From Candidatus Binatota bacterium (lineage in GTDB: Bacteria > Desulfobacterota > Binatia > UBA1149): 64,000 nt of DNA. Below the pieces are notes generated by a model. The model was not told the DNA's origin, made no database searches, and was given only the letters and a program-made list of their open reading frames with translations. Positions within the stretch are counted from its first letter, which is position 1; every line of letters begins with the position of its first letter. This document shows, in pieces, positions 1-64,000 of the stretch. The position numbers and the translations under genes were made by a program. The DNA lies in NCBI GenBank assembly GCA_012960245.1, contig DUBO01000023.1:1-64000 (forward strand). The letters run 5' to 3'.

Positions 1-993
1 GAGCGACGGGTCGATGCGGGCCACGAACGCGTCGTGCGCCAGGGGAACGGTCGAGCTTGCCGCGCAGTCTGCGCAAGCCGGCACCGGAATAAAGTCAGCC
101 GAGATGGTTTTACCCGCCACGTAGAGATCGCCGGTCGGGCCGACCGCCACGTCGTAGGCTTCGTCACCCAAATCGCCGCCGAGAAAGCTCGAGTACTCCA
201 GCACCGGGTCTATGATCAACTCGCGATCATGATCCCAGGCCGCCAACTTGAAGCCCACGCCGCCGTCACCGTTGAGCACAAAGGCGCTGTCGACGAGCTG
301 CCTGCTACCGACCTCGTCGTGTTGCCAGGCGATCGGCCGCCGCAGCAACATCCGGCCGCCCCCCAACTCGACCCAGAGATCGCCGTTCTCGGACAACAGT
401 AAGCCCGGTTGATCGCCAGCGAGGCCGCTGAGCCTGAAAGACAACTGGCCCGGGTCAACGCCCGGAGCAAGTATGAAGTCGTATTCGAGCCTGCCCTCGT
501 TTGCGTAGTAGAGCATGTCGACTCCGGGGCGAAGGTCAGGATACCGAACCCGCTCATAGCGCTGCACCGAGCTGATCCAGCGATCGGGGTCGTCCCCCTT
601 GAACCAAGCCGCGGTGCCCTGCAGCGGGAGTTCACCGGTGGGCTTGACCTCTAGCGCACCGTCGAGAGTGAGCATGACGGCCTGTCCGCTTATGCCGTCG
701 CCGTTGGCAAGCACCAGCATTGCTCCGGCCTGGTCGAGGAACAAGCCGTGGTCGCGGCCGCGCGACAGGAAACCATCGCGGCCCGGCACCTGTCCGCTGT
801 TAACCTCAAAAGCCATGGCAAGCACCGACGCGCGTGATTCGCCATGAGAAAGATCAGCAGAAGCCCGCCCCGAAGAAGCAGGAGCGGCCACTGGCCAGAA
901 AGCGGTCGCGACCGTGAAAACCAGCACCGAAAAAATGAACGGCAGCCCCACCGCTGTTCTTTCGCCCTGGTCGTGTCTGATCCGTATCAACAT
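1..993 (-). CDS. SBBP-repeat beta-propeller surface protein, N-terminal part (truncated by window edge)
   Basis: The reading frame is open from an ATG at 993 to base 1, so the first 331 residues are seen and the C-terminus lies outside the window. Residues 1 to about 42 form an export signal: a basic start, a hydrophobic stretch around FIFSVLVFTVATAFW, then an APASS cleavage-like site. The next 190 residues match the domain that precedes SBBP repeats (AMAFEVNSGQ, FLSRGRDHGLFL, RYPDLRPGVDMLYY, LEYDFILAPG). Near residue 280 the first propeller blade begins with YSSFLGGDLGDEAYDVAVG and DLYVAGKT. Such proteins are secreted or surface-bound, usually of unknown ligand. The family call is from motif recognition; the role is not known. 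Confidence 0.85.
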   Translation of the reverse strand, partial: MLIRIRHDQGERTAVGLPFIFSVLVFTVATAFWPVAAPASSGRASADLSHGESRASVLAMAFEVNSGQVPGRDGFLSRGRDHGLFLDQAGAMLVLANGDGISGQAVMLTLDGALEVKPTGELPLQGTAAWFKGDDPDRWISSVQRYERVRYPDLRPGVDMLYYANEGRLEYDFILAPGVDPGQLSFRLSGLAGDQPGLLLSENGDLWVELGGGRMLLRRPIAWQHDEVGSRQLVDSAFVLNGDGGVGFKLAAWDHDRELIIDPVLEYSSFLGGDLGDEAYDVAVGPTGDLYVAGKTISADFIPVPACADCAASSTVPLAHDAFVARIDPSL

Positions 994-1164
994 TGAGCCT
1001 GCCCCAGCAGGAACGAGCCCTGTTCCGACCAGCGGAGAGGTGCTCGCGAATAGTAATAAAGCAATGTATGTGCCAGCTCGGAACTACTTTAAGCTATTGA
1101 TAAAAGGGGCGTTGGCCAGTAAACAAGCGCTTTTAGCTGGGCTATATGCCCAGACTGGGGCAAT

Positions 1165-1175
1165 CCCCCCCCCCC
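1165..1175. repeat. Run of eleven C residues in an intergenic gap
   Basis: The 229-base gap between the SBBP gene and the M48 protease gene holds a homopolymer of 11 cytosines on the plus strand. I see no gene in the gap. Such tracts can slip in replication and are also prone to sequencing or assembly error. Confidence 0.6.
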
Positions 1176-1222
1176 TGGCAAAACGCGGGCGTGTGGAACC
1201 CTATGCGCGGTGCGGCATGTGA

Positions 1223-2704
1223 CTAGAGCGAACCTTTACCCACCTGTCCCGCCACCGCGCGGTCCTCGAGGTGGTGTTGCACGAGCATCGCCCGTTGCGG
1301 GTAGTCGGGGTGGCGATCGAGGAAGGCGTGGGCACGGCCACCGGCCGCCTCCTCAAGAAGCTGCATCACGCGGGCGAAGGCGCTGCCCCGGTAGCCGGCG
1401 GCCTCGGCCAGGTCTACGCCCAGCAGATCGGCGCGACGTTCAACCTCCCGGTCGAAGGCGAGGCCTGCCTCGCCGGCCATCCGCCGACGCCCCGTATTCC
1501 GCCGTGTAGTATTCCCTCGTGAATTAATCCCTCGTGAATTAACCCCTCGTGTCATTGCCCTGACGTGTTCCAGGCCGGGAAAGCGGCCGGCCACCGGTGC
1601 ATGGCCCAGCAGCAGGTGCGCAAGTTCGTGGCCGAGCACTACCGCCAGTTGATCTTCGTCTTCGAGCAGGTCGAGCAGCGAGGACGACACGACCACGCCC
1701 CGCTGCGACGGCCCAGCGTTGGGCGAAGCGTACTCGATCATGAAAAAGTTCACGTCACGCGGCCAGGCTTCGGCCTCCACGTAGATGCTACGGCTGCCCT
1801 CCCCACGCTCAACCATGAAGGTGGCGCGATCGAGGCTCGAGATGTCGAAGCCCGGCAGCTCGGTGAGCCGACGGCCGTTTATGCCCACCAGGAGATCGCC
1901 CGCGGCCAGCACACCCATCGCCGGGCCATCCGGGTCGACCCAGGCCACAACCAGTCCGGGCGTCGTCGACTCTACCCCTAGTGCCTCGCGACTGGCCGGG
2001 GTCGCAGGCACAAAGAAAAACCCCCACCCCTTACCCGGCAATGATTCGGTCAACGATTCGTCGTCGTGAGAAGGCAACACCAGGGCCAAGCGGCGCGACA
2101 CCCTCTGTAACGGGATCGCTCTGCGAATGAGCTGCTTGATGTGACTCACCCCGTCAGCCGTCGGCGACAACGAGCCCGACGACGCCTGCTCGAGGGCGGC
2201 CAGTTCAAGTCCCGCGAGCTCGCGGGACCTCAGCCAGAAAGACGGGCAGGTGGACATATTTCGGCCGCAAGCCACACGCCGTGCGAACTCAGTCCTCGGG
2301 CCCAGGGTGTAGAGAACCCCCGGCGAGATGTAAGCCAGGTGCAAATACTCACCGTCAACAGAAACAGCCAGGGGAAGGCCGCGGTCGGCCAGCAACGTAG
2401 ACATCCGCGGCCAGCGCTCAATCGCACCCTGCAGCAATCGCGAACCGTCGCTGCTCAGGGCCACCGGGCTGCCGCCGCTGCGGGGAAAGTCCGAAGCAGT
2501 TACCAGGTAGTAACGCGCGGCCTGCGAATCCATGGTCGCGGCGCCCGAGACACGACTGGATGACAGGCTGCCGGCCGCCGGCAGGTGCCCCCCGGTGGTG
2601 CAGCCACTCGCCGCCAGCGCCCACGCGAGCAACAACGCCACGCCGACGGCCTGTTGCCGTCCGCACGCCTGTTCGCCAAGCGTGCGCCCACCCGTCCACC
2701 ACAC
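1223..2704 (-). CDS. M48-family metalloprotease lipoprotein with PDZ domain
   Basis: Predicted periplasmic, lipid-anchored zinc protease. From the GTG at 2704 (493 aa) the protein starts with a hydrophobic signal ending in the lipobox ASGC (Cys35). A PDZ-like domain follows at about 250-310 (DPDGPAMGVLAAGDLLVGIN). The M48 zinc motif HELAH is at 359-363, and a downstream EVERRADLLG segment supplies the third ligand, as in BepA/LoiP relatives. A five-residue repeat (RGVNS, RGINS, RGNTT) lies between these zinc sites. The frame is open further upstream to a GTG at 2782, but that start would put a long unneeded tail before the signal and overlap the divergent gene. Likely role: envelope protein quality control (inference). 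Confidence 0.85.
   Translation of the reverse strand: MWWTGGRTLGEQACGRQQAVGVALLLAWALAASGCTTGGHLPAAGSLSSSRVSGAATMDSQAARYYLVTASDFPRSGGSPVALSSDGSRLLQGAIERWPRMSTLLADRGLPLAVSVDGEYLHLAYISPGVLYTLGPRTEFARRVACGRNMSTCPSFWLRSRELAGLELAALEQASSGSLSPTADGVSHIKQLIRRAIPLQRVSRRLALVLPSHDDESLTESLPGKGWGFFFVPATPASREALGVESTTPGLVVAWVDPDGPAMGVLAAGDLLVGINGRRLTELPGFDISSLDRATFMVERGEGSRSIYVEAEAWPRDVNFFMIEYASPNAGPSQRGVVVSSSLLDLLEDEDQLAVVLGHELAHLLLGHAPVAGRFPGLEHVRAMTRGVNSRGINSRGNTTRRNTGRRRMAGEAGLAFDREVERRADLLGVDLAEAAGYRGSAFARVMQLLEEAAGGRAHAFLDRHPDYPQRAMLVQHHLEDRAVAGQVGKGSL
1499..1550. repeat. 15-bp tandem repeat inside the M48 protease gene
   Basis: Copies ccctcgtgaattaat (1514-1528) and ccctcgtgaattaac (1529-1543) are followed by a partial third (1544-1550); a degenerate copy precedes at 1499-1513. 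On the minus strand the period is five codons and encodes RGVNS/RGINS/RGNTT-type units. The AT-rich unit contrasts with the GC-rich gene around it. Confidence 0.85.
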
Positions 2705-2775
2705 CACCAGCCCATTGTTTACCCATCCTGACGACACCACAAGACAAAGCTGTGCCCCCTGTGCTAGAAGGGGGC

Positions 2776-3519
2776 ATGCCACGATACCTGATAGCTGCCG
2801 CCGTGACCGCCACGGCCCTGGTACTGGCCACCACCGCGCCCACGCCGGCCAGCCTCGCCGATCTCTACACGTTTCTCGAAAGGGCCGAACGCATGGCCGT
2901 GCCCACCCACATCCTACGCGCCGAGCTCGACATAATAACCGGCGACGGCGACCCGGTGAAGGCCGTGCTGTTTGTGAGCCCGGGCGACGAGCCGCGCATG
3001 GTCATCGACATCCCGGCGGCAGACTGGAGAGCGCTGCTACCCTTTGCCTGGGGCAAGGGATTGGTGGCCCGCGGCGAACGACGACCGGTGTCGATGTCAG
3101 TGGACGAAGTGATCCCGGGTACCGATCTCAGGCCGATGGAATTTTTTGCGTTCTGGAAAACGGACTACAGCAGCACTTTTGTTTCGGATGAAAGCACGAA
3201 CGAAAAAACCGTATCGCTCTACCCGCCCGAGACCGTGCCCTACGAATTGTTTGTCATCGGCTTTGACAAGGCGCGCATGGTGCCGCTGACGTCGAAGTAC
3301 TACACCGGCACTATGAGCAACCTGTCCAGGCTCCGCCTGGACAGCAAACACGTGATGGTCGGCTCGCGGCCGCGCCCCACCCACATCGAGATCCGCGACT
3401 ACGGCGAGAACCGAACCACCACCGTCGAGCTGGCCTGGAGCGTACTCGCCGAGCTACCCGACGGCATAACCACCGACACGGGTTTTCACCTGGCGGTGCT
3501 CTCACTGGACGGCAGCTGA
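2776..3519 (+). CDS. Outer membrane lipoprotein-sorting-like protein
   Basis: A 247-residue exported protein. The ATG at 2776 was chosen because AGAAGGGGG precedes it at good distance and because the protein then begins with a clean signal peptide (MPRYLIAAAVTATALVLATTAPTPASLA). The mature part has the pattern of the LolA-fold 'outer membrane lipoprotein-sorting protein' family: long beta-strand segments, a DLRPMEFFAFW segment, a positively charged middle and a C-terminal TVELAWSVLAELPDG strand. Members often sit beside exporters or surface proteins, and their cargo is mostly unknown. It is divergent from the M48 protease gene and overlaps the end of larB by 34 bases tail to tail. Confidence 0.65.
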   Translation: MPRYLIAAAVTATALVLATTAPTPASLADLYTFLERAERMAVPTHILRAELDIITGDGDPVKAVLFVSPGDEPRMVIDIPAADWRALLPFAWGKGLVARGERRPVSMSVDEVIPGTDLRPMEFFAFWKTDYSSTFVSDESTNEKTVSLYPPETVPYELFVIGFDKARMVPLTSKYYTGTMSNLSRLRLDSKHVMVGSRPRPTHIEIRDYGENRTTTVELAWSVLAELPDGITTDTGFHLAVLSLDGS

Positions 3520-4286
3520 CCCCGGTCACCCGTCGTCGCTCGCAGGATAGCGGCCGCCGCCGTGGCCGCGCCAAAGCCATTGTCGATGTTGACCACCGTG
3601 ACGCCCGCCGAACAGGAGTTGAGCATACCGAGCAAGGCGGCGAGCCCGCCAAAGCTGGCGCCGTAGCCGACGCTGGTGGGAACGGCTATCAATGGCAGGT
3701 CGATGAGCCCACCCACCACGCTGGGCAACGCGCCTTCCATGCCGGCTACCACCAGGGCCACCGTGGCACTGCCCACGCGCTCGCGGCTTTCGAGCAGCCG
3801 GTGCAGCCCAGCTACCCCCACGTCGGCAAAGCGTAGCACTTCGGCTCCCAGGAACTCCAGCGTCTGCGCTGCTTCTTCGGCCACCGCCATGTCGCTGGTG
3901 CCCGCGCTGAGTACCGCCACGCTGCCGGGCAGCCGCGGCTGCTCTACGCCCTCGGCCATGCAACGGCCCAGGCGGGCGGTCGCATCGTATTGAAAACCGG
4001 GTAAACCCGTCGCCAGCTCGGCCGCCTTGCCCTGGTCAAGACGGGTGACCAGGAGGTGCTGGCCAGCCTCCAGCAGCGAACGGCCGATCTCGTTAATCTG
4101 TGCCGCGGTCTTGCCTTCGCCGTACACCGTTTCTGACACGCCGTTGCGCATGGGTCGGTGCAGGTCCACTCGTGCAAAGCCGAGGTCATCGAACGGGAGC
4201 GCGCGTAGTTCCTGCAGCGCCTGCTCGGCGCTCTTGTTGCCGGCGGCCACCTCTTCTAGCAGAGCCTTCGTGCGAGCTGGTGTCAC
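3486..4286 (-). CDS. larB: Nickel-pincer cofactor biosynthesis protein LarB
   Basis: 266 residues, starting at a GTG that overlaps the thiL stop (GTGA, 4283-4286), so the two are probably translationally coupled. LarB carboxylates nicotinic acid adenine dinucleotide to a pyridine-3,5-dicarboxylic acid mononucleotide, the first step to the nickel-pincer nucleotide cofactor. The C-terminal half shows the AIR-carboxylase-like core: [69 protein letters not shown] and [19 protein letters not shown]. No larC or larE is present in the window, so the rest of the pathway, if present, is elsewhere. Confidence 0.93.
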
Positions 4287-5317
4287 AGCCTGGCCCCACG
4301 GCTGGCAGAAAAATGCTGGTAGCCACCTTCGAGGGCCTGCCCCCGAGCGTCAACCACGCTCCCGGCTTTCAGAGATGAGTCCATGCTTCCCACGCGGCTT
4401 ATCGCTACCCCGTGGCGCCTGCCAAGCGAAGCAATGCTGTTGCGCGAGCGCCGATCGGAACGCGCCGTGAACAGCAGGAGATAGTCTTCACCGCCACCCA
4501 GTGCGTAATCAAGCACCTCGTTGACCAGCCCACCCCGGCCGCGCGCGGCCGCCATCAATGCCCGCGACAAGGGCAGGCGGTCGGTATCGAGCAGCGCGCC
4601 GAGGCCCGAAGCCGATGCAACGCGAGAAAGATCGAGCACCAGTCCGTCGGACAGGTCTATGGCTGCGCCCACCCCGGCATTGCGCGACAGTGCGCGTCCC
4701 AGTTGCAGATAGCAGGGAGGCCGGCGCCAGGCCTGCACGAGCTTGCCGCTCCTGCCTCCCGCCGCCAGAAGTTCGAGCCCCGCCGCCGCGTCGCCGGGAT
4801 TGCCCACTAAGTGTATGTCGTCGCCGTCGCGGGCCGCCGCGCGGGTGAGTGAATGGCCGGCCTCGCCAACAGCTGTCACCGTCAGGGCCAGGCGAGGAGC
4901 AGCGGCCACGTTGCCGCCCACCAGGACAACGTCGTTCTCTCGGCAGGCGGCGACAAAGCCGCGCAGCAATGCGCGCGCACGCCTCATCGACATAGAAGCG
5001 GGGGCCTCCAACGACAGCAGCGCCCACCTCGCGCGGGCACCCATCGCCGACAGGTCGGAGAACGCTACCAGGAAAGCCTTGCGCCCGAGCGCCTCGGCCG
5101 ATAACCAGTCCAGCTCGAAGTGGGTGCCCTGCACCTGGGCATCGGTGCTGAGAACGGCGGGAGAGCCGAGATCGACCACCGCCGCGTCGTCGCCTATGCC
5201 AACGTGCAGGCCACGCGGACCTTTGCCGCCGGAACCCCGACCAGCGTGGGCACTCGCGACGATGCTCGCCACGGCGTCTATGAAGGCAGATTCCCCTGCG
5301 GCTGCGAGATCACGCAC
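4283..5317 (-). CDS. thiL: Thiamine-monophosphate kinase
   Basis: ATP-dependent phosphorylation of thiamine monophosphate to thiamine pyrophosphate, the last step of the cofactor pathway. The AIRS/PurM-like fold is shown by GIGDDAAVVDLG near the N-terminus, STDAQVQGTHFELDW, FSDLSAMGA, the VGGNVAAAP segment, AIDLSDGLVLDLSRVA and YALGGGEDYLLLF. Length (about 344 aa) is normal. I chose GTG 5317, just after the dnaJ stop; a TTG at 5353 inside the dnaJ tail is possible in frame and would add 12 residues. It lies directly behind dnaJ and overlaps larB by four bases. Confidence 0.93.
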   Translation of the reverse strand: MRDLAAAGESAFIDAVASIVASAHAGRGSGGKGPRGLHVGIGDDAAVVDLGSPAVLSTDAQVQGTHFELDWLSAEALGRKAFLVAFSDLSAMGARARWALLSLEAPASMSMRRARALLRGFVAACRENDVVLVGGNVAAAPRLALTVTAVGEAGHSLTRAAARDGDDIHLVGNPGDAAAGLELLAAGGRSGKLVQAWRRPPCYLQLGRALSRNAGVGAAIDLSDGLVLDLSRVASASGLGALLDTDRLPLSRALMAAARGRGGLVNEVLDYALGGGEDYLLLFTARSDRRSRNSIASLGRRHGVAISRVGSMDSSLKAGSVVDARGQALEGGYQHFSASRGARL

Positions 5318-5321
5318 CGGT

Positions 5322-6461
5322 TCAGTCGTAGAGTTCGCGGACCTTGTCGGCAAAGCCTGACACCAACGAGTCGCCCTTCTTCTTCTGCAACTCGTCGAAA
5401 CTCCGAAGCAGTTCTTTCTGCTTGCGGGTCACGCCGGTGGGAGTTTCGACCTGCAGGCGCACGATCTGGTCGCCGCGCGAGCCGCGTCGCCTCAGGTCGG
5501 GAGCGCCTCGATTCTTGAGCCTGAACAGTGTGCCCGACTGGCTGCCGGCAGGAATGCTCATCTTGACCACACCATCGACGGTGGGCACGTCAAGCTTGGC
5601 CCCGAGCGCCGCGTCGATCATCGACACCGGCAGATCACAGATGATGGCCGTCCCGTCGCGCTCAAACAGCGGGTGTTGCCTGACCATAAGCACAACGTAG
5701 AGGTCGCCCGTGGGTCCGCCCGAGGGACCCGCCTCGCCTTCGCCCCTGAGCTTGAGCCGCGAGCCGTCCGACACGCCGGCGGGTACCTTCACCGAGATGG
5801 TGCGCTCGGACACGCTGGTACCACGCCCGCGACAGGCCGGGCAGGGCGCGCGCACGATACGCCCCTCTCCATTGCACTGGCCGCAGGCCTTGGAAATCTG
5901 GAACAAGCCCTGTCGGTAGTTGACCTGGCCGGCGCCGTGGCAAGCGGGGCAGGTTTCGGGCTCGGTGCCGGCCTTGGCGCCGCTACCCGTGCAGTCCTCG
6001 CAACTCACGGTGCGGGGTATGGTTATTTCTTTTTCGCAACCCTTCACCGCCTCTTCAAAAGCGATCCCCATGTCGTACCGGAGGTCGTCACCGCGCATGA
6101 CACGGCCTCGACGACGACGACCACCGCCACCGCCACCGAAAAAGTCGCCGAAGAGATCGCCCAGCGCATCCTCGAAAACGTCGGACGAAAAGCCAGCGGC
6201 AAAACCGCCCATGCCCCCGCCCATGCCCCCGCCGTCGAAAGCAGCGTGGCCGAAGTTATCGTACTGCGAGCGTTTTTCAGAGTCGGAAAGAATCTCGTAA
6301 GCCTGGCTGGCTTCCTTGAACTTTTCGGTTGCCGAGTCCTTGTTGTCACTGTTGCGATCGGGATGGTACTTGAGCGCCAGGTCGCGGTAGGCCTTCTTTA
6401 TGACGCCCTCGTCAGCCCCGCGCTCGACACCCAGGATTTCGTAGTAATCACGCTTGGCCAC
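5322..6461 (-). CDS. dnaJ: Chaperone protein DnaJ
   Basis: Hsp40 co-chaperone of 379 residues that delivers unfolded clients to DnaK and stimulates its ATPase. The J domain (1-70) carries HPD at residues 33-35. A glycine/phenylalanine-rich linker follows ([15 protein letters not shown], then a run of glycines and arginines). The zinc region has four CxxCxGxG modules ([32 protein letters not shown]), and a C-terminal substrate-binding region completes a type I DnaJ. It sits 151 bases behind dnaK, separated from it by a terminator-like hairpin, so its level may be set partly independently. Confidence 0.98.
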
Positions 6462-6524
6462 TTCTTGTTTATCTCGCCCCCGTCAAGCTCCACGCCCGCC
6501 GCCGGTCACCTGCCGTTAGACGGC

Positions 6525-6557
6525 AAAAAGCCTCCACCTGCAACAGCGGGTGGAGGC
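6525..6557 (-). terminator. Rho-independent terminator between dnaK and dnaJ
   Basis: A perfect 9-bp stem (6530-6538 pairs with 6549-6557, GCCTCCACC/GGTGGAGGC) has a 10-nt loop. Read on the minus strand it is followed at once by TTTTT (6529-6525). It lies 3' of dnaK, so it should end or attenuate grpE-dnaK transcription before dnaJ. Confidence 0.85.
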
Positions 6558-6612
6558 AATCGCCGGGGCGCCCGCGGTGCAGACGGCCGGCCTCGGCTTC
6601 GAATCGGCCGGC

Positions 6613-8556
<1,944 letters not shown>

Positions 8557-8669
8557 TAGCCCTGTTTTTCCTTGTAGTTTTTTAAGCTGGCAGCCGCGAT
8601 GGCCACCCTGCTCCGTAGTATGAAGTAATCACCAAGCCCGGCGGCGCAAGGCCACGGGACAGGTGTTTT

Positions 8670-9353
8670 TCAGCTTTCGTCGCCTTTTTTACCCTTTTCG
8701 GGTTCACTATTGCTGTCGGCAGCCGGGGCACGGGCCACGATCACACGGGCGGGCCTGAGAAGCCGGTCCTTGAAGCGATAACCGGCCCTCACGACCCGGT
8801 GGACGCTGTCGGGACGAGGATTTTCCTCGCTCTCGCCCGTGGCCTCAATTATCGAAATCGCTTCGTGCTGGGCCGGATCAAACGCTTCCCCCTCGGCCTC
8901 CATGCGCTCAACCCCGTGACGTTCGAGCACTGAACCAAGACCCTTGAGCACCAGGCTGACCCCCTGCACGAGGTTCTCAGCGCCGGCGCCGGCGTGTTCG
9001 ACTGCCATTTCGAGCTGGTCGACCACCTCGAGCAGGTCGCGGGCCAGCGGTTCAACGGCGTAGCGCGCGCGATCACCGCGCTCACGATCCTGTCGGCGGG
9101 CCATGTTTTCCTGCTCGGCCAGCGCCCGCAGGTGCAGATCACGTTGGCGGGCGAGCTCTTCGAGGGCCTGCTCGAGCTGCTCTTCCAGGCTGAGTTCTTC
9201 GGCAGGCTCGGCCGCCTGGGCCGCGACTACCGTGCTATCTTCGAGGGCGCTGCCTTCAACCGCGCCATCTTCCGCCTGTGAATCCTGCACCTTCGACTCT
9301 TCCCCTTCCTCGACCACCACCCGGGTTTTTTTCGTTTTTTTCCTGGCACTCAT
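8670..9353 (-). CDS. grpE: Nucleotide exchange factor GrpE
   Basis: Exchange factor that releases ADP from DnaK. About 227 residues from the ATG at 9353 (MSARKKTKKTRVVVEEG). An upstream in-frame extension to 9452 would run through the promoter region and is less likely. The N-terminal 60 residues are charged and low-complexity, then comes the long coiled-coil helix (LSLEEQLEQALEELARQRDL, ALAEQENMARRQDRERGD). The C-terminal beta domain includes GVERMEAEGEAFDPAQHEAI and RPARVIVARA. Order grpE-dnaK-dnaJ is the common bacterial one. Confidence 0.95.
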   Translation of the reverse strand: MSARKKTKKTRVVVEEGEESKVQDSQAEDGAVEGSALEDSTVVAAQAAEPAEELSLEEQLEQALEELARQRDLHLRALAEQENMARRQDRERGDRARYAVEPLARDLLEVVDQLEMAVEHAGAGAENLVQGVSLVLKGLGSVLERHGVERMEAEGEAFDPAQHEAISIIEATGESEENPRPDSVHRVVRAGYRFKDRLLRPARVIVARAPAADSNSEPEKGKKGDES

Positions 9354-9423
9354 ATCGTTGCTGGCCGCTTCAGCTGGTCGCTCCGGCTGATCGGAGTACC
9401 CCGGGCGGGCATAAATCCCTCGG

Positions 9424-9452
9424 TAATTAGGCACCCGCCGGGCTGTTGTCAA
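9424..9452 (-). promoter_or_regulatory. Possible promoter of the grpE-dnaK-dnaJ block
   Basis: On the minus strand TTGACA (9452-9447) is followed after 17 bases by TAATTA (9429-9424), about 70 bases before the grpE ATG. The -35 element is perfect but the -10 is weak, so a sigma-70 promoter is only tentative. A heat-shock sigma-32 type site was not clear. Confidence 0.35.
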
Positions 9453-9499
9453 GGCTTGCGGTCGGCACCGGGCGCGTTGCCGTGCTAGAAAGGTCGGCG

Positions 9500-10288
9500 G
9501 TGGAAGACATTACTACCGATGCTTTCGTACTGCGCACGGTGGCCTACGGCGAATCGGATCGCGTGGTCATCATGCTCAGCGACCAGTACGGCAAGCTGGC
9601 GGGCATGGCCAAGGGTGCGCGCCGATCAAAGCGCCGCTTTGCCGGCGGTGCGCTCGAGCCCTTCCAGCGCCTGCGGGTCAGGTTCGGGCGGCGCGCCCAC
9701 TCCTCGATGGTGTTCCTGCACGACGCGCGCGTGGAGCTGAGCTACAACGTGGTAGGCGACGACGACCTCGCCGGCTTTGCCTGGGCCAGCTACCTGAGCG
9801 AGCTGACCGACTTGATGACCCCCGAACGCGACCCCTGCCCCGAACTGTTTGACCTCTACGAGCAAGCCGTCGCTGCCGTAGCCCGCGGCGAAGAGGCGGC
9901 CAGGGTCGGGCATCACTTCATGCTCGTGCTGTTGGACCAGGGCGGGTGGAAGCCTGATTTTTCGATGTGTGGAATCTGTGCCGAGGGCATAGTCGAAGCC
10001 TCGCGGCCGGTGCTCGACCCGCGCGGCAGCGGCGTGGTGTGTTCGCGGCACGAAGCCGAACGCCTGGGCCTGGGGCCCGACGATCCGTCGTTCAAACCCA
10101 GTCGTCGCGTGATCGAAACACGCCTGCTCGACTACGTCGGTCACGCCTCCCGGGGGGTGCCCGACAGCAGCGTCACTACCGACCCCGAGCTGGTGGCCAC
10201 GGCCACGGCCATGCTCGACCGCCTGGTGGAGCTGCACTTGCCACGCCAGCCCCGCTCGCGTGCACTGCGCGACTCGCTGATGGGCTGA
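9500..10288 (+). CDS. recO: DNA repair protein RecO
   Basis: RecO works with RecF and RecR to load RecA on SSB-coated single-stranded DNA. About 262 residues. The GTG at 9500 was preferred because GAAAGG sits six bases upstream and the protein then begins with the family's typical start (EDITTDAFVLRTVAYGESD); earlier TTG/GTG codons at 9446 and 9482 would run into the divergent grpE promoter. The OB-fold N-terminus has KLAGMAKGARRSKRRFAGGALEPF. The zinc-finger region is CGICAEG...VVCSRH. The C-terminal helix ends in RSRALRDSLMG. Confidence 0.92.
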   Translation: MEDITTDAFVLRTVAYGESDRVVIMLSDQYGKLAGMAKGARRSKRRFAGGALEPFQRLRVRFGRRAHSSMVFLHDARVELSYNVVGDDDLAGFAWASYLSELTDLMTPERDPCPELFDLYEQAVAAVARGEEAARVGHHFMLVLLDQGGWKPDFSMCGICAEGIVEASRPVLDPRGSGVVCSRHEAERLGLGPDDPSFKPSRRVIETRLLDYVGHASRGVPDSSVTTDPELVATATAMLDRLVELHLPRQPRSRALRDSLMG

Positions 10289-10324
10289 AGCGGCCGCCAG
10301 GAAAAGTATCGCCGGCAATATGAT

Positions 10325-10369
10325 TAATCGCGGCATCATAAATCGCGGCACGATGGATCGCGGCACCAT
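10325..10369. repeat. Intergenic 15-bp tandem repeat, three copies
   Basis: Three consecutive 15-base units, aatcgcggcatcata, aatcgcggcacgatg and gatcgcggcaccata, lie between recO and the Rieske oxygenase gene. I see no convincing gene across them, although one minus-strand frame is open (YGAAI/HRAAI/YDAAI-type peptide). The rest of the 158-base gap shows nothing I can name. Confidence 0.85.
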
Positions 10370-10446
10370 AGAGCGCGCCCACGGAAACACCGGCTAGACC
10401 CGCGCGGGTTTCCATGCACGGCGGACACGGTGCAACATAACGAAGC

Positions 10447-11367
10447 ATGTCGCACTCAAAAGAACCGGACCAGCACAGCGCGGAGAGCGAGCCGATACCA
10501 GTACCGGTGGCTACCTACCGCCGCCGCATGCCGGTGTCGCTCGACCGCATGCTCGAAAACGCGCTCGACTGGGAACATCTGCCCTGGCTGCACTCGTCGA
10601 GTTTTGCTTCTATTGAACTCGTTGACGAGGACGAGTGGCACTGGCGTGCCGATGCCGAGCTCGCGGGAGCCGACGGCGTACTACAACTCGAGTTGCGGCT
10701 GCACGACGACCGACTTGGCTGGACCACGAGCACACTGGCGGGCAGCGGGACGGGCAGCAGTATCTTCACCCGTGTGCTCGTGCACGGCGAGCACGAATTA
10801 GAAGTCGTCGTGGATTTCTTCGTGCCGGGCATCGAGGCCGAGGCCGACCGCAAAGCCGCGGGCGAGTTTTATCTCGAGGTGTACCAGCAGCTCTACGACG
10901 AAGACGAGTCCATGATGGTCGAGCGGCAGCGCCGCCTCGACAGCGGAGGCAACGGAAACGCGACCGCGAGAAACAGCCGCGCGGCGACGACTGCTGAGCA
11001 AATCAACCCTGGGCCCATCGACCTGGGCCCGGCCGAGCAGCTGGCCGAGCGATTGCCCATGGTGATAGCCACCGACGCGGGACGCTTCCGCGTATTGGAG
11101 CACGACGGCCACCTGCTGGCCCACTCGGTGCTGTGCCCCCACCTGCTCGGCCCGCTAGACCAGTGCAAGCTCATCAGCCCTGGCGATGGTAACGGTGGCA
11201 GTGCCCCCGAGATCGTCTGCCCCTGGCACGGCTATCGTTTCGATGCGTCCAGCGGACGGTCCACCGACGCGCGGCGCTACCGGCTGGCGAGTGCGCCCGC
11301 TGTTGAAACCGGCAACGACGGCCGGGCCAGGCTGGCCTGGCCCGCAAACCAAGGAAAAACGCTGTGA
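10447..11367 (+). CDS. Compact Rieske non-heme iron oxygenase with C-terminal Rieske domain
   Basis: 306 residues. Near the N-terminus N38, D41, H44 and H49 (NALDWEHLPWLH) match the D-x2-H-x4-H mononuclear iron motif of Rieske oxygenases. The segment DEDESMMVERQ (151-161, Asp153) resembles the third-ligand region. The Rieske cluster motif is C230-P-H232 ... C258-P-W-H261 near the C-terminus. In classical alpha subunits the Rieske domain comes first and the catalytic domain is larger, so the order is inverted and the catalytic part is only about 160 residues. Predicted role: hydroxylation, demethylation or a related oxidation of a lipid-like compound with an unseen reductase. The downstream gene overlaps by four bases, so the two are coupled. 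Function of the order is inference. Confidence 0.75.
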   Translation: MSHSKEPDQHSAESEPIPVPVATYRRRMPVSLDRMLENALDWEHLPWLHSSSFASIELVDEDEWHWRADAELAGADGVLQLELRLHDDRLGWTTSTLAGSGTGSSIFTRVLVHGEHELEVVVDFFVPGIEAEADRKAAGEFYLEVYQQLYDEDESMMVERQRRLDSGGNGNATARNSRAATTAEQINPGPIDLGPAEQLAERLPMVIATDAGRFRVLEHDGHLLAHSVLCPHLLGPLDQCKLISPGDGNGGSAPEIVCPWHGYRFDASSGRSTDARRYRLASAPAVETGNDGRARLAWPANQGKTL

Positions 11368-11837
11368 ACACGACCGAGGCCAACAACACAGAACTGGCGG
11401 GCGCCTTCTGGCAGGCGCTTTACTCGCGCGACTGGCAAAAGGTGGCCGGGTTTTTTGACGACGCCAGTCACTACGAAGACGTGCCCGCGCCCGACCGCGG
11501 CGCCGATGGTGCGCGCGCCATCACCGGCCGACTGCGTATCGGCCTGGAATCGATCGATGGCTACCGGCACGAGTGCGAGCGCATCGTGGCCCAGGGCGAC
11601 GTGGTGGTCACCGAACACACCGAGCACTGGAGTTGGTCAAGCGGCGAGCAGGTATCGCTCCCCTTCGTGTCGGTGCAGGTCATCGCTGAAGGCCGGATTC
11701 GACTCTGGCGCGACTACTGGAACCTGCCCACGCTGCTCGACGGTGCGCCGGGCTGGTGGCTGGAGCACATAATGCAGTTCGACGTCGAAGACTTCGAGCG
11801 GCTGGCTGATGGCGTACCGCCGCCGGCCAACAAGTAG
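11364..11837 (+). CDS. Limonene-1,2-epoxide hydrolase-like / SnoaL-fold protein
   Basis: 157 residues, starting in an ATGA-type overlap-region start (GTGA at 11364) with the Rieske gene. The sequence has the cone-shaped NTF2/SnoaL fold signature: an N-terminal helix AFWQALYSRDWQKVAGFFDDASHYEDVP, then IGLESIDGYRHECERIVAQGDVVVTEHTEHW and LWRDYWNLPTLL. Limonene-epoxide-hydrolase relatives use an Asp-Arg-Asp network; here TEH near 90 and RDYW near 120 occupy comparable places but the triad cannot be confirmed by eye. Coupling to an oxygenase would fit opening of an epoxide or isomerisation of an oxidised product (inference). Confidence 0.7.
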   Translation: MNTTEANNTELAGAFWQALYSRDWQKVAGFFDDASHYEDVPAPDRGADGARAITGRLRIGLESIDGYRHECERIVAQGDVVVTEHTEHWSWSSGEQVSLPFVSVQVIAEGRIRLWRDYWNLPTLLDGAPGWWLEHIMQFDVEDFERLADGVPPPANK

Positions 11838-11901
11838 CGCTGGCCAACAGGAGCGCGGCGACAGATTTCTGCGCGGGCCTCCTCGGCCCAGCCACGGGTG
11901 C

Positions 11902-12330
11902 TCAGGTCAACGGAGGACTGTCGCCATCGAATCCGCGTGCGTACCAGGCCAGCAGGCCCAACTTGAACAGCGTTACGGCCAGTAACCAGCCCACCGATGC
12001 CGCCTCGTCGTGCAGCCACAGTGCGCGAACAAACATCGCGAACACCGCCGACCCCACAAGCGACTGAACCGTCATGGCCAGGCCACTGGCCTGTTCGAGC
12101 CAGCGGTGCGAGACGAGCACCATTTTTTCCAGCCGGGGCGAAGTCTGTTCGGGGATCTCAAAAAGGAAGGGGCCGCCCATAAGTGCGCCCGTCGCCATCA
12201 GTATGCCCAGGGGCGAGTGACGCCAGATGGTACCTGCCAGCACCAGCACGAAGGCCACGCGGAAGGCCAGGCAGAAAGGGTTGCGGTGCCGCTCGATAAT
12301 CCATCGAGCGTATTTCATGAAGCTACCCAT
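11902..12330 (-). CDS. Small integral membrane protein of unknown function
   Basis: 142 residues with about four hydrophobic segments: FCLAFRVAFVLVLAGTIW, LGILMATGALMGGPFLF, GLAMTVQSLVGSAVFAMFV and VGWLLAVTLFKLGLLAWY. The loop EIPEQTSPRLEKMVLVSHRWLEQ is charged. I do not recognise the family. An alternative ATG at 12318 (MKYARWIIERHRNP) is equally plausible. It lies downstream of the P450 gene on the same strand, with a GC-rich hairpin between them. Confidence 0.6.
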   Translation of the reverse strand: MGSFMKYARWIIERHRNPFCLAFRVAFVLVLAGTIWRHSPLGILMATGALMGGPFLFEIPEQTSPRLEKMVLVSHRWLEQASGLAMTVQSLVGSAVFAMFVRALWLHDEAASVGWLLAVTLFKLGLLAWYARGFDGDSPPLT

Positions 12331-12364
12331 AACTTAAGGATACGCCCCTAACGACCACGGGCAA

Positions 12365-12382
12365 GCCCCCGAGTCTGGGGGC
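12365..12382 (-). terminator. GC-rich hairpin downstream of the P450 gene
   Basis: GCCCCC (12365-12370) pairs with GGGGGC (12377-12382) around a six-base loop, just past the P450 stop. There is no clear T-run on the minus strand, so this is only a possible weak terminator. Confidence 0.35.
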
Positions 12383-12390
12383 GACACTTT

Positions 12391-13593
12391 TCAGGAGGGA
12401 GTGTAGGTTATGCGCATCTCCTTGACGCCGTTGATGAAGTTGGAGCGCAGGCGGCGCGGGGGAGCAGCCAGTTCGATGTCCGGCATACGCGTGAGCACCT
12501 CGGTAAAAATGGCCTTGAGCTGCGCGCGGGCCAGAGACGCACCCAGGCAGTAGTGCTGGCCGATGCCGAAGCTAAGATGCTCGCTCGCGTTGTTGCGGTT
12601 GATGTCAAAACGGTGCGGGTCGTCAAACACCGCCTCGTCTCGGTTGGCTGAACCGTACCAAAGCGTAACCTTCTGGCCTTTTTTAATCTCGACGCCGCCC
12701 ACCTCGGTGTCCTCCATGGCTGTGCGACGAAAGTGATGCACACCCGGGTCGTAGCGTAGCAGTTCTTCGACGGCGACAGGTATGAGCGAGGGGTCATCCA
12801 CGAGCTGCTGCCGCTGTTCCGGATGCTCTATCAGGCGCAGCAGGCCGTTGCTCGTCACGGTACGCGTGGTCTCGTTGCCCGCCACAATCATCATCATCAC
12901 GAAGGTGCCGAACACCATGTCATCCACCGGCTTACCGTCGAGCTCGGCGTTGACCACCATGGTGGCAAGATCATCGGCCGGGTGCTCAAGCTTGAGCTTG
13001 CGCAACTTAACCGCGTACTCGAAGGTTTCGATGAACGCCTCGTCAGGGCTGCTGCCCTTGGCCATCTCGGGATCATCGGACGAGATGAGGCGGTTGGCGA
13101 GGTCGTATGCGTAGCGGCGCTCGCTCTCGGGAATGCCGAACAGCTCGCAGATCATCCTCATTGGAGTGATAGCCGCAACGTCCTCCACGAAATCGCACTC
13201 GCCCCTCGACGCCACTTCGTCGACGATCTCGCGCGCCACCCCGGCGATGTAGTCGGCCAGCTTGTCGATACGCTTGGGCACGAAACCCTTGTTGATCGTA
13301 TTGCGGTACTCGGTGTGCCGCGGCGGGTCCATGTTGAGCATCACGCCCGCGAGGGTGTGCGCCAGTTCAGGCTCGGGATCCCAGATCAGCATGTGAGGGG
13401 TGTTGCTGAACACCGCCGGCGTGCGCGACACGTAGCGCACATCGTCGTAGCGCGTGAGCACCCAGAACCCCGCGCCGCCCGGCTCATCGTGCCAGAACAC
13501 CGGCGCCTCGCGCCTGAGCAGATCGTAGACCTCGTGCGGCTGGCCGTCTAAAAAATTGTCCGGGTCGAGCAGGTCAATATCCGAAAGCTGCAT
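12391..13593 (-). CDS. Cytochrome P450 (CYP125/CYP142/CYP124-like)
   Basis: 400 residues from the ATG at 13593, which has GAGGAG six bases upstream; an in-frame extension to 13626 is unlikely. Heme-binding segment FGIGQHYCLG places the thiolate at Cys349. The I-helix has AGNETTRT, the K-helix EELLRY, and MNMDPPRHTEYRN is the C-helix region typical of actinobacterial cholesterol/branched-lipid omega-hydroxylases. The family hydroxylates terminal methyl groups of sterol side chains or methyl-branched lipids, taking electrons from a ferredoxin; no ferredoxin is adjacent. A strong palindromic site lies about 100 bases upstream. Substrate is not determinable here. Confidence 0.9.
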   Translation of the reverse strand: MQLSDIDLLDPDNFLDGQPHEVYDLLRREAPVFWHDEPGGAGFWVLTRYDDVRYVSRTPAVFSNTPHMLIWDPEPELAHTLAGVMLNMDPPRHTEYRNTINKGFVPKRIDKLADYIAGVAREIVDEVASRGECDFVEDVAAITPMRMICELFGIPESERRYAYDLANRLISSDDPEMAKGSSPDEAFIETFEYAVKLRKLKLEHPADDLATMVVNAELDGKPVDDMVFGTFVMMMIVAGNETTRTVTSNGLLRLIEHPEQRQQLVDDPSLIPVAVEELLRYDPGVHHFRRTAMEDTEVGGVEIKKGQKVTLWYGSANRDEAVFDDPHRFDINRNNASEHLSFGIGQHYCLGASLARAQLKAIFTEVLTRMPDIELAAPPRRLRSNFINGVKEMRITYTPS

Positions 13594-13695
13594 ACGGTAC
13601 TCCTCGACCGGTCGCCGGCTGGACACACCGCCCCGCCTCTACCGGACCCCAGGGGCGGGCAGGGCTACAGGCCTGCGGACAGCAGCGCTCGGTCC

Positions 13696-13724
13696 TCACT
13701 GACATATGTCAGTGACATTCGTCA
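13696..13724. promoter_or_regulatory. Tandem palindromic operator upstream of the P450 gene
   Basis: A perfect 20-bp palindrome, tcactgacatatgtcagtga, spans 13696-13715. Its core TGACATATGTCA (13700-13711) is followed 13 bases on by a near copy TGACATTCGTCA (13713-13724). The site is 103 bases before the P450 start codon in the P450-LLM intergenic gap. The size and symmetry fit a dimeric TetR-type repressor; the TetR gene at 18218-18883 is a candidate but nothing ties it to this site directly. Confidence 0.65.
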
Positions 13725-13776
13725 GTCAAATAGGTCGATTTTCTCTGCACAACCGCGGCATCGGGCCGGTATATGG

Positions 13777-14595
13777 TCAGCCTGCCAGCCTTGAGCCGGC
13801 GTCAACCAGCGCCTCGGCCGCTGCCACGAAAACGGCTGCATCCGAATAGCGCTGGGCGTGCACCACGCGGGTGACCCCTACTGCCGCAAAGCCTGCGAGC
13901 TGGTCTAGCGCTTGCGCGGTGTCGCCTAACTCCAGCCCGGTGATAAGGGCAACCTCGGGGTCGGGGTGGCCGGCCGCCGCTGAATCACGACGAAATGTTT
14001 CTACCTGGCCGGCTAGTTTGGCGGGATCAGATCCCATGGGCATCCAGCCACCTCCAAAACGAACCGCGCGCTCCAGGGCCTGCGGCGAGTTGCCGCCCAC
14101 GAACAGCGGCGGCGCGGCCGGGCGCGGCCTGAACAGCAACGGCTGTCCGTTAGACTCGACCTCGTCGTTGTCAAAGCAGTTCGTAATAAAAGAGAGGGTC
14201 TCGTCTGTCACCGCGCCCCGGCGATTTCGCGGCACACCCACCGCGCGGAACTCTGCTTCCATCCAGCCCGCTCCAACGCCGAACAGCATACGGCCACCCG
14301 AGAGTTCCTGTATGGTCGCCACCCACTTGGCCGTCGGCAGGGCCGGACGGTAGGGCAACACCAGCACGCCGGTGCCCAGGTGTATGCGCTCGGTCAGCCC
14401 GGCCAGCCACGCCAGCGTGGCCAGCGGGTCAAGATAACGACCGTTGGAGCCCTCGGCGTCGTCGGGCGGGATGGCTATATGATCGGCAAGCCACAGGTCG
14501 TCCAGGCCTGCCGCCTCTGCCCCCAGCGCACAGTCGCGCACGGTATCGGGCGCCGAAGCGTCTCCCATGTTGCGCAGGTAGAGCCCCAGCTTCAT
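13777..14595 (-). CDS. LLM-class F420-type oxidoreductase
   Basis: 272 residues of the luciferase-like TIM-barrel superfamily that uses F420 or FMN. Evidence: MKLGLYLRNMGDASAPDTV start, DLWLADHIAIPPDDAEGS, LATLAWLAGLTERIHLGTGVLVLPYRPALPTAKWVATI (written here as separate short strands LAGLTERIHLGTGVLV and RPALPTAKWVATI), LSGGRMLFGVGAGWMEAEF and PLFVGGNSPQAL. It starts five bases after the upstream hot-dog dehydratase gene stops, so the two are cotranscribed. Cofactor choice and substrate are not visible. Confidence 0.85.
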   Translation of the reverse strand: MKLGLYLRNMGDASAPDTVRDCALGAEAAGLDDLWLADHIAIPPDDAEGSNGRYLDPLATLAWLAGLTERIHLGTGVLVLPYRPALPTAKWVATIQELSGGRMLFGVGAGWMEAEFRAVGVPRNRRGAVTDETLSFITNCFDNDEVESNGQPLLFRPRPAAPPLFVGGNSPQALERAVRFGGGWMPMGSDPAKLAGQVETFRRDSAAAGHPDPEVALITGLELGDTAQALDQLAGFAAVGVTRVVHAQRYSDAAVFVAAAEALVDAGSRLAG

Positions 14596-14600
14596 GGCTA

Positions 14601-15659
14601 TCAGGCAAGCGCCACGGTGGCCGAACAGGGAGTGACCGGCCCTTCCTCGGTGGCAATAATCACTTCAACATCGACCAGGCGCTCGCCGTCCTGCTCGTAG
14701 CGCTTCGTGACTCGCCCGGTAATTATCATGTCGTCTCCAGCGCAGACGTTGCCACGCATCGACACTCGTATCTTCTTGATCTCGGCCTCCGGGCCGGCCC
14801 AGTCGATGAGGTAGCGGTCGACCATGCCCAGGTTGAACGGCGTGTTAACGAACACGTCGCGCGTGCGCGAGCGCTCCTGCGCGTACTTGCTGTTTGAGTG
14901 CTGCGGCGAGAAATCGCGCGTCGCCGAGGCCAGGTACACGCAACGGCTGAAAGTTATCGGCATGCGCAGTTCCGGCAACTCCTGCCCCTCGTTGACGTCG
15001 GCCCACGCCAGCGTGCGGTACTCGGGCACCGAGTATCCGTTCTTCTCCCCCTGCAATACTTCCTCCACGGCCGGGCTCCAGCCGCCGCCACCCTCGGCGG
15101 GCAACTCTACCTCGCCTCGCCCATAGCCGAAGGCGTCCATCTTTTCGGTGATGACCAGCTCGCCGTCCTGGTTGCGATAGTAACGCTCCATTACCCAGAA
15201 GTGCCCCTCGCCCACGCGGGTCTTCTTCCACGGCGAAATCGACACCAACCGCTGGCTCACGCTTATGCGGTCGCCCACTCGCGCGCGCACGCCGGTTTCA
15301 ACCTCGATGTTACTTATGATGCCAATGGGCAGGTCGAGCAGTTCTTTCACCTCGTAGTGAATGTGGCGCTGCGGCTCGCCTTCGGACGGCGGCCACGGCC
15401 AGCGATACTGCATGGTGAACGCCGTCATTATCGAGCCGAACGGTGCCACGCGCGCGTCGTGCCCGCGCTCACGCGCGTAGGCCTCGTCGAGGTAAAGCGG
15501 GTTGCCATCCTCAAGCGTCTCGCACCAGTGGCGGATGAGGTACTCGTTTATCTCCAGCGGGGCCGGCACTGACTCGGACTCGATGGTGAGATCGACGAGA
15601 CGGCCCTGGTTGGCCTCGGGCAGGTAATCGGGAACGTATTCTAAGTAGGCAACCGTCAT
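14601..15659 (-). CDS. Double hot-dog MaoC / FAS1-like dehydratase
   Basis: 352 residues from ATG 15659 (MTVAYLEYVPDYLPEAN). The N-terminal half resembles the FAS1-like dehydratase domain (EINEYLIRHWCETLEDGNPLY, VAPFGSIMTAFTMQYRWPW). The C-terminal half is a second hot-dog (LPELRMPITFSRCVYLASATRDFSPQHSN, FVNTPFNLGMVDRYLIDW). This two-domain layout is typical of enoyl-CoA hydratases acting on bulky substrates such as sterol side chains (ChsH/MaoC type). The hydratase-2 D-x(4)-H pair is not in standard form, with RDFSPQH as the nearest match. It lies between an alpha/beta hydrolase and an LLM oxidoreductase. Confidence 0.78.
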   Translation of the reverse strand: MTVAYLEYVPDYLPEANQGRLVDLTIESESVPAPLEINEYLIRHWCETLEDGNPLYLDEAYARERGHDARVAPFGSIMTAFTMQYRWPWPPSEGEPQRHIHYEVKELLDLPIGIISNIEVETGVRARVGDRISVSQRLVSISPWKKTRVGEGHFWVMERYYRNQDGELVITEKMDAFGYGRGEVELPAEGGGGWSPAVEEVLQGEKNGYSVPEYRTLAWADVNEGQELPELRMPITFSRCVYLASATRDFSPQHSNSKYAQERSRTRDVFVNTPFNLGMVDRYLIDWAGPEAEIKKIRVSMRGNVCAGDDMIITGRVTKRYEQDGERLVDVEVIIATEEGPVTPCSATVALA

Positions 15660-15723
15660 GGTCGCGCAGACTAGCCGCCGCGCGCGGCTGTTCAAACAGT
15701 CCCGGGGTCGGCCGTGCCAGCGG

Positions 15724-16398
15724 TCAGCCCAGGGCCTTGCCCACGAAGTCCGCTATTGGGTCGAGTCCACCCGTGGCAAAGAAATGGTCGACGCCGTCGA
15801 GCACGCTCAGCCCCGCGCTCACGGGGCCGGGCAGCGATTCCAGCAGCGCCTCGAGCTCGGCGACCGGCGCGTACTCGTCCTCGGCGCCCACCAGTACGTG
15901 AACCCCGGCTGCCAGGGACTCCAGGTCCAGCCCGGCCAACAGGGCCGGGGGCGGTGCCACCAGCAGCAGCTTACCGGCCAGGCTGAGGCTTGCCGCCAGT
16001 TGCAGCATGGACACTGCGCCGAAGGAGTAGCCGGCGAGCAACACCGCTTGCTCTTCGACCTGCGGCAACGATCCCCCATCGCGAGCGAGACCACGAGCAC
16101 AAGTGAGTGCCGCTCGACAGTCGGCCAGTCCCTGCTCCGCGTCGCCGGAGGCGTTGCGCCGCCAGTTGAACCGCAGCGTACCCCTGCCCCTTGCCCTCAG
16201 GGCTGAGCACAGGGCCACCACTACCGGGTTGTGCATGTCGCCGCCGTAAAGAGGGTGCGGCGCGGCTACCGGCACCGGCGTCGACACGGGCGGCATCAAC
16301 GGCGCCCTGGCGTCAGACCCGCGAACGAAAAGCGCTTCGAGTTCGAGCCCGTCGCCACCTGCCAGCGGCACCCGCAGCGCTTCTTCACGCGTGCTCAT
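15724..16398 (-). CDS. Alpha/beta hydrolase
   Basis: About 224 residues from the ATG at 16398 (MSTREEALRVPLAGGDGLELE), 10 bases after the stop of the MBL-Rieske gene; a longer frame to 16506 would overlap that gene. The nucleophile elbow is GYSFGAVS, the acid lies in GAEDEYAP and the histidine in DGVDHFF, so the catalytic triad is complete. Overall it resembles the COG2945 small hydrolases: HNPVVVALCSALRARG, then LRFNWRRNASGDAEQG. Likely an esterase or thioesterase in the same transcript. Confidence 0.8.
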   Translation of the reverse strand: MSTREEALRVPLAGGDGLELEALFVRGSDARAPLMPPVSTPVPVAAPHPLYGGDMHNPVVVALCSALRARGRGTLRFNWRRNASGDAEQGLADCRAALTCARGLARDGGSLPQVEEQAVLLAGYSFGAVSMLQLAASLSLAGKLLLVAPPPALLAGLDLESLAAGVHVLVGAEDEYAPVAELEALLESLPGPVSAGLSVLDGVDHFFATGGLDPIADFVGKALG

Positions 16399-16408
16399 CG
16401 CGGCGGCT

Positions 16409-17998
16409 TCAGGCGGCCTTGTCGCCCGCAGAGCCGGGGGCGCGGCCGAGCCGGCGGCAGTGGATGCGGTAATCAGACTCAGCGCACTCGCCCGTGCCCA
16501 GTTCAAAGTGCCAACGGTGCCCCGGGCATACTATCTGCCCGTCCTCTATGTCGGCCTCGGAGAGATCGGAGCCGGCGTGCGGACAGAAGCGTTGCACCTC
16601 GTAACGGCACCCCTCGTGTTCGAGTTCAAAGGTGGTCGTGGGCGTGTCCTCGAGCCGGGACTCGCCAGCAGCAATAGCCTGCAAGGCAGCCTGGTTGGCC
16701 ATCTTGAGAAAAGTAAACAGGTGCTGGTTGTAGCGGTCCGGGTCGCGACTGGCCTTGAAGCGCAGCGACAGCAACAGGTCCTCCCAGGAAAACTCGCCGC
16801 GCAGCACCTGGTCAACGTTGCGAGACTCGAACTCAAAATGATACAGGCACTGCTCGCCCTGCTGCGGGTAAACGAGTTCGCCCTTGTTGTCATCGCGAAA
16901 GTCGACGACCCAGCTGCCACCGTTCGGGCCGGTCACGTTGAACAGCACGCGCATGTTTATGCGAGCCAGGAAAAATGGGTTACGGCGCAGCAGCGGCACC
17001 ATGTGGCGACGAAAGCGATCGTACAGCCCCGGCTCCGCGTCGGGTATGGCGGCGAGCACCTCGCGCACGAGAGCCTGCTTTTCGGCCTTGTGGGCCTCGT
17101 AGTAACTGCGGCGGTCGCGCTCGTAGTCAAAATCAGCGTATGCCGGCTCGCGCTCTATCTCGTAACCGTCGGTAGACAGCTGCAGGCGATCGCCCGGCTT
17201 CAAGACCTCCGCAGGGATGCCGACAGACTCAAGGTGCTCGGCGGCCGTGGGGTGGGTGGGAAACATGGAGTCCTCGCCTACAAAGTGATCCGCGAGGTCT
17301 TCGTCAAAGAAACAGGGCGGGCCAGCAAAGGGAATAGCCAGGCGGGGATTGAGTGCCTGGGCATCCTTGGCAAACGATTCAACGGCCGACAAGCGGCGTG
17401 CGGCGCGCAGCGGCCGCTTCTGCTCTTCGTCGTAGCAGGTGTAAGTCAGCGGGTACCAGATGGCCGGCGACGCCTGGCCCATGAGCAGGTCCATGCCGCG
17501 CGCGCGCATCTTGTCGAAATCCAGCGCCGAGTTGGCGTCGTTGAGATTGAGAATGCGCACGTCGCCCGCGGTGATGTAGGCGCAGGAATCGAACCAGTGC
17601 GGCGCACAGTTCTGCTTGGGCACCTCGACCTCGACCACGAAATCCGACGCCAGTTCCCATGACTCGAAGTCGTCAAACTCATACACGTTTTGAAAACCCA
17701 GATCGTGCAGCTTGCGCACGATGAGGCGCTTGTGAAAACGCCCGGTGATCATCGGCGTGTCCTTGGGCAGTTGAGCCAGGAACCAGGGATCGTAGTGGTC
17801 GGGGTGCTCGTGCGAGACGTAGACCGCGTCGGGAGTGAGCAGGTGGCCGAGATCCTTGTGCGGATACTCCGGGTACTGGAACCAGCTCGCGTTGTAGGCT
17901 CCGGCCGGTGACATCCAAGGGTCGCAGAGCAATTTCTTGCCGCCGTACTCGACCATGAGGCCCGCGTGTCCGAGATACTCTATTGTTGCGGTCGCCAC
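16409..17998 (-). CDS. Metallo-beta-lactamase fold protein fused to a C-terminal Rieske domain
   Basis: 529 residues. The N-terminal UlaG-like metallo-beta-lactamase domain has IEYLGHAGLMVEYGGKKLLCDPW and the metal motif H63-E-H65-P-D67-H68. A middle region (about 300-440) includes RRNPFFLARINMRVLFNVTG. The Rieske cluster motif is at the C-terminus: C472-P-H474 and C491-P-G-H494. The nearest described architecture is CMP-N-acetylneuraminate hydroxylase, which has both domains but with the Rieske first. Start GTG 17998 has AGGAGCAGACAG before it. Predicted oxygenase or electron-transfer enzyme of unknown substrate; head of the minus-strand run that continues to the P450. Confidence 0.82.
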   Translation of the reverse strand: MATATIEYLGHAGLMVEYGGKKLLCDPWMSPAGAYNASWFQYPEYPHKDLGHLLTPDAVYVSHEHPDHYDPWFLAQLPKDTPMITGRFHKRLIVRKLHDLGFQNVYEFDDFESWELASDFVVEVEVPKQNCAPHWFDSCAYITAGDVRILNLNDANSALDFDKMRARGMDLLMGQASPAIWYPLTYTCYDEEQKRPLRAARRLSAVESFAKDAQALNPRLAIPFAGPPCFFDEDLADHFVGEDSMFPTHPTAAEHLESVGIPAEVLKPGDRLQLSTDGYEIEREPAYADFDYERDRRSYYEAHKAEKQALVREVLAAIPDAEPGLYDRFRRHMVPLLRRNPFFLARINMRVLFNVTGPNGGSWVVDFRDDNKGELVYPQQGEQCLYHFEFESRNVDQVLRGEFSWEDLLLSLRFKASRDPDRYNQHLFTFLKMANQAALQAIAAGESRLEDTPTTTFELEHEGCRYEVQRFCPHAGSDLSEADIEDGQIVCPGHRWHFELGTGECAESDYRIHCRRLGRAPGSAGDKAA

Positions 17999-18044
17999 CT
18001 GTCTGCTCCTGGGTCCGAATGCCCACGGACTCTAGAATGTAGTA

Positions 18045-18073
18045 TTTTTAAGGCCTTAGCTGATTTCAGTCAA
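18045..18073 (-). promoter_or_regulatory. Sigma-70-like promoter of the MBL-Rieske operon
   Basis: On the minus strand TTGACT (18073-18068) is followed after exactly 17 bases by TAAAAA (18050-18045), which lies about 47 bases before the GTG start of the MBL-Rieske gene. Both elements are AT-rich against a GC-rich background. The remaining bases between here and the TetR stop (18074-18217) hold G/C runs but no gene I can support. Confidence 0.5.
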
Positions 18074-18217
18074 GGGTCTAAATGCCGCTGACTCCCGGTT
18101 CCACCTCGACTTGGCTGAAAAGGCGCTGCACCGTAACCGGCAGCAACCGGACTGTCCACCCCCCGGCAGAGGGGCCACCCCCCCTGCTGCGGCACGAGGC
18201 CCCAGGGGGTCAAGTCT

Positions 18218-18883
18218 TCACGTCTCGCCGCGCCCGGCGAGCAGCCCCTGAAGCACGAGCTCGGTAATGGCATCGGCCGTTTGCTTGGGCGACTCGCGCG
18301 CTATCTCGGCTACCTCGGCCTGGGCAAACTCGCGACCGAGGCTGCCCAGCACGTGGGCTACAGCAGCCGTGTCGACGGCGGCGATCTGCCCTTCGGCAAC
18401 CGCGCGATCGAGCAGGCTGTGGGCCACCGCCGACAGGTAGGCCTCGTGGTCGGCAAACAGTCGCTGGGCACCCGCGAGGCTGGCAAAGTCGGCCGACATG
18501 GTGACGGCCTCGGATTGCACGGCTTCGTTGGCCGCGCGCAGGTAAGCACGCAAGGCGTCGATGGGGGTCATCTTCGCGTCGAGTTTTTCGACCGCCGCCC
18601 TGCCTATGCGCCGTAGCCGGCGATCGACTACCGCAAGCAGCAGCTCGTCCTTGCTGGGCGCGATACCGTAGAGAGTCCTGAGCGAACAGTTTACGCGCTC
18701 GGCCAGGCCGGCCATGGTGAGCTCGGCCACGCCGCCCCTGAGCAGTTGGGCTTCGAGTTCTTCGAGGAGATCGAGCTGGCGGGCGCTGAGCGCACGCTCG
18801 TCTTCCTTTGACAACACCGGCGGCGGCACCCGCACGCCGGGAAATCGTAACCGCCCCGCCTTGTCGACGGCCACGGCGATCAA
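18218..18883 (-). CDS. TetR-family transcriptional regulator
   Basis: About 221 residues. The TTG at 18883 overlaps the atuA stop codon and has GAGGA at good spacing upstream; a GTG at 18874 is an alternative. The N-terminal helix-turn-helix is seen in LTMAGLAERVNCSLRTLYGIAPSKDELLLAV (read here as GLAERVNCSLRTLYGIAP plus SKDELL). A helical ligand-binding domain follows (DALRAYLRAANEAVQSEAVT, FADHEAYLSAVAHSLLDRAV). Being the last gene of the AtuA/carboxylase transcript, it probably regulates that cluster in response to an acyl-CoA or terpenoid (inference, by analogy with AtuR). Confidence 0.88.
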   Translation of the reverse strand: MIAVAVDKAGRLRFPGVRVPPPVLSKEDERALSARQLDLLEELEAQLLRGGVAELTMAGLAERVNCSLRTLYGIAPSKDELLLAVVDRRLRRIGRAAVEKLDAKMTPIDALRAYLRAANEAVQSEAVTMSADFASLAGAQRLFADHEAYLSAVAHSLLDRAVAEGQIAAVDTAAVAHVLGSLGREFAQAEVAEIARESPKQTADAITELVLQGLLAGRGET

Positions 18884-20634
18884 GCCAGTAGTTCCTCGGG
18901 CAGGTCGACCACGCGCGCCCGCAGCCATTCGCCCAGCCCCTTGGCCTGCGGATCCTGCCGGGTGGAAGCCGCCACGCCCTCCTGCAGCAAGCCATGCACC
19001 ACGAAGTTGAGCGAACGAAGCGCCGGCAGCCGGAAGCGCTCCACCTTGAGTTCGGCTGCCTCGGGCAGCAGTTGTTTGAACTTCTCGGTGGTAAGGAAAC
19101 CATCGATCCACGCCCAGGCCTCGTCGCTGCGCGCAAACACGCCCAGGTTCGCGTTGCCGCCCTTGTCGCCCGACCGTGCGCCGTAGACTTCACCCAGCGC
19201 AGCGCGGCGGGTCGAGCCTCCCGGCACCGCGGCTTCCGGTCCGGGTGCCGGAGTCACGTTTATCTCGGCACCGGGTATCACCGACGACACCTGCCGCGAC
19301 TCACCGCCCGGCAACACCAGCTCGGCCGGTACGACGTCGGCTGCCACGCGCGCCGCCTCCATGACACCAAAGGGACGCCCGCCACCGGGACCACCCACGC
19401 CGAAGAAGCCGGGGATGCTGGCCAGCGCGATCTCTATACCCGAGTTGGCAAAAGCGCGGCCGACTTTCTTTTCATCTGGATCCTTGACGCTGATGCGCAG
19501 CATGGCCACCGCCTCTTCGTTGGCGTCCGGGTCGTTGCTGTCGGTTCGTATCAGGCTGGTGGAGGCGAAAGCAAAGTCTTCCGGCGAGTATGGGCAAGCG
19601 TTCCAGAAACCTTCTTCTACCAGTTTGGCCTTGGCCTCTATGTCCAGGCCGGTCAGGCACAGGTTCATGTCGTTGCGAAAACCACCCGCGCGGTTGATGC
19701 ACACCTTCAGGGTCGAGGGCGGCGGCTCACCCTGGGTGCCGTGCAGAAGTACGCGGTCGGGTGCCTGCTGCTCGATCTCGATCGTGTCAAAGCGTGTGGT
19801 CACGTCGGGGCCAAGGTAGCGCGGTCCACCAATCTCGTAGAGCAGTTGCGAAGTGACGGTGCCCACCGACACCTCGCCACCGGTACCGTCGTGTTTGCCG
19901 ATGACCGAAGATCCATCCTCGGCGATCTCGGCCCAGGGAAAACCTACGTTGAGCATCTGCTCGATCTCGGTAAAGAACGAGTAGTTGCCACCGGTAGCCT
20001 GGGCGCCACACTCAATGACGTGACCCGCCACCACGGCGCCCGCCAGCTCGTTAAAGTCGTCGCGTTTCCAGCCGTGGTGCCAGGCGGCAGGGCCGCACAC
20101 CACCGCCGCGTCGGTGACGCGACCGGTTATTACTATGTCGGCACCCGCGTTGAGCGCGTCCACGATACCCCAGCAGCCAAGATAGGCGTTGGCCGTGAGA
20201 AAAGCCGACGCGTCTTCGATCGGGCGTTCGCTTTCGAGCTCGAGCAGGCTGCCGGCCTCGACCAGCTCGCCCACGCGTGGCAGCAGGTCGTCGCCGCGCA
20301 GGTAGGCAATCTTAGGTGCCAGCCCGAGCTTGTTTGCGACCTCGGATACGGCCTCGGCGCAGGAGTCGGGGGCAAGGCCGCCAGCGTTCGTGACAACCTT
20401 TATGCCCTTGTCGAGGCAGCTGCCCATCACCTGCTCCATCTGCGCCACGAAGGTGCGCGCGTAACCGCCGCTGGGGTGCTTCATGCGCGTGCGCGCGAGG
20501 ATGAGCATGGTGAGCTCGGCGAGCCAGTCACCCGTGAGCACGTCAATGGGACCACCCTCGACCATCTCGCGGGCAGCACTGAGACGGTCGCCGTAAAAAC
20601 CTGAGCAGTTAGCAATGCGTATTGGCGAAGCCAT
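18880..20634 (-). CDS. atuA: Acyclic terpene utilisation AtuA family protein
   Basis: 584 residues, start ATG 20634 with GGAGAACA upstream. The large N-terminal domain has the family signature (IRIANCSGFYGDRLSAA, VLTGDWLAELTMLILARTR as two parts, NAGGLAPDSCAEAV, DIVITGRVTDAAVVCGPAAW, VAGHVIECGAQATGGNYSFF). The C-terminal AtuA-like ferredoxin-fold domain starts near LGEVYGARSGDKGGNANLGV. In Pseudomonas, AtuA is needed with geranyl-CoA carboxylase for citronellol/geraniol breakdown and is proposed to help release acetate from the carboxylated, hydrated intermediate. Here it directly follows the carboxylase alpha gene (17-base gap), the same partnership. Confidence 0.92.
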   Translation of the reverse strand: MASPIRIANCSGFYGDRLSAAREMVEGGPIDVLTGDWLAELTMLILARTRMKHPSGGYARTFVAQMEQVMGSCLDKGIKVVTNAGGLAPDSCAEAVSEVANKLGLAPKIAYLRGDDLLPRVGELVEAGSLLELESERPIEDASAFLTANAYLGCWGIVDALNAGADIVITGRVTDAAVVCGPAAWHHGWKRDDFNELAGAVVAGHVIECGAQATGGNYSFFTEIEQMLNVGFPWAEIAEDGSSVIGKHDGTGGEVSVGTVTSQLLYEIGGPRYLGPDVTTRFDTIEIEQQAPDRVLLHGTQGEPPPSTLKVCINRAGGFRNDMNLCLTGLDIEAKAKLVEEGFWNACPYSPEDFAFASTSLIRTDSNDPDANEEAVAMLRISVKDPDEKKVGRAFANSGIEIALASIPGFFGVGGPGGGRPFGVMEAARVAADVVPAELVLPGGESRQVSSVIPGAEINVTPAPGPEAAVPGGSTRRAALGEVYGARSGDKGGNANLGVFARSDEAWAWIDGFLTTEKFKQLLPEAAELKVERFRLPALRSLNFVVHGLLQEGVAASTRQDPQAKGLGEWLRARVVDLPEELLA

Positions 20635-20651
20635 GATTGTTCTCCGTTCGG

Positions 20652-22607
20652 TCAGCCAGTCTTGTCGACTTCGTTCTCGTCGGCGGCAGTCTCCACGACC
20701 AGCAGCAACGTGCCCGCCTCTACCTGCTCGCCCTCTTCAACCCTCACCTCCACGACCACTCCGTCTTCGTTGGCACGCATGGGGTGCTCCATCTTCATGG
20801 CCTCGAGCACGAGCACCGTGTCGCCGTCCGCCACCGTGTCGCCGACCTTCACGCGCAGCTCTATAACCTTGCCGGGCATGCGGGCCAGGAAACCACCCTC
20901 GTCCTGCTCGGCACCCGGCAGCACGAAGCGCGGCTGCTCGCTGAAAACGATGTCGCCGTTGCCGCACTGCACGATCAACTGCGCACCCGCGCGGGTCACG
21001 AGCACTCTCGTACGACGGCCGGCAATCTCCACGTCTATGCCCTGCTCGCTCCAGTGGTGCACGCGCGCGACGCTGCCGTCGTCAAAACAAAAACTGCCAT
21101 CGCGCCGGGAATGATAGCGCACGGCTGTGCTGCCCTCGCCGTGATCAAGCGTGAGCCGCTGGTCGGGCAGACGGCCGATCTGCCAGCCGCTTGGCACCGT
21201 GGCCAGCACTGTTGCCTCGGAACGGTTGACGCCCTGCACCCACAGGGCGGCCACTCGTGCAGCGTGGGTTAGTTCGGCCTCTGACGGCTCAAGCGCGCGG
21301 GCCGGCGCCACGCGGTCGATAAAATCAGTGGTCGTATCGCCCGCGAGGAACTCCTCCGAGCGCAGCACCGCCACGAGAAAGTCGCGGTTGGTCACAACGC
21401 CGCCCAGGTGAGTGCGCGCCAGCCCCAGCGCCAGCTTGCCCGCAGCTTCTTCTCGCGTGGGCGCGTGGGCTATGACCTTGCCCAGCATGGGGTCAAAGTC
21501 AGGGCCGATGACCGAGCCCTGCTCCACACCGCTGTCCCAGCGTAGCTCGGGAGTAGCCGCCGGCTCAAAGGCAGACAGCGTGCCGGTCTCGGGTAGAAAA
21601 TCGTTGGCCGGGTTCTCGGCGTACAAGCGCGCCTCGACCGCCCAGCCGTTACTGCTTATGTCTTCCTGGCCGTAGCCCAGCGGCTCGCCGGCGGCCACGC
21701 GCAACTGCTCGCGCACGAGATCGAGGCCGGTGACCAGTTCGGTTACCGGGTGCTCCACCTGCAAGCGGGTGTTGACCTCGAGAAAAAAGAACTCGCCCGT
21801 ATCGTCGTCGAGCAGGAACTCCACCGTTCCCGCCGAGCGATAACCCAGCTCGCCGGCCAAGCCGAGGGCGGCGTCGGCCATGGCCTGTCGCAGCTTGTCG
21901 TCGACTCGCGGCGAGGGCGACTCCTCTATTATTTTCTGATGACGACGTTGGATGGAGCACTCGCGCTCGCCCAGGTGCACAACCTTGCCGTGCTCGTCGC
22001 CCAGTATCTGTATCTCGATGTGGCGTGCGCGGGCCACGTAGCGCTCGATAAAAACCCTGTCGTCACCAAACCCACTGGCCGCCTCACGCTTGGCCGAGGC
22101 CACGCCTTCTTCGAGCCCGTCGGCCGACTCGACAATGCGCATGCCCTTGCCGCCACCACCGGCGGCTGCCTTGACCAGCAGCGGGTATCCCACCTTGTCG
22201 GCGTCGTCGGTACTTTCTGAGCCCGGGAGCACTGGTACGCCCGCCTTGACCGCAAGCGCGCGGGCGGCGATCTTGTCGCCCATCTGCTCAATGCACTCAA
22301 CCGACGGCCCCACCCACAGCAGGCCCGCGGCCATCACCTGGGCCGCAAAGGCGGCGTTCTCCGACAGGAAACCGTAGCCCGGGTGCAGGGCTTCGGCGCC
22401 GGTGACCCTGGCCGCCTCGAGCACAGCCGCGCCGTCGAGATATGACGTGTCGAGGCGTACCGCCTCGTCGGCCTCGCCCACAAAAGGCGCGAGCGCGTCG
22501 GCGTCCACGTACACGGCCACGCAGCGAATGCCCATCTGCTGGGCGCTGCGAATAATACGCCGGGCGATCTCGCCGCGGTTGGCAACAAGTAACGTCGCAA
22601 AGCTCAT
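20652..22607 (-). CDS. Biotin-dependent acyl-CoA carboxylase, alpha subunit (biotin carboxylase/BCCP)
   Basis: 651 residues from the ATG at 22607, which overlaps the upstream carboxyltransferase stop (ATGA). Biotin carboxylase domain: LLVANRGEIARRIIRSA, HPGYGFLSENAAFA, the ATP-grasp glycine loop KAAAGGGGKGMRIV and EVNTRLQVEHPVTEL. The C-terminal biotinyl domain carries EAMKMEHPM with the biotin lysine at about 605. It loads CO2 on biotin for transfer by the partner subunit. The set AtuA, alpha, beta and TetR favours geranyl-CoA carboxylase (AtuF-like), but 3-methylcrotonyl-CoA carboxylase (leucine breakdown) cannot be excluded from sequence reading alone. Confidence 0.93.
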   Translation of the reverse strand: MSFATLLVANRGEIARRIIRSAQQMGIRCVAVYVDADALAPFVGEADEAVRLDTSYLDGAAVLEAARVTGAEALHPGYGFLSENAAFAAQVMAAGLLWVGPSVECIEQMGDKIAARALAVKAGVPVLPGSESTDDADKVGYPLLVKAAAGGGGKGMRIVESADGLEEGVASAKREAASGFGDDRVFIERYVARARHIEIQILGDEHGKVVHLGERECSIQRRHQKIIEESPSPRVDDKLRQAMADAALGLAGELGYRSAGTVEFLLDDDTGEFFFLEVNTRLQVEHPVTELVTGLDLVREQLRVAAGEPLGYGQEDISSNGWAVEARLYAENPANDFLPETGTLSAFEPAATPELRWDSGVEQGSVIGPDFDPMLGKVIAHAPTREEAAGKLALGLARTHLGGVVTNRDFLVAVLRSEEFLAGDTTTDFIDRVAPARALEPSEAELTHAARVAALWVQGVNRSEATVLATVPSGWQIGRLPDQRLTLDHGEGSTAVRYHSRRDGSFCFDDGSVARVHHWSEQGIDVEIAGRRTRVLVTRAGAQLIVQCGNGDIVFSEQPRFVLPGAEQDEGGFLARMPGKVIELRVKVGDTVADGDTVLVLEAMKMEHPMRANEDGVVVEVRVEEGEQVEAGTLLLVVETAADENEVDKTG

Positions 22608-24265
22608 AGCCTGAATACCCCGTAGCCCTCGGCACCTTCCACCGGCTTGTTGCGTACCACCGACAGGCAGATGCCCAGCACGGTGCGCGTGTCGCGCGGG
22701 TCGATCAGCCCGTCGTCGCTTATTGCGCCGGTGGCCTCCAGCGCCAGCGAGCCCTTCTCCTGCATGTCTTCTACAGCAGCGCGGATCTGTTCGTCGAGCG
22801 CCTCGTCGAAATCTTCGCCCTTGCGCGCCGCGCGTGCCCGGCGGACGATAGACATCACGCCGGCTATCTGTTTGCCGCCCATCACGGCGATGCGCGCGCT
22901 CGGCCATATGAAAGTAAAGCGGGTGTTGAACGCGCGGCCCGACATGGCGTAGGTGCCCGCGCCGTACGAAGCGCCCACTATCACGGTCAGGTGCGGCACC
23001 GTCGAGTTGGAAACCGCGTTGAGCATCTGCGAGCCCTTCTTGATGATGCCGGCTTCCTCGAAATCCCGGCCGACGATGAAACCGGTGAGGTTCTGCAGGA
23101 ACAGCAACGGCACGTCGATCTGGTTGCAGAGCTGGATGAAGTGGGCGGCCTTCTCCGACGACTCGGGGTAGATGACCCCGTTGTTGCCCAGTATGCCCAC
23201 CGGGTAGCCGTGTATGGACGAAAAGCCGCAGACCATGGTCTCGCCGTAGCGTGGTTTGAACTCCTCGAAGCGAGAACCATCTACCACGCGGCCTATGATG
23301 TCGCGTATGTCTGCCGGGCGCTTGAGCTCCGGGTCTATGATGCCCAGCAGCTCCTCGGGGTCGAGCACGGGCGGGTCATCGCGCAGCGCCGGCGGGGGGC
23401 CGGGCTTGCGCCAGTTCAGGTGCGAGACGATCTCGCGGCACATGCGCAGCGCGTCCTGCTCGTCTTCGGCCAGGTACTCGCCCAGGCCCGAAATCTCGGC
23501 GTGCATCTTCGCACCACCCAGGGACTCGTCGTCGGAGTCCTCGCCGGTGGCCATCTTCACCAGCGGCGGGCCGGCAAGAAATATCTTCGACTGCTTCTTG
23601 ATGACGACGTTGTAGTCGGACATGCCCGGCTGGTAGGCACCGCCGGCCGTAGAGGATCCGAACACCACGCACACGGTCGGAATGCGCAGCTTGGACAGCT
23701 CTATCATCTCGTAGAAAAACCGGCCGGTCTCCGCGAAGTGAAAAATCTTGGCAGGGCGCCGTTTCTTCTTGTCGTCGTCGGGTTCCATGCGCAGGTCGGC
23801 ACCGGCCGACTCCACGAAACTGACGTAGGGAATATTGTTGTCGCGGGCGATCTCAAGGGCCCGCATCCACTTCTTGCCCATGTAAGGTGTCATGGCGCCA
23901 CCGAGCACGGTGGGATCGTTGGCGAAGATCATGCACTCAACGCCGGCTATGATGCCTATGCCCATGAGGACGCCACCGCCTATGGTGTAGTCGGCGTTGT
24001 AAGCGGCCAGCCCGCTGATCTCCAGAAACGGGCTGTCGGGGTCCAGCGCCAGCGCCACGCGTTCTCTTACCGGCAGCTTGCCGCGCGCGGCCAGGCGCTC
24101 GTGGTGGTGGGCACCGCCACCGGCCTCGGCCTCGTCGAGCAGCGAGTTGACCTCATCGATTCTAAGCAGCATCGCGTCCCGGTTCTCGATGAACTCCTGG
24201 GAGCGGGGATTGAGTGTGGACCGCAGGGGCGGTGCCAATAGCGGGGCCAGTATCGGCGCTTGCAT
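22604..24265 (-). CDS. Acyl-CoA carboxylase, carboxyltransferase (beta) subunit
   Basis: 553 residues from ATG 24265; an in-frame ATG at 24337 would add 24 residues. Crotonase-fold halves are evident: KLPVRERVALALDPDSPFLE, NDPTVLGGAMTPYMGKKWMR, FVESAGADLRMEPDDDKK and SSTAGGAYQPGMSDY in the N half; FLQNLTGFIVGRDFEEAGII, GASYGAGTYAMSGRAF and SARIAVMGGKQIAGVM in the C half. This is the MCC/GCC beta pattern, not the propionyl-CoA type. It transfers carboxyl from biotin to the gamma carbon of a branched enoyl-CoA. First gene of the beta-alpha-atuA-tetR transcript; each of the first junctions overlaps or nearly touches. Confidence 0.93.
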   Translation of the reverse strand: MQAPILAPLLAPPLRSTLNPRSQEFIENRDAMLLRIDEVNSLLDEAEAGGGAHHHERLAARGKLPVRERVALALDPDSPFLEISGLAAYNADYTIGGGVLMGIGIIAGVECMIFANDPTVLGGAMTPYMGKKWMRALEIARDNNIPYVSFVESAGADLRMEPDDDKKKRRPAKIFHFAETGRFFYEMIELSKLRIPTVCVVFGSSTAGGAYQPGMSDYNVVIKKQSKIFLAGPPLVKMATGEDSDDESLGGAKMHAEISGLGEYLAEDEQDALRMCREIVSHLNWRKPGPPPALRDDPPVLDPEELLGIIDPELKRPADIRDIIGRVVDGSRFEEFKPRYGETMVCGFSSIHGYPVGILGNNGVIYPESSEKAAHFIQLCNQIDVPLLFLQNLTGFIVGRDFEEAGIIKKGSQMLNAVSNSTVPHLTVIVGASYGAGTYAMSGRAFNTRFTFIWPSARIAVMGGKQIAGVMSIVRRARAARKGEDFDEALDEQIRAAVEDMQEKGSLALEATGAISDDGLIDPRDTRTVLGICLSVVRNKPVEGAEGYGVFRL

Positions 24266-24368
24266 GTCGTTGCTCTTACCTCTCTGTTTTCCGAAGTGAT
24301 GTTCTACAGGGCGCGGCTTTAAAAGACGCGGGTTCATCGGCCGCAGCAGGCCTCGCCCGTTTCAACCT

Positions 24369-24408
24369 ACGGTAACAATATCGGTAATATGTGTCAAGCA
24401 TTATTACC
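24369..24408 (-). promoter_or_regulatory. Putative promoter and inverted repeat before the carboxylase operon
   Basis: Read on the minus strand, TTGACA (24397-24392) is followed after 17 bases by TACCGT (24374-24369). The same stretch holds an inverted repeat GGTAATA (24383-24389) / TATTACC (24402-24408) and a GGTAA direct repeat (24371, 24383). The -35 hexamer overlaps the stop codon of the upstream LLM gene. This short AT-rich island is the best candidate for the promoter and regulator site of the carboxylase/atuA transcript. Confidence 0.5.
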
Positions 24409-25431
24409 CTCGTGTTCTGCGAACGCCCGCCGGGTGCCGGCCGTAACCTCCCGCCACAGGCCGGGCTCGGCCGCGTAGGGCGCGTATATACCCAGGCTAT
24501 CGGCTAAGCCCGCGTATCTCTCGGCCAGCCGGGCACCTAACTGCTGCGGCTCACCAACGACGGCAAAGTGCTCGACCATCGAATCGTCTACCAGCTGCGG
24601 CAGCTCGTCCCAACGGTTTTCGCGGGTGAGCTTGTTGAGCTCGGGCTGCAACTCGCCATAGCCCACGGCCTCCATCGGGCGACGGTAAGCGGGCGTGGAA
24701 CCGTAGAAGGCCAGAAGGCTGCGCACGCCCTCGTAGGCAGCACGCATTTGTTCCTCGTTGGCACCGGTGATGCAGATGGCAGTCACGTTGAAAACAAAAT
24801 CCTCGCGGCGGCGACCTGCCTTGGCCAATGACTTGTTCACCGCTGGCAATTGCACATCACGCAGGAAGGGCACCGTGTTGAACGGATGAACCAGCAGGCC
24901 ATCGGCCACCTGTCCTGCCACGGCAGTCATAGCCGGACCCAGCGCGCCCAGCACGATGCGAGGGCGGCCGCAGTCGAGCGGCCCCGGGTTGAACATGGGC
25001 GTCATCAGCGTGTGGCGAAAAAACTCGCCTTCAAACTTGAGAGCGTCGCCGTCCTGCCAGCAATCAAAGAACGCCCTTACCGCCATGATATACTCGCGCA
25101 TGCGGGCCGCCGGTCGGTCAAAGGCGACGCCGAAGCGGCGCTCGATGTGAGCCCGCACCTGCGAGCCGAGGCCAAGCGAAAACCTGCCTCCCGAAAAACG
25201 CTGCAGGTCCCAGGCCTGGCTGGCCACGTGGTAGGGGTTGCGCGGAAAGGCTACCGCGATGCCCGTGCTGATATCCAGTTCAGGCGCAGCCTGCGACGCC
25301 AGCAGCAGGGGGAAAAACGGATCGCGACTGCCCTCGAGCGAGTACACGCCGTCAAAACCAGCCTCGCGCCTGCCCACAGCCTCCTGCCCGACCTCGGCCA
25401 GGTCAGAGTAAAGTGGCCCGTCTATCTTCAC
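24394..25431 (-). CDS. LLM-class F420-dependent oxidoreductase (TIGR03617-like)
   Basis: 345 residues from GTG 25431. Sequence typical of the TIGR03617 branch: MKIDGPLYSDLAEVGQEA, EAGFDGVYSLEGSRDPFFPL, ISTGIAVAFPRNPYHVASQA, GGRFSLGLGSQVRAHIERRF, IVLGALGPAMTAVAGQVADG and FYGSTPAYRRPMEAVGYGEL. Enzymes of this branch are annotated as F420-linked, but substrates are unproved. It is transcribed 25 bases after the hydratase-2 gene and just before the carboxylase promoter. A clear paralog is at 46550-47590. Confidence 0.87.
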   Translation of the reverse strand: MKIDGPLYSDLAEVGQEAVGRREAGFDGVYSLEGSRDPFFPLLLASQAAPELDISTGIAVAFPRNPYHVASQAWDLQRFSGGRFSLGLGSQVRAHIERRFGVAFDRPAARMREYIMAVRAFFDCWQDGDALKFEGEFFRHTLMTPMFNPGPLDCGRPRIVLGALGPAMTAVAGQVADGLLVHPFNTVPFLRDVQLPAVNKSLAKAGRRREDFVFNVTAICITGANEEQMRAAYEGVRSLLAFYGSTPAYRRPMEAVGYGELQPELNKLTRENRWDELPQLVDDSMVEHFAVVGEPQQLGARLAERYAGLADSLGIYAPYAAEPGLWREVTAGTRRAFAEHEGNNA

Positions 25432-25456
25432 CCCGTCAAACCCGGCACGCGCGCGG

Positions 25457-26308
25457 CTACCTCAGGGTAACCGCAGCGTTGGTGATGATGGCCTCGTTGC
25501 GGTCCTTGGACCAGGCCTCGACCAGGATCTTTCCGTCTTCATTCCAGCAGCGAACCTGGTAGGTCTCGCCCGGCCAGGCCACGCCCTTGAAGCGCGCCTG
25601 GTAGCGGGCCAAGCGCGTGGGATCGCCGTCGAGCATGCCGTCTACCACCGCCTTGCAGGTAATGCCGTAGCTGCACAGGCCGTGGATGATGGGAACGTCG
25701 AAGCCGCCCATGGCGGCGAACTCGGGGTCGCAGTGCAACGGGTTCTTGTCGCCGTTCAAGCGGTAGAGCAGCGCCTGCTGCGGCAGGGTCTCGGATTCGA
25801 ACACAGCGTCGGGCTCGCGGTCGGGCGCCTGGTTGGCAGCCGGCGGACCCGACTCGCCACCGAAGCCCCCCTCGCCGCGCATGAACAGCGCCATGCGGGT
25901 GGTGAACAGGGGCTCGCCGTCCTCGGTAGAGACGCTGTTCTCGAGTATGGTCAGCGCCGCCTTGCCCTTGTCAAAAATATCGGCGATGCGCGTGCGCCCT
26001 TTCATCTTTGCCTCGGGCGGCAGCGGCCGGTGGATCTCGATGTCCTGCTCGCCGTGCAGCAGCATCATCGGGTTAAACTCCAGGCCCGGCACCGACATCA
26101 TTGACCCGCCGCCCGACAAAAGCACAGTGGTCACAAAGCTGGGCAGCACCTTGAGGTCCTTCTCGTAGGTGTACTCAAGCTCGCCCGCGTCGGTGGCGGG
26201 CACGCCGGCGCCCACGCCGAGGTGGTAGAGAATAACTTCGTCGTTCGTGTAGCTACCGGTTCCCTCGGGGAACTCGTAAGCCATGGCCTGGTCGCGATCT
26301 ATGGGCAT
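25457..26308 (-). CDS. (R)-specific enoyl-CoA hydratase 2 / MaoC-family double hot-dog
   Basis: 283 residues. The hydratase-2 active-site signature is complete: YRLNGDKNPLHCDPEFA with the catalytic Asp and His, followed by GFDVPIIHGLCSYG. The N-terminal hot-dog half contains DEVILYHLGVGAG and LKVLPSFVTTVLL, as in the peroxisomal MFE-2 hydratase domain. It hydrates trans-2-enoyl-CoA to (R)-3-hydroxyacyl-CoA in breakdown of branched or bulky acyl chains. Start ATG 26308 has AAGGAG upstream. Downstream are the LLM gene and the carboxylase/atuA set; upstream is the divergent PQQ dehydrogenase. Confidence 0.92.
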   Translation of the reverse strand: MPIDRDQAMAYEFPEGTGSYTNDEVILYHLGVGAGVPATDAGELEYTYEKDLKVLPSFVTTVLLSGGGSMMSVPGLEFNPMMLLHGEQDIEIHRPLPPEAKMKGRTRIADIFDKGKAALTILENSVSTEDGEPLFTTRMALFMRGEGGFGGESGPPAANQAPDREPDAVFESETLPQQALLYRLNGDKNPLHCDPEFAAMGGFDVPIIHGLCSYGITCKAVVDGMLDGDPTRLARYQARFKGVAWPGETYQVRCWNEDGKILVEAWSKDRNEAIITNAAVTLR

Positions 26309-26529
26309 CGTTGTTGTCTCCTTGTGCGCTGTTGCCTTGCGCAGCTCATTTGCCTATATCCGCGCGCCAGCCAGTTCAAGAGGGGCCGGGAGCCGACAAG
26401 CACTGTGAGCCGATGAGCAAAGCGAACGGGGACCCGCCGACCGGCAGGACTCCCTGGCCTTGCCTGTCCGCTGGCGGGAACCTAGATTGTGGCAACCGGC
26501 CGACAGAACAGAAGGGGAGACTTCGCAAA

Positions 26530-28740
26530 TTGACCACACACAACCGAACCGGGAGCAGTAGCGCCAACATCGCCCTGCTCACCTTCAGCCTGGCCACCTT
26601 TACCCTGGCCACCTTTACCGCGTCCTGCTCGCTGCTGCCCGGGGCCCTGCAGCCGGCGGGTTCGACAGAGGCAGACAGGAGCGGCGGCCCCCTGCCCGAC
26701 TCCGAGCCAGCGGCGGCTCGCCACATTGCCGCCGTGACCCGTACGATGAACGCGCAGCGCATAGCCGCGGCCGACTCCGAACCCTACAACTGGCTGGCGC
26801 ACGGACGCAGCAACTCCGAGCAACGCTACTCTCCGCTGGCGCAGGTCAACCGCGACAACGTAGAGCGCCTGGGCCTGTCCTGGTCCTACGACACCATGAC
26901 CACGCACGGGCTGGAGGCCAGCCCCATCGTTATAGACGGCGTGATGTATACCACCGGCGCGTGGAGCGTCGTGTACGCACTCGACGCAGCGACCGGGCGC
27001 GAGCTGTGGGTCTACGATCCCGAGGTGCCACGGCAGTGGAGCCGGCGCGGCTGCTGCGACGTCGTCAACCGCGGCGTGGCGGTATGGAAGGGTCGTGTAT
27101 ACCTGGGCACCTACGACGGCCGCCTGATCGCGCTCGACGCGGTGACCGGCGAGGTGGACTGGGAGGTCAACACCATCGACCGCTCGCGCCCCTACACCAT
27201 CACCGGCGCGCCACGCATCGTTAAGGGACGCGTTATCATCGGCAACGGTGGCGCCGAGTTCGGCGTGCGCGGATACATAAGCGCCTACAGCGCGCGCAGC
27301 GGCAAACTCGACTGGCGCTTTTACACCGTGCCGGGGGACCCCTCGCTGCCTTTTGAACACCGCGAACTCGAAGAAGCGGCCGGGACCTGGGACGTGGCGG
27401 GCAAGTGGTGGGAGACGGGCGGCGGCGGCACGGCCTGGGACTCGATGGCCTGGGACCCCGAACTCGACCTGCTCTACGTGGGCACGGGTAACGGTTCGCC
27501 CTGGAACCGCGCCCACCGTAGCCCCGGCGGCGGCGACAACCTCTACCTGTCGTCCATACTCGCGCTCGACCCCGACACCGGCCGCCTGGCCTGGCACTAC
27601 CAGACCACCCCCGGCGACAACTGGGATTTCACCGCCACCCAGCACCTCATACTGGCCGAGCTCGAGCTGGACGGCCGCGAGCGCAAGGTCATCATGCAGG
27701 CGCCCAAGAATGGTTTTTTCTACGTTCTCGACCGCGCCACAGGCGAGTTGCTGCGCGCCGACGCCTACGTGGAGACCACCTGGGCCTCGCACGTGGACAT
27801 GGCCACCGGCCGGCCGGTGGAAGACCCCGAGTTCGATTTCACCGACGACTGGAAGCTCGTGCTGCCCGCGCCGACCGGCGGCCACAACTGGCAACCGATG
27901 GCCTTCAGCCCCGACACCGGGCTGGTGTACATACCGGCCATCGAGAACCCGGGACTGTATCTCAACGAAGATGAATACCGCCACAGCCCCGGTGCCTGGA
28001 ACCTGGGCATGGACCTCGGCCGCTACGCCGAGATACTGCACGAGGTGGGATTTTCGCCGGTATCAAGCGGCTACCTCAAGGCCTGGGACCCCGTGGCCGG
28101 TCGCGAACGCTGGAGCGTTGAGATGCCCAACTTCTGGAACGGCGGCGTGCTGGCGACCGCCGGCGGGTTGGTGTTTCACGGCACAGGCGACGGCCGCTTC
28201 GCCGCCTACGACGCCGAGGCCGGCCGCAAGCTATGGGAAGTGCCGGTGATGACCGGCATCATCGCACCGCCGGTGACCTACGCCGTTGACGGTGTGCAGT
28301 ACGTGGCGGTTATGGCCGGCTGGGGAGGCGTGGGCGTGCCCTCCGGCGACGCGCGCAGCTCCATAGTGCCCGAGTACGGCAACGACGGCCGCCTCCTGGT
28401 GTTCAGGTTGGACGGACCCGGGCAGGTGACCATTCCCGCCAGGCTCGACATATCGATACCCGAGCCACCGGCCATGGACTACGACCAGGCCGACCTCGCG
28501 CTGGGATCACGGCTTTACATGGAGCGCTGCAATTTCTGCCACGGACCGCTGGGATTCAGCACGGGCGTGGTACCCGACCTCAGGCGAATGGATGCCTCGG
28601 TACACGAAATATTCGAAGACGTGGTGCTGCGCGGCGCGCGCCTGGCCGGCGGTATGCCGAGCTTCGAAGACGTGCTCGACGAAAAAGACGTGCGCGCCAT
28701 CCACGCCTACGTCATTGAACAGGCCCGCACAACGCGCTGA
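26530..28740 (+). CDS. PQQ-dependent quinohemoprotein alcohol dehydrogenase, lipoprotein
   Basis: About 736 residues from a TTG at 26530, preferred because GAAGGGGAGA lies nine bases upstream and the protein then begins with a lipoprotein signal (TFSLATFTLATFTASC). The eight-blade propeller has YNWLAHGRSNSEQRYSPL, vicinal cysteines in SRRGCCDVVNRGVA, GTGNGSPWN and PGDNWDFTATQHLIL with the catalytic Asp. The residue two past that Asp is Thr, so it looks calcium-type, not lanthanide-type. A C-terminal cytochrome c domain has C667-N-F-C670-H671 and a candidate distal Met709. It oxidises primary or secondary alcohols in the periplasm and passes electrons on through its own heme. Confidence 0.93.
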   Translation: MTTHNRTGSSSANIALLTFSLATFTLATFTASCSLLPGALQPAGSTEADRSGGPLPDSEPAAARHIAAVTRTMNAQRIAAADSEPYNWLAHGRSNSEQRYSPLAQVNRDNVERLGLSWSYDTMTTHGLEASPIVIDGVMYTTGAWSVVYALDAATGRELWVYDPEVPRQWSRRGCCDVVNRGVAVWKGRVYLGTYDGRLIALDAVTGEVDWEVNTIDRSRPYTITGAPRIVKGRVIIGNGGAEFGVRGYISAYSARSGKLDWRFYTVPGDPSLPFEHRELEEAAGTWDVAGKWWETGGGGTAWDSMAWDPELDLLYVGTGNGSPWNRAHRSPGGGDNLYLSSILALDPDTGRLAWHYQTTPGDNWDFTATQHLILAELELDGRERKVIMQAPKNGFFYVLDRATGELLRADAYVETTWASHVDMATGRPVEDPEFDFTDDWKLVLPAPTGGHNWQPMAFSPDTGLVYIPAIENPGLYLNEDEYRHSPGAWNLGMDLGRYAEILHEVGFSPVSSGYLKAWDPVAGRERWSVEMPNFWNGGVLATAGGLVFHGTGDGRFAAYDAEAGRKLWEVPVMTGIIAPPVTYAVDGVQYVAVMAGWGGVGVPSGDARSSIVPEYGNDGRLLVFRLDGPGQVTIPARLDISIPEPPAMDYDQADLALGSRLYMERCNFCHGPLGFSTGVVPDLRRMDASVHEIFEDVVLRGARLAGGMPSFEDVLDEKDVRAIHAYVIEQARTTR
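26581..26625. repeat. 15-bp tandem repeat in the PQQ dehydrogenase signal peptide
   Basis: Three consecutive 15-base units (accttcagcctggcc, acctttaccctggcc, acctttaccgcgtcc) encode TFSLA, TFTLA and TFTAS. Together they make the hydrophobic core of the export signal, so copy number would directly set its length. Confidence 0.85.
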
Positions 28741-28797
28741 GCTTTCGCGGACGCGGCGCGATAGCCGCCACGCCACGGCACCCGCTTTCCAGCTCGC

Positions 28798-29520
28798 TCA
28801 GTGCCGGCGACTGGGCGCGAGCTTGGACATGAGCCACTGGCGCACCGTGTTGGGACCGAGAAGGTCGCGCTCGTAGTAGTCGAGCAGGTCGTTGTACGGC
28901 ACTTCACCGTTGAACAGGTCCTCGCGACGTCCAAAGCTGCGCTCGGGGTCGAGCTCCTTCACGACCCGCGCCGGGTTGCCGGCCGCTACCGAGTTGGCTG
29001 GTATGTCGTGCGTAACCACCGCGCCGGCACCGACGATGCTGTTCTCGCCTATGGTGACGCCCTTGCAAACGATGGAACTGTCGCCCAGCCACACGTTGTC
29101 TTCGAGCAGCACGCGCTCGCTGGCGCCGGGTGCGCTGTTGCGGTCGTAGAGGTCGTGCCAGTCGGCGTCGGTTATGTAGCTCTTGCTCGCCAGCAGGCAG
29201 TTGCGGCCGATGGTCACGTTGCTGGCCGAACCTATGCGCACGCCGGGCAGCACCACCGTGTAGTCGCCTATGCTGATCGCGCCGCTGCGCGCTCCGTCGG
29301 TCCACGCGGTCATGTGCACCACCTGGTCGGGTGTGCCCATCAGGTGCACGAACTTGCCCAGGCGTATGTCACTGCCGTTGATATCGAAGCAGCGTGGGTT
29401 GACGAACCAGCAGCCCTCGCCCAGCTCGTCGAACTGGGGGTGCAGGAAGTGCTTGGCCCGAGCTTCGGCCAGCGTGAAGAGCAGCTTCTTAACCAGGTAG
29501 GGTCTGCGGTCGTGTCTCAT
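28798..29520 (-). CDS. Left-handed beta-helix (hexapeptide) acyltransferase
   Basis: 240 residues from ATG 29520. The centre has hexapeptide-repeat coils: IRLGKFVHLMG, GAISIGDYTVVLPGVRIG, VTIGRNCLLASKSYI, VLLEDNVWLGDSSIVCKGV and TIGENSIVGAGAVVTHDIPA, followed by the usual NPARVVKELD closing motif. This pattern is that of trimeric O- or N-acetyltransferases and related enzymes. The C-terminal tail is charged and specific to this protein. Target not known; envelope sugar modification is a common role. Confidence 0.85.
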   Translation of the reverse strand: MRHDRRPYLVKKLLFTLAEARAKHFLHPQFDELGEGCWFVNPRCFDINGSDIRLGKFVHLMGTPDQVVHMTAWTDGARSGAISIGDYTVVLPGVRIGSASNVTIGRNCLLASKSYITDADWHDLYDRNSAPGASERVLLEDNVWLGDSSIVCKGVTIGENSIVGAGAVVTHDIPANSVAAGNPARVVKELDPERSFGRREDLFNGEVPYNDLLDYYERDLLGPNTVRQWLMSKLAPSRRH

Positions 29521-29542
29521 CGGCTTGGGTTGAGGGGGCGTT

Positions 29543-29977
29543 TCAGTCGTCGGCCTGGTCGTTGGCCCGATCTTCGACCAGCGAAAACCCGGTGGTCGAG
29601 GCAAACAGCCACTGGCTGTCGAGCCCCGCCGCCCTGTCGCCGGAGATGCCACTCTGCTCGGCTTTCATAGCCAGCTCTATGAAGCCGCCGCGCGATGGGT
29701 ACTCCACCAGGGCCGCCGCGTCAAAACGTTCGCCGGTGTCGCCTATCACCACCTGGTCAACCTTACCCATCCACAAGAAGCGTCCGCCGCCCGATTCGAC
29801 CAGGCGGCGCATGGACTCGGCGTAGCGCATGTATGCAGACTCGCCCGACTCACCGTCGATGGCCTTGTCGCCGTCGGCCTCGGCTTTGAACCTGAGCAGG
29901 TTGATCATGACCACGGGTGTGTCGCGGTTGTCGGCGAGTAGTTCGCCGAGCTGCTCGTCAGTGGGAACAATGGGCAT
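29543..29977 (-). CDS. DUF1330-family protein
   Basis: 144 residues from ATG 29977 with AGGAGAGA upstream. Ferredoxin-like alpha/beta-barrel pattern: TPVVMINLLRFKAEADGD, YMRYAESMRRLVESGGGRF, VDQVVIGDTGERFDAAALVE and YPSRGGFIELAMKAEQSG, the classic DUF1330 layout. Function of the family is not established. Sits 22 bases upstream of the acyltransferase gene in the same direction. Confidence 0.8.
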   Translation of the reverse strand: MPIVPTDEQLGELLADNRDTPVVMINLLRFKAEADGDKAIDGESGESAYMRYAESMRRLVESGGGRFLWMGKVDQVVIGDTGERFDAAALVEYPSRGGFIELAMKAEQSGISGDRAAGLDSQWLFASTTGFSLVEDRANDQADD

Positions 29978-30089
29978 CGTGAAATCTCTCCTCGGGCAGG
30001 GGCAAGGGCCCCGGACGCCGAAGCCTACACGGCCGCCGCCACGGCGACAAGGGGTGGCAAAAGTGAAAAGGGTACGTCTTCCCGTTCGG

Positions 30090-30587
30090 CTAACGGCCTT
30101 CGACGTAGACCGTGCCGCGGGGCAGCTCTGCGCCGTGGGCAACCCGCCAGGCCACCGGCAACTCGAGCGTGGCGGTGAGCAGCACGCCGACCGCCGCGAA
30201 CGCCATCGCTACCTGTCCCGACAGCGCGTCGAGCGGCAGGCGGGTGACAAACAGCGCGATCATGGCCGCGCTGGCGACGAACCCGCCACAGCTCATCGCC
30301 ATGAACTCGCGCTGGCCGTTGCGCACGCGGTCAAAGCCAAACATGAACACCGCCGTTACGCGGCGCGCCGGGTAGACCACTGCGCCCGCCGCACGCGCGC
30401 CCAGGTAGTGCCCCCACTCGTGGGCCACCACGGCGCACAGCCCGGCCATCACGCCCGCGGCGACCTGCATTGCCGTGCCCGCCGGGTCGGCGGAGGTGTG
30501 GCGGGTGGTCGGTTCTATGATCCACGCGCCCAGTGTCGCCAGCAGCAGGAGCAGGTCACGGACGGCGATCTTGAACGGAAAGTTCAT
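30090..30587 (-). CDS. Small membrane metalloprotease-like protein (HEXXH, site-2-protease-like)
   Basis: 165 residues with about four membrane segments. The second carries AVVAHEWGHYLGARAAG, an HEXXH zinc motif inside the membrane as in M50 site-2 proteases. A later TRLPLDALSG could supply the third ligand Asp (M50 usually LDG). At this length the core would be minimal, with no PDZ or CBS domain. Start ATG 30587; four bases separate it from the upstream DUF3047 gene, so they share a transcript. Protease activity is inference. Confidence 0.6.
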   Translation of the reverse strand: MNFPFKIAVRDLLLLLATLGAWIIEPTTRHTSADPAGTAMQVAAGVMAGLCAVVAHEWGHYLGARAAGAVVYPARRVTAVFMFGFDRVRNGQREFMAMSCGGFVASAAMIALFVTRLPLDALSGQVAMAFAAVGVLLTATLELPVAWRVAHGAELPRGTVYVEGR

Positions 30588-30591
30588 GGCC

Positions 30592-31821
30592 CTACAGTAT
30601 GACTAACTCGCTGTCGCCGTCCAGCTCGTCGCCACCCAACAGGCGGATGCCAGCGTAACTGCAGCGCCCCTCCCCCTTCTGAAACATCGAGTTTGCTATC
30701 AACCACACGCGCGTCACCCGCTCAGGCAGCTCGCCGCCGATGGCGCGGCGGTACTCCTCGGCCAGCACGCACTCCTCGCTCAGCCAGCGGCCCAGCCCCT
30801 CACCGCCCGAGCGCACAACAACGTGGGTCTCTCGATCTTTCCAGGCCGGCAGCGGGCAGTGGTAATGGGTGCCCACGGCCAGGCTCGCGCTCCAGTAAAA
30901 CGTGATGTCGCGGCCGTTGTCGAACTCGACGGCTATACTCATATAGTCGTGCGTGGGCACCGAGTCCTCGGCGTATCGGCAGGGCAGGCTATCGACCTTC
31001 CAGCGCCAGGCCAGGCGGGTGCTGTCTGTGAGAGGCACAGAGGCGGCCTTCTGCAGTATGCCCACGTCGCCCTGGGTGTGGCAGTGGATGACCGGGCCCG
31101 AGGGCGGGGGTTCGTCTGCTGGCGCGGGATTCTCCGCAAGTCCGCTTGCATCCTCCTGCCGGTAGATCTCCCCCGGGCCGAGCTCCCACAGGTAGTGCCA
31201 GCCCTCGGGCACTGGCTGCTCGCTTTGCTGCCGGTCGAGTTCGCCAGCCAGCAATCCACCCACGTCGCCCTGCTCAGCGAGGCGACGCAATCCCTCGACG
31301 ACCGCACAATCCCACTCGATGACGGCCACGCTCACCGAACCCGAGGCCGTGCGATAACGGCGCGGCTCTACACCAAGCCCGCCGTTGATATCCTTCCACC
31401 AACCCGGCCCGACGCCACCCAGGTACAGGCGGCCACCCTCGTCCGACAAAAACGTGCAGGTGTTGCGCTTGCCGCGGGCAATGCGACCGGCCGCGCCCAC
31501 CCTGCGCCACAGGTGAAAGGCCGGTCCAACCCACAGCCCCAGCCCGCGCGACAGCCACACGCGTCCCGACGCCAGCGTGGTGACCTCGGCACCGGCTTCA
31601 AGATCGAGACCGGTGTCGAACCACGGCGGCTCGGTGGCGGGCAGGTCTACGAAGGTCACGCGCTTGACCACCCCCTGCCCGACGCGGTCGATGAGCATCT
31701 GCAGGCTGGTCTCCAACTCGGCGGCCGACAACCACTCGCGCGCTCCGGCACCCGACATCCGACGCCAGAGTTCGCGGGTCGCCAGCACTACGGCGGTGCC
31801 CAGCTGTCGGGCGATGCTCAT
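30592..31821 (-). CDS. DUF3047-like protein
   Basis: 409 residues, no clear signal peptide. The C-terminal half has the beta-sandwich pattern seen in DUF3047 proteins: SGPVIHCHTQGDVGILQKA, RLAWRWKVDSLPC, DYMSIAVEFDNGRDITFYW, HVVVRSGGEGLGRW and RVWLIANSMFQKGEGRCSYA. The N-terminal half (ATEPPWFDTGLDLEAGAEVT, ASGRVWLSRGLGLWVGPAF, TFLSDEGGRLYLGG) resembles a PA-IL-like carbohydrate-binding sandwich. The function of DUF3047 is unknown. Upstream is the SDR gene on the same strand, 24 bases away. Confidence 0.6.
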   Translation of the reverse strand: MSIARQLGTAVVLATRELWRRMSGAGAREWLSAAELETSLQMLIDRVGQGVVKRVTFVDLPATEPPWFDTGLDLEAGAEVTTLASGRVWLSRGLGLWVGPAFHLWRRVGAAGRIARGKRNTCTFLSDEGGRLYLGGVGPGWWKDINGGLGVEPRRYRTASGSVSVAVIEWDCAVVEGLRRLAEQGDVGGLLAGELDRQQSEQPVPEGWHYLWELGPGEIYRQEDASGLAENPAPADEPPPSGPVIHCHTQGDVGILQKAASVPLTDSTRLAWRWKVDSLPCRYAEDSVPTHDYMSIAVEFDNGRDITFYWSASLAVGTHYHCPLPAWKDRETHVVVRSGGEGLGRWLSEECVLAEEYRRAIGGELPERVTRVWLIANSMFQKGEGRCSYAGIRLLGGDELDGDSELVIL

Positions 31822-31844
31822 TGGCTGTTGCTCACTGGCTGTTG
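31817..31844. repeat. 14-bp tandem duplication over the DUF3047 start
   Basis: ctcattggctgttg (31817-31830) and ctcactggctgttg (31831-31844) differ at one base. The first copy contains the DUF3047 start codon on the minus strand, so the duplication fills the short gap to the SDR stop. Confidence 0.8.
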
Positions 31845-31845
31845 C

Positions 31846-32733
31846 TCAGGCGGCGTCGGACAGCATCTGGCGCATGCGCCTGCGCGTGAGACCGGTCACC
31901 AGCCCCGGCAGCAGGCGATCTAACCACCACAGCACCTTCCATTGCCATGGCAGCACGATGATCTCACGGTTGACGGCCACCAGGTCGAGCGCTCGAGGAG
32001 CGAAATCGGCAGGCTCCATGCCACCTAGTTTTGCCTTGGCTTCTTCGCTCAGCATGCCGCTTTCGCCACCGAGCATGCGGCCGTACCTGCCGCCTTCGAG
32101 TATGGGCGTGCGTATAAAGCCAGGGCAGAACGCCCCCACGCGCACGCCGTGTTCGGCGGCCTCCACGCGCAACGCGCGCGTGATGCCCACCACCGCGTGC
32201 TTGGCGGCCGCGTAGGACACCAGGCCCGGACAGGCCGTGAGCCCGGCTATCGATGCCGTGTTGACTATATGGCCAAAGCCCTGCTCCACCATGCGCGGGT
32301 AGGCTGCCTGTATGCCGTGCACCACGCCCATCAAGTTGACGTCTATCATGTAGCGCCAGTCTTCGGTCGAGTGCTCCAGGGCCGGGCCGCCGATACCAAT
32401 GCCGGCGTTGTTGAACAGGTAGTCCACCCGCCCGTGGCTGGCCGCCGTGTCGGCCAGCAAGCGGTCAAAGGCCTCGGCATCGCGAACGTCGAGTTCCACC
32501 GATTCGGCTGTGTCGTCGCCGGTTGAAGCGCCGGCCGCGGCGTTGATCGAGGCTGCCACCGCCGCTGCCTCTTCTACCTGCCGGTCGGCCAGCACCACGG
32601 TAGCCCCGCGACGCGCCAGCTCACGGGCCAACGCCTCGCCTATGCCCGAGGCGGCTCCGGTCACGACCGCCACCGCACCGTCAAATATCCTCAGCCCCTC
32701 GGTCGCTCTTCCGCTATCTGCTTCTTGTCCCAT
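31846..32733 (-). CDS. Short-chain dehydrogenase/reductase
   Basis: 295 residues. Classical SDR: cofactor motif TGAASGIG near residue 25, LFNNAGIGIGG, active-site SIAGLTACPGLVSYAAAKHA with the YxxxK pair, and CPGFIRTPI. ADRQ after the second strand suggests an acidic residue binding NAD. The C-terminal extension MEPADFAPRALDLVAVNR followed by a hydrophobic, basic tail (LPWQWKVLWWLDRLLPGLVT) is common in membrane-associated lipid SDRs. Substrate unknown; likely a hydroxy/keto lipid. Confidence 0.88.
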   Translation of the reverse strand: MGQEADSGRATEGLRIFDGAVAVVTGAASGIGEALARELARRGATVVLADRQVEEAAAVAASINAAAGASTGDDTAESVELDVRDAEAFDRLLADTAASHGRVDYLFNNAGIGIGGPALEHSTEDWRYMIDVNLMGVVHGIQAAYPRMVEQGFGHIVNTASIAGLTACPGLVSYAAAKHAVVGITRALRVEAAEHGVRVGAFCPGFIRTPILEGGRYGRMLGGESGMLSEEAKAKLGGMEPADFAPRALDLVAVNREIIVLPWQWKVLWWLDRLLPGLVTGLTRRRMRQMLSDAA

Positions 32734-32855
32734 GACCGGCGGTATATGCCGGAAACATGGCTTTTCCTACCCGCTTTCCATCCACCGACCCCCGGCCACC
32801 GCGTCGGCCACCTGCTAGCGCAACACCTTCAAGGCCTCGACGCCTTTGCCCAGGG

Positions 32856-33512
32856 TCACCGGCTTCCGGCGGCCAGCTCGGCGGCCAGCACTTGCCTGAG
32901 CTCGGCCAGCGCAGGCTCGGGATCGGTTTCCACCAGTATGGCGTGCATACCCATGCGGCGGGCGGCGTCAATGTTGCCGGCAAAATCGTCGAGAAACACA
33001 GCGCGGGTGGGATCGACACCGCCCAGCTCGGCCAGTGCGTACTCAAACATGGCAGGGTCGGGCTTGCGGACCCCCAGCAGGCAGGAGTCGGCCACGGCGT
33101 CGAAGAGCTCGTCTACAGGAAGCAGGCTCTTCCAGGCGTCGCCGAACTCACGAATGTTGTTGGTAACAAGGGCCGTGTGCAGCCCGGCGGCGCGTACTTC
33201 GCGCACGCAGTCAATGACCACCTGCCTGCCACCGTTGTCGCTGGCCAGGCTGGCGAGCACCGCGAACAGGTCGACCTCCAGTCCGTGCGTGCGGCCGAGC
33301 TCGGAAATCTGGCCGCGCACGGTTTCGAGTTCGGTCTCGCCCCGCTCCAGGCAATGCCAGGGGTGGTCGGTGTCCTCGTGGTAAGGCCCGAAAACGATTT
33401 CCATGAGCAGGCCGGGCGCGGCGCCCATGTCGGCGCCTGCCTTCTCGGCCGCCTCGAAGGGCGAGGGCGTAAACACCCCGCCGAGATCAAACAACACCGC
33501 CTCAAAACCCAT
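32856..33512 (-). CDS. HAD-IA family phosphatase
   Basis: 218 residues from ATG 33512. Motif I AVLFDLGGVF has the nucleophile Asp; the acid/base Asp position two on is Gly (DLGG), as in the HAD domain of soluble epoxide hydrolase and ACAD10. Motif II LVTNNIRE, motif III lysine in GVRKPDP and motif IV AVFLDDFAGNIDAARRMGM are present. Frames open much further upstream to 34232 only because of antisense to the monooxygenase gene. Function uncertain: a small-molecule or sugar phosphatase is possible. Confidence 0.85.
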   Translation of the reverse strand: MGFEAVLFDLGGVFTPSPFEAAEKAGADMGAAPGLLMEIVFGPYHEDTDHPWHCLERGETELETVRGQISELGRTHGLEVDLFAVLASLASDNGGRQVVIDCVREVRAAGLHTALVTNNIREFGDAWKSLLPVDELFDAVADSCLLGVRKPDPAMFEYALAELGGVDPTRAVFLDDFAGNIDAARRMGMHAILVETDPEPALAELRQVLAAELAAGSR

Positions 33513-33608
33513 CCGCCCTTCTACCACCCAACCCCGGAAAGGGGAAAACGGAACCTTCTCGCCCCTTTGACAAGGCGCGCGCGGGACAGCACAACTAACG
33601 GTCGCGTC

Positions 33609-35099
33609 ATGGTCAGCAACAACAACACCGGCGGCGGACAAGCGCGCAACGTGGCCATCATCGGGTCGGGTTTTTCGGGCCTGTGCCTGGGCATCAAGCT
33701 CAAGCGCGCGGGCATCGACGACTTCACCATCTTTGAGAAGTCCGACCGCCTGGGCGGCACCTGGCGCGACAACACCTACCCCGGCGCCTGCTGCGACGTG
33801 CCCTCGGTGTCCTACTCGTTTTCGTTCGAGCAGAAGCTCGACTGGACCCGCCTGTACGCCGGGCACGGCGAGATACTGTCCTACATGGAGCACTGCGCCG
33901 ACAAGTACGGCCTGCGCAAGCACATACAACTGGATACCGAGATCGCCGACGCGCGCTGGGACGAAGACAGCAGCGCGTGGCAGCTCACCGACACCAATGG
34001 CGAGCAGTACTCGGCCGCCGCGCTGGTGTGCGGCACCGGCCAGCTCAACCGCCCCACGACGCCCGACCTGAAGGGCCTGGGCGATTTTGCAGGCGACACC
34101 TTCCACTCGGCCCGCTGGCAACACGACTGCGAGTTGGAGGGCCGCGACGTGGTGGTGGTAGGCAACGCCGCGAGCGCCATACAGTTCATTCCCCGCATAG
34201 CACGCCAGGCGCGCAACGTGACCGTGCTGCAACGCACGCCAAACTGGATGATCCCGCGCAACGACCGCGAGTACACCAAGGCCGAGCTGCAGCGCTTTCG
34301 TCGCTACCCCTGGCTTGCCAGGATCATGCGCTGGTTTACCTGGGCCATGCTCGAAGCGCGCTTTCCTATGTTTTTGCGCAATCGCCTGTTCTCAGCCCAC
34401 GTGGAGCGGCAGGCCCGCCGGCACATGGAAGATAACGTCAACGGCGCCGAGCTCAGGGACGTGCTCGTGCCCGACTACCCCATAGGCGCCAAGCGCCTGC
34501 TGGTGTCGGACGACTACTACCAGTCGCTCAACCGCGACAACGTACACCTGGTGACAGACGTTATAGACCGCGTGGAAAAAGACGCCGTGGTGACCGCCGA
34601 CGGCAAGCGCCACCCGGCCGACGTGCTGGTGATGGCCACCGGCTTTAAGTCCACCGGTTTTTTTGCCCCGATGAACATAGTCGGCCGCGGCGAGGAGTCG
34701 CTCAACGAGCGCTGGGCCGAAACCCCCTGCGCCTACCTGGGCATGACCGTGCCTGGCTTCCCTAACTTTTTTACAATGTACGGCCCCAACACCAACCTCG
34801 GTCACAACTCGATAATCTTCATGATCGAGTGCCAGGCTGGCTACATTGCCTCGTTGATCGACCGCCTGTTCAGCCACGGACTGGCCAGCCTCGAACTCAA
34901 AGGGGGCGTGCTCGAAGCCTGGGACCGGCGCGTGCAGCAGGACCTTGAAAACACCGTCTGGGCAGACGTCGACCGCAGCTGGTACAAGAACGCGGCCGGC
35001 CGCGTGACCAACAACTGGTCGGGCACCACCACGCGCTACTGGTGGCTCACGCGCCGCAGCGACTTCGACCTCTACGACCAGGTGGCGCGCGGGTCATGA
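33609..35099 (+). CDS. Flavin-containing / Baeyer-Villiger-type monooxygenase
   Basis: 496 residues from ATG 33609; the open frame further upstream overlaps the HAD gene and is rejected. FAD-binding GSGFSG at 19-24, EKSDRLGGTWRDNTYPGACCD, the Baeyer-Villiger fingerprint FAGDTFHSARW at 160-170, a second dinucleotide fold VVVVGNAASAIQF, VLQRTPNW and VLVMATGFKST. Uses NADPH and O2 to insert oxygen next to a ketone or oxidise a soft nucleophile; steroids and terpenoids are frequent substrates. First gene of a three-gene plus-strand operon with TIGR03084 and an acyl-CoA dehydrogenase. Confidence 0.93.
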   Translation: MVSNNNTGGGQARNVAIIGSGFSGLCLGIKLKRAGIDDFTIFEKSDRLGGTWRDNTYPGACCDVPSVSYSFSFEQKLDWTRLYAGHGEILSYMEHCADKYGLRKHIQLDTEIADARWDEDSSAWQLTDTNGEQYSAAALVCGTGQLNRPTTPDLKGLGDFAGDTFHSARWQHDCELEGRDVVVVGNAASAIQFIPRIARQARNVTVLQRTPNWMIPRNDREYTKAELQRFRRYPWLARIMRWFTWAMLEARFPMFLRNRLFSAHVERQARRHMEDNVNGAELRDVLVPDYPIGAKRLLVSDDYYQSLNRDNVHLVTDVIDRVEKDAVVTADGKRHPADVLVMATGFKSTGFFAPMNIVGRGEESLNERWAETPCAYLGMTVPGFPNFFTMYGPNTNLGHNSIIFMIECQAGYIASLIDRLFSHGLASLELKGGVLEAWDRRVQQDLENTVWADVDRSWYKNAAGRVTNNWSGTTTRYWWLTRRSDFDLYDQVARGS

Positions 35100-35115
35100 A
35101 CGGGAGATAACTGCG

Positions 35116-35925
35116 ATGCAGCAAGCACTTGATTTCAGAGAGGAGAGCGACGTCCTGCACGAGCTGCTGGCCGCCATGGACGACTCGGCGCTCGCGCGCA
35201 CGACGCTGTACAAGGACTGGACGGTGAACGACGTGGTGGGCCACCTGCACTTCTGGAACCACGCAGCCGACCTCGCGCTGGCCGACGAAGACGCCTTCGC
35301 CGAGCTGATAGATGAGTCGATTCCGGGCATCGTTGAGCTGGGTCACCCCGTGTTCACACACCGCTGGCTCAAGGGCTGCGAGGGCTCGGAACTGGTCGCG
35401 CTCTGGCATGGTTTCTACGGCGAGATGAGCGAGCGCTTCGCCGCCGCCGATCCCCGCAAGCGCGTCAAGTGGGCCGGCCCCGACATGAGCGTGCGCAGCT
35501 CGATCACCGCCCGGCAGATGGAGACCTGGGCGCACGGCCAGGAAGTGTGGGACATGGCGGGAGCAGAGTTCCTGGGCAAGGCCTGCCCCAACAGCGACCG
35601 CGCTAAGAACATCGTCGTGCTGGGTGTAAAGACACTGGGCTGGGCCTTCATGAACCGTGGCCTCGAGGTGCCCGACCCCGCACCCTACGTGCGCCTGGCG
35701 TCGCCTTCGGGTGAAACCTGGGAGTTCAACGATCCCGCTACCCCAGACCACGTGGAGGGCGACGCGGTCGATTTCTGCCGCGTCGTGACGCAGACGCGCA
35801 ACGTGGCCGACACTTCGTTGGTGGTGACCGGCGACACAGCCACGCACTGGATGCAGATAGTGCAGTGCTTCGCCGGCCCGCCCGAGGACCCGCCCGCCAC
35901 CGGCACACGCCACGCCGCCGCCTAG
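35116..35925 (+). CDS. TIGR03084-family DinB-fold / maleylpyruvate-isomerase-like protein
   Basis: 269 residues, ATG preceded by GGGAG. The N-terminal four-helix metal-binding domain shows LYKDWTVNDVVGHLHFWNHA and TARQMETWAHGQEVWD, which hold the His residues of the DinB/MDMPI fold. The C-terminal half is a sterol-carrier-like beta domain (YVRLASPSGETWEFNDP, THWMQIVQCFAGPP). Homologs sit beside monooxygenases and acyl-CoA enzymes in actinobacteria and myxobacteria-like genomes; a mycothiol- or bacillithiol-linked role is proposed for the fold but not shown here. 16 bases from the monooxygenase stop. Confidence 0.8.
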   Translation: MQQALDFREESDVLHELLAAMDDSALARTTLYKDWTVNDVVGHLHFWNHAADLALADEDAFAELIDESIPGIVELGHPVFTHRWLKGCEGSELVALWHGFYGEMSERFAAADPRKRVKWAGPDMSVRSSITARQMETWAHGQEVWDMAGAEFLGKACPNSDRAKNIVVLGVKTLGWAFMNRGLEVPDPAPYVRLASPSGETWEFNDPATPDHVEGDAVDFCRVVTQTRNVADTSLVVTGDTATHWMQIVQCFAGPPEDPPATGTRHAAA

Positions 35926-35975
35926 AGAACCGCCTGGGTATCACCGCGAAAAACAACTGCCGAGGAGCAACAACA

Positions 35976-37118
35976 GTGATCAAGCGAACCGTATACCAAG
36001 CCGAACACGAGCAGTTTCGTGACAGCGTGCGCAGGTTCCTGGCCGCCGAGGTCGTGCCCTGTCACGAGCAGTGGGAGTCCGACGGACAGGTCGACCGCGC
36101 CCTGTGGAACAAGGCCGGCGAGCAGGGGCTGCTCTGCCCCACGGTGCCCGAAGAGTATGGCGGTGTAGACGCCGACTTTCGCTACAACGCCATCATCGAC
36201 GAGGAGATAGCCACCCTGCAGCTGTCCGGGCTGGGCTGGGCGGTGCACTCCGACATAGCCGTGCCCTACATGCTCCACTACTGCTCCGAGGAACTGAAGC
36301 AGAAGTTCCTGCCGGGTTGCGTAACGGGCGAAATCGTCACCGCCATCTCCATGACCGAGCCCGGGGCGGGCAGCGATCTGCAGGGCATTACCACCACGGC
36401 CGTCAAGGACGGCGACGACTACGTCATCAACGGCTCGAAAACCTTCGTTACCAACGGACAGCACGCCGATCTCGTGATCGTGGTCGCAAAGACCGACCCC
36501 GAGGCGGGTGCCGCCGGCACCAGCCTCGTGCTTGTCGAGGCCGATCGCCCCGGTTTCGAGCGCGGCAGCAATCTCAAAAAGATAGGCATGAAGGCGCAGG
36601 ACACATCCGAGTTGTTCTTCAACGACCTGCGCGTACCGCGCTCCAACCTCATGGGCAACGAGGGCGAAGGCTTCGTCTACCTCATGCAGGAGCTGCCCCA
36701 GGAACGACTCTCCGTGGCCATCTCCGGCATAACCGCCTCCGAGGCGGTGCTGGGTTACACGGTGGACTACGTCAAGGAACGCCAGGCCTTCGGCCGCCCG
36801 CTGGCCGCCTTCCAGAACACCCAGTTCAAGCTCGCCGAGCTCGACACCGAGATCACATCGGCGCGCGTGTTCGTAGACCGCTGCCTCGAGCTGCACGTGG
36901 ACGGCCAGCTAGACGTGCCCACCGCCGCCAAGGCCAAGTTGCTGGTGAGCGAACTGCAGGGTCGCGTGGTCGACGAGTGCGTGCAGCTGCACGGCGGCTA
37001 CGGTTACATGAGCGAGTACCCGGTGGCCCGCGCCTACGTGGACGCGCGCATACAGCGCATCTTCGCGGGCAGCAGCGAGGTCATGAAGATCATCATCAGC
37101 CGCGCGCTCATGGGCTGA
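35976..37118 (+). CDS. Acyl-CoA dehydrogenase
   Basis: 380 residues from GTG 35976, which has GAGGAG upstream; an extension to 35865 would overlap the previous gene. ACAD motifs: AISMTEPGAGSDLQGI, FVTNGQHADLVIVVAKT, RLSVAISGITASEAVLGYTV, RQAFGRPLAAFQNTQFKLAE and QLHGGYGYMSEYPVARAYVDA with IFAGSSEVMK supplying the usual catalytic Glu. FAD enzyme that makes the 2,3-double bond in acyl-CoA. Closely follows TIGR03084 and the monooxygenase, so it probably acts on the same substrate class. Confidence 0.93.
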   Translation: MIKRTVYQAEHEQFRDSVRRFLAAEVVPCHEQWESDGQVDRALWNKAGEQGLLCPTVPEEYGGVDADFRYNAIIDEEIATLQLSGLGWAVHSDIAVPYMLHYCSEELKQKFLPGCVTGEIVTAISMTEPGAGSDLQGITTTAVKDGDDYVINGSKTFVTNGQHADLVIVVAKTDPEAGAAGTSLVLVEADRPGFERGSNLKKIGMKAQDTSELFFNDLRVPRSNLMGNEGEGFVYLMQELPQERLSVAISGITASEAVLGYTVDYVKERQAFGRPLAAFQNTQFKLAELDTEITSARVFVDRCLELHVDGQLDVPTAAKAKLLVSELQGRVVDECVQLHGGYGYMSEYPVARAYVDARIQRIFAGSSEVMKIIISRALMG

Positions 37119-37150
37119 ACAGCTGGTAGCGGCACCCAGCGCCCCCGTAC

Positions 37151-38122
37151 TCAGTCCAGCGCCGAGTCGCCTTCTCCGCTCTGCTCGAGAAAGAAGTCGT
37201 AGCACAGGTCGCGCGCTCCGTTGTCGCCGCGCACGCGCATGGCTTCGCGCGGGTGCTGGTTGAGGTGGCCGCTTATGCCGTAGATGTCGTTGAAGCCCCA
37301 CTCTATCTCTTCCCGCAGCGGCACCAGTTGTTCCTGTATGGCACGGTACACCGGGCGCACGTCAAACTTGGGGTTCTTCAGGAAGTTGAGCAGCAGCTCA
37401 AGGTTGCAGTTGCCCGCCCCGCGGCCGATGCCGTTGATGGTGGCGTCGAGCAGGTTGACGCCCTCGATGATGGCCTGCTGGGTATTCGAAAACGCTAGTT
37501 GCTGGTTGTTGTGGGCGTGGAATCCCAGCGGCTTGTCTGGCGCGTGCTCGCGGTACAAGGCCAGGTAGGCGCTCACCTGCTCGGAGTAAAACGCCCCGTA
37601 GCTGTCAACGAGGTACAGGTAATCGACCTCGGGCGACTCGTTCACCTGCCCCAGCGCCTCGATGAGGTCTCTCTCTATGGCGGCCGAGCAGGCCATTATG
37701 TTTATCGTCGTGCCGTAGCCGAGATCCTTTGTGCGCCGAACGAGATCGATGCCCTTGTCGATATCGGCCACGTAGCAGGCAGTGCGTATCATGTCGACGG
37801 GCGACTGGTCAGCCGGCACCAGCGCGTCGAGGTCAACGCGGCCCACGTCGAACATGACCGCCACCTCGGGCCGATGTTCACTATCGCAGGAATCGACCAC
37901 GCGGCGGATGTCATCGTCATCGCAGAAGTTCCACTTGCCCCATTTATCTCGCGTGTACTCATCGCTGACGGCGAGCTTCTTGCCCAGCTCCACGATGTCT
38001 ACGCCCGCTTCGCAGCTGGCCCGGTAGCAGCCCTTGACGAAATCGTCGGTGAACTGGTACTGGTTTATCAAACCGCCGTCGCGGATGGTGCAGTCGAGGA
38101 CCTTTATCTCTTCGCGGTACAT
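37151..38122 (-). CDS. DRE-TIM metallolyase / 4-hydroxy-2-oxovalerate-aldolase-like
   Basis: 323 residues from ATG 38122, with ACAGGAGC upstream. HMGL-like TIM barrel: VLDCTIRDGGLINQYQF holds the DCTIRDGG motif, the metal-binding HAHNNQQLAF is intact, and NGIGRGAGNCNLELLLNF follows as in aldolases of the family. Such enzymes cleave or form 4-hydroxy-2-oxoacids with a divalent metal. Without a partner acetaldehyde dehydrogenase in the window, the pathway is unclear; similar single genes also occur in surface-sugar clusters. Confidence 0.85.
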   Translation of the reverse strand: MYREEIKVLDCTIRDGGLINQYQFTDDFVKGCYRASCEAGVDIVELGKKLAVSDEYTRDKWGKWNFCDDDDIRRVVDSCDSEHRPEVAVMFDVGRVDLDALVPADQSPVDMIRTACYVADIDKGIDLVRRTKDLGYGTTINIMACSAAIERDLIEALGQVNESPEVDYLYLVDSYGAFYSEQVSAYLALYREHAPDKPLGFHAHNNQQLAFSNTQQAIIEGVNLLDATINGIGRGAGNCNLELLLNFLKNPKFDVRPVYRAIQEQLVPLREEIEWGFNDIYGISGHLNQHPREAMRVRGDNGARDLCYDFFLEQSGEGDSALD

Positions 38123-38314
38123 ATGCTCCTGTTTCCCTTGGCTTCCCCTGCCGGGACGCCTGAACGCGGCAGTATGACGGCGGCGGATAGTTGTGCAAAG
38201 CCGGCCTGCCTGCGCACGCCTCCTCCCCCCCGATCGGGTAAAAATCGGACGGAACGGGCACAATAGGCATCCTTTCCATTGATTACCCCCCCAACTGTGT
38301 AGTAGTCAGTAGCC

Positions 38315-40477
38315 ATGAGCTGGCTGCCCCAGGTGATGTGTACCGTTATTGACCGAGCCGCGGGCTTGTCTCGAGCGGCGCTTAGCGGCTTCGCCGCCAT
38401 GTCGTTTCTCGGCCTGCTGCTTGCCGGGCTTCTTGCGCCCTCGTTGACGCTTGCCGATGCTTTTGACGACTGCCGCAGCGACAAACTCAAAACCGCAGGA
38501 AGCTACTACCGGCAACTGTCGCGTTGCTACGCCGCGCATGCGCGCAAGCCCTCGGCTGCCTCGCTGAGCTCGTGCAGCGATCGCGCATTGCTGCGGCTCA
38601 ACGACCGCTTTGCCAAGGCCGAACTCACGGCCTCGCTCGCCGGCGCCGCCTGCCCCGCCACGGCCACCGACTTCCGCCTGGAGGGAGAAGAAGAGTGGCT
38701 GCAGTCGAACGTAAACGCGCAACTGCTGGCCGTCAATGACCTTCCCTCCGCCTGCGTACGCAACAAGATCAAGCTGCTGTTCAATCTCACCAAGCGGCGA
38801 CAAGGCTGCCTGCTGCGAGAACTGGCCAAACCGGGGACCGGGCGCTTGTCGAGATGCCAGCTGCGCAGTCGCACGCGATTCAGCCAACGCTGGGCACAGG
38901 CCAACCGCAATGGGCTCTGCGAATCGGCGACCCCTTCTGCGACCGAGAAACACATAGACGAAAACCTGGCCGCGCAACTGGCACTGTTCGAAACAGTATG
39001 CGGCGACACCACGGTGACAGCCTTCGAGCAATGCGACGACGGCGGTACGGCGGCCGGTGACGGCTGCGACAGCGAGTGTCGCGAAGAGGAGTGCGCCACT
39101 GTTTCGGGCGAACTGCGTTGCATCTACTGCCCCGGTGGAACCCCGCCCGCGCCTGACTACCTGGGCTGCGCCTGCGCGGCCGGTTTTGCGCCGGACCTCG
39201 GTGGCGACTGCGTCGACATAGACGAGTGCGCGCTGGGAACCGACGACTGCGACCCCGGCACCTGCGCGAACTCACCGGGCGACTACTCCTGCGCGGTGGC
39301 CTGCACGCAGGCCGCGCTCGAAGCCGCCATTGCCGACTGCGGTGGCGCTTCGGGGCGTATTACCTTTGACTGCAGCGACACGGTTATCCTGCTCGACGAC
39401 GCCGACGGCTGGGCGGCGCGGCAACTGTTCTGCGATGACGTAATAATAGACGGGCTCGACCGCAATATTACCTTTGAACTCGACCCGCCCTGCTTCGAGG
39501 GCTTCCCGCCCGGCAGCTGCGCTCCGGAGGACCTCAATAACGACGGGACCTGCGACTGCCCCGAGTACGAAAACGGTACCGGCTTCGTGGTGCTGGAGGG
39601 CAACAACAACACGGTACGCAACCTGTCGCTGCGTTATTTCTCAGAAGGCATCCATGCCGCGGGCGCCAACAACACGGTCGAGAACGTGAACTTCGCCCGC
39701 CACTGCGACGACGCGCTCACCAACCAGGAAAGCGCCGTCGGCACGGTGTTCAGCAATATCGAGATCCTCGACGGCTGTGACAAGTGCGCGCAGGTGGCCG
39801 GCGACATAGCACTGACCTCGACCGACCCCGACTCGCGCGATTACTGGAACGCGACCCTCGACGACGTGCGCTTCGTAGGCTGCGAAAAGCCCCTGCGCGC
39901 GGCCCAGGGTGGACGCTTCCTGGTGGACAACTGCCAGATGGTGGGCCCGGGCAGCGCCAGGTTTCACTGCGCCGGTCCATTACTGAGCACCGGCGTGGGC
40001 GATCAACAGGTCGTACACATCGTGGACACGCTGATCGACAACTGCACGCGCGGATTGAGAGTGGGCGGTGAAGTCGAGTTGGTAGTTCGCGACAGCGTGA
40101 TCCGCAATTCGCGCTTCTTCGGCCTGCGCGCTTCCAGGGACTCGGTCGTCAGCATGCAGGGCAACCAGGTTGTCGACAACGGCGGCCGCAGGAGCACGTC
40201 CGAGCCGGGCACCGGTGGCGTGGTGGTTCTCGATGACGCCGAACTCGACCTCGGTGGTGGCGCACTCACGATAGACGGCCAGTTGGTCTCCAGCACCGGC
40301 GGCAACACCGTGTGCCGCAACAAGGCGCCGCCCCGGATAGCGCGCAACGTGGACGCGAGCCTGCTCAACGACCCCTCCCAGGTGGTCAAGGCTGAGAACA
40401 ACACCTGGTGCAGCGACTCTCCCGCGTCGCGCGTGCTGGGCAACGTAGACCTCGACCCGGTGGCCCCTACCCCCTGA
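38315..40477 (+). CDS. Secreted multidomain surface protein: Cys-rich region, DUF4215, EGF-like, beta-helix
   Basis: 720 residues. Signal peptide ends near LAPSLTLADA. Residues 50-235 are a cysteine-rich region. A DUF4215 (myxococcal cysteine-rich) motif QCDDGGTAAGDGCDSEC lies at about 239-255, followed by a calcium-binding EGF-like module DIDECALGTDDCDPGTCANS (about 301-320) ending GDYSC. Residues 340-680 form a right-handed parallel beta-helix (repeated short strands such as NNTVRNLSLRYFSEGIHAAG and QQVVHIVDTLIDNCTRGLRV). Beta-helix proteins bind or cleave polysaccharides, but no pectate-lyase catalytic set is evident. Predicted extracellular adhesin or glycan-binding protein. Confidence 0.82.
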   Translation: MSWLPQVMCTVIDRAAGLSRAALSGFAAMSFLGLLLAGLLAPSLTLADAFDDCRSDKLKTAGSYYRQLSRCYAAHARKPSAASLSSCSDRALLRLNDRFAKAELTASLAGAACPATATDFRLEGEEEWLQSNVNAQLLAVNDLPSACVRNKIKLLFNLTKRRQGCLLRELAKPGTGRLSRCQLRSRTRFSQRWAQANRNGLCESATPSATEKHIDENLAAQLALFETVCGDTTVTAFEQCDDGGTAAGDGCDSECREEECATVSGELRCIYCPGGTPPAPDYLGCACAAGFAPDLGGDCVDIDECALGTDDCDPGTCANSPGDYSCAVACTQAALEAAIADCGGASGRITFDCSDTVILLDDADGWAARQLFCDDVIIDGLDRNITFELDPPCFEGFPPGSCAPEDLNNDGTCDCPEYENGTGFVVLEGNNNTVRNLSLRYFSEGIHAAGANNTVENVNFARHCDDALTNQESAVGTVFSNIEILDGCDKCAQVAGDIALTSTDPDSRDYWNATLDDVRFVGCEKPLRAAQGGRFLVDNCQMVGPGSARFHCAGPLLSTGVGDQQVVHIVDTLIDNCTRGLRVGGEVELVVRDSVIRNSRFFGLRASRDSVVSMQGNQVVDNGGRRSTSEPGTGGVVVLDDAELDLGGGALTIDGQLVSSTGGNTVCRNKAPPRIARNVDASLLNDPSQVVKAENNTWCSDSPASRVLGNVDLDPVAPTP

Positions 40478-40503
40478 CGGCGTAGGAACCGCGACTCGTC
40501 CGC

Positions 40504-41631
40504 TCAGTCGAAGGTTACCACGCTGCGTATCGACTCGCCTGCGTGCATCAGTTCGAAGGCGCGGTTGATATCGGCCAGCGGCATGGTGTGGGTAATAAGA
40601 TCGTCGATGTTGATGCGGCCCTCCATGTACCAATCAACGATGCCCGGCACGTCGCTGCGCCCCCTGGCCCCGCCGAAGGCGGTGCCCTTCCACACCCGGC
40701 CGGTCACCAACTGAAACGGTCGCGTGCTTATCTCCTGGCCAGCGCCGGCCACGCCTATGATCACGCTCACACCCCAACCCTTGTGACAGCACTCCAACGC
40801 CTGGCGCATGGTGTTCACGTTGCCTATGCACTCAAAGCTGTAGTCGGCGCCGCCACCGGTGAGCTCGACCAGCTCTTCGACCAGGTCGCCGCCGGTTTCG
40901 TGCGCTTCGATTTCGTGCGGATTAACGAAGTCGGTCATGCCGAACTTCTCGGCCAGGGTGCGGCGGGCCGGATTCAGGTCCACGCCAACTATGCGCGAGG
41001 CACCGGCCAGGCGCGCGCCCTGCACCACGTTCAACCCTATGCCGCCCAGGCCGAACACCACCACCGTGGCGCCCTCCTCCACTCGCGCGGTGTTCATAAC
41101 GGCACCCAGGCCGGTGGTGACACCGCAGCCTATGTAGCAGACCTTGTCGAAAGGCGCGTCGGCACGAATTTTTGCCAGCGCGATTTCCGGCAGCACCGTG
41201 TACTGCGCGAAGGTCGACGTGCCCATGTAGTGGTACACCGGCTCGCCGTCAACCGAGAAACGGCTGCTGCCGTCGGGCATCACTCCACGGCCCTGGGTCG
41301 TGCGTATGGCCTGGCAGAGGTTCGTCTTGCCGCTCAGGCAGTACTCGCACTGCCGGCACTCGGGCGTGTAGAGCGGGATGACGTGGTCACCAACCGCGAG
41401 GCTCGTAACGCCCTCGCCCGTTTCGACAACCACGCCGGCTCCCTCGTGACCGAGTATGGCCGGGAACAGGCCCTCGGGGTCTTCACCCGAAAGCGTGAAC
41501 GCGTCGGTGTGGCAGACACCGCTGGCCTTTATCTCGACCAACACCTCGCCCGCGCGCGGGCCTTCGAGGTCGACGGTTTCAATGGCCAGGGGCTCGCCGG
41601 CCCGGCGCGCCACCGCGGCTGTTACTTTCAC
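40504..41631 (-). CDS. Class III zinc alcohol dehydrogenase / S-(hydroxymethyl)glutathione dehydrogenase-like
   Basis: 375 residues, typical medium-chain length. Catalytic zinc ligands: Cys in [13 protein letters not shown], His in GHEGAG, Cys in [11 protein letters not shown]. Structural zinc cysteines [15 protein letters not shown] are all present. The NAD fold has [20 protein letters not shown], and [10 protein letters not shown] supplies the acidic residue favouring NAD. The class III pattern fits formaldehyde or long-chain alcohol oxidation, but no S-formylglutathione hydrolase lies nearby. It may serve alcohol intermediates of the lipid pathways around it. Confidence 0.9.
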
Positions 41632-41653
41632 GGCTTGCCCGTTGCCGTCACGT

Positions 41654-43354
41654 TCACGGCCTCATTTCGTAGGCACCCGCCAACGCCACGACCTGGTCGG
41701 TGTACAGGCCATCAAAGCGCGCGGCGTCGGCCACCGGTTTGCGCAGCAGCTTGAGACAGTACTTCATCTGCTCGTCGCTGGCAGCCGGGTTGTTGTAAAG
41801 ATCGATGGCGTAACGCGACATGTCGCGCAGTAGAACGTCGAAGATCTGTTCGACCAGCGCATCGGGTATCGAGTAGATGGGCGCGTTTTCGAGTACCAGC
41901 TGGGCGTAGACCACCACCGTGAACAACTCTCCCACCGCGAGCAGAAAATCCACGTTGCGACTCTGTTCTTTTGTTGGTGCCGCCTTGAGGCACAGCTCCT
42001 TGATGGTTTCTATCTGCTCGATGAACAGCGCCACGTTGGGCAATTTAGAGTGGCGCTCGAACACCGGCATGGGGTCATGAAACTGTATGCCCGCCAGCCC
42101 GCGCGTGGCGCCCTGCTGGAAGAGAAAGTCGTCGTTGCTGTCATCGTCTCGGCGGCCGATCTCGGGAAACTCGGCCGGGTTGAACAGGTAGTTAGCCATG
42201 AACTTGACGACCAGCGCCATGTTGACGTGCACCGTGCCCTCGAGCTTGGGCAGCGCGCGTATGTCGCGGGCCGCGGTCTCAAAGTAGGTGTCGTTCTCGA
42301 ACCCGCGCGCGGCGATCACATCCCACAGGTGGTTGATGACGTCCTCGCCCTGGGTGGTCACCTTCATCTTGACGATGGGGCTGAAGAGCAGGTAGCGTCG
42401 ATCGTCGGGGCCGGCGGCGCGCATGTAGTCGGCCGCCCGCAGGCCCACCAGTTTCATGGCCACCAGCCTGGCGTAGGCGTCCATCATCAGCCGCCTTACC
42501 TGCGGAAACTCGGTCACTCGCTGGCCGTAGAGTACGCGGTTGTGCGCATGGGTGACGGCCTCGTAGAACGCGTGCGTCGAAATGCCGATCGACGCCCAGC
42601 CGAGGTTGAACTTTCCCACGTTGACCGTGTTCAGGGCGGCGTCCCAGGCGTCATGCCCACGAGACAGTATGTCGCTCTCGTTGATAGGGTAATCATTGAG
42701 CTCGTAACTCGACACGTATGACTGCACGTTGACGACGTTCTTCTTGAGCTTGTAAGCCGGGTGCTGCGAGTCGGCGGCAAAGAACACAAAGTCGTTGTTG
42801 TCGGCCATGCGGCCGAAGGTGGAGACCATGCGCGCAACGTTGCCATTGCCGATGTAGTACTTACTGCCGTTGGCGCGGTAGTCGCCGCCGCCCAGTTGCT
42901 CCAGGCTCATGGAACTCGAGTAAAGGTCGGCGCCGTGGGCCTGCTCAGACAAACCGAAGGCGAACAGCTCACCCTGCTCGAGTTGCGCGGCCGCTTTCTG
43001 CCGGGCGCCTTGGTTTTCGCTCATCCAGATCGGCCCCAGGCCCAGCACCGACACCTGCCAGGCGTACCAGTAGTGCAGGCCGTAGAAGCCCAGGATCTCG
43101 GAGAAGCCACAGTTACGCCAGGTGTCCCAGCGACAGTCGTCGGCACCCTCGCCCGCGGGCGTGCACAGGGTAGCGAACACGCGGTTGTCACGCAGAAAGT
43201 CGAGGTAGTCCTGGTACCAGCGGCGCTCGTGATCGTCGTTTTTGAGCTGCCTCTTGCCCTTGGACTCGAAGAACTCGATGGTCGAGTCCATGATTTCGCG
43301 GCCGCGGCTGTCTGGATAGAAACGGTCGTTGTTGTTCGGGTCGAGCAGTAGCAT
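41654..43354 (-). CDS. Acyl-CoA dehydrogenase, large (566 aa)
   Basis: 566 residues, longer than the usual 380-400. The conserved ACAD core is seen in [60 protein letters not shown] and [20 protein letters not shown]. The C-terminal extension of roughly 170 residues ([19 protein letters not shown] to the end) has an extra helical domain like those of very-long-chain or ACAD9-type enzymes. Substrate unknown. Follows the alcohol dehydrogenase gene on the same strand by 22 bases in gene order (upstream in transcription). Confidence 0.85.
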
Positions 43355-43408
43355 GTTGTCTTTTCTCCCCGGGTGTCCCCGCTGTCATCGGGTGTCCCCA
43401 CGTTTTTT

Positions 43409-44506
43409 CTATAACAGACCACCCGCTACGCGAATTCCAAGTGCAACCGAGCTGCGCTGCAGCAACCAGTACACCGACAGGCAGCCCAGCGAGTAGACCG
43501 GGGCCTGCACGACCATCCGCGACGCCCATGGCGGCAGGCCAGCCAGTAGGCGAGACGTCGCACCGCTAGTTATACGCCGAGCGGCCAGCACCGCGAGCAC
43601 GAACGCAAGCTGCCCGGCCTCTATTCCGAGGTTGAACGAGAGCAGCGCCGTCACTACTTCGTTGCCGGGCAGGCCCACTTCGGCCAGCGCGCCGGCGAAG
43701 CCCAGGCCGTGCAGCAGACCGAAGGCGGCCGCCACCAGCCACGGCCTGCGGTGCATGAGTGTCGCGTGTTCTTGCTGCGGCCGGGTGAGCTCGACAGCGA
43801 GCACCAGGATGCTCGCGGCTATGGCAGGCTCTATCCACGCTGACGATGTCGGCAGAAGGCCGACGACGGCGAGGCTGAGCGTGATGCTGTGGCCGAGCGT
43901 AAACGCGGTGACAGTCTTCACGAGCATGGGCAGGCCGGTAACGAGCAGGAGCAGGCCGAAAACAAACAGCAGGTGGTCCAGCCCGCCGGCGATGTGACGC
44001 GCGCCCAGCGCGAAGTAGCCGCGCGCCACCGAGCCGCGCGTGCCGGCCAGCGGTACGGTCCACGCTGGCGACTCGGCGCGCAGCACCGCCTGCAGGCTGC
44101 GACCGTCGGCCAGTTGAAGGCGCAGCAGCACGTCCTTGCCTGAGCCGGGCAGGCCGGTCACCGCGATGGTTGCGCCGGCCAGCACGCTTGTGCCGGTGTC
44201 CACCGCCCGGTCGGTGGACGCCGCAGCGCAGCGTTCAGTCCATTCGACGATCACTCGCGCGTCGCTTCGCGTTTCTTTCACCTCGCCCACGGGCTGGCAT
44301 CGGGCCGGCATGGCCGGGCTCAGTTCGCTGCCACGAAGCCTAATCACCGACGTGGTCCAACGCGCGTGCACGAGCCCAGGGTCGGTCGCGTCTTCGCTGA
44401 GCTCGAAGAGCACCGGCGAGAATGCGTGCGCGTGGGCCGCCCGGGGTGCAGCCAGCGGCAGCAGCGCGAGCAAGGTAGTCAGTAGTAAAGCAGTGAAGTT
44501 GCTCAT
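43409..44506 (-). CDS. HupE/UreJ-family membrane protein
   Basis: 365 residues. Signal peptide to about APRAAHAHA, then a 150-residue extracytoplasmic domain, then six or seven membrane segments beginning with GARHIAGGLDHLLFVFGLLL. The following HSITLSLAVVGLLP and GLLHGLGFAGALAEVGLP carry the histidines of the HupE_UreJ_2 family, which is linked to nickel or cobalt transport in known cases. Its start overlaps the stop of the PPIase gene (ATGA), so the two are coupled. Metal specificity is not known. Confidence 0.85.
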   Translation of the reverse strand: MSNFTALLLTTLLALLPLAAPRAAHAHAFSPVLFELSEDATDPGLVHARWTTSVIRLRGSELSPAMPARCQPVGEVKETRSDARVIVEWTERCAAASTDRAVDTGTSVLAGATIAVTGLPGSGKDVLLRLQLADGRSLQAVLRAESPAWTVPLAGTRGSVARGYFALGARHIAGGLDHLLFVFGLLLLVTGLPMLVKTVTAFTLGHSITLSLAVVGLLPTSSAWIEPAIAASILVLAVELTRPQQEHATLMHRRPWLVAAAFGLLHGLGFAGALAEVGLPGNEVVTALLSFNLGIEAGQLAFVLAVLAARRITSGATSRLLAGLPPWASRMVVQAPVYSLGCLSVYWLLQRSSVALGIRVAGGLL

Positions 44507-45522
44507 CTCGGCGCTTCCACGACGATGGTCCAGGCCCCGCGCAGCTCGGTCAGCTGTTCGCTGTAGTGCAGGTCGCGCTCGTGGTTGGCCAGCGCCGCAG
44601 TGAGCCTGCTCCTCACCGAGTCGAGCGCTGGCAGCCTGGCCGGCCGGCGGTTGCCAACGCGCAGCAGGTGCCAGCCGTAGGCCGACTCGACGGGGCCCTG
44701 CCAGTTGCCGCGCGGCTGATCGTTGAGCGGTTGGTCGTCTGCCGGCAGCGACATAACCGCATCGGCGAAAGCCGGGCCGAAGCTGCGCGCCAATGTCCCC
44801 CGCGATACGTTGCTGAAACGATTGCCGGGCATAAAAGGATCACCGGCCGGCAGAGTTATGGCGTCGGCTGCTGCGACACCACCGGTATGCGCATCCGCCG
44901 ACGCCGCGGCCAGCGCTCGCTCCGCGCGTTGGCGCGCAGCACTGGCACCACCCTCACCGTCGGAGGAGAAAAAGAGGTGCCGCAGGTCCACGCGTGCGGG
45001 CTGCTGATACTCCCGGGCGTGACCACGCATCCAGGCAAGCAAACGCTCGTCGCTGGGGTTTTCCAAGGACAGGCCAGCACGCAGAAGCAGCCGCATCTTC
45101 TGCACCAGCAGGCGGCGGAGCACGAGGTCATCGCGATCGAGCTCGAGCTCGAGAGCCTGCCGGTACAGCCGCTCGCGCGTGTGCTCGTCGGCCGTTGCCT
45201 GCTCGCCAGCGAGGAAGCGCATTTTTTCGGCAAGGCGAAAGCGCACGCCGCTGTCGTTGCGATCAAGCCCCCGCGCCAACGCCTCGCGGTAGAGTATCTC
45301 GTTCGTTACGGCGTGCTCGACCAGCGCCTGCCGCTCGGCGCTACCGGGCTCGCGGCCAAGCGCACGACGGTACTGGCCTATCAGCGCCTCGACCCGGACC
45401 GCGGTCAAGGTCGCCGTGCCGCCCCGCAACCCCGGCTTCGCGGCGCCACCCAGGGTCACCCACACATCGACGGCGAACAGCAGCAGCCCGCCCACCACAA
45501 AAATCACAACCTGCCGTCTCAA
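44503..45522 (-). CDS. Periplasmic PpiC-type peptidyl-prolyl isomerase
   Basis: 339 residues. Start TTG 45522 is the only suitable codon before the N-terminal membrane anchor VVIFVVGGLLLFAVDVWVTL. A SurA-like chaperone region precedes (GREPGSAERQALVEHAVTNE, LDRDDLVLRRLLVQKMRLLL). The parvulin domain lies in residues 170-310 (PARVDLRHLFFSSDGEG, FGPAFADAVMSLPADD, VESAYGWHLLRVGNRR). Helps fold exported proteins, possibly the extracytoplasmic domain of the coupled HupE-like protein. Confidence 0.85.
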   Translation of the reverse strand: MRRQVVIFVVGGLLLFAVDVWVTLGGAAKPGLRGGTATLTAVRVEALIGQYRRALGREPGSAERQALVEHAVTNEILYREALARGLDRNDSGVRFRLAEKMRFLAGEQATADEHTRERLYRQALELELDRDDLVLRRLLVQKMRLLLRAGLSLENPSDERLLAWMRGHAREYQQPARVDLRHLFFSSDGEGGASAARQRAERALAAASADAHTGGVAAADAITLPAGDPFMPGNRFSNVSRGTLARSFGPAFADAVMSLPADDQPLNDQPRGNWQGPVESAYGWHLLRVGNRRPARLPALDSVRSRLTAALANHERDLHYSEQLTELRGAWTIVVEAPR

Positions 45523-45604
45523 GGGAGATACGTTCCCATGACGTTAAAAATACCAGGGCAGGATACCGGGCTCATCGAGCGCCGGCCCGCCGGGCGCCTG
45601 CAAG

Positions 45605-46471
45605 TCAGGCCTTTTCTCCTTTTCTGAACCTGCGGTCGGTTTCGTAGCATTCCTGCAGGCCCACCAGGGAGGTAAACTCATCAAAGCTCACCATGCTGTC
45701 GTCCAGGCCTTCGCTCGTGCCTTGTTCGCGAAGGTGTTGAAACGCGCGCGCCATGGCGGCCGTGGCCGAGAACAGGGCAGTGAGCACGTAACCCACCGAC
45801 ACGAAGCCCAACTCGTGGACTTGCTCGAGCGACAGGCGCGGCGTCTTGCCGCCGTCTATCATGTTGAGGGTCAGGGGCGCGTCGATTTCGGCCACTATCC
45901 GCTTCATGTCTTCGACGGTTTCGGGAGCCTCCACGAACACCAGGTCGGCGCCAGCGCGCGCGTATGCATTGCCGCGCCGTATGGCCTCGTCGAGGCCCAG
46001 CGGCGCGATGGCATCGGTGCGACCAACTATCATCAGGCGATTGTCGCCGATGGCCTCGCGAGCCGCCGCGATCTTAGCGGCGTGCTCCTCGAGCGAAACG
46101 ACCTGCTTGTCGACCATGTGACCGCAGCGCTTGGGCCAGACCTGGTCTTCGAGAATGACACCGGCCGCACCCATGGCCACGAGTTCGCGAACCATGCGTT
46201 GCACGTTGAGCACCCCGCCGTGACCGGTGTCGCCGTCAACGATGACCGGCAGATCGACGGCCGCGATCACGCGCCGGGCGGCATCGAGCACCTCGGTCTG
46301 CGTCATCATGCCGAAGTCCGGCAAGCCCAGGGTCGCACCGGCCACCGCGTAACCGCTGAGAAACACAGAGTCGAAACCGGCGCGCTCAGCCAGCAAGGCG
46401 CTCAAAGGATCCCACACGCCGACCGACATGAATACTTTTTTCTGCTGCAACAGCGGATGAATTTCAGCCAT
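45605..46471 (-). CDS. Isocitrate lyase / PEP mutase superfamily enzyme
   Basis: 288 residues from ATG 46471; the frame is open further upstream but that segment is antisense to the LLM gene. Family markers: VGVWDPLSALLAERAGFDSV, VDGDTGHGGVLNVQRMVREL, ILEDQVWPKRCGHM (variant of the KKCGH active-site motif, with Arg for the second Lys), VGRTDAIAPLGLDEAIRRG and FVEAPETVEDMKRI. Candidates include methylisocitrate lyase-like or carboxyphosphonoenolpyruvate mutase-like C-C or P-C lyases. Divergent from the LLM gene. Confidence 0.88.
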   Translation of the reverse strand: MAEIHPLLQQKKVFMSVGVWDPLSALLAERAGFDSVFLSGYAVAGATLGLPDFGMMTQTEVLDAARRVIAAVDLPVIVDGDTGHGGVLNVQRMVRELVAMGAAGVILEDQVWPKRCGHMVDKQVVSLEEHAAKIAAAREAIGDNRLMIVGRTDAIAPLGLDEAIRRGNAYARAGADLVFVEAPETVEDMKRIVAEIDAPLTLNMIDGGKTPRLSLEQVHELGFVSVGYVLTALFSATAAMARAFQHLREQGTSEGLDDSMVSFDEFTSLVGLQECYETDRRFRKGEKA

Positions 46472-46549
46472 GCCGGTAGGTTGTACTGCCGGCACCGTTA
46501 TCGCCACCCCCTTCCGTGACGACGCGAAAAGGTGTAGCCTGCCGCCACC

Positions 46550-47590
46550 GTGAAAATCGAAACAGGTATTCCACTGAACGACTGGCGCGCCGTTGCGGCG
46601 GCCGCGCAACGCGCCGAGCAACTCGGTTTTGACGGCGTGTTGAGCTTTGAGATAGCCAACGACCCCTTCATGCCGCTGGCCCTCGCCGCCCTGGCCACCG
46701 AGCGCGTGAGCCTGGGCACAGCCATCGCGGTGGCATTTCCGCGCAGCCCCATGGTGGTGGCCAACACAGCCTGGGACCTCAACCTGCAGTCGGGCGGGCG
46801 CTTCACGCTGGGCCTGGGCACCCAGGTCAAGGGCCACAACGAGCGCCGCTTCAGCGTACCGTGGTCGGCGCCGTTGCCGCGCATGCGCGAGTACGTGCAA
46901 GCGTTGCGCGCGATCTGGCGCTGCTGGGAGGACGGTGAGAAGCTCGACTTCACGGGCGAGCACTACAACTTTACCTTGATGACGCCCGAGTTCTCACCGC
47001 CACCTTCGGGTCTGCCGCCCGTGCCGGTCACCATAGCCGCGGTGCGACCGGCGATGCTCAAGATGGCCGGGCAGATCTGCGATGGTGTGCGCCTGCACGG
47101 GTTTGCCACTCGCCGCTACCTCGACCAGGTGGCCATGCCGGCGCTGGCAGAAGGAATGAAGAAAGGCGGCCGCGCGCGCAACGAGTTCGAAATATGGGGC
47201 GGCGGTTTTATCTCCACCGGGCCCGACGAAGAAAGCGTGGCCAAGCAGCGCGAGTGGGTGCGCTACCGCATTGGTTTTTACGGGTCCACGCGCAGCTACC
47301 TGCCGGTGCTCGAGGCCCACGGCTGGGAAGAGCTTGGCGCGAAACTGAACGGCATGGCGCGTGCCGGACAGTGGAAAGAAATGCCCGCCGAGATACCCGA
47401 CGAGGTGCTCGACGAGTTCACGGTGTCGGCCACCTGGAAAGACCTCGCGCCGGCCGTCGAGCAACGCTTCGGCGGCGTATCCGACAGCATCACACTGGAA
47501 GCCCCCGCAGCCGACGCCGGCCTGGACGGCGAGTTCGGCGAACTGCTCACGGATCTCAAGCGTATACCCTCGCCCTTCGCCCCCACCTGA
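46550..47590 (+). CDS. LLM-class F420-dependent oxidoreductase (TIGR03617-like), paralog
   Basis: 346 residues from GTG 46550. The same branch as the gene at 24394-25431: MKIETGIPLNDWRAVAAAA, QLGFDGVLSFEIANDPFMPL, LGTAIAVAFPRSPMVVANTA, GGRFTLGLGTQVKGHNERRF and RIGFYGSTRSYLPVLEAHGW. The aligned positions are visibly conserved between the two copies. Divergent from the lyase gene (78-base gap) and convergent with the thiolase gene, sharing a hairpin across both stops. Confidence 0.88.
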   Translation: MKIETGIPLNDWRAVAAAAQRAEQLGFDGVLSFEIANDPFMPLALAALATERVSLGTAIAVAFPRSPMVVANTAWDLNLQSGGRFTLGLGTQVKGHNERRFSVPWSAPLPRMREYVQALRAIWRCWEDGEKLDFTGEHYNFTLMTPEFSPPPSGLPPVPVTIAAVRPAMLKMAGQICDGVRLHGFATRRYLDQVAMPALAEGMKKGGRARNEFEIWGGGFISTGPDEESVAKQREWVRYRIGFYGSTRSYLPVLEAHGWEELGAKLNGMARAGQWKEMPAEIPDEVLDEFTVSATWKDLAPAVEQRFGGVSDSITLEAPAADAGLDGEFGELLTDLKRIPSPFAPT

Positions 47591-47611
47591 AGGGGCAAGC
47601 CCCCCTTCAGG
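47586..47611. terminator. Shared stem-loop spanning two convergent stop codons
   Basis: CCTGAAGGGG (47586-47595) and CCCCTTCAGG (47602-47611) form a perfect 10-bp stem with a six-base loop. The TGA of the LLM gene (47588-47590) and the TGA of the thiolase gene (47607-47609 on the minus strand) both lie in the stem arms. There is no T-run on either side, so intrinsic termination is uncertain; protection of 3' ends is another possibility. Confidence 0.6.
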
Positions 47612-48758
47612 AAGAAGTGAGGATGGTGACGCAGCTCACGCCGGGGAATCCGTACACGTGGGTGAAGCCCGTGCGGGGACTGCCGGGCACCTGGTGAGCG
47701 CCGGCGCGCCCCCGTAGCTGCAGGCAGACCTCGTGCACCTGCCGCAAGCCCGAGGCGCCGATGGGCTCGCCGTTGGCCAGCAATCCGCCGTCGGTGTTTA
47801 TCGGCATGCGCCCCTCGATGGCGGTCTCGCCGTCGCGAACGAGCGCTTCCTGTTCGCCGTCGGCGCAGAATCCGCACTCGGCCATGTGCATGATCTCGTG
47901 GCCGGCCTCGGTGTCCTGCAATTGCATGACGTCGATGTCTTCGGGACCCACGCCCGCGGCTTCAAAAGCCTCGCGCGAGGCTTCCACCGACGGCCCTGGC
48001 ACCCAGCGCACGGGCGTAGACGGGGTCAGCGTCTCGAACGACCCGTAACGGCGAGTGCGGAACACGTCGGCGCGCAGCTGCACGGGGCTGGTCGTGTAGC
48101 GCGCCGCGATATCGGCGCGGCAAAGCACTACCGCTACCGCGCCCTCGCTGGGCGAGCAGAAGTGATACTTGCGCAGCGGATCGCAGACCATCGGCGATCC
48201 GGCGATCTCTTCTTCACTTATCTCCTTGCGCCGCCATGCCCGCTCATTCAGCGAGCCGTTGCGAAAAGCCTTGGCCGACACGCGATTGAGACAGTCCTCG
48301 CTGATGCCGTGGTCGTGCATGTAGCGCATTGTCTTCATGGCGAAGTACTGCGGGTTGAGCGCCAGGCCGGTCTCGCCGTACCACTGCCCCAGCCCGATGC
48401 TCTCCAGCGTGTCGCCCACAGAGAACGCGCCGCGCGGGTGCTTGTCCATACCCACGGCTATGGCCACGTCGGCCTGCCCGGCAGTGATCGCGTTGGCGGC
48501 GGTCAACAACAGGTTGCCGCCGGTGGCGCAGCCGTTGTAAAGCGTGGTAAACGGTATGCCCGTCAGCCCCATATGCTTGATCATGGTGTCGGGCTGCAAC
48601 ACTTCGAGGCTGCCCGCGCAGGCAAACTGTATGTCGTTCCAGCCAAGGCCGGCGTCCGAAAGCGCGTCGTTGGCAGCGGCCACGCCCATTTCGATGGGGC
48701 CCACGCCCTCGTGTCGACCGAAGGGGTAAAGCCCGCTACCCAGTATCGAGACGTTCAT
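47607..48758 (-). CDS. SCP-x/Ltp-type thiolase or retro-aldolase subunit
   Basis: 383 residues from ATG 48758, overlapping the DUF35 stop (ATGA). The thiolase fold is clear: ILGSGLYPFGRHEGVGPIEM, LYNGCATGGNLLLTAANAI with the nucleophile-position Cys, SPSEGAVAVVLCRADIA and INTDGGLLANGEPIGASGL. The usual GHP catalytic His is Glu here (GEP). Relatives with a DUF35 partner include the Ltp2 retro-aldolases of sterol side-chain breakdown. Both thiolysis and retro-aldol cleavage remain possible. Confidence 0.87.
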   Translation of the reverse strand: MNVSILGSGLYPFGRHEGVGPIEMGVAAANDALSDAGLGWNDIQFACAGSLEVLQPDTMIKHMGLTGIPFTTLYNGCATGGNLLLTAANAITAGQADVAIAVGMDKHPRGAFSVGDTLESIGLGQWYGETGLALNPQYFAMKTMRYMHDHGISEDCLNRVSAKAFRNGSLNERAWRRKEISEEEIAGSPMVCDPLRKYHFCSPSEGAVAVVLCRADIAARYTTSPVQLRADVFRTRRYGSFETLTPSTPVRWVPGPSVEASREAFEAAGVGPEDIDVMQLQDTEAGHEIMHMAECGFCADGEQEALVRDGETAIEGRMPINTDGGLLANGEPIGASGLRQVHEVCLQLRGRAGAHQVPGSPRTGFTHVYGFPGVSCVTILTSS

Positions 48759-49177
48759 GCTTCTACCGGCCGAAAAGCAAAAGTAACGACCTCTTCGCCC
48801 TCGTCGTTTTGAAAAAACGTTTCGATCACCAGCTCCATCTCCATGCCTATACGCAAGCGCGAGGGATCGTTTTCGGTAAGGCGCGCTTCCACGCGCACCC
48901 CATCCTCCAGCTCGATATACCCAACACCGAAGGGCACGAACTCGCGCGCGTTGCCCGTCCATGGGTGAGGCGGCGGAAAGTGCTGCACCGTCCAGGTCCA
49001 CAGCGTGCCGCTACGCCCGAGTTCGACTTCTTCGCAGGCCTGCGAAGGACAGGCCGGACAACCGCGCTGCACCGGAAAAGTTGTCTCGCCGCAGTCCGGG
49101 CAACGACTCCCGAGAAGGGCGGGATGCTCAGACGGCCAGGTGAACAAACCCTCGGCCACAGGTCTCTGTGTGCTCAT
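48755..49177 (-). CDS. DUF35 Zn-ribbon/OB-fold acyl-CoA-associated protein
   Basis: 140 residues from ATG 49177. Rubredoxin-like zinc ribbon CPDC ... CPAC at 26-45, then the OB-fold part (GTLWTWTVQHFPPPHPW, EFVPFGVGYIELEDGVRVEA, LRIGMEMELVIETFF). Such proteins pair with Ltp-type thiolases and supply a CoA- or substrate-binding surface, as in ChsH2-Ltp2. Translationally coupled to the thiolase gene downstream. Confidence 0.92.
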   Translation of the reverse strand: MSTQRPVAEGLFTWPSEHPALLGSRCPDCGETTFPVQRGCPACPSQACEEVELGRSGTLWTWTVQHFPPPHPWTGNAREFVPFGVGYIELEDGVRVEARLTENDPSRLRIGMEMELVIETFFQNDEGEEVVTFAFRPVEA

Positions 49178-49317
49178 TGTGTCTTCCACTGCGGGCTCTC
49201 CCCTGGCCGGGGCGGGTCCGCAACGGACTAACCCCACCACAAGGCTTAGCCGCCCTCCCGCCTCAAGACAATGCCCGCAGCAGGCACACCGCGGCCCGTC
49301 TGGCCCAAACAACGGTC

Positions 49318-49842
49318 TCAGTACAACATGAAGTAAATCGTCACGCCGGTGGCCGATACGTAGAGCCACAGTGGCAAGGTGACGCGGGCTATGCGGCGGT
49401 GCGCTTGCAGCTGGTCGGTCCAACCACGGTAGAGGGTGAGCAGGGCCAGCGGCATTATGACCGCGGCCAGCACTACGTGACTGGCGAGCAGCGACAGGTA
49501 CAGCGCCTTGAACTCGCCCTCGTAGTGGCGCGGCCCGGCCTTGTACCAGTGGTAGACGACGTAGCTGACGAGAAACGCGGCAGAACTGGCAAAGGCCGCC
49601 AGCATCGCACGGCGATGGGCAAGGCGACGGCCGGTCTTTATCATGGCCAGGCCCGTGAGCAGCAGCAGCCCGCTCAAGGCGTTGAGGGTGGCGTTTACCG
49701 TCGGCAATCCCGACACGTCCAGCCCACCGGCCACGCCCTCGGGGCGGGGGCCGAGGATGAGAAACGCCACCGCGGCGCACACCACCGCAGACGTTATGTA
49801 GATTATGCGCCGCCAGAAGGCGTCTCGTTCATCGGTCATCAT
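49318..49842 (-). CDS. DUF420 / CtaM-like membrane protein
   Basis: 174 residues from ATG 49842 with four to five membrane segments: YITSAVVCAAVAFLIL, VNATLNALSGLLLLTGLAM, SSAAFLVSYVVYHWY, SHVVLAAVIMPLALLTLY and LPLWLYVSATGVTIYF. The histidines in VVYHWYKAGPRHYEG and SHVVLA match DUF420, a family needed for cytochrome oxidase maturation in Bacillus (CtaM). No oxidase genes are nearby. The 140 bases to the DUF35 gene (49178-49317) show no gene. Confidence 0.87.
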   Translation of the reverse strand: MMTDERDAFWRRIIYITSAVVCAAVAFLILGPRPEGVAGGLDVSGLPTVNATLNALSGLLLLTGLAMIKTGRRLAHRRAMLAAFASSAAFLVSYVVYHWYKAGPRHYEGEFKALYLSLLASHVVLAAVIMPLALLTLYRGWTDQLQAHRRIARVTLPLWLYVSATGVTIYFMLY

Positions 49843-50029
49843 GCTGTGCCCCGTCCACCGGCCGACCACTGTAGCCCGGGACCGCCGCCGACCTGAGCTG
49901 CGCAAACCCGCGTTTTCAGTGCCCTTCGGCTTGAAGAGTCGCACGGCGTCGGATACTTGTCGTCGGTTATTCGAGCGTTACCGGCCTTTTTCATCGGCAC
50001 ACCGGGAGCAGGAATACACCACAAAGGGC

Positions 50030-51439
50030 ATGGCAGGCAACGACACCAACAAGGACGACGCCACCACGAGTGTCTCGATGGAAACCATCGTCAACCTCAG
50101 CAAGAGGCGTGGTTTCGTATTCCAGAGCTCTGAGATCTATGGCGGCCTGAACAGTTGCTGGGACTACGGGCCGCTGGGCGCCGAGCTCAAGCGCAACGTC
50201 AAGGAGGCCTGGTGGCGCGACACCGTCACCACGCGCCCCGACGTGGCTGGCCTGGACTGCTCCATCCTGATGCACCCGCGGGTGTGGGAGGCATCGGGCC
50301 ACCTCGACAATTTCACCGACCCGATGGTGGACTGCAAGCTGTGCAAGGGGCGTTTTCGCGCCGACCAGCTCGAGCACGCCAGCTGCCCTAAAAAGCCGAG
50401 CAAGCGCCCGGGCGAGTGCGAAGGCGAACTCACCGAGCCGCGCAACTTCAACCTCATGTTCAAGACGCACATGGGCCCGGTCGAAGACTCGGCGGCGGCC
50501 GTCTACCTGCGGCCGGAAACCGCGCAAGGCATATTCGTCAACTTCGTCAACGTGGTGAACTCCGCGCGCATGAAGCCGCCCTTCGGCATAGCGCAGCAGG
50601 GCAAGAGTTTTCGCAACGAGATCACGCCGGGCAACTTCCTGTTTCGTACCCGCGAGTTCGAGCAGATGGAGTTGGAGTTTTTCGTACCGCCGGGCAGCGA
50701 CGACGCCTGGTACGAGTACTGGCAGGCCCGCCGCATGGCCTGGTACACCGACTACGGCATAAACCCCGAACGCCTGCGCCTGCGCTGTCACGCCGACGAC
50801 GAGCTGGCCCACTACGCCAAGGGCTGCGCCGACGTGGAGTACGAGTTCCCGATCGGCTGGCAGGAGCTCGAGGGCATAGCCAATCGCACCGACTTTGATC
50901 TCAAGGCCCACATGGAAGCGTCGGGCAAGGACCTCAGCTTTTTCGACCCACAGTCAAAAGAGCGCTTCGTTCCCTACGTAATCGAGCCGTCGGCCGGCGC
51001 CGACCGCTCCACGCTGGCCTTCCTCGTAGACGCCTACCACGAGGATCCCCCGGAAGAGGGCCGCCCCGCGGACGACCGCCGCGTGGTGCTCAAGTTTCAC
51101 CCGTCGCTGGCGCCGGTCAAGCTCGCCGTCTTCCCCCTCATGCGCAAGGAAGGCCACCCCGAAAAGGCCATGAAGATCGTCGAAGAACTCAGGGGACACT
51201 TCGCGGTGCAGTACGACCAGGCCGGCTCCATCGGCCGCCGCTACCGGCGCCAGGACGAAATCGGTACGCCACTGGGAGTGACCGTGGATCACCAGACAAT
51301 GGAAGACGACACCGTCACCCTGCGCGATCGCGACACGATGGAGCAACAGAGAGTCTCTATCAGCGCGCTGCAGGGTATAGTGCGCGATAAAATTGCGCCG
51401 CCGGTATCGACCGGACCATTGAGCCCCGAGGAAAACTGA
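50030..51439 (+). CDS. glyS: Glycyl-tRNA synthetase (dimeric, eukaryote-type class II)
   Basis: 469 residues from ATG 50030; longer frames upstream overlap the DUF420 gene. Recognised by LSKRRGFVFQSSEIYGGLNS, WDYGPLGAELKRNVKEAWW, the zinc-like CKLCKGRF ... CPKK insert, LRPETAQGIFVNFVNVVNSA, FRNEITPGNFLFRTREFEQM and VIEPSAGADRSTLAFLVDAY. The C-terminal anticodon domain has KLAVFPLMRKEGHPEKAMKI. This is the alpha2 enzyme, not the alpha2beta2 GlyQ/GlyS form common in many proteobacteria. Followed by ppdK after 83 bases. Confidence 0.97.
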   Translation: MAGNDTNKDDATTSVSMETIVNLSKRRGFVFQSSEIYGGLNSCWDYGPLGAELKRNVKEAWWRDTVTTRPDVAGLDCSILMHPRVWEASGHLDNFTDPMVDCKLCKGRFRADQLEHASCPKKPSKRPGECEGELTEPRNFNLMFKTHMGPVEDSAAAVYLRPETAQGIFVNFVNVVNSARMKPPFGIAQQGKSFRNEITPGNFLFRTREFEQMELEFFVPPGSDDAWYEYWQARRMAWYTDYGINPERLRLRCHADDELAHYAKGCADVEYEFPIGWQELEGIANRTDFDLKAHMEASGKDLSFFDPQSKERFVPYVIEPSAGADRSTLAFLVDAYHEDPPEEGRPADDRRVVLKFHPSLAPVKLAVFPLMRKEGHPEKAMKIVEELRGHFAVQYDQAGSIGRRYRRQDEIGTPLGVTVDHQTMEDDTVTLRDRDTMEQQRVSISALQGIVRDKIAPPVSTGPLSPEEN

Positions 51440-51522
51440 CGGCGCGGAACACTCGTCGGGATAACAACACCGCGCTGCCGGTAACGCGGCACGACAACTA
51501 CACCAACCAGCAGGCAGGACAG

Positions 51523-54315
<2,793 letters not shown>

Positions 54316-54340
54316 CCAGCCGAAAGCGAGGAGCACGAGC

Positions 54341-55207
54341 ATGGCAAAAAAACCGGCAGCCGTTGAAGGCACGACAAAGATCGTGGGCATTTTTGGTGAC
54401 CCGGTTGACCACAGCCTGAGCCCGCGCATGCACAACGCGGCTTTCGCAGAGCTGGAGCTGGACTACGTGTACGTTCCCCTGCGCGCCAATCGCCGCAATC
54501 TCAAGGAAGCCGTGCGCTCCATGCGCGCGCTGGGAATCGTGGGCGCCAACGTAACCGTGCCCTTCAAGCAGGACGCGCTCAAGCTCGCGCAACGCCTCAC
54601 GCCCACGGCCAAGGCCATAGGCGCGGTGAACACGCTGTACTTCGACGACAAGCGATTGGTGGGCGACAACACCGACGGCGTGGGCTTTGTCGACGCGCTG
54701 GCGGCACACGGCCTGCGGGCGCGCAAAAAGCGAGTGCTCATCATAGGCGCGGGGGGCTCTGCTCGCGCGGTGCTGCACGGGCTGCTCGAGGCCGGGGCGG
54801 CCGACGTGGTGGTGGCCAACCGCACCCTCTCGCGTGCGGCACGGCTGGCGCACGACCTGTCGCGGCGTGACTCCCAGGTGAGAGCGGCCAGGCTCGACCT
54901 GCTCGACGACTTTGATTTTCTCGAAACGCGGCAGCTGGTCGTCAACTGCACCCCGGTGGGGCTCAAGGGCGAGAACTTCCTCGACTACGACGTGGATTCG
55001 ACCCCCAAAGACTGCCTGCACTTTGACCTCGCCTACGCGGAGAAGCCTACGCCTTTTCTCGCCATGGCCGCCGGCCGCAAACGCCCCACCGTGGACGGAC
55101 GCTACATGCTGTTGTTCCAGGGCGCGGCGGCGTTCAAGCGCTTCACCGGGCGACGAGCGCCCCTGGCAGTGATGGCCAAGGCGCTGGGCATCAAGCTACC
55201 CGGCTGA
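54341..55207 (+). CDS. aroE: Shikimate dehydrogenase
   Basis: 288 residues from ATG 54341, with GCGAGGAGC upstream. Reduces 3-dehydroshikimate with NADPH in aromatic amino-acid synthesis. Motifs: GDPVDHSLSPRMHNAAF, GANVTVPFKQDAL with the catalytic Lys, GDNTDGVGFVDAL, IIGAGGSARAVLHGLLEAGA and VANRTLSRAARLA, then the C-terminal LLFQGAAAFKRFTG. The NRT loop favours NADP. It follows ppdK after 25 bases, so they are likely cotranscribed. Confidence 0.95.
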   Translation: MAKKPAAVEGTTKIVGIFGDPVDHSLSPRMHNAAFAELELDYVYVPLRANRRNLKEAVRSMRALGIVGANVTVPFKQDALKLAQRLTPTAKAIGAVNTLYFDDKRLVGDNTDGVGFVDALAAHGLRARKKRVLIIGAGGSARAVLHGLLEAGAADVVVANRTLSRAARLAHDLSRRDSQVRAARLDLLDDFDFLETRQLVVNCTPVGLKGENFLDYDVDSTPKDCLHFDLAYAEKPTPFLAMAAGRKRPTVDGRYMLLFQGAAAFKRFTGRRAPLAVMAKALGIKLPG

Positions 55208-55237
55208 GCGGGCGGAGCCGTCCTGGAGACGGTGCTG

Positions 55238-57082
55238 TCAGGGGCTGACCATCCAGCTGGGGTAGGCCCCGCTCGCTGCGAGCGAGCCGCTGAAAGTCAG
55301 TACTTCCTGGGTCGGGTAGTAGTCGTTGTCGAGCATGAACACGTGCAGGTCAAAGAGCGTGCCCGACATCGTGCCGACTCCCTGTATTCCTACCGAGCTC
55401 ACCTGGGCGGGCGTGGTACCCTCGGGTACTTCGATGCCTACCTGGCTGTAGCCCTCGCCGCTGAGCAGGCCCAACGCGCCTCCGCCCGACAGCTGGCCGT
55501 GGTCGGACAGGTAGACGGTGCCGTCCACCACCGCGCGGCCGCGTATGGACTGCGTGCCCACGTCGGTGTCCACGTTGTACTCCACCCACAGGTAGTTGCG
55601 CAGGTTGCTGGGCTTAGCGGCCGTGGCGTTGGGATTGAGCTCGGTCTTGAACTCGCGGGTAAACTCCTTGGCCGCGACCACCCACGAGACCGGCTCAAGC
55701 AAAAGAATCCGCTCACGCGATCCGGTGGCCTCGCGCTCGAAAGGCACCAGGCCGAAGACGAAATCCGAATCACCGTCGTCGGCTATGAGCCCGTTGGCCG
55801 TACGCGTACGCACCACAGGGTGGGTGCCGCCTCGCATGGTACCTGTAAAAGCCGCCATGCTGCCGCTTTCGTCAAAGCGGTGCCAGGCGGCCACGATGTT
55901 GCCGGTGGTGTCGTCAACGTCGACGCGCACTATGGTCTCTATGTCGTGCGGACGGCCCCACTGCGAGATCAGCACTTCGGGAAACAGACCGGTGCCACCG
56001 TCCTCGTTGCTCCAGGCCATGACGTAGAAATAAGACGTTACCCCTCCAGACGACGAAGCGTCCCAGGTCATGACCACCGGCACGTCGCTGAGCCCGTTGC
56101 CCGGGTGCACCGAGTAGGGGTTGAGGTTGGTGTCTATTCCGAGCAGCACGGGCGCAACACGCAAGGCGTCGTAACCCGGATCGCCCAGTGACAGGACGTT
56201 TATGGCCAGCGATTCGAGCAGCGCCGGTGCCTTTTTTACAGTTCCAAGTTTCTTGCGATAACGCAGGCCCAGCGTGTGCACGCCAGCCGACAAGGCGCCG
56301 AGTTGAACGCGATAGGCCGTCGAGTCGCCGCCGCCGTATAGTACAGCAGTGCCCTGGCTCGCGCCGTCCAGGTCGTACTCAACGACGATGGCCGTGTCTT
56401 CGACGGCACCCCAGTCGGTGCCAGGCGCGGCCATGGTGATCGCGGCCGTGGCCTGGCCCTCCACCGCGGTCTCAAAACGAACCTGCTGGTACCCACCCTT
56501 GGAAAGAGCCAACGCGTCGACGTCGAACACCCAGTTGCTTATGTCGGCGCACATGGCCACGCCGCCACAACCTCCCGCGGGCTTGTCGGCTTTCTTGGCA
56601 CAGCCCAAAAGATCCTTGGGGTACTTGTCGGCCTTGGACTTGCGACGCCGCTTGAGGGCCTTGTCGGTAATCTTGGCCGCTGCCTTGCCTCGCGCCAGGT
56701 TACAGGCGTCGGCAGCCGAGATAGCGCAACTACCCGCGCCATCCCAGGAGTCAATAATGGCCGAAACGTAACCGCCACTGATCTGCGCATCGATAAACGT
56801 TTCGCAGGCCGCGTCGAGTCCGTATTCGGATGCAGAAGGCAGCGGGCAGATTTCCGGACAGGACGGGATTCCTTTCTTCGAGCACCTCAGAATCGCCTTC
56901 CAGTGAGCCTTTACGTATTTTTCGACAGCCTTGGGCTGGGTAGTAAGGGCGTCATCACATTCGGCTGCCCGCGCTGCCGAAGGAGAATACCCTGCCAGGG
57001 CCAGGCAGCCGAGCACCAGGAACAGAAAAGCGGTCGCCTTAGGTTTTATGTTGGATGAACTCAGTGCCTGGCTATCTGCCAT
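55238..57082 (-). CDS. Secreted cysteine-rich protein with C-terminal beta domains, function unknown
   Basis: 614 residues from ATG 57082. Signal peptide around FLFLVLGCLALAGYSPSAARAAE. Residues 35-180 are cysteine-rich and basic (KAILRCSKKGIPSCPEICPLPS, DLLGCAKKADKPAGGCGG), resembling in layout the N-terminal region of the protein at 38315-40477. The rest is beta-rich with repeated small strands (VVEYDLDGASQGTAVLYGGG, AFTGTMRGGTHPVVRTRTAN, VNVDTDV-like segments). I do not recognise a catalytic motif. It is divergent from the pilus operon and may be a surface or appendage-associated protein. Confidence 0.75.
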   Translation of the reverse strand: MADSQALSSSNIKPKATAFLFLVLGCLALAGYSPSAARAAECDDALTTQPKAVEKYVKAHWKAILRCSKKGIPSCPEICPLPSASEYGLDAACETFIDAQISGGYVSAIIDSWDGAGSCAISAADACNLARGKAAAKITDKALKRRRKSKADKYPKDLLGCAKKADKPAGGCGGVAMCADISNWVFDVDALALSKGGYQQVRFETAVEGQATAAITMAAPGTDWGAVEDTAIVVEYDLDGASQGTAVLYGGGDSTAYRVQLGALSAGVHTLGLRYRKKLGTVKKAPALLESLAINVLSLGDPGYDALRVAPVLLGIDTNLNPYSVHPGNGLSDVPVVMTWDASSSGGVTSYFYVMAWSNEDGGTGLFPEVLISQWGRPHDIETIVRVDVDDTTGNIVAAWHRFDESGSMAAFTGTMRGGTHPVVRTRTANGLIADDGDSDFVFGLVPFEREATGSRERILLLEPVSWVVAAKEFTREFKTELNPNATAAKPSNLRNYLWVEYNVDTDVGTQSIRGRAVVDGTVYLSDHGQLSGGGALGLLSGEGYSQVGIEVPEGTTPAQVSSVGIQGVGTMSGTLFDLHVFMLDNDYYPTQEVLTFSGSLAASGAYPSWMVSP

Positions 57083-57403
57083 CTCGCGTCGCCTCCGAAG
57101 TGTCGGTCGTAGTTCTGCAGCGCCGCTCCGCACCCCCGTGAGCACGCGGCCGCAACCTGGAGCAATCATAAGCCCACAACAGGGCGCATGGCCAGCCCGC
57201 AAGCTCAGCGAACGATTATTTTTCTGCTTTCACCCCCCGACCGGGGGGGCGTTGACTCTTACATAAGACGACATCTTCCAGTTGAACGACACCAACTGGT
57301 CTGCCCCTCGGCTGTAACGGCGCCGGCGGCTGTAACTGCGGCTCGGACAACGAGAGCCGTTGTATTACAGCGAAGGTCTTGAGAGCCATGGCCACGATCA
57401 ACT
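57083..57403. other. Divergent intergenic region before the pilus operon
   Basis: These 321 bases separate the cysteine-rich surface protein gene from the pilus ATPase gene. They hold a CCCCCC/GGGGGG hairpin at 57233-57249, a perfect 7-bp inverted repeat CCAGTTG/CAACTGG (57278-57284 and 57293-57299), and two direct copies of CGGCTGTAAC near 57308-57336. I see no gene or known riboswitch here. It probably carries the promoters for both directions. Confidence 0.5.
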
Positions 57404-58609
57404 ATGGTCGCGGGCATGGCTGAAACTTCTGCAGACACGACCAAAGGGGTGGCGCCGGGAGAGGCGACCGCCCCTGCCGTGAGGCTGCTCGACCACTACC
57501 TCGCGCAGGCGGCCGACAACGGGGCCTCCGACCTGCACTTTGAGCCCTCGGGCGGGCGCATGCAGGTGCGCGTGCGTATTGACGGCAGCCTGCGCGCGCT
57601 GCCGCCCCCGCCCCGCGGGTTGGAAAGCGCCCTGCTCACCCGCGCGCGCCTGCTCTCGCGCGTAAACCTGGCCGAGCGACGCCTGCCCTGCGACGGCCGC
57701 TTTCGCTGGCAGGGCAAGTCCTCGGTGACACTGGACCTGAGGGCTTCGTTCCTTCCCGTTGACGGCGGCGAAAAGCTCGTCCTGCGCCTGATGCCAGGCG
57801 ACGGCCACCCGCGCCCCATCGAAGACCTGGGCATGGACGAGGCCGACCTCGCGCTGCTCGAAACCACTCTCGCCCGCCCCTCTGGCATGCTGGTCTGCGC
57901 GGGCCCCACCGGCGCCGGCAAGACCAGCACGCTGTACGCTGCCCTGGCGCGCCTCGCCACCCCGCGCAGGGCGACCGTCACCGTGGAGGACCCCGTAGAG
58001 ATGCGCCTTGACGGGGTTACCCAGGTGCAGGTCGACGACGACGCCGGGCGCAGTTTTGCCGTCGTGCTGCGCAGCCTGCTCAGGCAGGACCCCGACGTGG
58101 TGATGATCGGCGAAATGCGCGACGGCGAGAGCGCCGCCATAGCCTGCCGCGCCGCACTCACCGGCCACCTGGTACTCACTACCCTGCACACCGCCGACAC
58201 CCACGAGGCCGTGGTGCGACTTCGCGACATGGGCGTAGCGTCTTACCTGGTGTCGGCCACCGTGTCGCTGGTGGTCGCGCAACGACTGCTGCGAAAACTC
58301 TGCAGCCACTGCCGCCGCCAATCCAAGCCGGCAGCCCACGAATCGCAACTGTACCGTGCCTGCGGACTGGCAGTCCCCCGGGTCCTGGCACGGGCAGTGG
58401 GCTGTCGGTGTTGCCGGGGCGAGGGCTACTCGGGGCGCAGCGCGGTGTTTGAAGTCATGAACCGCGACGGTGGGGTCGACCGGCCACCACGGCGCACGCT
58501 GATGACGGCAGCACTGGCGGCGGCCGCTGACTTGGGCACCACCTTCGACGAGGCCGTGGCCGCTTGCCCGGCACCACACGAATCGCTTGCAGGGAGGCCA
58601 ACCGCATGA
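57404..58609 (+). CDS. GspE/PilB-family secretion/pilus ATPase (short form)
   Basis: 401 residues; ATG 57404, with ATG 57416 as an alternative. The protein starts almost directly in the core (LAQAADNGASDLHFEPSGGR), lacking the long N-terminal domain of PilB/GspE. Walker A GPTGAGKTSTLYAALA near 167, aspartate-box region VTVEDPVEMR, Walker B DPDVVMIGEMRDGESA, and HLVLTTLHTADTHEAV. A C-terminal zinc site CSHC ... CRCC is partly kept. Powers assembly of the pilin downstream. Its stop overlaps the next start (ATGA). Confidence 0.92.
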   Translation: MVAGMAETSADTTKGVAPGEATAPAVRLLDHYLAQAADNGASDLHFEPSGGRMQVRVRIDGSLRALPPPPRGLESALLTRARLLSRVNLAERRLPCDGRFRWQGKSSVTLDLRASFLPVDGGEKLVLRLMPGDGHPRPIEDLGMDEADLALLETTLARPSGMLVCAGPTGAGKTSTLYAALARLATPRRATVTVEDPVEMRLDGVTQVQVDDDAGRSFAVVLRSLLRQDPDVVMIGEMRDGESAAIACRAALTGHLVLTTLHTADTHEAVVRLRDMGVASYLVSATVSLVVAQRLLRKLCSHCRRQSKPAAHESQLYRACGLAVPRVLARAVGCRCCRGEGYSGRSAVFEVMNRDGGVDRPPRRTLMTAALAAAADLGTTFDEAVAACPAPHESLAGRPTA

Positions 58610-59706
58610 GCGCCATCGCCGGGCGCCGTAAGCCCGGGCGCCGTAAGCCCGGACACCGTAAACCCGGACGCAACGACCTGCTGGTTGCCGCCACGCGCCT
58701 GGGCGAGCTGCTCGATGCGGGGCTTTCAACACCCGCGGCCCTGTCGGCGGCCGCACAGCCACGCGACCGAGCCGCGTGCATGGTGGGCGCCGCCGCGGCG
58801 GGCGTGGCACGCGGACAGTCGCTGTCGCGCGCGCTGATAACAGCCGGCGCGCCGCTCGACCGCGTGGACCTTGCGCTGCTCGAAGCCGGCGAAGCCGGCG
58901 GCGACATTGCCCGCGCGCTGGCACTCCTGGCCGACCGGCTCGAACAACGCGCCGCAATCCGCAAGCAGATCACCGGGGCGCTGTCCTATCCCGCCATGCT
59001 CATGCTGGTAACCGTGGTCGTGTTGCACGGCATGTCCTTGTTCGTGCTGCCCTCGCTGGCCTCGATGTACGAGAGCATGGGCATAGACATGCCCACGAGC
59101 AGTCGCATACTGATGGCCGCGGGGCGGGCCTCGGCCAGCCACGGCCCCGGGGTACTGGCCTGCCTGCTGCTGCTGGTCTCGCTCCTGATGACCGCACGCT
59201 CGCGCTCACCACGGCTGCGTTTGTTCTGCGACGAAACCCTGCTGCGGACGCCCTTGCTGGGCGGCATGTTCACCTCGTTTCAGCACGCCGCGGTCTACTC
59301 GGTGGTGAGCGCACTGCTGGAGGCCGGTTGCAGCGTTACCGACGCACTGCAGATGTCGGCTCGCTGCACGGGCAACACGGCCGTGGCCCGCGCGCTCGAA
59401 CTCTCCTGCCGTCGCATACGCCGGGGCGTGATGCCCGGCACGGCGCTGGGCGCGGGTGCCCTCGATCCATCCGGCGAATCTGCCGGCATACTGCGCGTGG
59501 CCGAAGCCACGGGCGATTACCCTGGCGCGTTCGCGAGACTGGCTCGCCTCGCCGCTTGCCGGCGCGACCGCGCCGTTGAGCGCTTCGGCAAGCTGGCCGA
59601 ACCGGCCGCCGTAACCCTGATGGCCGTCGCCGTGGCCGGCGGAGTGCTCGCGCTCTACCAACCGGTGCTCGGCTCGGCCTCACTACTGCAAGGAGGAACA
59701 CAATGA
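58606..59706 (+). CDS. GspF/PilC-family inner-membrane platform protein
   Basis: 366 residues from ATG 58606 (overlapping the ATPase stop, with AGGGAGG upstream). Two GspF domains: the first includes LLDAGLSTPAALSAAA and AGEAGGDIARALALLADRLE, followed by membrane segment MLMLVTVVVLHGMSLFVLPS; the second has AVYSVVSALLEAGCSVTDAL and SGESAGILRVAEATGDYPGA, ending in membrane segment VTLMAVAVAGGVLALYQPV. The N-terminus carries a basic five-residue repeat (RRKPG, RRKPG, HRKPG). Links the ATPase to pilin polymerisation. Confidence 0.9.
   Translation: MSAIAGRRKPGRRKPGHRKPGRNDLLVAATRLGELLDAGLSTPAALSAAAQPRDRAACMVGAAAAGVARGQSLSRALITAGAPLDRVDLALLEAGEAGGDIARALALLADRLEQRAAIRKQITGALSYPAMLMLVTVVVLHGMSLFVLPSLASMYESMGIDMPTSSRILMAAGRASASHGPGVLACLLLLVSLLMTARSRSPRLRLFCDETLLRTPLLGGMFTSFQHAAVYSVVSALLEAGCSVTDALQMSARCTGNTAVARALELSCRRIRRGVMPGTALGAGALDPSGESAGILRVAEATGDYPGAFARLARLAACRRDRAVERFGKLAEPAAVTLMAVAVAGGVLALYQPVLGSASLLQGGTQ
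58624..58668. repeat. 15-bp tandem repeat at the start of the GspF-like gene
   Basis: Three 15-base units (cgccgtaagcccggg, cgccgtaagcccgga, caccgtaaacccgga) encode RRKPG, RRKPG and HRKPG in the cytoplasmic N-terminus of the platform protein. The period equals that of the other three arrays in the window. Confidence 0.88.
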
Positions 59707-60137
59707 AACGCCCACTAAGAAACCCAACGGTCACCCGCTTGACCACCGGCAGCCATTCATCGGCTGGCGACGCAGAGAAAGGATTCACCCTTTTCGAGCT
59801 GCTCATAGCGGTGGCGATAATCGGCATACTAGCGGCGGTATCGATACCCCGCTTTACCGACTACCGCGCCGCCGCCTTTGACAGCCGTGCCCAGCAGGAC
59901 CTTCGCAACGTGGCCTCGGCCCAGGAGCTGCACCACGCGACCAGCGACACCTACGCCGCGGCCACCGCCGACCTGGCGGGCTTCTCGTCGTCGCCCGGAG
60001 TGGTGATGGCCATAGCGGCGGCCGATGCCGCGGCCTTCGTGGCAAGCTCCAGTCACCCCGGTGGCAAGAACGTGTACAGCTGGGACAGCGCTGCCCAACC
60101 CGCCATGTCTTCGGCCCCGCAGGCGCCGGCTCCCTGA
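59703..60137 (+). CDS. Type IV pilin / major pseudopilin
   Basis: 144 residues, ATG overlapping the GspF stop (ATGA). A 27-residue leader ends in a lysine-glycine prepilin cleavage site: G27 then FTLFELLIAVAIIGILAAVS, with Glu at position 5 of the mature protein. The hydrophobic N-terminal helix is followed by a short, alanine-rich globular part (LRNVASAQELHHATSDTYAA, VMAIAAADAAAFVASS) and an Ala/Pro-rich tail. No disulfide cysteines or GspG calcium motif. The leader is long for a type IVa pilin. Confidence 0.92.
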   Translation: MKRPLRNPTVTRLTTGSHSSAGDAEKGFTLFELLIAVAIIGILAAVSIPRFTDYRAAAFDSRAQQDLRNVASAQELHHATSDTYAAATADLAGFSSSPGVVMAIAAADAAAFVASSSHPGGKNVYSWDSAAQPAMSSAPQAPAP

Positions 60138-60196
60138 CGGCGAGTCTCCCTGGCGACCGCGACGCCGGGGGGTCTGCTCAGAAGGCAGGCGAATAA

Positions 60197-60227
60197 GGCC
60201 GGCGGCGGCTTGCGACTGCCGTCGGCC
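60197..60227. promoter_or_regulatory. Stable stem-loop between pilin and prepilin peptidase genes
   Basis: GGCCGGCGGC (60197-60206) pairs with GCCGTCGGCC (60218-60227) through 10 pairs, one a G-U wobble. It is followed by TATAAC (60230-60235), a possible -10 element with TTGCGA 14 bases ahead inside the loop. No T-run, so it may be an mRNA processing or attenuation element between two genes that need very different expression. The rest of the 171-base gap shows nothing I can name. Confidence 0.4.
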
Positions 60228-60308
60228 GCTATAACAATTCGTTTCGCCGTCCCGGACGCTCAGGATAGCCGTGATCGAGCGACGCGAAATCGCCCAGAGT
60301 AAAAATTG

Positions 60309-61121
60309 ATGCTGGAGTTATTTGCCTTCCTGCTCGGCCTGGCAACGGGCAGTTTTCTCAACGTGTGTATCGTCAGGATCCCCAGGGAACTGTCGGTGGT
60401 GCACCCGCGCTCGCACTGCCCCGCCTGCGAACGGGAACTGTCCTGGTACGAAAACCTGCCGCTGTTGAGCTACCTCGCGCTCCTCGGGCGCTGTCGCTCG
60501 TGCAAGCAGCCCATCGGCCTGCGCTACCCGGCGGTCGAGCTGATCACCGCGCTGTTGTTCCTGGCCCTGTCGATGCAGGGATTCTCAACGGCCGCTTTTT
60601 TTGTCTACGCGACGCTGGCATCGGCACTGGTGGTCATAACCTTTATCGATATCGACCACTACATCATCCCCGATGTCATCACGCTCCCAACCATCATTGT
60701 GTCGCCAGCCCTGGCGTTGTTCGTGCACCACGTCAGCTTCACAGATTCACTGCTGGGCATACTAGTGGGCGGCGGCCTGCTGTGGTCTGTGGCCTGGGCC
60801 TACGAAAAACTGCGCGGCCAGGAAGGCATGGGCCTGGGTGACGTCAAGCTGCTGGCCATGACCGGCGGACTGCTGGGATGGAAGGCGGCACTGTTCACGC
60901 TGGCGGCAGGCTCGGTGGTGGGCTCGGTTGTGGGCATCGGGGTGATGATCGCCCAGCGCAGGGGGATGGGCACGGCCCTGCCATTTGGGCCGTTTCTCGC
61001 CGCCGGTGCACTGGCCTGGGTTTTCTGGGGCCCGCAGTTCCTCGACTGGTACCTGTCGTCGGCCGGGGGTTGGTCTGCGGGGACGTGGTCGGCCGTTGTG
61101 TTGCCGATGATCGGGGCCTGA
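60309..61121 (+). CDS. pilD: Prepilin peptidase / N-methyltransferase
   Basis: 270 residues from ATG 60309. Polytopic aspartic protease that cuts prepilin leaders and methylates the new N-terminus. The cytoplasmic zinc loop CPACEREL ... CRSCKQP is intact, which marks the bifunctional form with methyltransferase. Catalytic aspartates lie in IDIDHYIIPD and in GMGLGDVKLLAM. Several membrane segments (LFAFLLGLATGSFLNVCIV, AFFVYATLASALVVITF) match PilD/GspO. It should process the pilin encoded just upstream. Confidence 0.95.
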   Translation: MLELFAFLLGLATGSFLNVCIVRIPRELSVVHPRSHCPACERELSWYENLPLLSYLALLGRCRSCKQPIGLRYPAVELITALLFLALSMQGFSTAAFFVYATLASALVVITFIDIDHYIIPDVITLPTIIVSPALALFVHHVSFTDSLLGILVGGGLLWSVAWAYEKLRGQEGMGLGDVKLLAMTGGLLGWKAALFTLAAGSVVGSVVGIGVMIAQRRGMGTALPFGPFLAAGALAWVFWGPQFLDWYLSSAGGWSAGTWSAVVLPMIGA

Positions 61122-61129
61122 ATGCCGCG

Positions 61130-61795
61130 GTGACTTCCGCTTCAAAGTCCCTGCCTGCGCGACCCACGAGGTCGCAGCTGGCCGAGCTCGCCCGACGCGA
61201 CCCGGTCATGGCGCGGGCGCTCAAACACTACGGGCCGTTCCCAGGTTTTCCGCAGCCCGAGAACCGCCGCGTACCCCACTTCGAATCGTTGGCACGCAGT
61301 ATAGTTTTCCAACAGCTCGCAGGAGCAGCGGCCCGAGCCATATGGCAACGCGTGATCGCGCTCACTCCAGGAGCGCGGCTGGCCCCACCAGCGCGCTTGC
61401 TGTCCCTGCCCGAAGACCAGCTGCGCGGCGCAGGCCTGTCTCGCAACAAGGTCGCGGCCCTGTGCGATCTCGCGCGCAGGGCCAACGACGGCAGCCTGGG
61501 TTTGCGCCGAGCGGCGTTGCTGGGGGACGACGAAATCATCGAGCGCCTGGTCACCGTTCGCGGCATAGGACCGTGGACAGCGCAGATGTTTCTCATGTTC
61601 AAGCTGGGCCGGCTCAATGTCATGCCCAGCACCGATCTCGGCGTGCAGGAAGGCGCGCGCGCGCTCTACCGACTCGACCAGCGGCCCACGCCCGGCGAGC
61701 TGACCGAGCGGGCGCGTTCCTGGGCGCCACTGCGCAGCGTGGCCGCGTGGACGCTATGGCGCGTGAAAGATGGCGACGACGAAGGCGGGTGGTAG
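61130..61795 (+). CDS. DNA-3-methyladenine glycosylase II (HhH-GPD)
   Basis: About 221 residues from GTG 61130, nine bases after the prepilin peptidase stop. The helix-hairpin-helix and catalytic region is VTVRGIGPWTAQMFLMFKLG followed by the catalytic aspartate in PSTDLGVQEG. Upstream is SIVFQQLAGAAARAIWQR as in the AlkA/Mag family. It lacks the N-terminal AlkA domain, as in yeast MAG-type enzymes. Base-excision repair of alkylated purines. Confidence 0.92.
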   Translation: MTSASKSLPARPTRSQLAELARRDPVMARALKHYGPFPGFPQPENRRVPHFESLARSIVFQQLAGAAARAIWQRVIALTPGARLAPPARLLSLPEDQLRGAGLSRNKVAALCDLARRANDGSLGLRRAALLGDDEIIERLVTVRGIGPWTAQMFLMFKLGRLNVMPSTDLGVQEGARALYRLDQRPTPGELTERARSWAPLRSVAAWTLWRVKDGDDEGGW

Positions 61796-61842
61796 GCGAG
61801 CAGCCGATCCAGCACGGCTACCCGCCCGAGGGCTCAAGACGC

Positions 61843-62253
61843 TCAGCCCATGCTCAGCTGCAACGCCATCCACACCACGCACACGACCTGGGTGCCGTAC
61901 ATGGCGAAGCGTACCGACACCGCCGCCTCGCTGGCCGAGGCTATGTGCACCAGCGACTGGCCTACGCGGGCAAACACGTACACGCGCGCGAGGTTGTCGA
62001 ACAAGTCCGAGCCATAGCCTATGGCCGCGGCCACCAGCACGACCGCCGCGAAGATGGGCAGGTTCTCTAGGCAGTTGGCGTGGGCGCGGTTGAGCCGCCA
62101 GTACATGTCGCCGCCGTGTTGTTGTCCGCTGGGAAAGTCACCCGAGGTGGCCTTGCCGGTCGCGACCTGGCTGATCCTGACCGTGGCGATACAGAGCACC
62201 AGGAACACCGTCCAGTATACAAAACCCATCAAGCAGTGCAGTGAAGCAGTCAT
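61843..62253 (-). CDS. MAPEG-family membrane protein
   Basis: 136 residues from ATG 62253 with AAGGAG six bases upstream. Four membrane segments; the conserved loop between the first and second is RLNRAHANCLENLPIFAAVV, the MAPEG signature. Family members include glutathione-dependent membrane enzymes in eicosanoid metabolism; bacterial relatives are mostly uncharacterised. Convergent with the glycosylase gene and divergent from the enoyl-CoA hydratase gene. Confidence 0.92.
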   Translation of the reverse strand: MTASLHCLMGFVYWTVFLVLCIATVRISQVATGKATSGDFPSGQQHGGDMYWRLNRAHANCLENLPIFAAVVLVAAAIGYGSDLFDNLARVYVFARVGQSLVHIASASEAAVSVRFAMYGTQVVCVVWMALQLSMG

Positions 62254-62270
62254 ATTGATTCTCCTTTTTT

Positions 62271-62335
62271 GTCAGCGCGTTCCGTCAGCGCGCTATGTCG
62301 TTGCGTTTTGTCGGCGCGTGTCGTCGAAGCACAAC
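62271..62335. repeat. Degenerate 13-bp tandem repeat between divergent genes
   Basis: GTCAGCGCG-like units start at 62271, 62284, 62297 and 62310 with an exact 13-base period (GTCAGCGCGTTCC, GTCAGCGCGCTAT, GTCGTTGCGTTTT, GTCGGCGCGTGTC), then a decayed copy at 62323. It lies in the MAPEG / enoyl-CoA hydratase intergenic gap, where a regulator binding site could sit. Confidence 0.75.
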
Positions 62336-62432
62336 CCGGCGACCCCTCGATAATAGCCTGCCGAAGGCCGAGGGGCCACAAATCAGCGCGCCCACCTTGT
62401 CACGCCCCGTGCCCACGGCTAACAAACAAGCC

Positions 62433-63218
62433 ATGGATAACAAAGACTACGAGTTCATAGACTGCCAGGTCGACGGCAGCGTTTTAACCATGACCATCAA
62501 CCGGCCCGAGCGCATGAACGCCCTGCACCCGGCCGCCAACCGCGAGATGGCCGAGGTGATCGACGGCTTCGCTGCCGATCCCGAGCTGTGGGTGGCCATC
62601 GTGACCGGGTCGGGCGAGCGCGCCTTCTCAGCCGGCAACGACCTCAAGCACACCGCCGAGAACAAGGGCGACATGGCCATGCCGCCGTCGGGTTTCGGCG
62701 GGCTCACTCATCGCTTCGATCTCACCAAGCCGGTGATAGCCGCGGTCAACGGTGTGGCGCTGGGCGGAGGCTTCGAGATCGCCCTGGCCTGCGACATCAT
62801 ACTGTGCTCGGACACCGCCGTGTTCGGCTTGCCCGAGCCCAAGGTGGGACTGGCCGCGCTGGCCGGCGGCATCCATAGGCTTCCGCGACAGATCGGCATG
62901 AAAAACGCCATGGGCATGATGCTCACCGGCCGCCACGTGGACGCTGCCACTGCCGAGCGCTACGGCCTGGTGCAGGAGATCTGCGCACCCGACCAGCTCA
63001 TGGTGCGGGCGCGGGCCTGGGCCGGCGAGATCGCCGCTTGTGCACCCTTGTCTATACGCGCGAGCAAGGCAGCCGCCATGGGGGGACTGGGACGACCGCT
63101 GCCCGAAGCCGTACAGATGCGCTTTGACGAGCTCAAGGAATTGTTCGAGTCCGAAGACTTCATCGAGGGACCCCGTGCGTTTGCCGAAAAGCGCGCGCCC
63201 GAGTGGAAGGGACGCTGA
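62433..63218 (+). CDS. Enoyl-CoA hydratase/isomerase (crotonase family)
   Basis: 261 residues from ATG 62433 (MDNKDYEFIDCQVDGSVL); an upstream frame to 62295 runs through the repeat. Crotonase features: INRPERMNALHPAANREM, oxyanion-hole AFSAGNDLK and AAVNGVALGGGFEIALACD, and the second catalytic position in LPEPKVGLAALAGGIHRLP. The first catalytic Glu position of ECH-1 (E in GADIKEM) is replaced in this region, so either hydratase or isomerase activity is possible. Neighbour of a convergent acyl-CoA dehydrogenase gene. Confidence 0.93.
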   Translation: MDNKDYEFIDCQVDGSVLTMTINRPERMNALHPAANREMAEVIDGFAADPELWVAIVTGSGERAFSAGNDLKHTAENKGDMAMPPSGFGGLTHRFDLTKPVIAAVNGVALGGGFEIALACDIILCSDTAVFGLPEPKVGLAALAGGIHRLPRQIGMKNAMGMMLTGRHVDAATAERYGLVQEICAPDQLMVRARAWAGEIAACAPLSIRASKAAAMGGLGRPLPEAVQMRFDELKELFESEDFIEGPRAFAEKRAPEWKGR

Positions 63219-63234
63219 GCTGCAGGGACAACTC

Positions 63235-64000
63235 TTACAGGGATAGCGCACGGGCGCGCTCGGCAACCGGCCCGCCAAGGGCTTGCCGGTTGTAACCCAC
63301 GCGTTTGAACCACAACTGCTGATTACATTCCCAGGTGAAACCCATGCCACCGTAGACCTGGGTGGTGGTCATGACCGACCGGGTCGACACCTCGGCCGAG
63401 TGGGCCTTGAGCAGGGCCACCGTGCGAGCCGCGTCGTCGCGTTGCTCGTCCCAGGCGAAGGCCGCGTACCAGCCCAGCGACCGCAGCGGTTCAAGCTCCG
63501 CAAAAGTCTCGGCGCACATGTGCTTGACGGCCTGGAAGCTGGCGACCACACGTCCAAACTGCTCGCGCATACCGGCGTACTCTATGGCCTCCTCGAGCGC
63601 CCGCTCGCAGGCCCCAAAGGAATCGGCCGCCAGCACCACTCGAGCAGCGTCGCTCACCCGCGCGACCAGGCCCGCGAGGTCGTCGCTCTCGGCCAGGGCT
63701 TCGGCTGGGGTGTCGCTGAACTGCAGTTCACCCAACTGCCGGGTGGTGTCTATGTTGTGGTAGTCGCGGGTCTCGAGGCCGGCGGCGTTGCGCTCGACCA
63801 GCCACGCCCGGGCTTCGCTACCGTTACCCGACACGACCACGAACGCGTCGGCCGTAGCGGTGTCGGGCACAAACCTGAGCTCACCCGTGAGCACGCCGTC
63901 GCGTTCTTCCAGCTCGCCCACGGCAAAAGACAAAAGACATTTGCCGCTGGATACGCCGGGCAACCAGCTCGATTTCTGTTCGGCGCTGCCCGCGCCCGCC
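63235..64000 (-). CDS. Acyl-CoA dehydrogenase, C-terminal part (truncated by window edge)
   Basis: The reading frame continues beyond base 64000, so only the last 254 residues are seen; the start is outside. The visible part includes the end of the middle domain (GSAEQKSSWLPGVSSGKCLL at the window edge, then beta-strands) and the C-terminal helical domain (VVLAADSFGACERALEEAIE, REQFGRVVASFQAVKHMCAE, YGGMGFTWECNQQLWFKRVG). The order is standard, but the usual catalytic Glu segment cannot be pinned by eye. Convergent with the enoyl-CoA hydratase gene, 16 bases apart. Confidence 0.9.
   Translation of the reverse strand, partial: AGAGSAEQKSSWLPGVSSGKCLLSFAVGELEERDGVLTGELRFVPDTATADAFVVVSGNGSEARAWLVERNAAGLETRDYHNIDTTRQLGELQFSDTPAEALAESDDLAGLVARVSDAARVVLAADSFGACERALEEAIEYAGMREQFGRVVASFQAVKHMCAETFAELEPLRSLGWYAAFAWDEQRDDAARTVALLKAHSAEVSTRSVMTTTQVYGGMGFTWECNQQLWFKRVGYNRQALGGPVAERARALSL

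Follow-up and report, generated by a model that had tools for sequence, protein, structure and literature searches.

The window, i.e. the whole stretch of 64,000 nucleotides that was analysed, belongs to UBA1149, a member of the UBP10/Binatota (group name: PMC8262859). An earlier note on this DNA had placed a compact Rieske oxygenase (RO) at positions 10447-11367, with a mononuclear iron motif and D153 in its first half and the Rieske cluster ligands in its last part. Inspection of the locus showed that the claimed ORF, frame, length and residue numbers were all exact. The ATG at 10447 is the sole possible start of the 306-aa ORF, because the reading frame opens only two codons upstream. The gene, its features and its downstream neighbour are as follows:

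10447..11367, + strand: whole oxygenase-like gene, 306 aa, stop included (stop codon 11365-11367)
10510..10944, + strand: predicted N-terminal START/SRPBCC catalytic domain, residues 22-166 (AlphaFold2 pLDDT about 96; START-fold matches by Foldseek and VIA; VanA_C matches across the family)
10558..10593, + strand: mononuclear iron motif N38-x2-D41-x2-H44-x4-H49, with Asp41 presumed to be bridging (invariant; aligned with the N-x2-D-x2-H-x4-H of ROs)
10897..10905, + strand: D151-E152-D153, with D153 the predicted carboxylate iron ligand (D151 and D153 invariant; D153 on the RO aspartate column, equivalent to D294 of dicamba monooxygenase)
10945..11016, + strand: flexible linker, residues 167-190 (mostly low pLDDT, below 50 at 173-180; length varies among relatives)
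11017..11340, + strand: C-terminal Rieske domain, ferredoxin type, residues 191-298 (Pfam Rieske E 1.1e-7; type assigned by profile, tree and D-x3-G signature)
11134..11142, + strand: C230-P-H232, cluster ligand pair 1 (invariant in homologues)
11218..11229, + strand: C258-P-W-H261, cluster ligand pair 2 (invariant in homologues)
11364..11837, + strand: SnoaL/LEH-like NTF2-fold protein, its GTG start overlapping the oxygenase stop (Pfam SnoaL_2 8e-11, LEH 2.2e-8)

The two metal motifs occurred jointly in 0 of 20,000 shuffles of the 306-aa protein, and each singly in approximately 0.1%, which rules out a chance origin. A frameshift or mis-called ORF was ruled out by the single possible start and by intact homologues. 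Gene copies from the same genus differ mostly at third codon positions, and the gene is therefore under coding constraint.

As the earlier note had proposed, the structure of the monomer was predicted. Two AlphaFold2 runs agreed, the deeper one with a mean pLDDT of 88.5 and a pTM of 0.82, and both gave a START/SRPBCC N-terminal domain (residues 22-165) followed, after the low-confidence linker, by a Rieske C-terminal domain (residues 191-297). The helix-grip fold that is characteristic of RO catalytic domains was recovered in the models as well as by Foldseek and VIA, with VIA-align scores for the N-domain of up to Z 16.4 (rmsd 2.2 over 133 residues). In the model, H44 is located on helix 42-48 (within the helices spanning 32-48) and H49 follows directly behind this helix. 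The third residue, D153, is borne by a long C-terminal helix (132-165). As modelled, these positions correspond to the ligand-carrying elements of ROs.

To assess how widespread this arrangement is, we scanned 84,980 species genomes (GTDB) with the seeds EN[VA]LDW[EK]H and [WY]D[EQ]D[EV]xMM. About 205 loci were matched, and 80 of them were fetched. The order reported for the window protein, in which the iron motif and D153 precede the Rieske ligands, was borne out in 79 of the 80 loci, the remaining one being cut by a contig end. Ten residues (N38, D41, H44, H49, D151, D153, C230, H232, C258 and H261) are invariant in 18 homologues that were found without motif bias. The same ten are invariant in a larger set of 92 sequences that includes members from the seeded scan; for N38, D41, H44, D151 and D153 this is partly circular because the seeds contained them, while H49 and the Rieske ligands were absent from the seeds and their invariance was not selected in this way. 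Within the same class, 33 of 148 genomes carry homologues. As labelled, 59 of the 80 fetched loci belong to Gammaproteobacteria; Alphaproteobacteria, Myxococcota and Binatota are also represented, together with single records labelled Bacteroidota and Actinomycetota. One record, a MAG labelled Klebsiella pneumoniae (L110), carries the reversed-order family, and its label probably reflects misbinning or misnaming.

All 80 fetched loci come from records titled as MAGs, which may be the reason why the family seems uncharacterised. A plasmid search found no relative of the family, and NCBIfam returned only sub-threshold, unrelated matches for the window protein. The open-access literature that we searched, from which most subscription papers are absent, did not describe any START-type oxygenase carrying a C-terminal Rieske domain. 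In the tree of catalytic domains the window protein is placed among proteobacterial sequences and not with most members of its own class, thus horizontal transfer of the gene is likely. Our results indicate that the reversed-order family is real, conserved, widespread in bacteria and apparently undescribed.

Next, we compared the N-terminal half with Rieske oxygenases. The earlier note had proposed to search each half with family models. At E<=1, VanA_C (Pfam PF19112) matched every one of 18 members (best value 3.3e-7), and at E<=1e-3 it matched 11 of 49. A profile of the family searched against 28 classical VanA-type ROs gave two significant matches that are not collinear. The C-terminal Rieske domain matched the N-terminal Rieske domain of the ROs with E 2.8e-11 (full-family profile), and the N-terminal half matched the RO catalytic domain at N-x2-D-x2-H-x4-H with E 2.9e-6 (7.8e-7 for the N-domain alone). 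These two matches therefore demonstrate the reversed domain order directly. The strength of the match between the N-domain and the RO profile is confined to the region of the N-D-H-H helices. A third short piece of the alignment, with E 0.12 not significant alone, places D153 on an RO aspartate that is conserved in 27 of the 28 ROs. In a homologue from the collection (L129), the counterpart of this aspartate in dicamba monooxygenase is residue 294, known as an iron ligand of that enzyme. When the PDB was searched by sequence with the N-domain profile, only SxtDIOX and SxtT matched, both over the iron motif and with a non-significant E of 0.65-1.1.

Profile and motif thus show that the N-terminal half is a homologue of the VanA-type RO catalytic domain. 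The claim that it is an RO-type iron domain is supported for the family by the VanA_C matches, the START fold and the position of D153, while the window protein itself stays below the VanA_C cut-off (16.5 against 23.5 bits). The compactness of the catalytic domain was confirmed: H49 and D153 are 104 residues apart, compared with 129 for H165-D294 in dicamba monooxygenase. ROs are defined by the metal-site motifs C-x-H-Xn-C-x2-H and D-x2-H-x3,4-H-Xn-D (PMC5209329). The window protein contains the first as C230/H232/C258/H261, with a Pfam Rieske match above cut-off, and the second as D41-x2-H44-x4-H49-Xn-D153, for which the aspartate depends on the short alignment piece described above. In the RO classification the Rieske domain is N-terminal and the mononuclear iron site C-terminal (PMC9615114), which is found neither in the window protein nor in the 79 uncut loci. 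The family is not filed as an RO because its order is reversed and its Rieske domain is of another type, even though both motifs are present; by analogy, it probably works like one.

The type of the Rieske domain bears on how the reversed order arose. When the genomes of relatives were searched with the family profile, the top Rieske matches other than orthologues were mostly ORFs of 109-163 aa with E 1e-20 to 1e-17, whereas classical ROs in the same search reached approximately 1e-9 to 1e-4. Profile-profile comparison gave E 1.5e-31 over 101 columns for ferredoxins and 2.2e-17 over 72 columns for RO Rieske domains. Behind the cluster motif, 87 of 92 family members show the D-x3-G spacing, as do 14 of 16 ferredoxin-like proteins, compared with 3 of 37 ROs. 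A tree built from 86 Rieske domains recovers the family as one clade (99/82), and a branch with 97/99 support separates all ROs from it. In all intact two-domain members, this ferredoxin-type module is fused to the START domain rather than being a free-standing small carrier.

Since the Rieske half is of the ferredoxin type, fusion of a ferredoxin to the C-terminus fits better than circular permutation. In a true permutation or domain shuffle, which the earlier note had suggested, both halves would stem from a single RO gene with the order alone changed. Both halves do match classical ROs, and an AU test in which the family's Rieske domain was grouped with ROs gave a p-AU of 0.06, just short of rejection at 5% on a short alignment of 106 columns. 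The much closer profile match to ferredoxins, their D-x3-G spacing and the well-supported split from RO Rieske domains argue against it, so that permutation is not favoured and appears rather unlikely. From the sequence comparisons, the most likely origin is the addition, by fusion, of a Rieske ferredoxin to the C-terminal end of an RO-type iron domain, which we estimate to be about four times as likely as permutation.

Not all relatives retain the Rieske domain. One bacterial family (f7) consists of the catalytic domain only, and the five homologues of this type whose whole sequence was inspected (L017, L018, L160, L165 and L178) keep every iron ligand as well as D41. In the catalytic-domain tree the Rieske-less homologues form one clade (100/98) nested inside the fused ones, and secondary loss of the Rieske domain in this lineage would therefore be the simplest reading of the tree. 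Thus, the Rieske domain is not indispensable there, and an electron donor in trans would be needed. Two other homologues, L019 (216 aa) and L020 (225 aa), have shortened Rieske domains, and the match of L019 runs beyond an in-frame TGA. As these features may result from decay or error, the two proteins were dropped as candidates for ultra-minimal enzymes.

Taken together, we assign a probability of about 0.7 to the reading that the product of the gene is a small non-heme iron oxygenase with two metal centres, in which an RO-type START iron domain was joined by fusion to a C-terminal ferredoxin-type Rieske domain. A non-oxygenase, either a Rieske carrier or a ligand-binding START protein in which N-D-H-H-D serves another role such as binding zinc or a structural metal, would agree with the Polyketide_cyc2 (Pfam) matches of some members and with the existence of a lineage that lacks the Rieske domain. 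It would also agree with the fold searches, in which the top matches of the N-domain were Bet v 1-like and aromatase/cyclase proteins and no RO was present among the best 50 matches listed by Foldseek and VIA; BFVD viral structures gave only general START-type matches. However, as many Bet v 1-like chains dominate the ranking, the lack of ROs in the top 50 says nothing either way. Moreover, the homologues invariably keep the exact RO iron motif, including the presumed bridging Asp, in register with ROs, none of these residues is required by a plain START domain, and the fusion to a redox centre is kept across Gammaproteobacteria, Alphaproteobacteria, Binatota and Myxococcota. A role other than that of an oxygenase is therefore unlikely.

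Next, we analyzed the genomic context. The overlap between the oxygenase gene and the SnoaL/LEH-like gene is retained in L031 and L032, i.e. in all three genomes of the genus, but such a neighbour was not seen in most of the 80 loci. The SnoaL/LEH-like protein is a possible partner in this genus only. The least likely alternative, that the protein acts merely as a subunit completed by this neighbour, a separate ferredoxin or another partner, like beta in alpha3beta3 ROs, can draw on the translational coupling in the three genomes, on the NTF2-like fold of RO beta subunits and on the SnoaL-like genes directly upstream of the Rieske-less L017 and L018, but at most loci the gene instead lies behind ileS, beside an enoyl-CoA hydratase gene or in unrelated contexts.

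Among the 80 loci, ileS is directly upstream in 40 (e.g. L098, L044 and L066) and an enoyl-CoA hydratase gene is a neighbour in 36, often on the other side. This context probably reflects synteny within one marine group of Gammaproteobacteria. We found no linked reductase or conserved operon in the 80 loci, and a linked electron-transfer partner was ruled out by the lack of conserved neighbours. In nine loci (L045, L054, L091 and similar), a classical RO gene of 460-480 aa lies just downstream of the reversed gene. Neighbours in the window include a P450, a luciferase-like monooxygenase and the LEH-like protein, and enoyl-CoA hydratase is found elsewhere; none is conserved throughout, and together they give a hint of lipid, acyl-CoA or terpenoid chemistry.

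For the two-centre oxygenase, we propose the following mechanism. The N-domain would bind Fe(II) via H44, H49 and D153, and a hydrophobic substrate would sit in the helix-grip cavity. The C-terminal module, whose ferredoxin type and fold are described above, would carry a Rieske [2Fe-2S] cluster on the flexible linker. By analogy to ROs, electrons would pass from NAD(P)H via a shared reductase to the Rieske cluster and onward, by way of the invariant D41, to the H44/H49/D153 iron site, where O2 would be activated. The genome encodes a single FNR-type reductase (C45, 410 aa, FNR and plant-type 2Fe-2S) and four classical ROs, therefore a shared reductase is likely, and C45 is the one candidate for it. 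In ROs the two centres are linked from one subunit to the next by a conserved bridging Asp (PMC12445004), and the Rieske-iron separation is approximately 12 Å across subunits as opposed to approximately 45 Å within one subunit. The linker could allow docking of the Rieske domain within the same chain, on the attached catalytic domain, or docking could occur on a neighbour in an oligomer, as in classical ROs. More tentatively, and with somewhat less than even odds, the family may represent a second architecture of Rieske-dependent oxygenases, a minimal enzyme in which a C-terminal ferredoxin domain supplies electrons straight to the iron via the bridging Asp, either in cis or between subunits, and in which the lineage that lost the Rieske domain must be fed in trans.

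The reversed architecture contradicts the textbook rule on RO domain order, in so far as the function predicted by analogy applies. A rule that expects an N-terminal Rieske domain would miss or misname the reversed, ferredoxin-fused version in about 205 species genomes. If our reading is true, electron delivery is possible without an RO-type Rieske domain, and the Rieske-less lineage raises the question whether the iron domain can operate with a ferredoxin in trans. With approximately 250-310 aa, these proteins would offer small scaffolds for engineering and for the study of RO origins.

Finally, we compared the family with known systems. It has in common with VanA-type ROs (DdmC and the vanillate O-demethylase VanA) the N-x2-D-x2-H-x4-H motif with an Asp on the C-terminal helix, the START-type catalytic fold and a Rieske centre in the same chain; it differs in the reversed order, the shorter catalytic part (104 against 129 residues) and the ferredoxin-type Rieske domain. 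The C-terminal 108 residues, including D-x3-G, resemble Rieske-type ferredoxins and NirD-like proteins (PF00355, Rieske_4; 3d89), but in the family this module is fused behind an iron-site START domain, whereas a ferredoxin is a separate carrier. The fold of the N-domain is like that of the aromatase-cyclases ZhuI and TcmN and of Bet v 1-like proteins (VIA Z 14 to 16 over 133-149 residues, rmsd 2.2-4.1), although identity is only about 10%. START/SRPBCC aromatase-cyclases and Bet v 1-like proteins are not known as mononuclear iron enzymes. The parts of an RO are also rearranged in the split chlorophyllide a oxygenase of Micromonas (PMC9615114), which, in contrast to the family, is distributed over two polypeptides and is not a reversed fusion. 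A further system is the UDP-MurNAc hydroxylase NamH (Rv3818), in which, as in the family, the catalytic domain comes first and the Rieske domain last (PMC10050696). The window also encodes a NamH-like protein of 529 aa (16409-17998, - strand, 5 kb away) that combines a UlaG-like metallo-beta-lactamase domain, an Rv3818-like SCP2 domain and a C-terminal Rieske domain, so that a NamH-like architecture is present in Binatota DNA as well; its Rieske domain adjoins the reversed-order family in the tree, on a long branch. The catalytic domain of NamH has the UlaG-type metallo-beta-lactamase fold, whereas that of the family has the START/SRPBCC fold; Pfam found no metallo-beta-lactamase domain in the 306-aa protein, which separates it from NamH and CMAH. 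With this difference in fold, NamH is the nearest precedent for an order with the catalytic domain first and the Rieske domain last.
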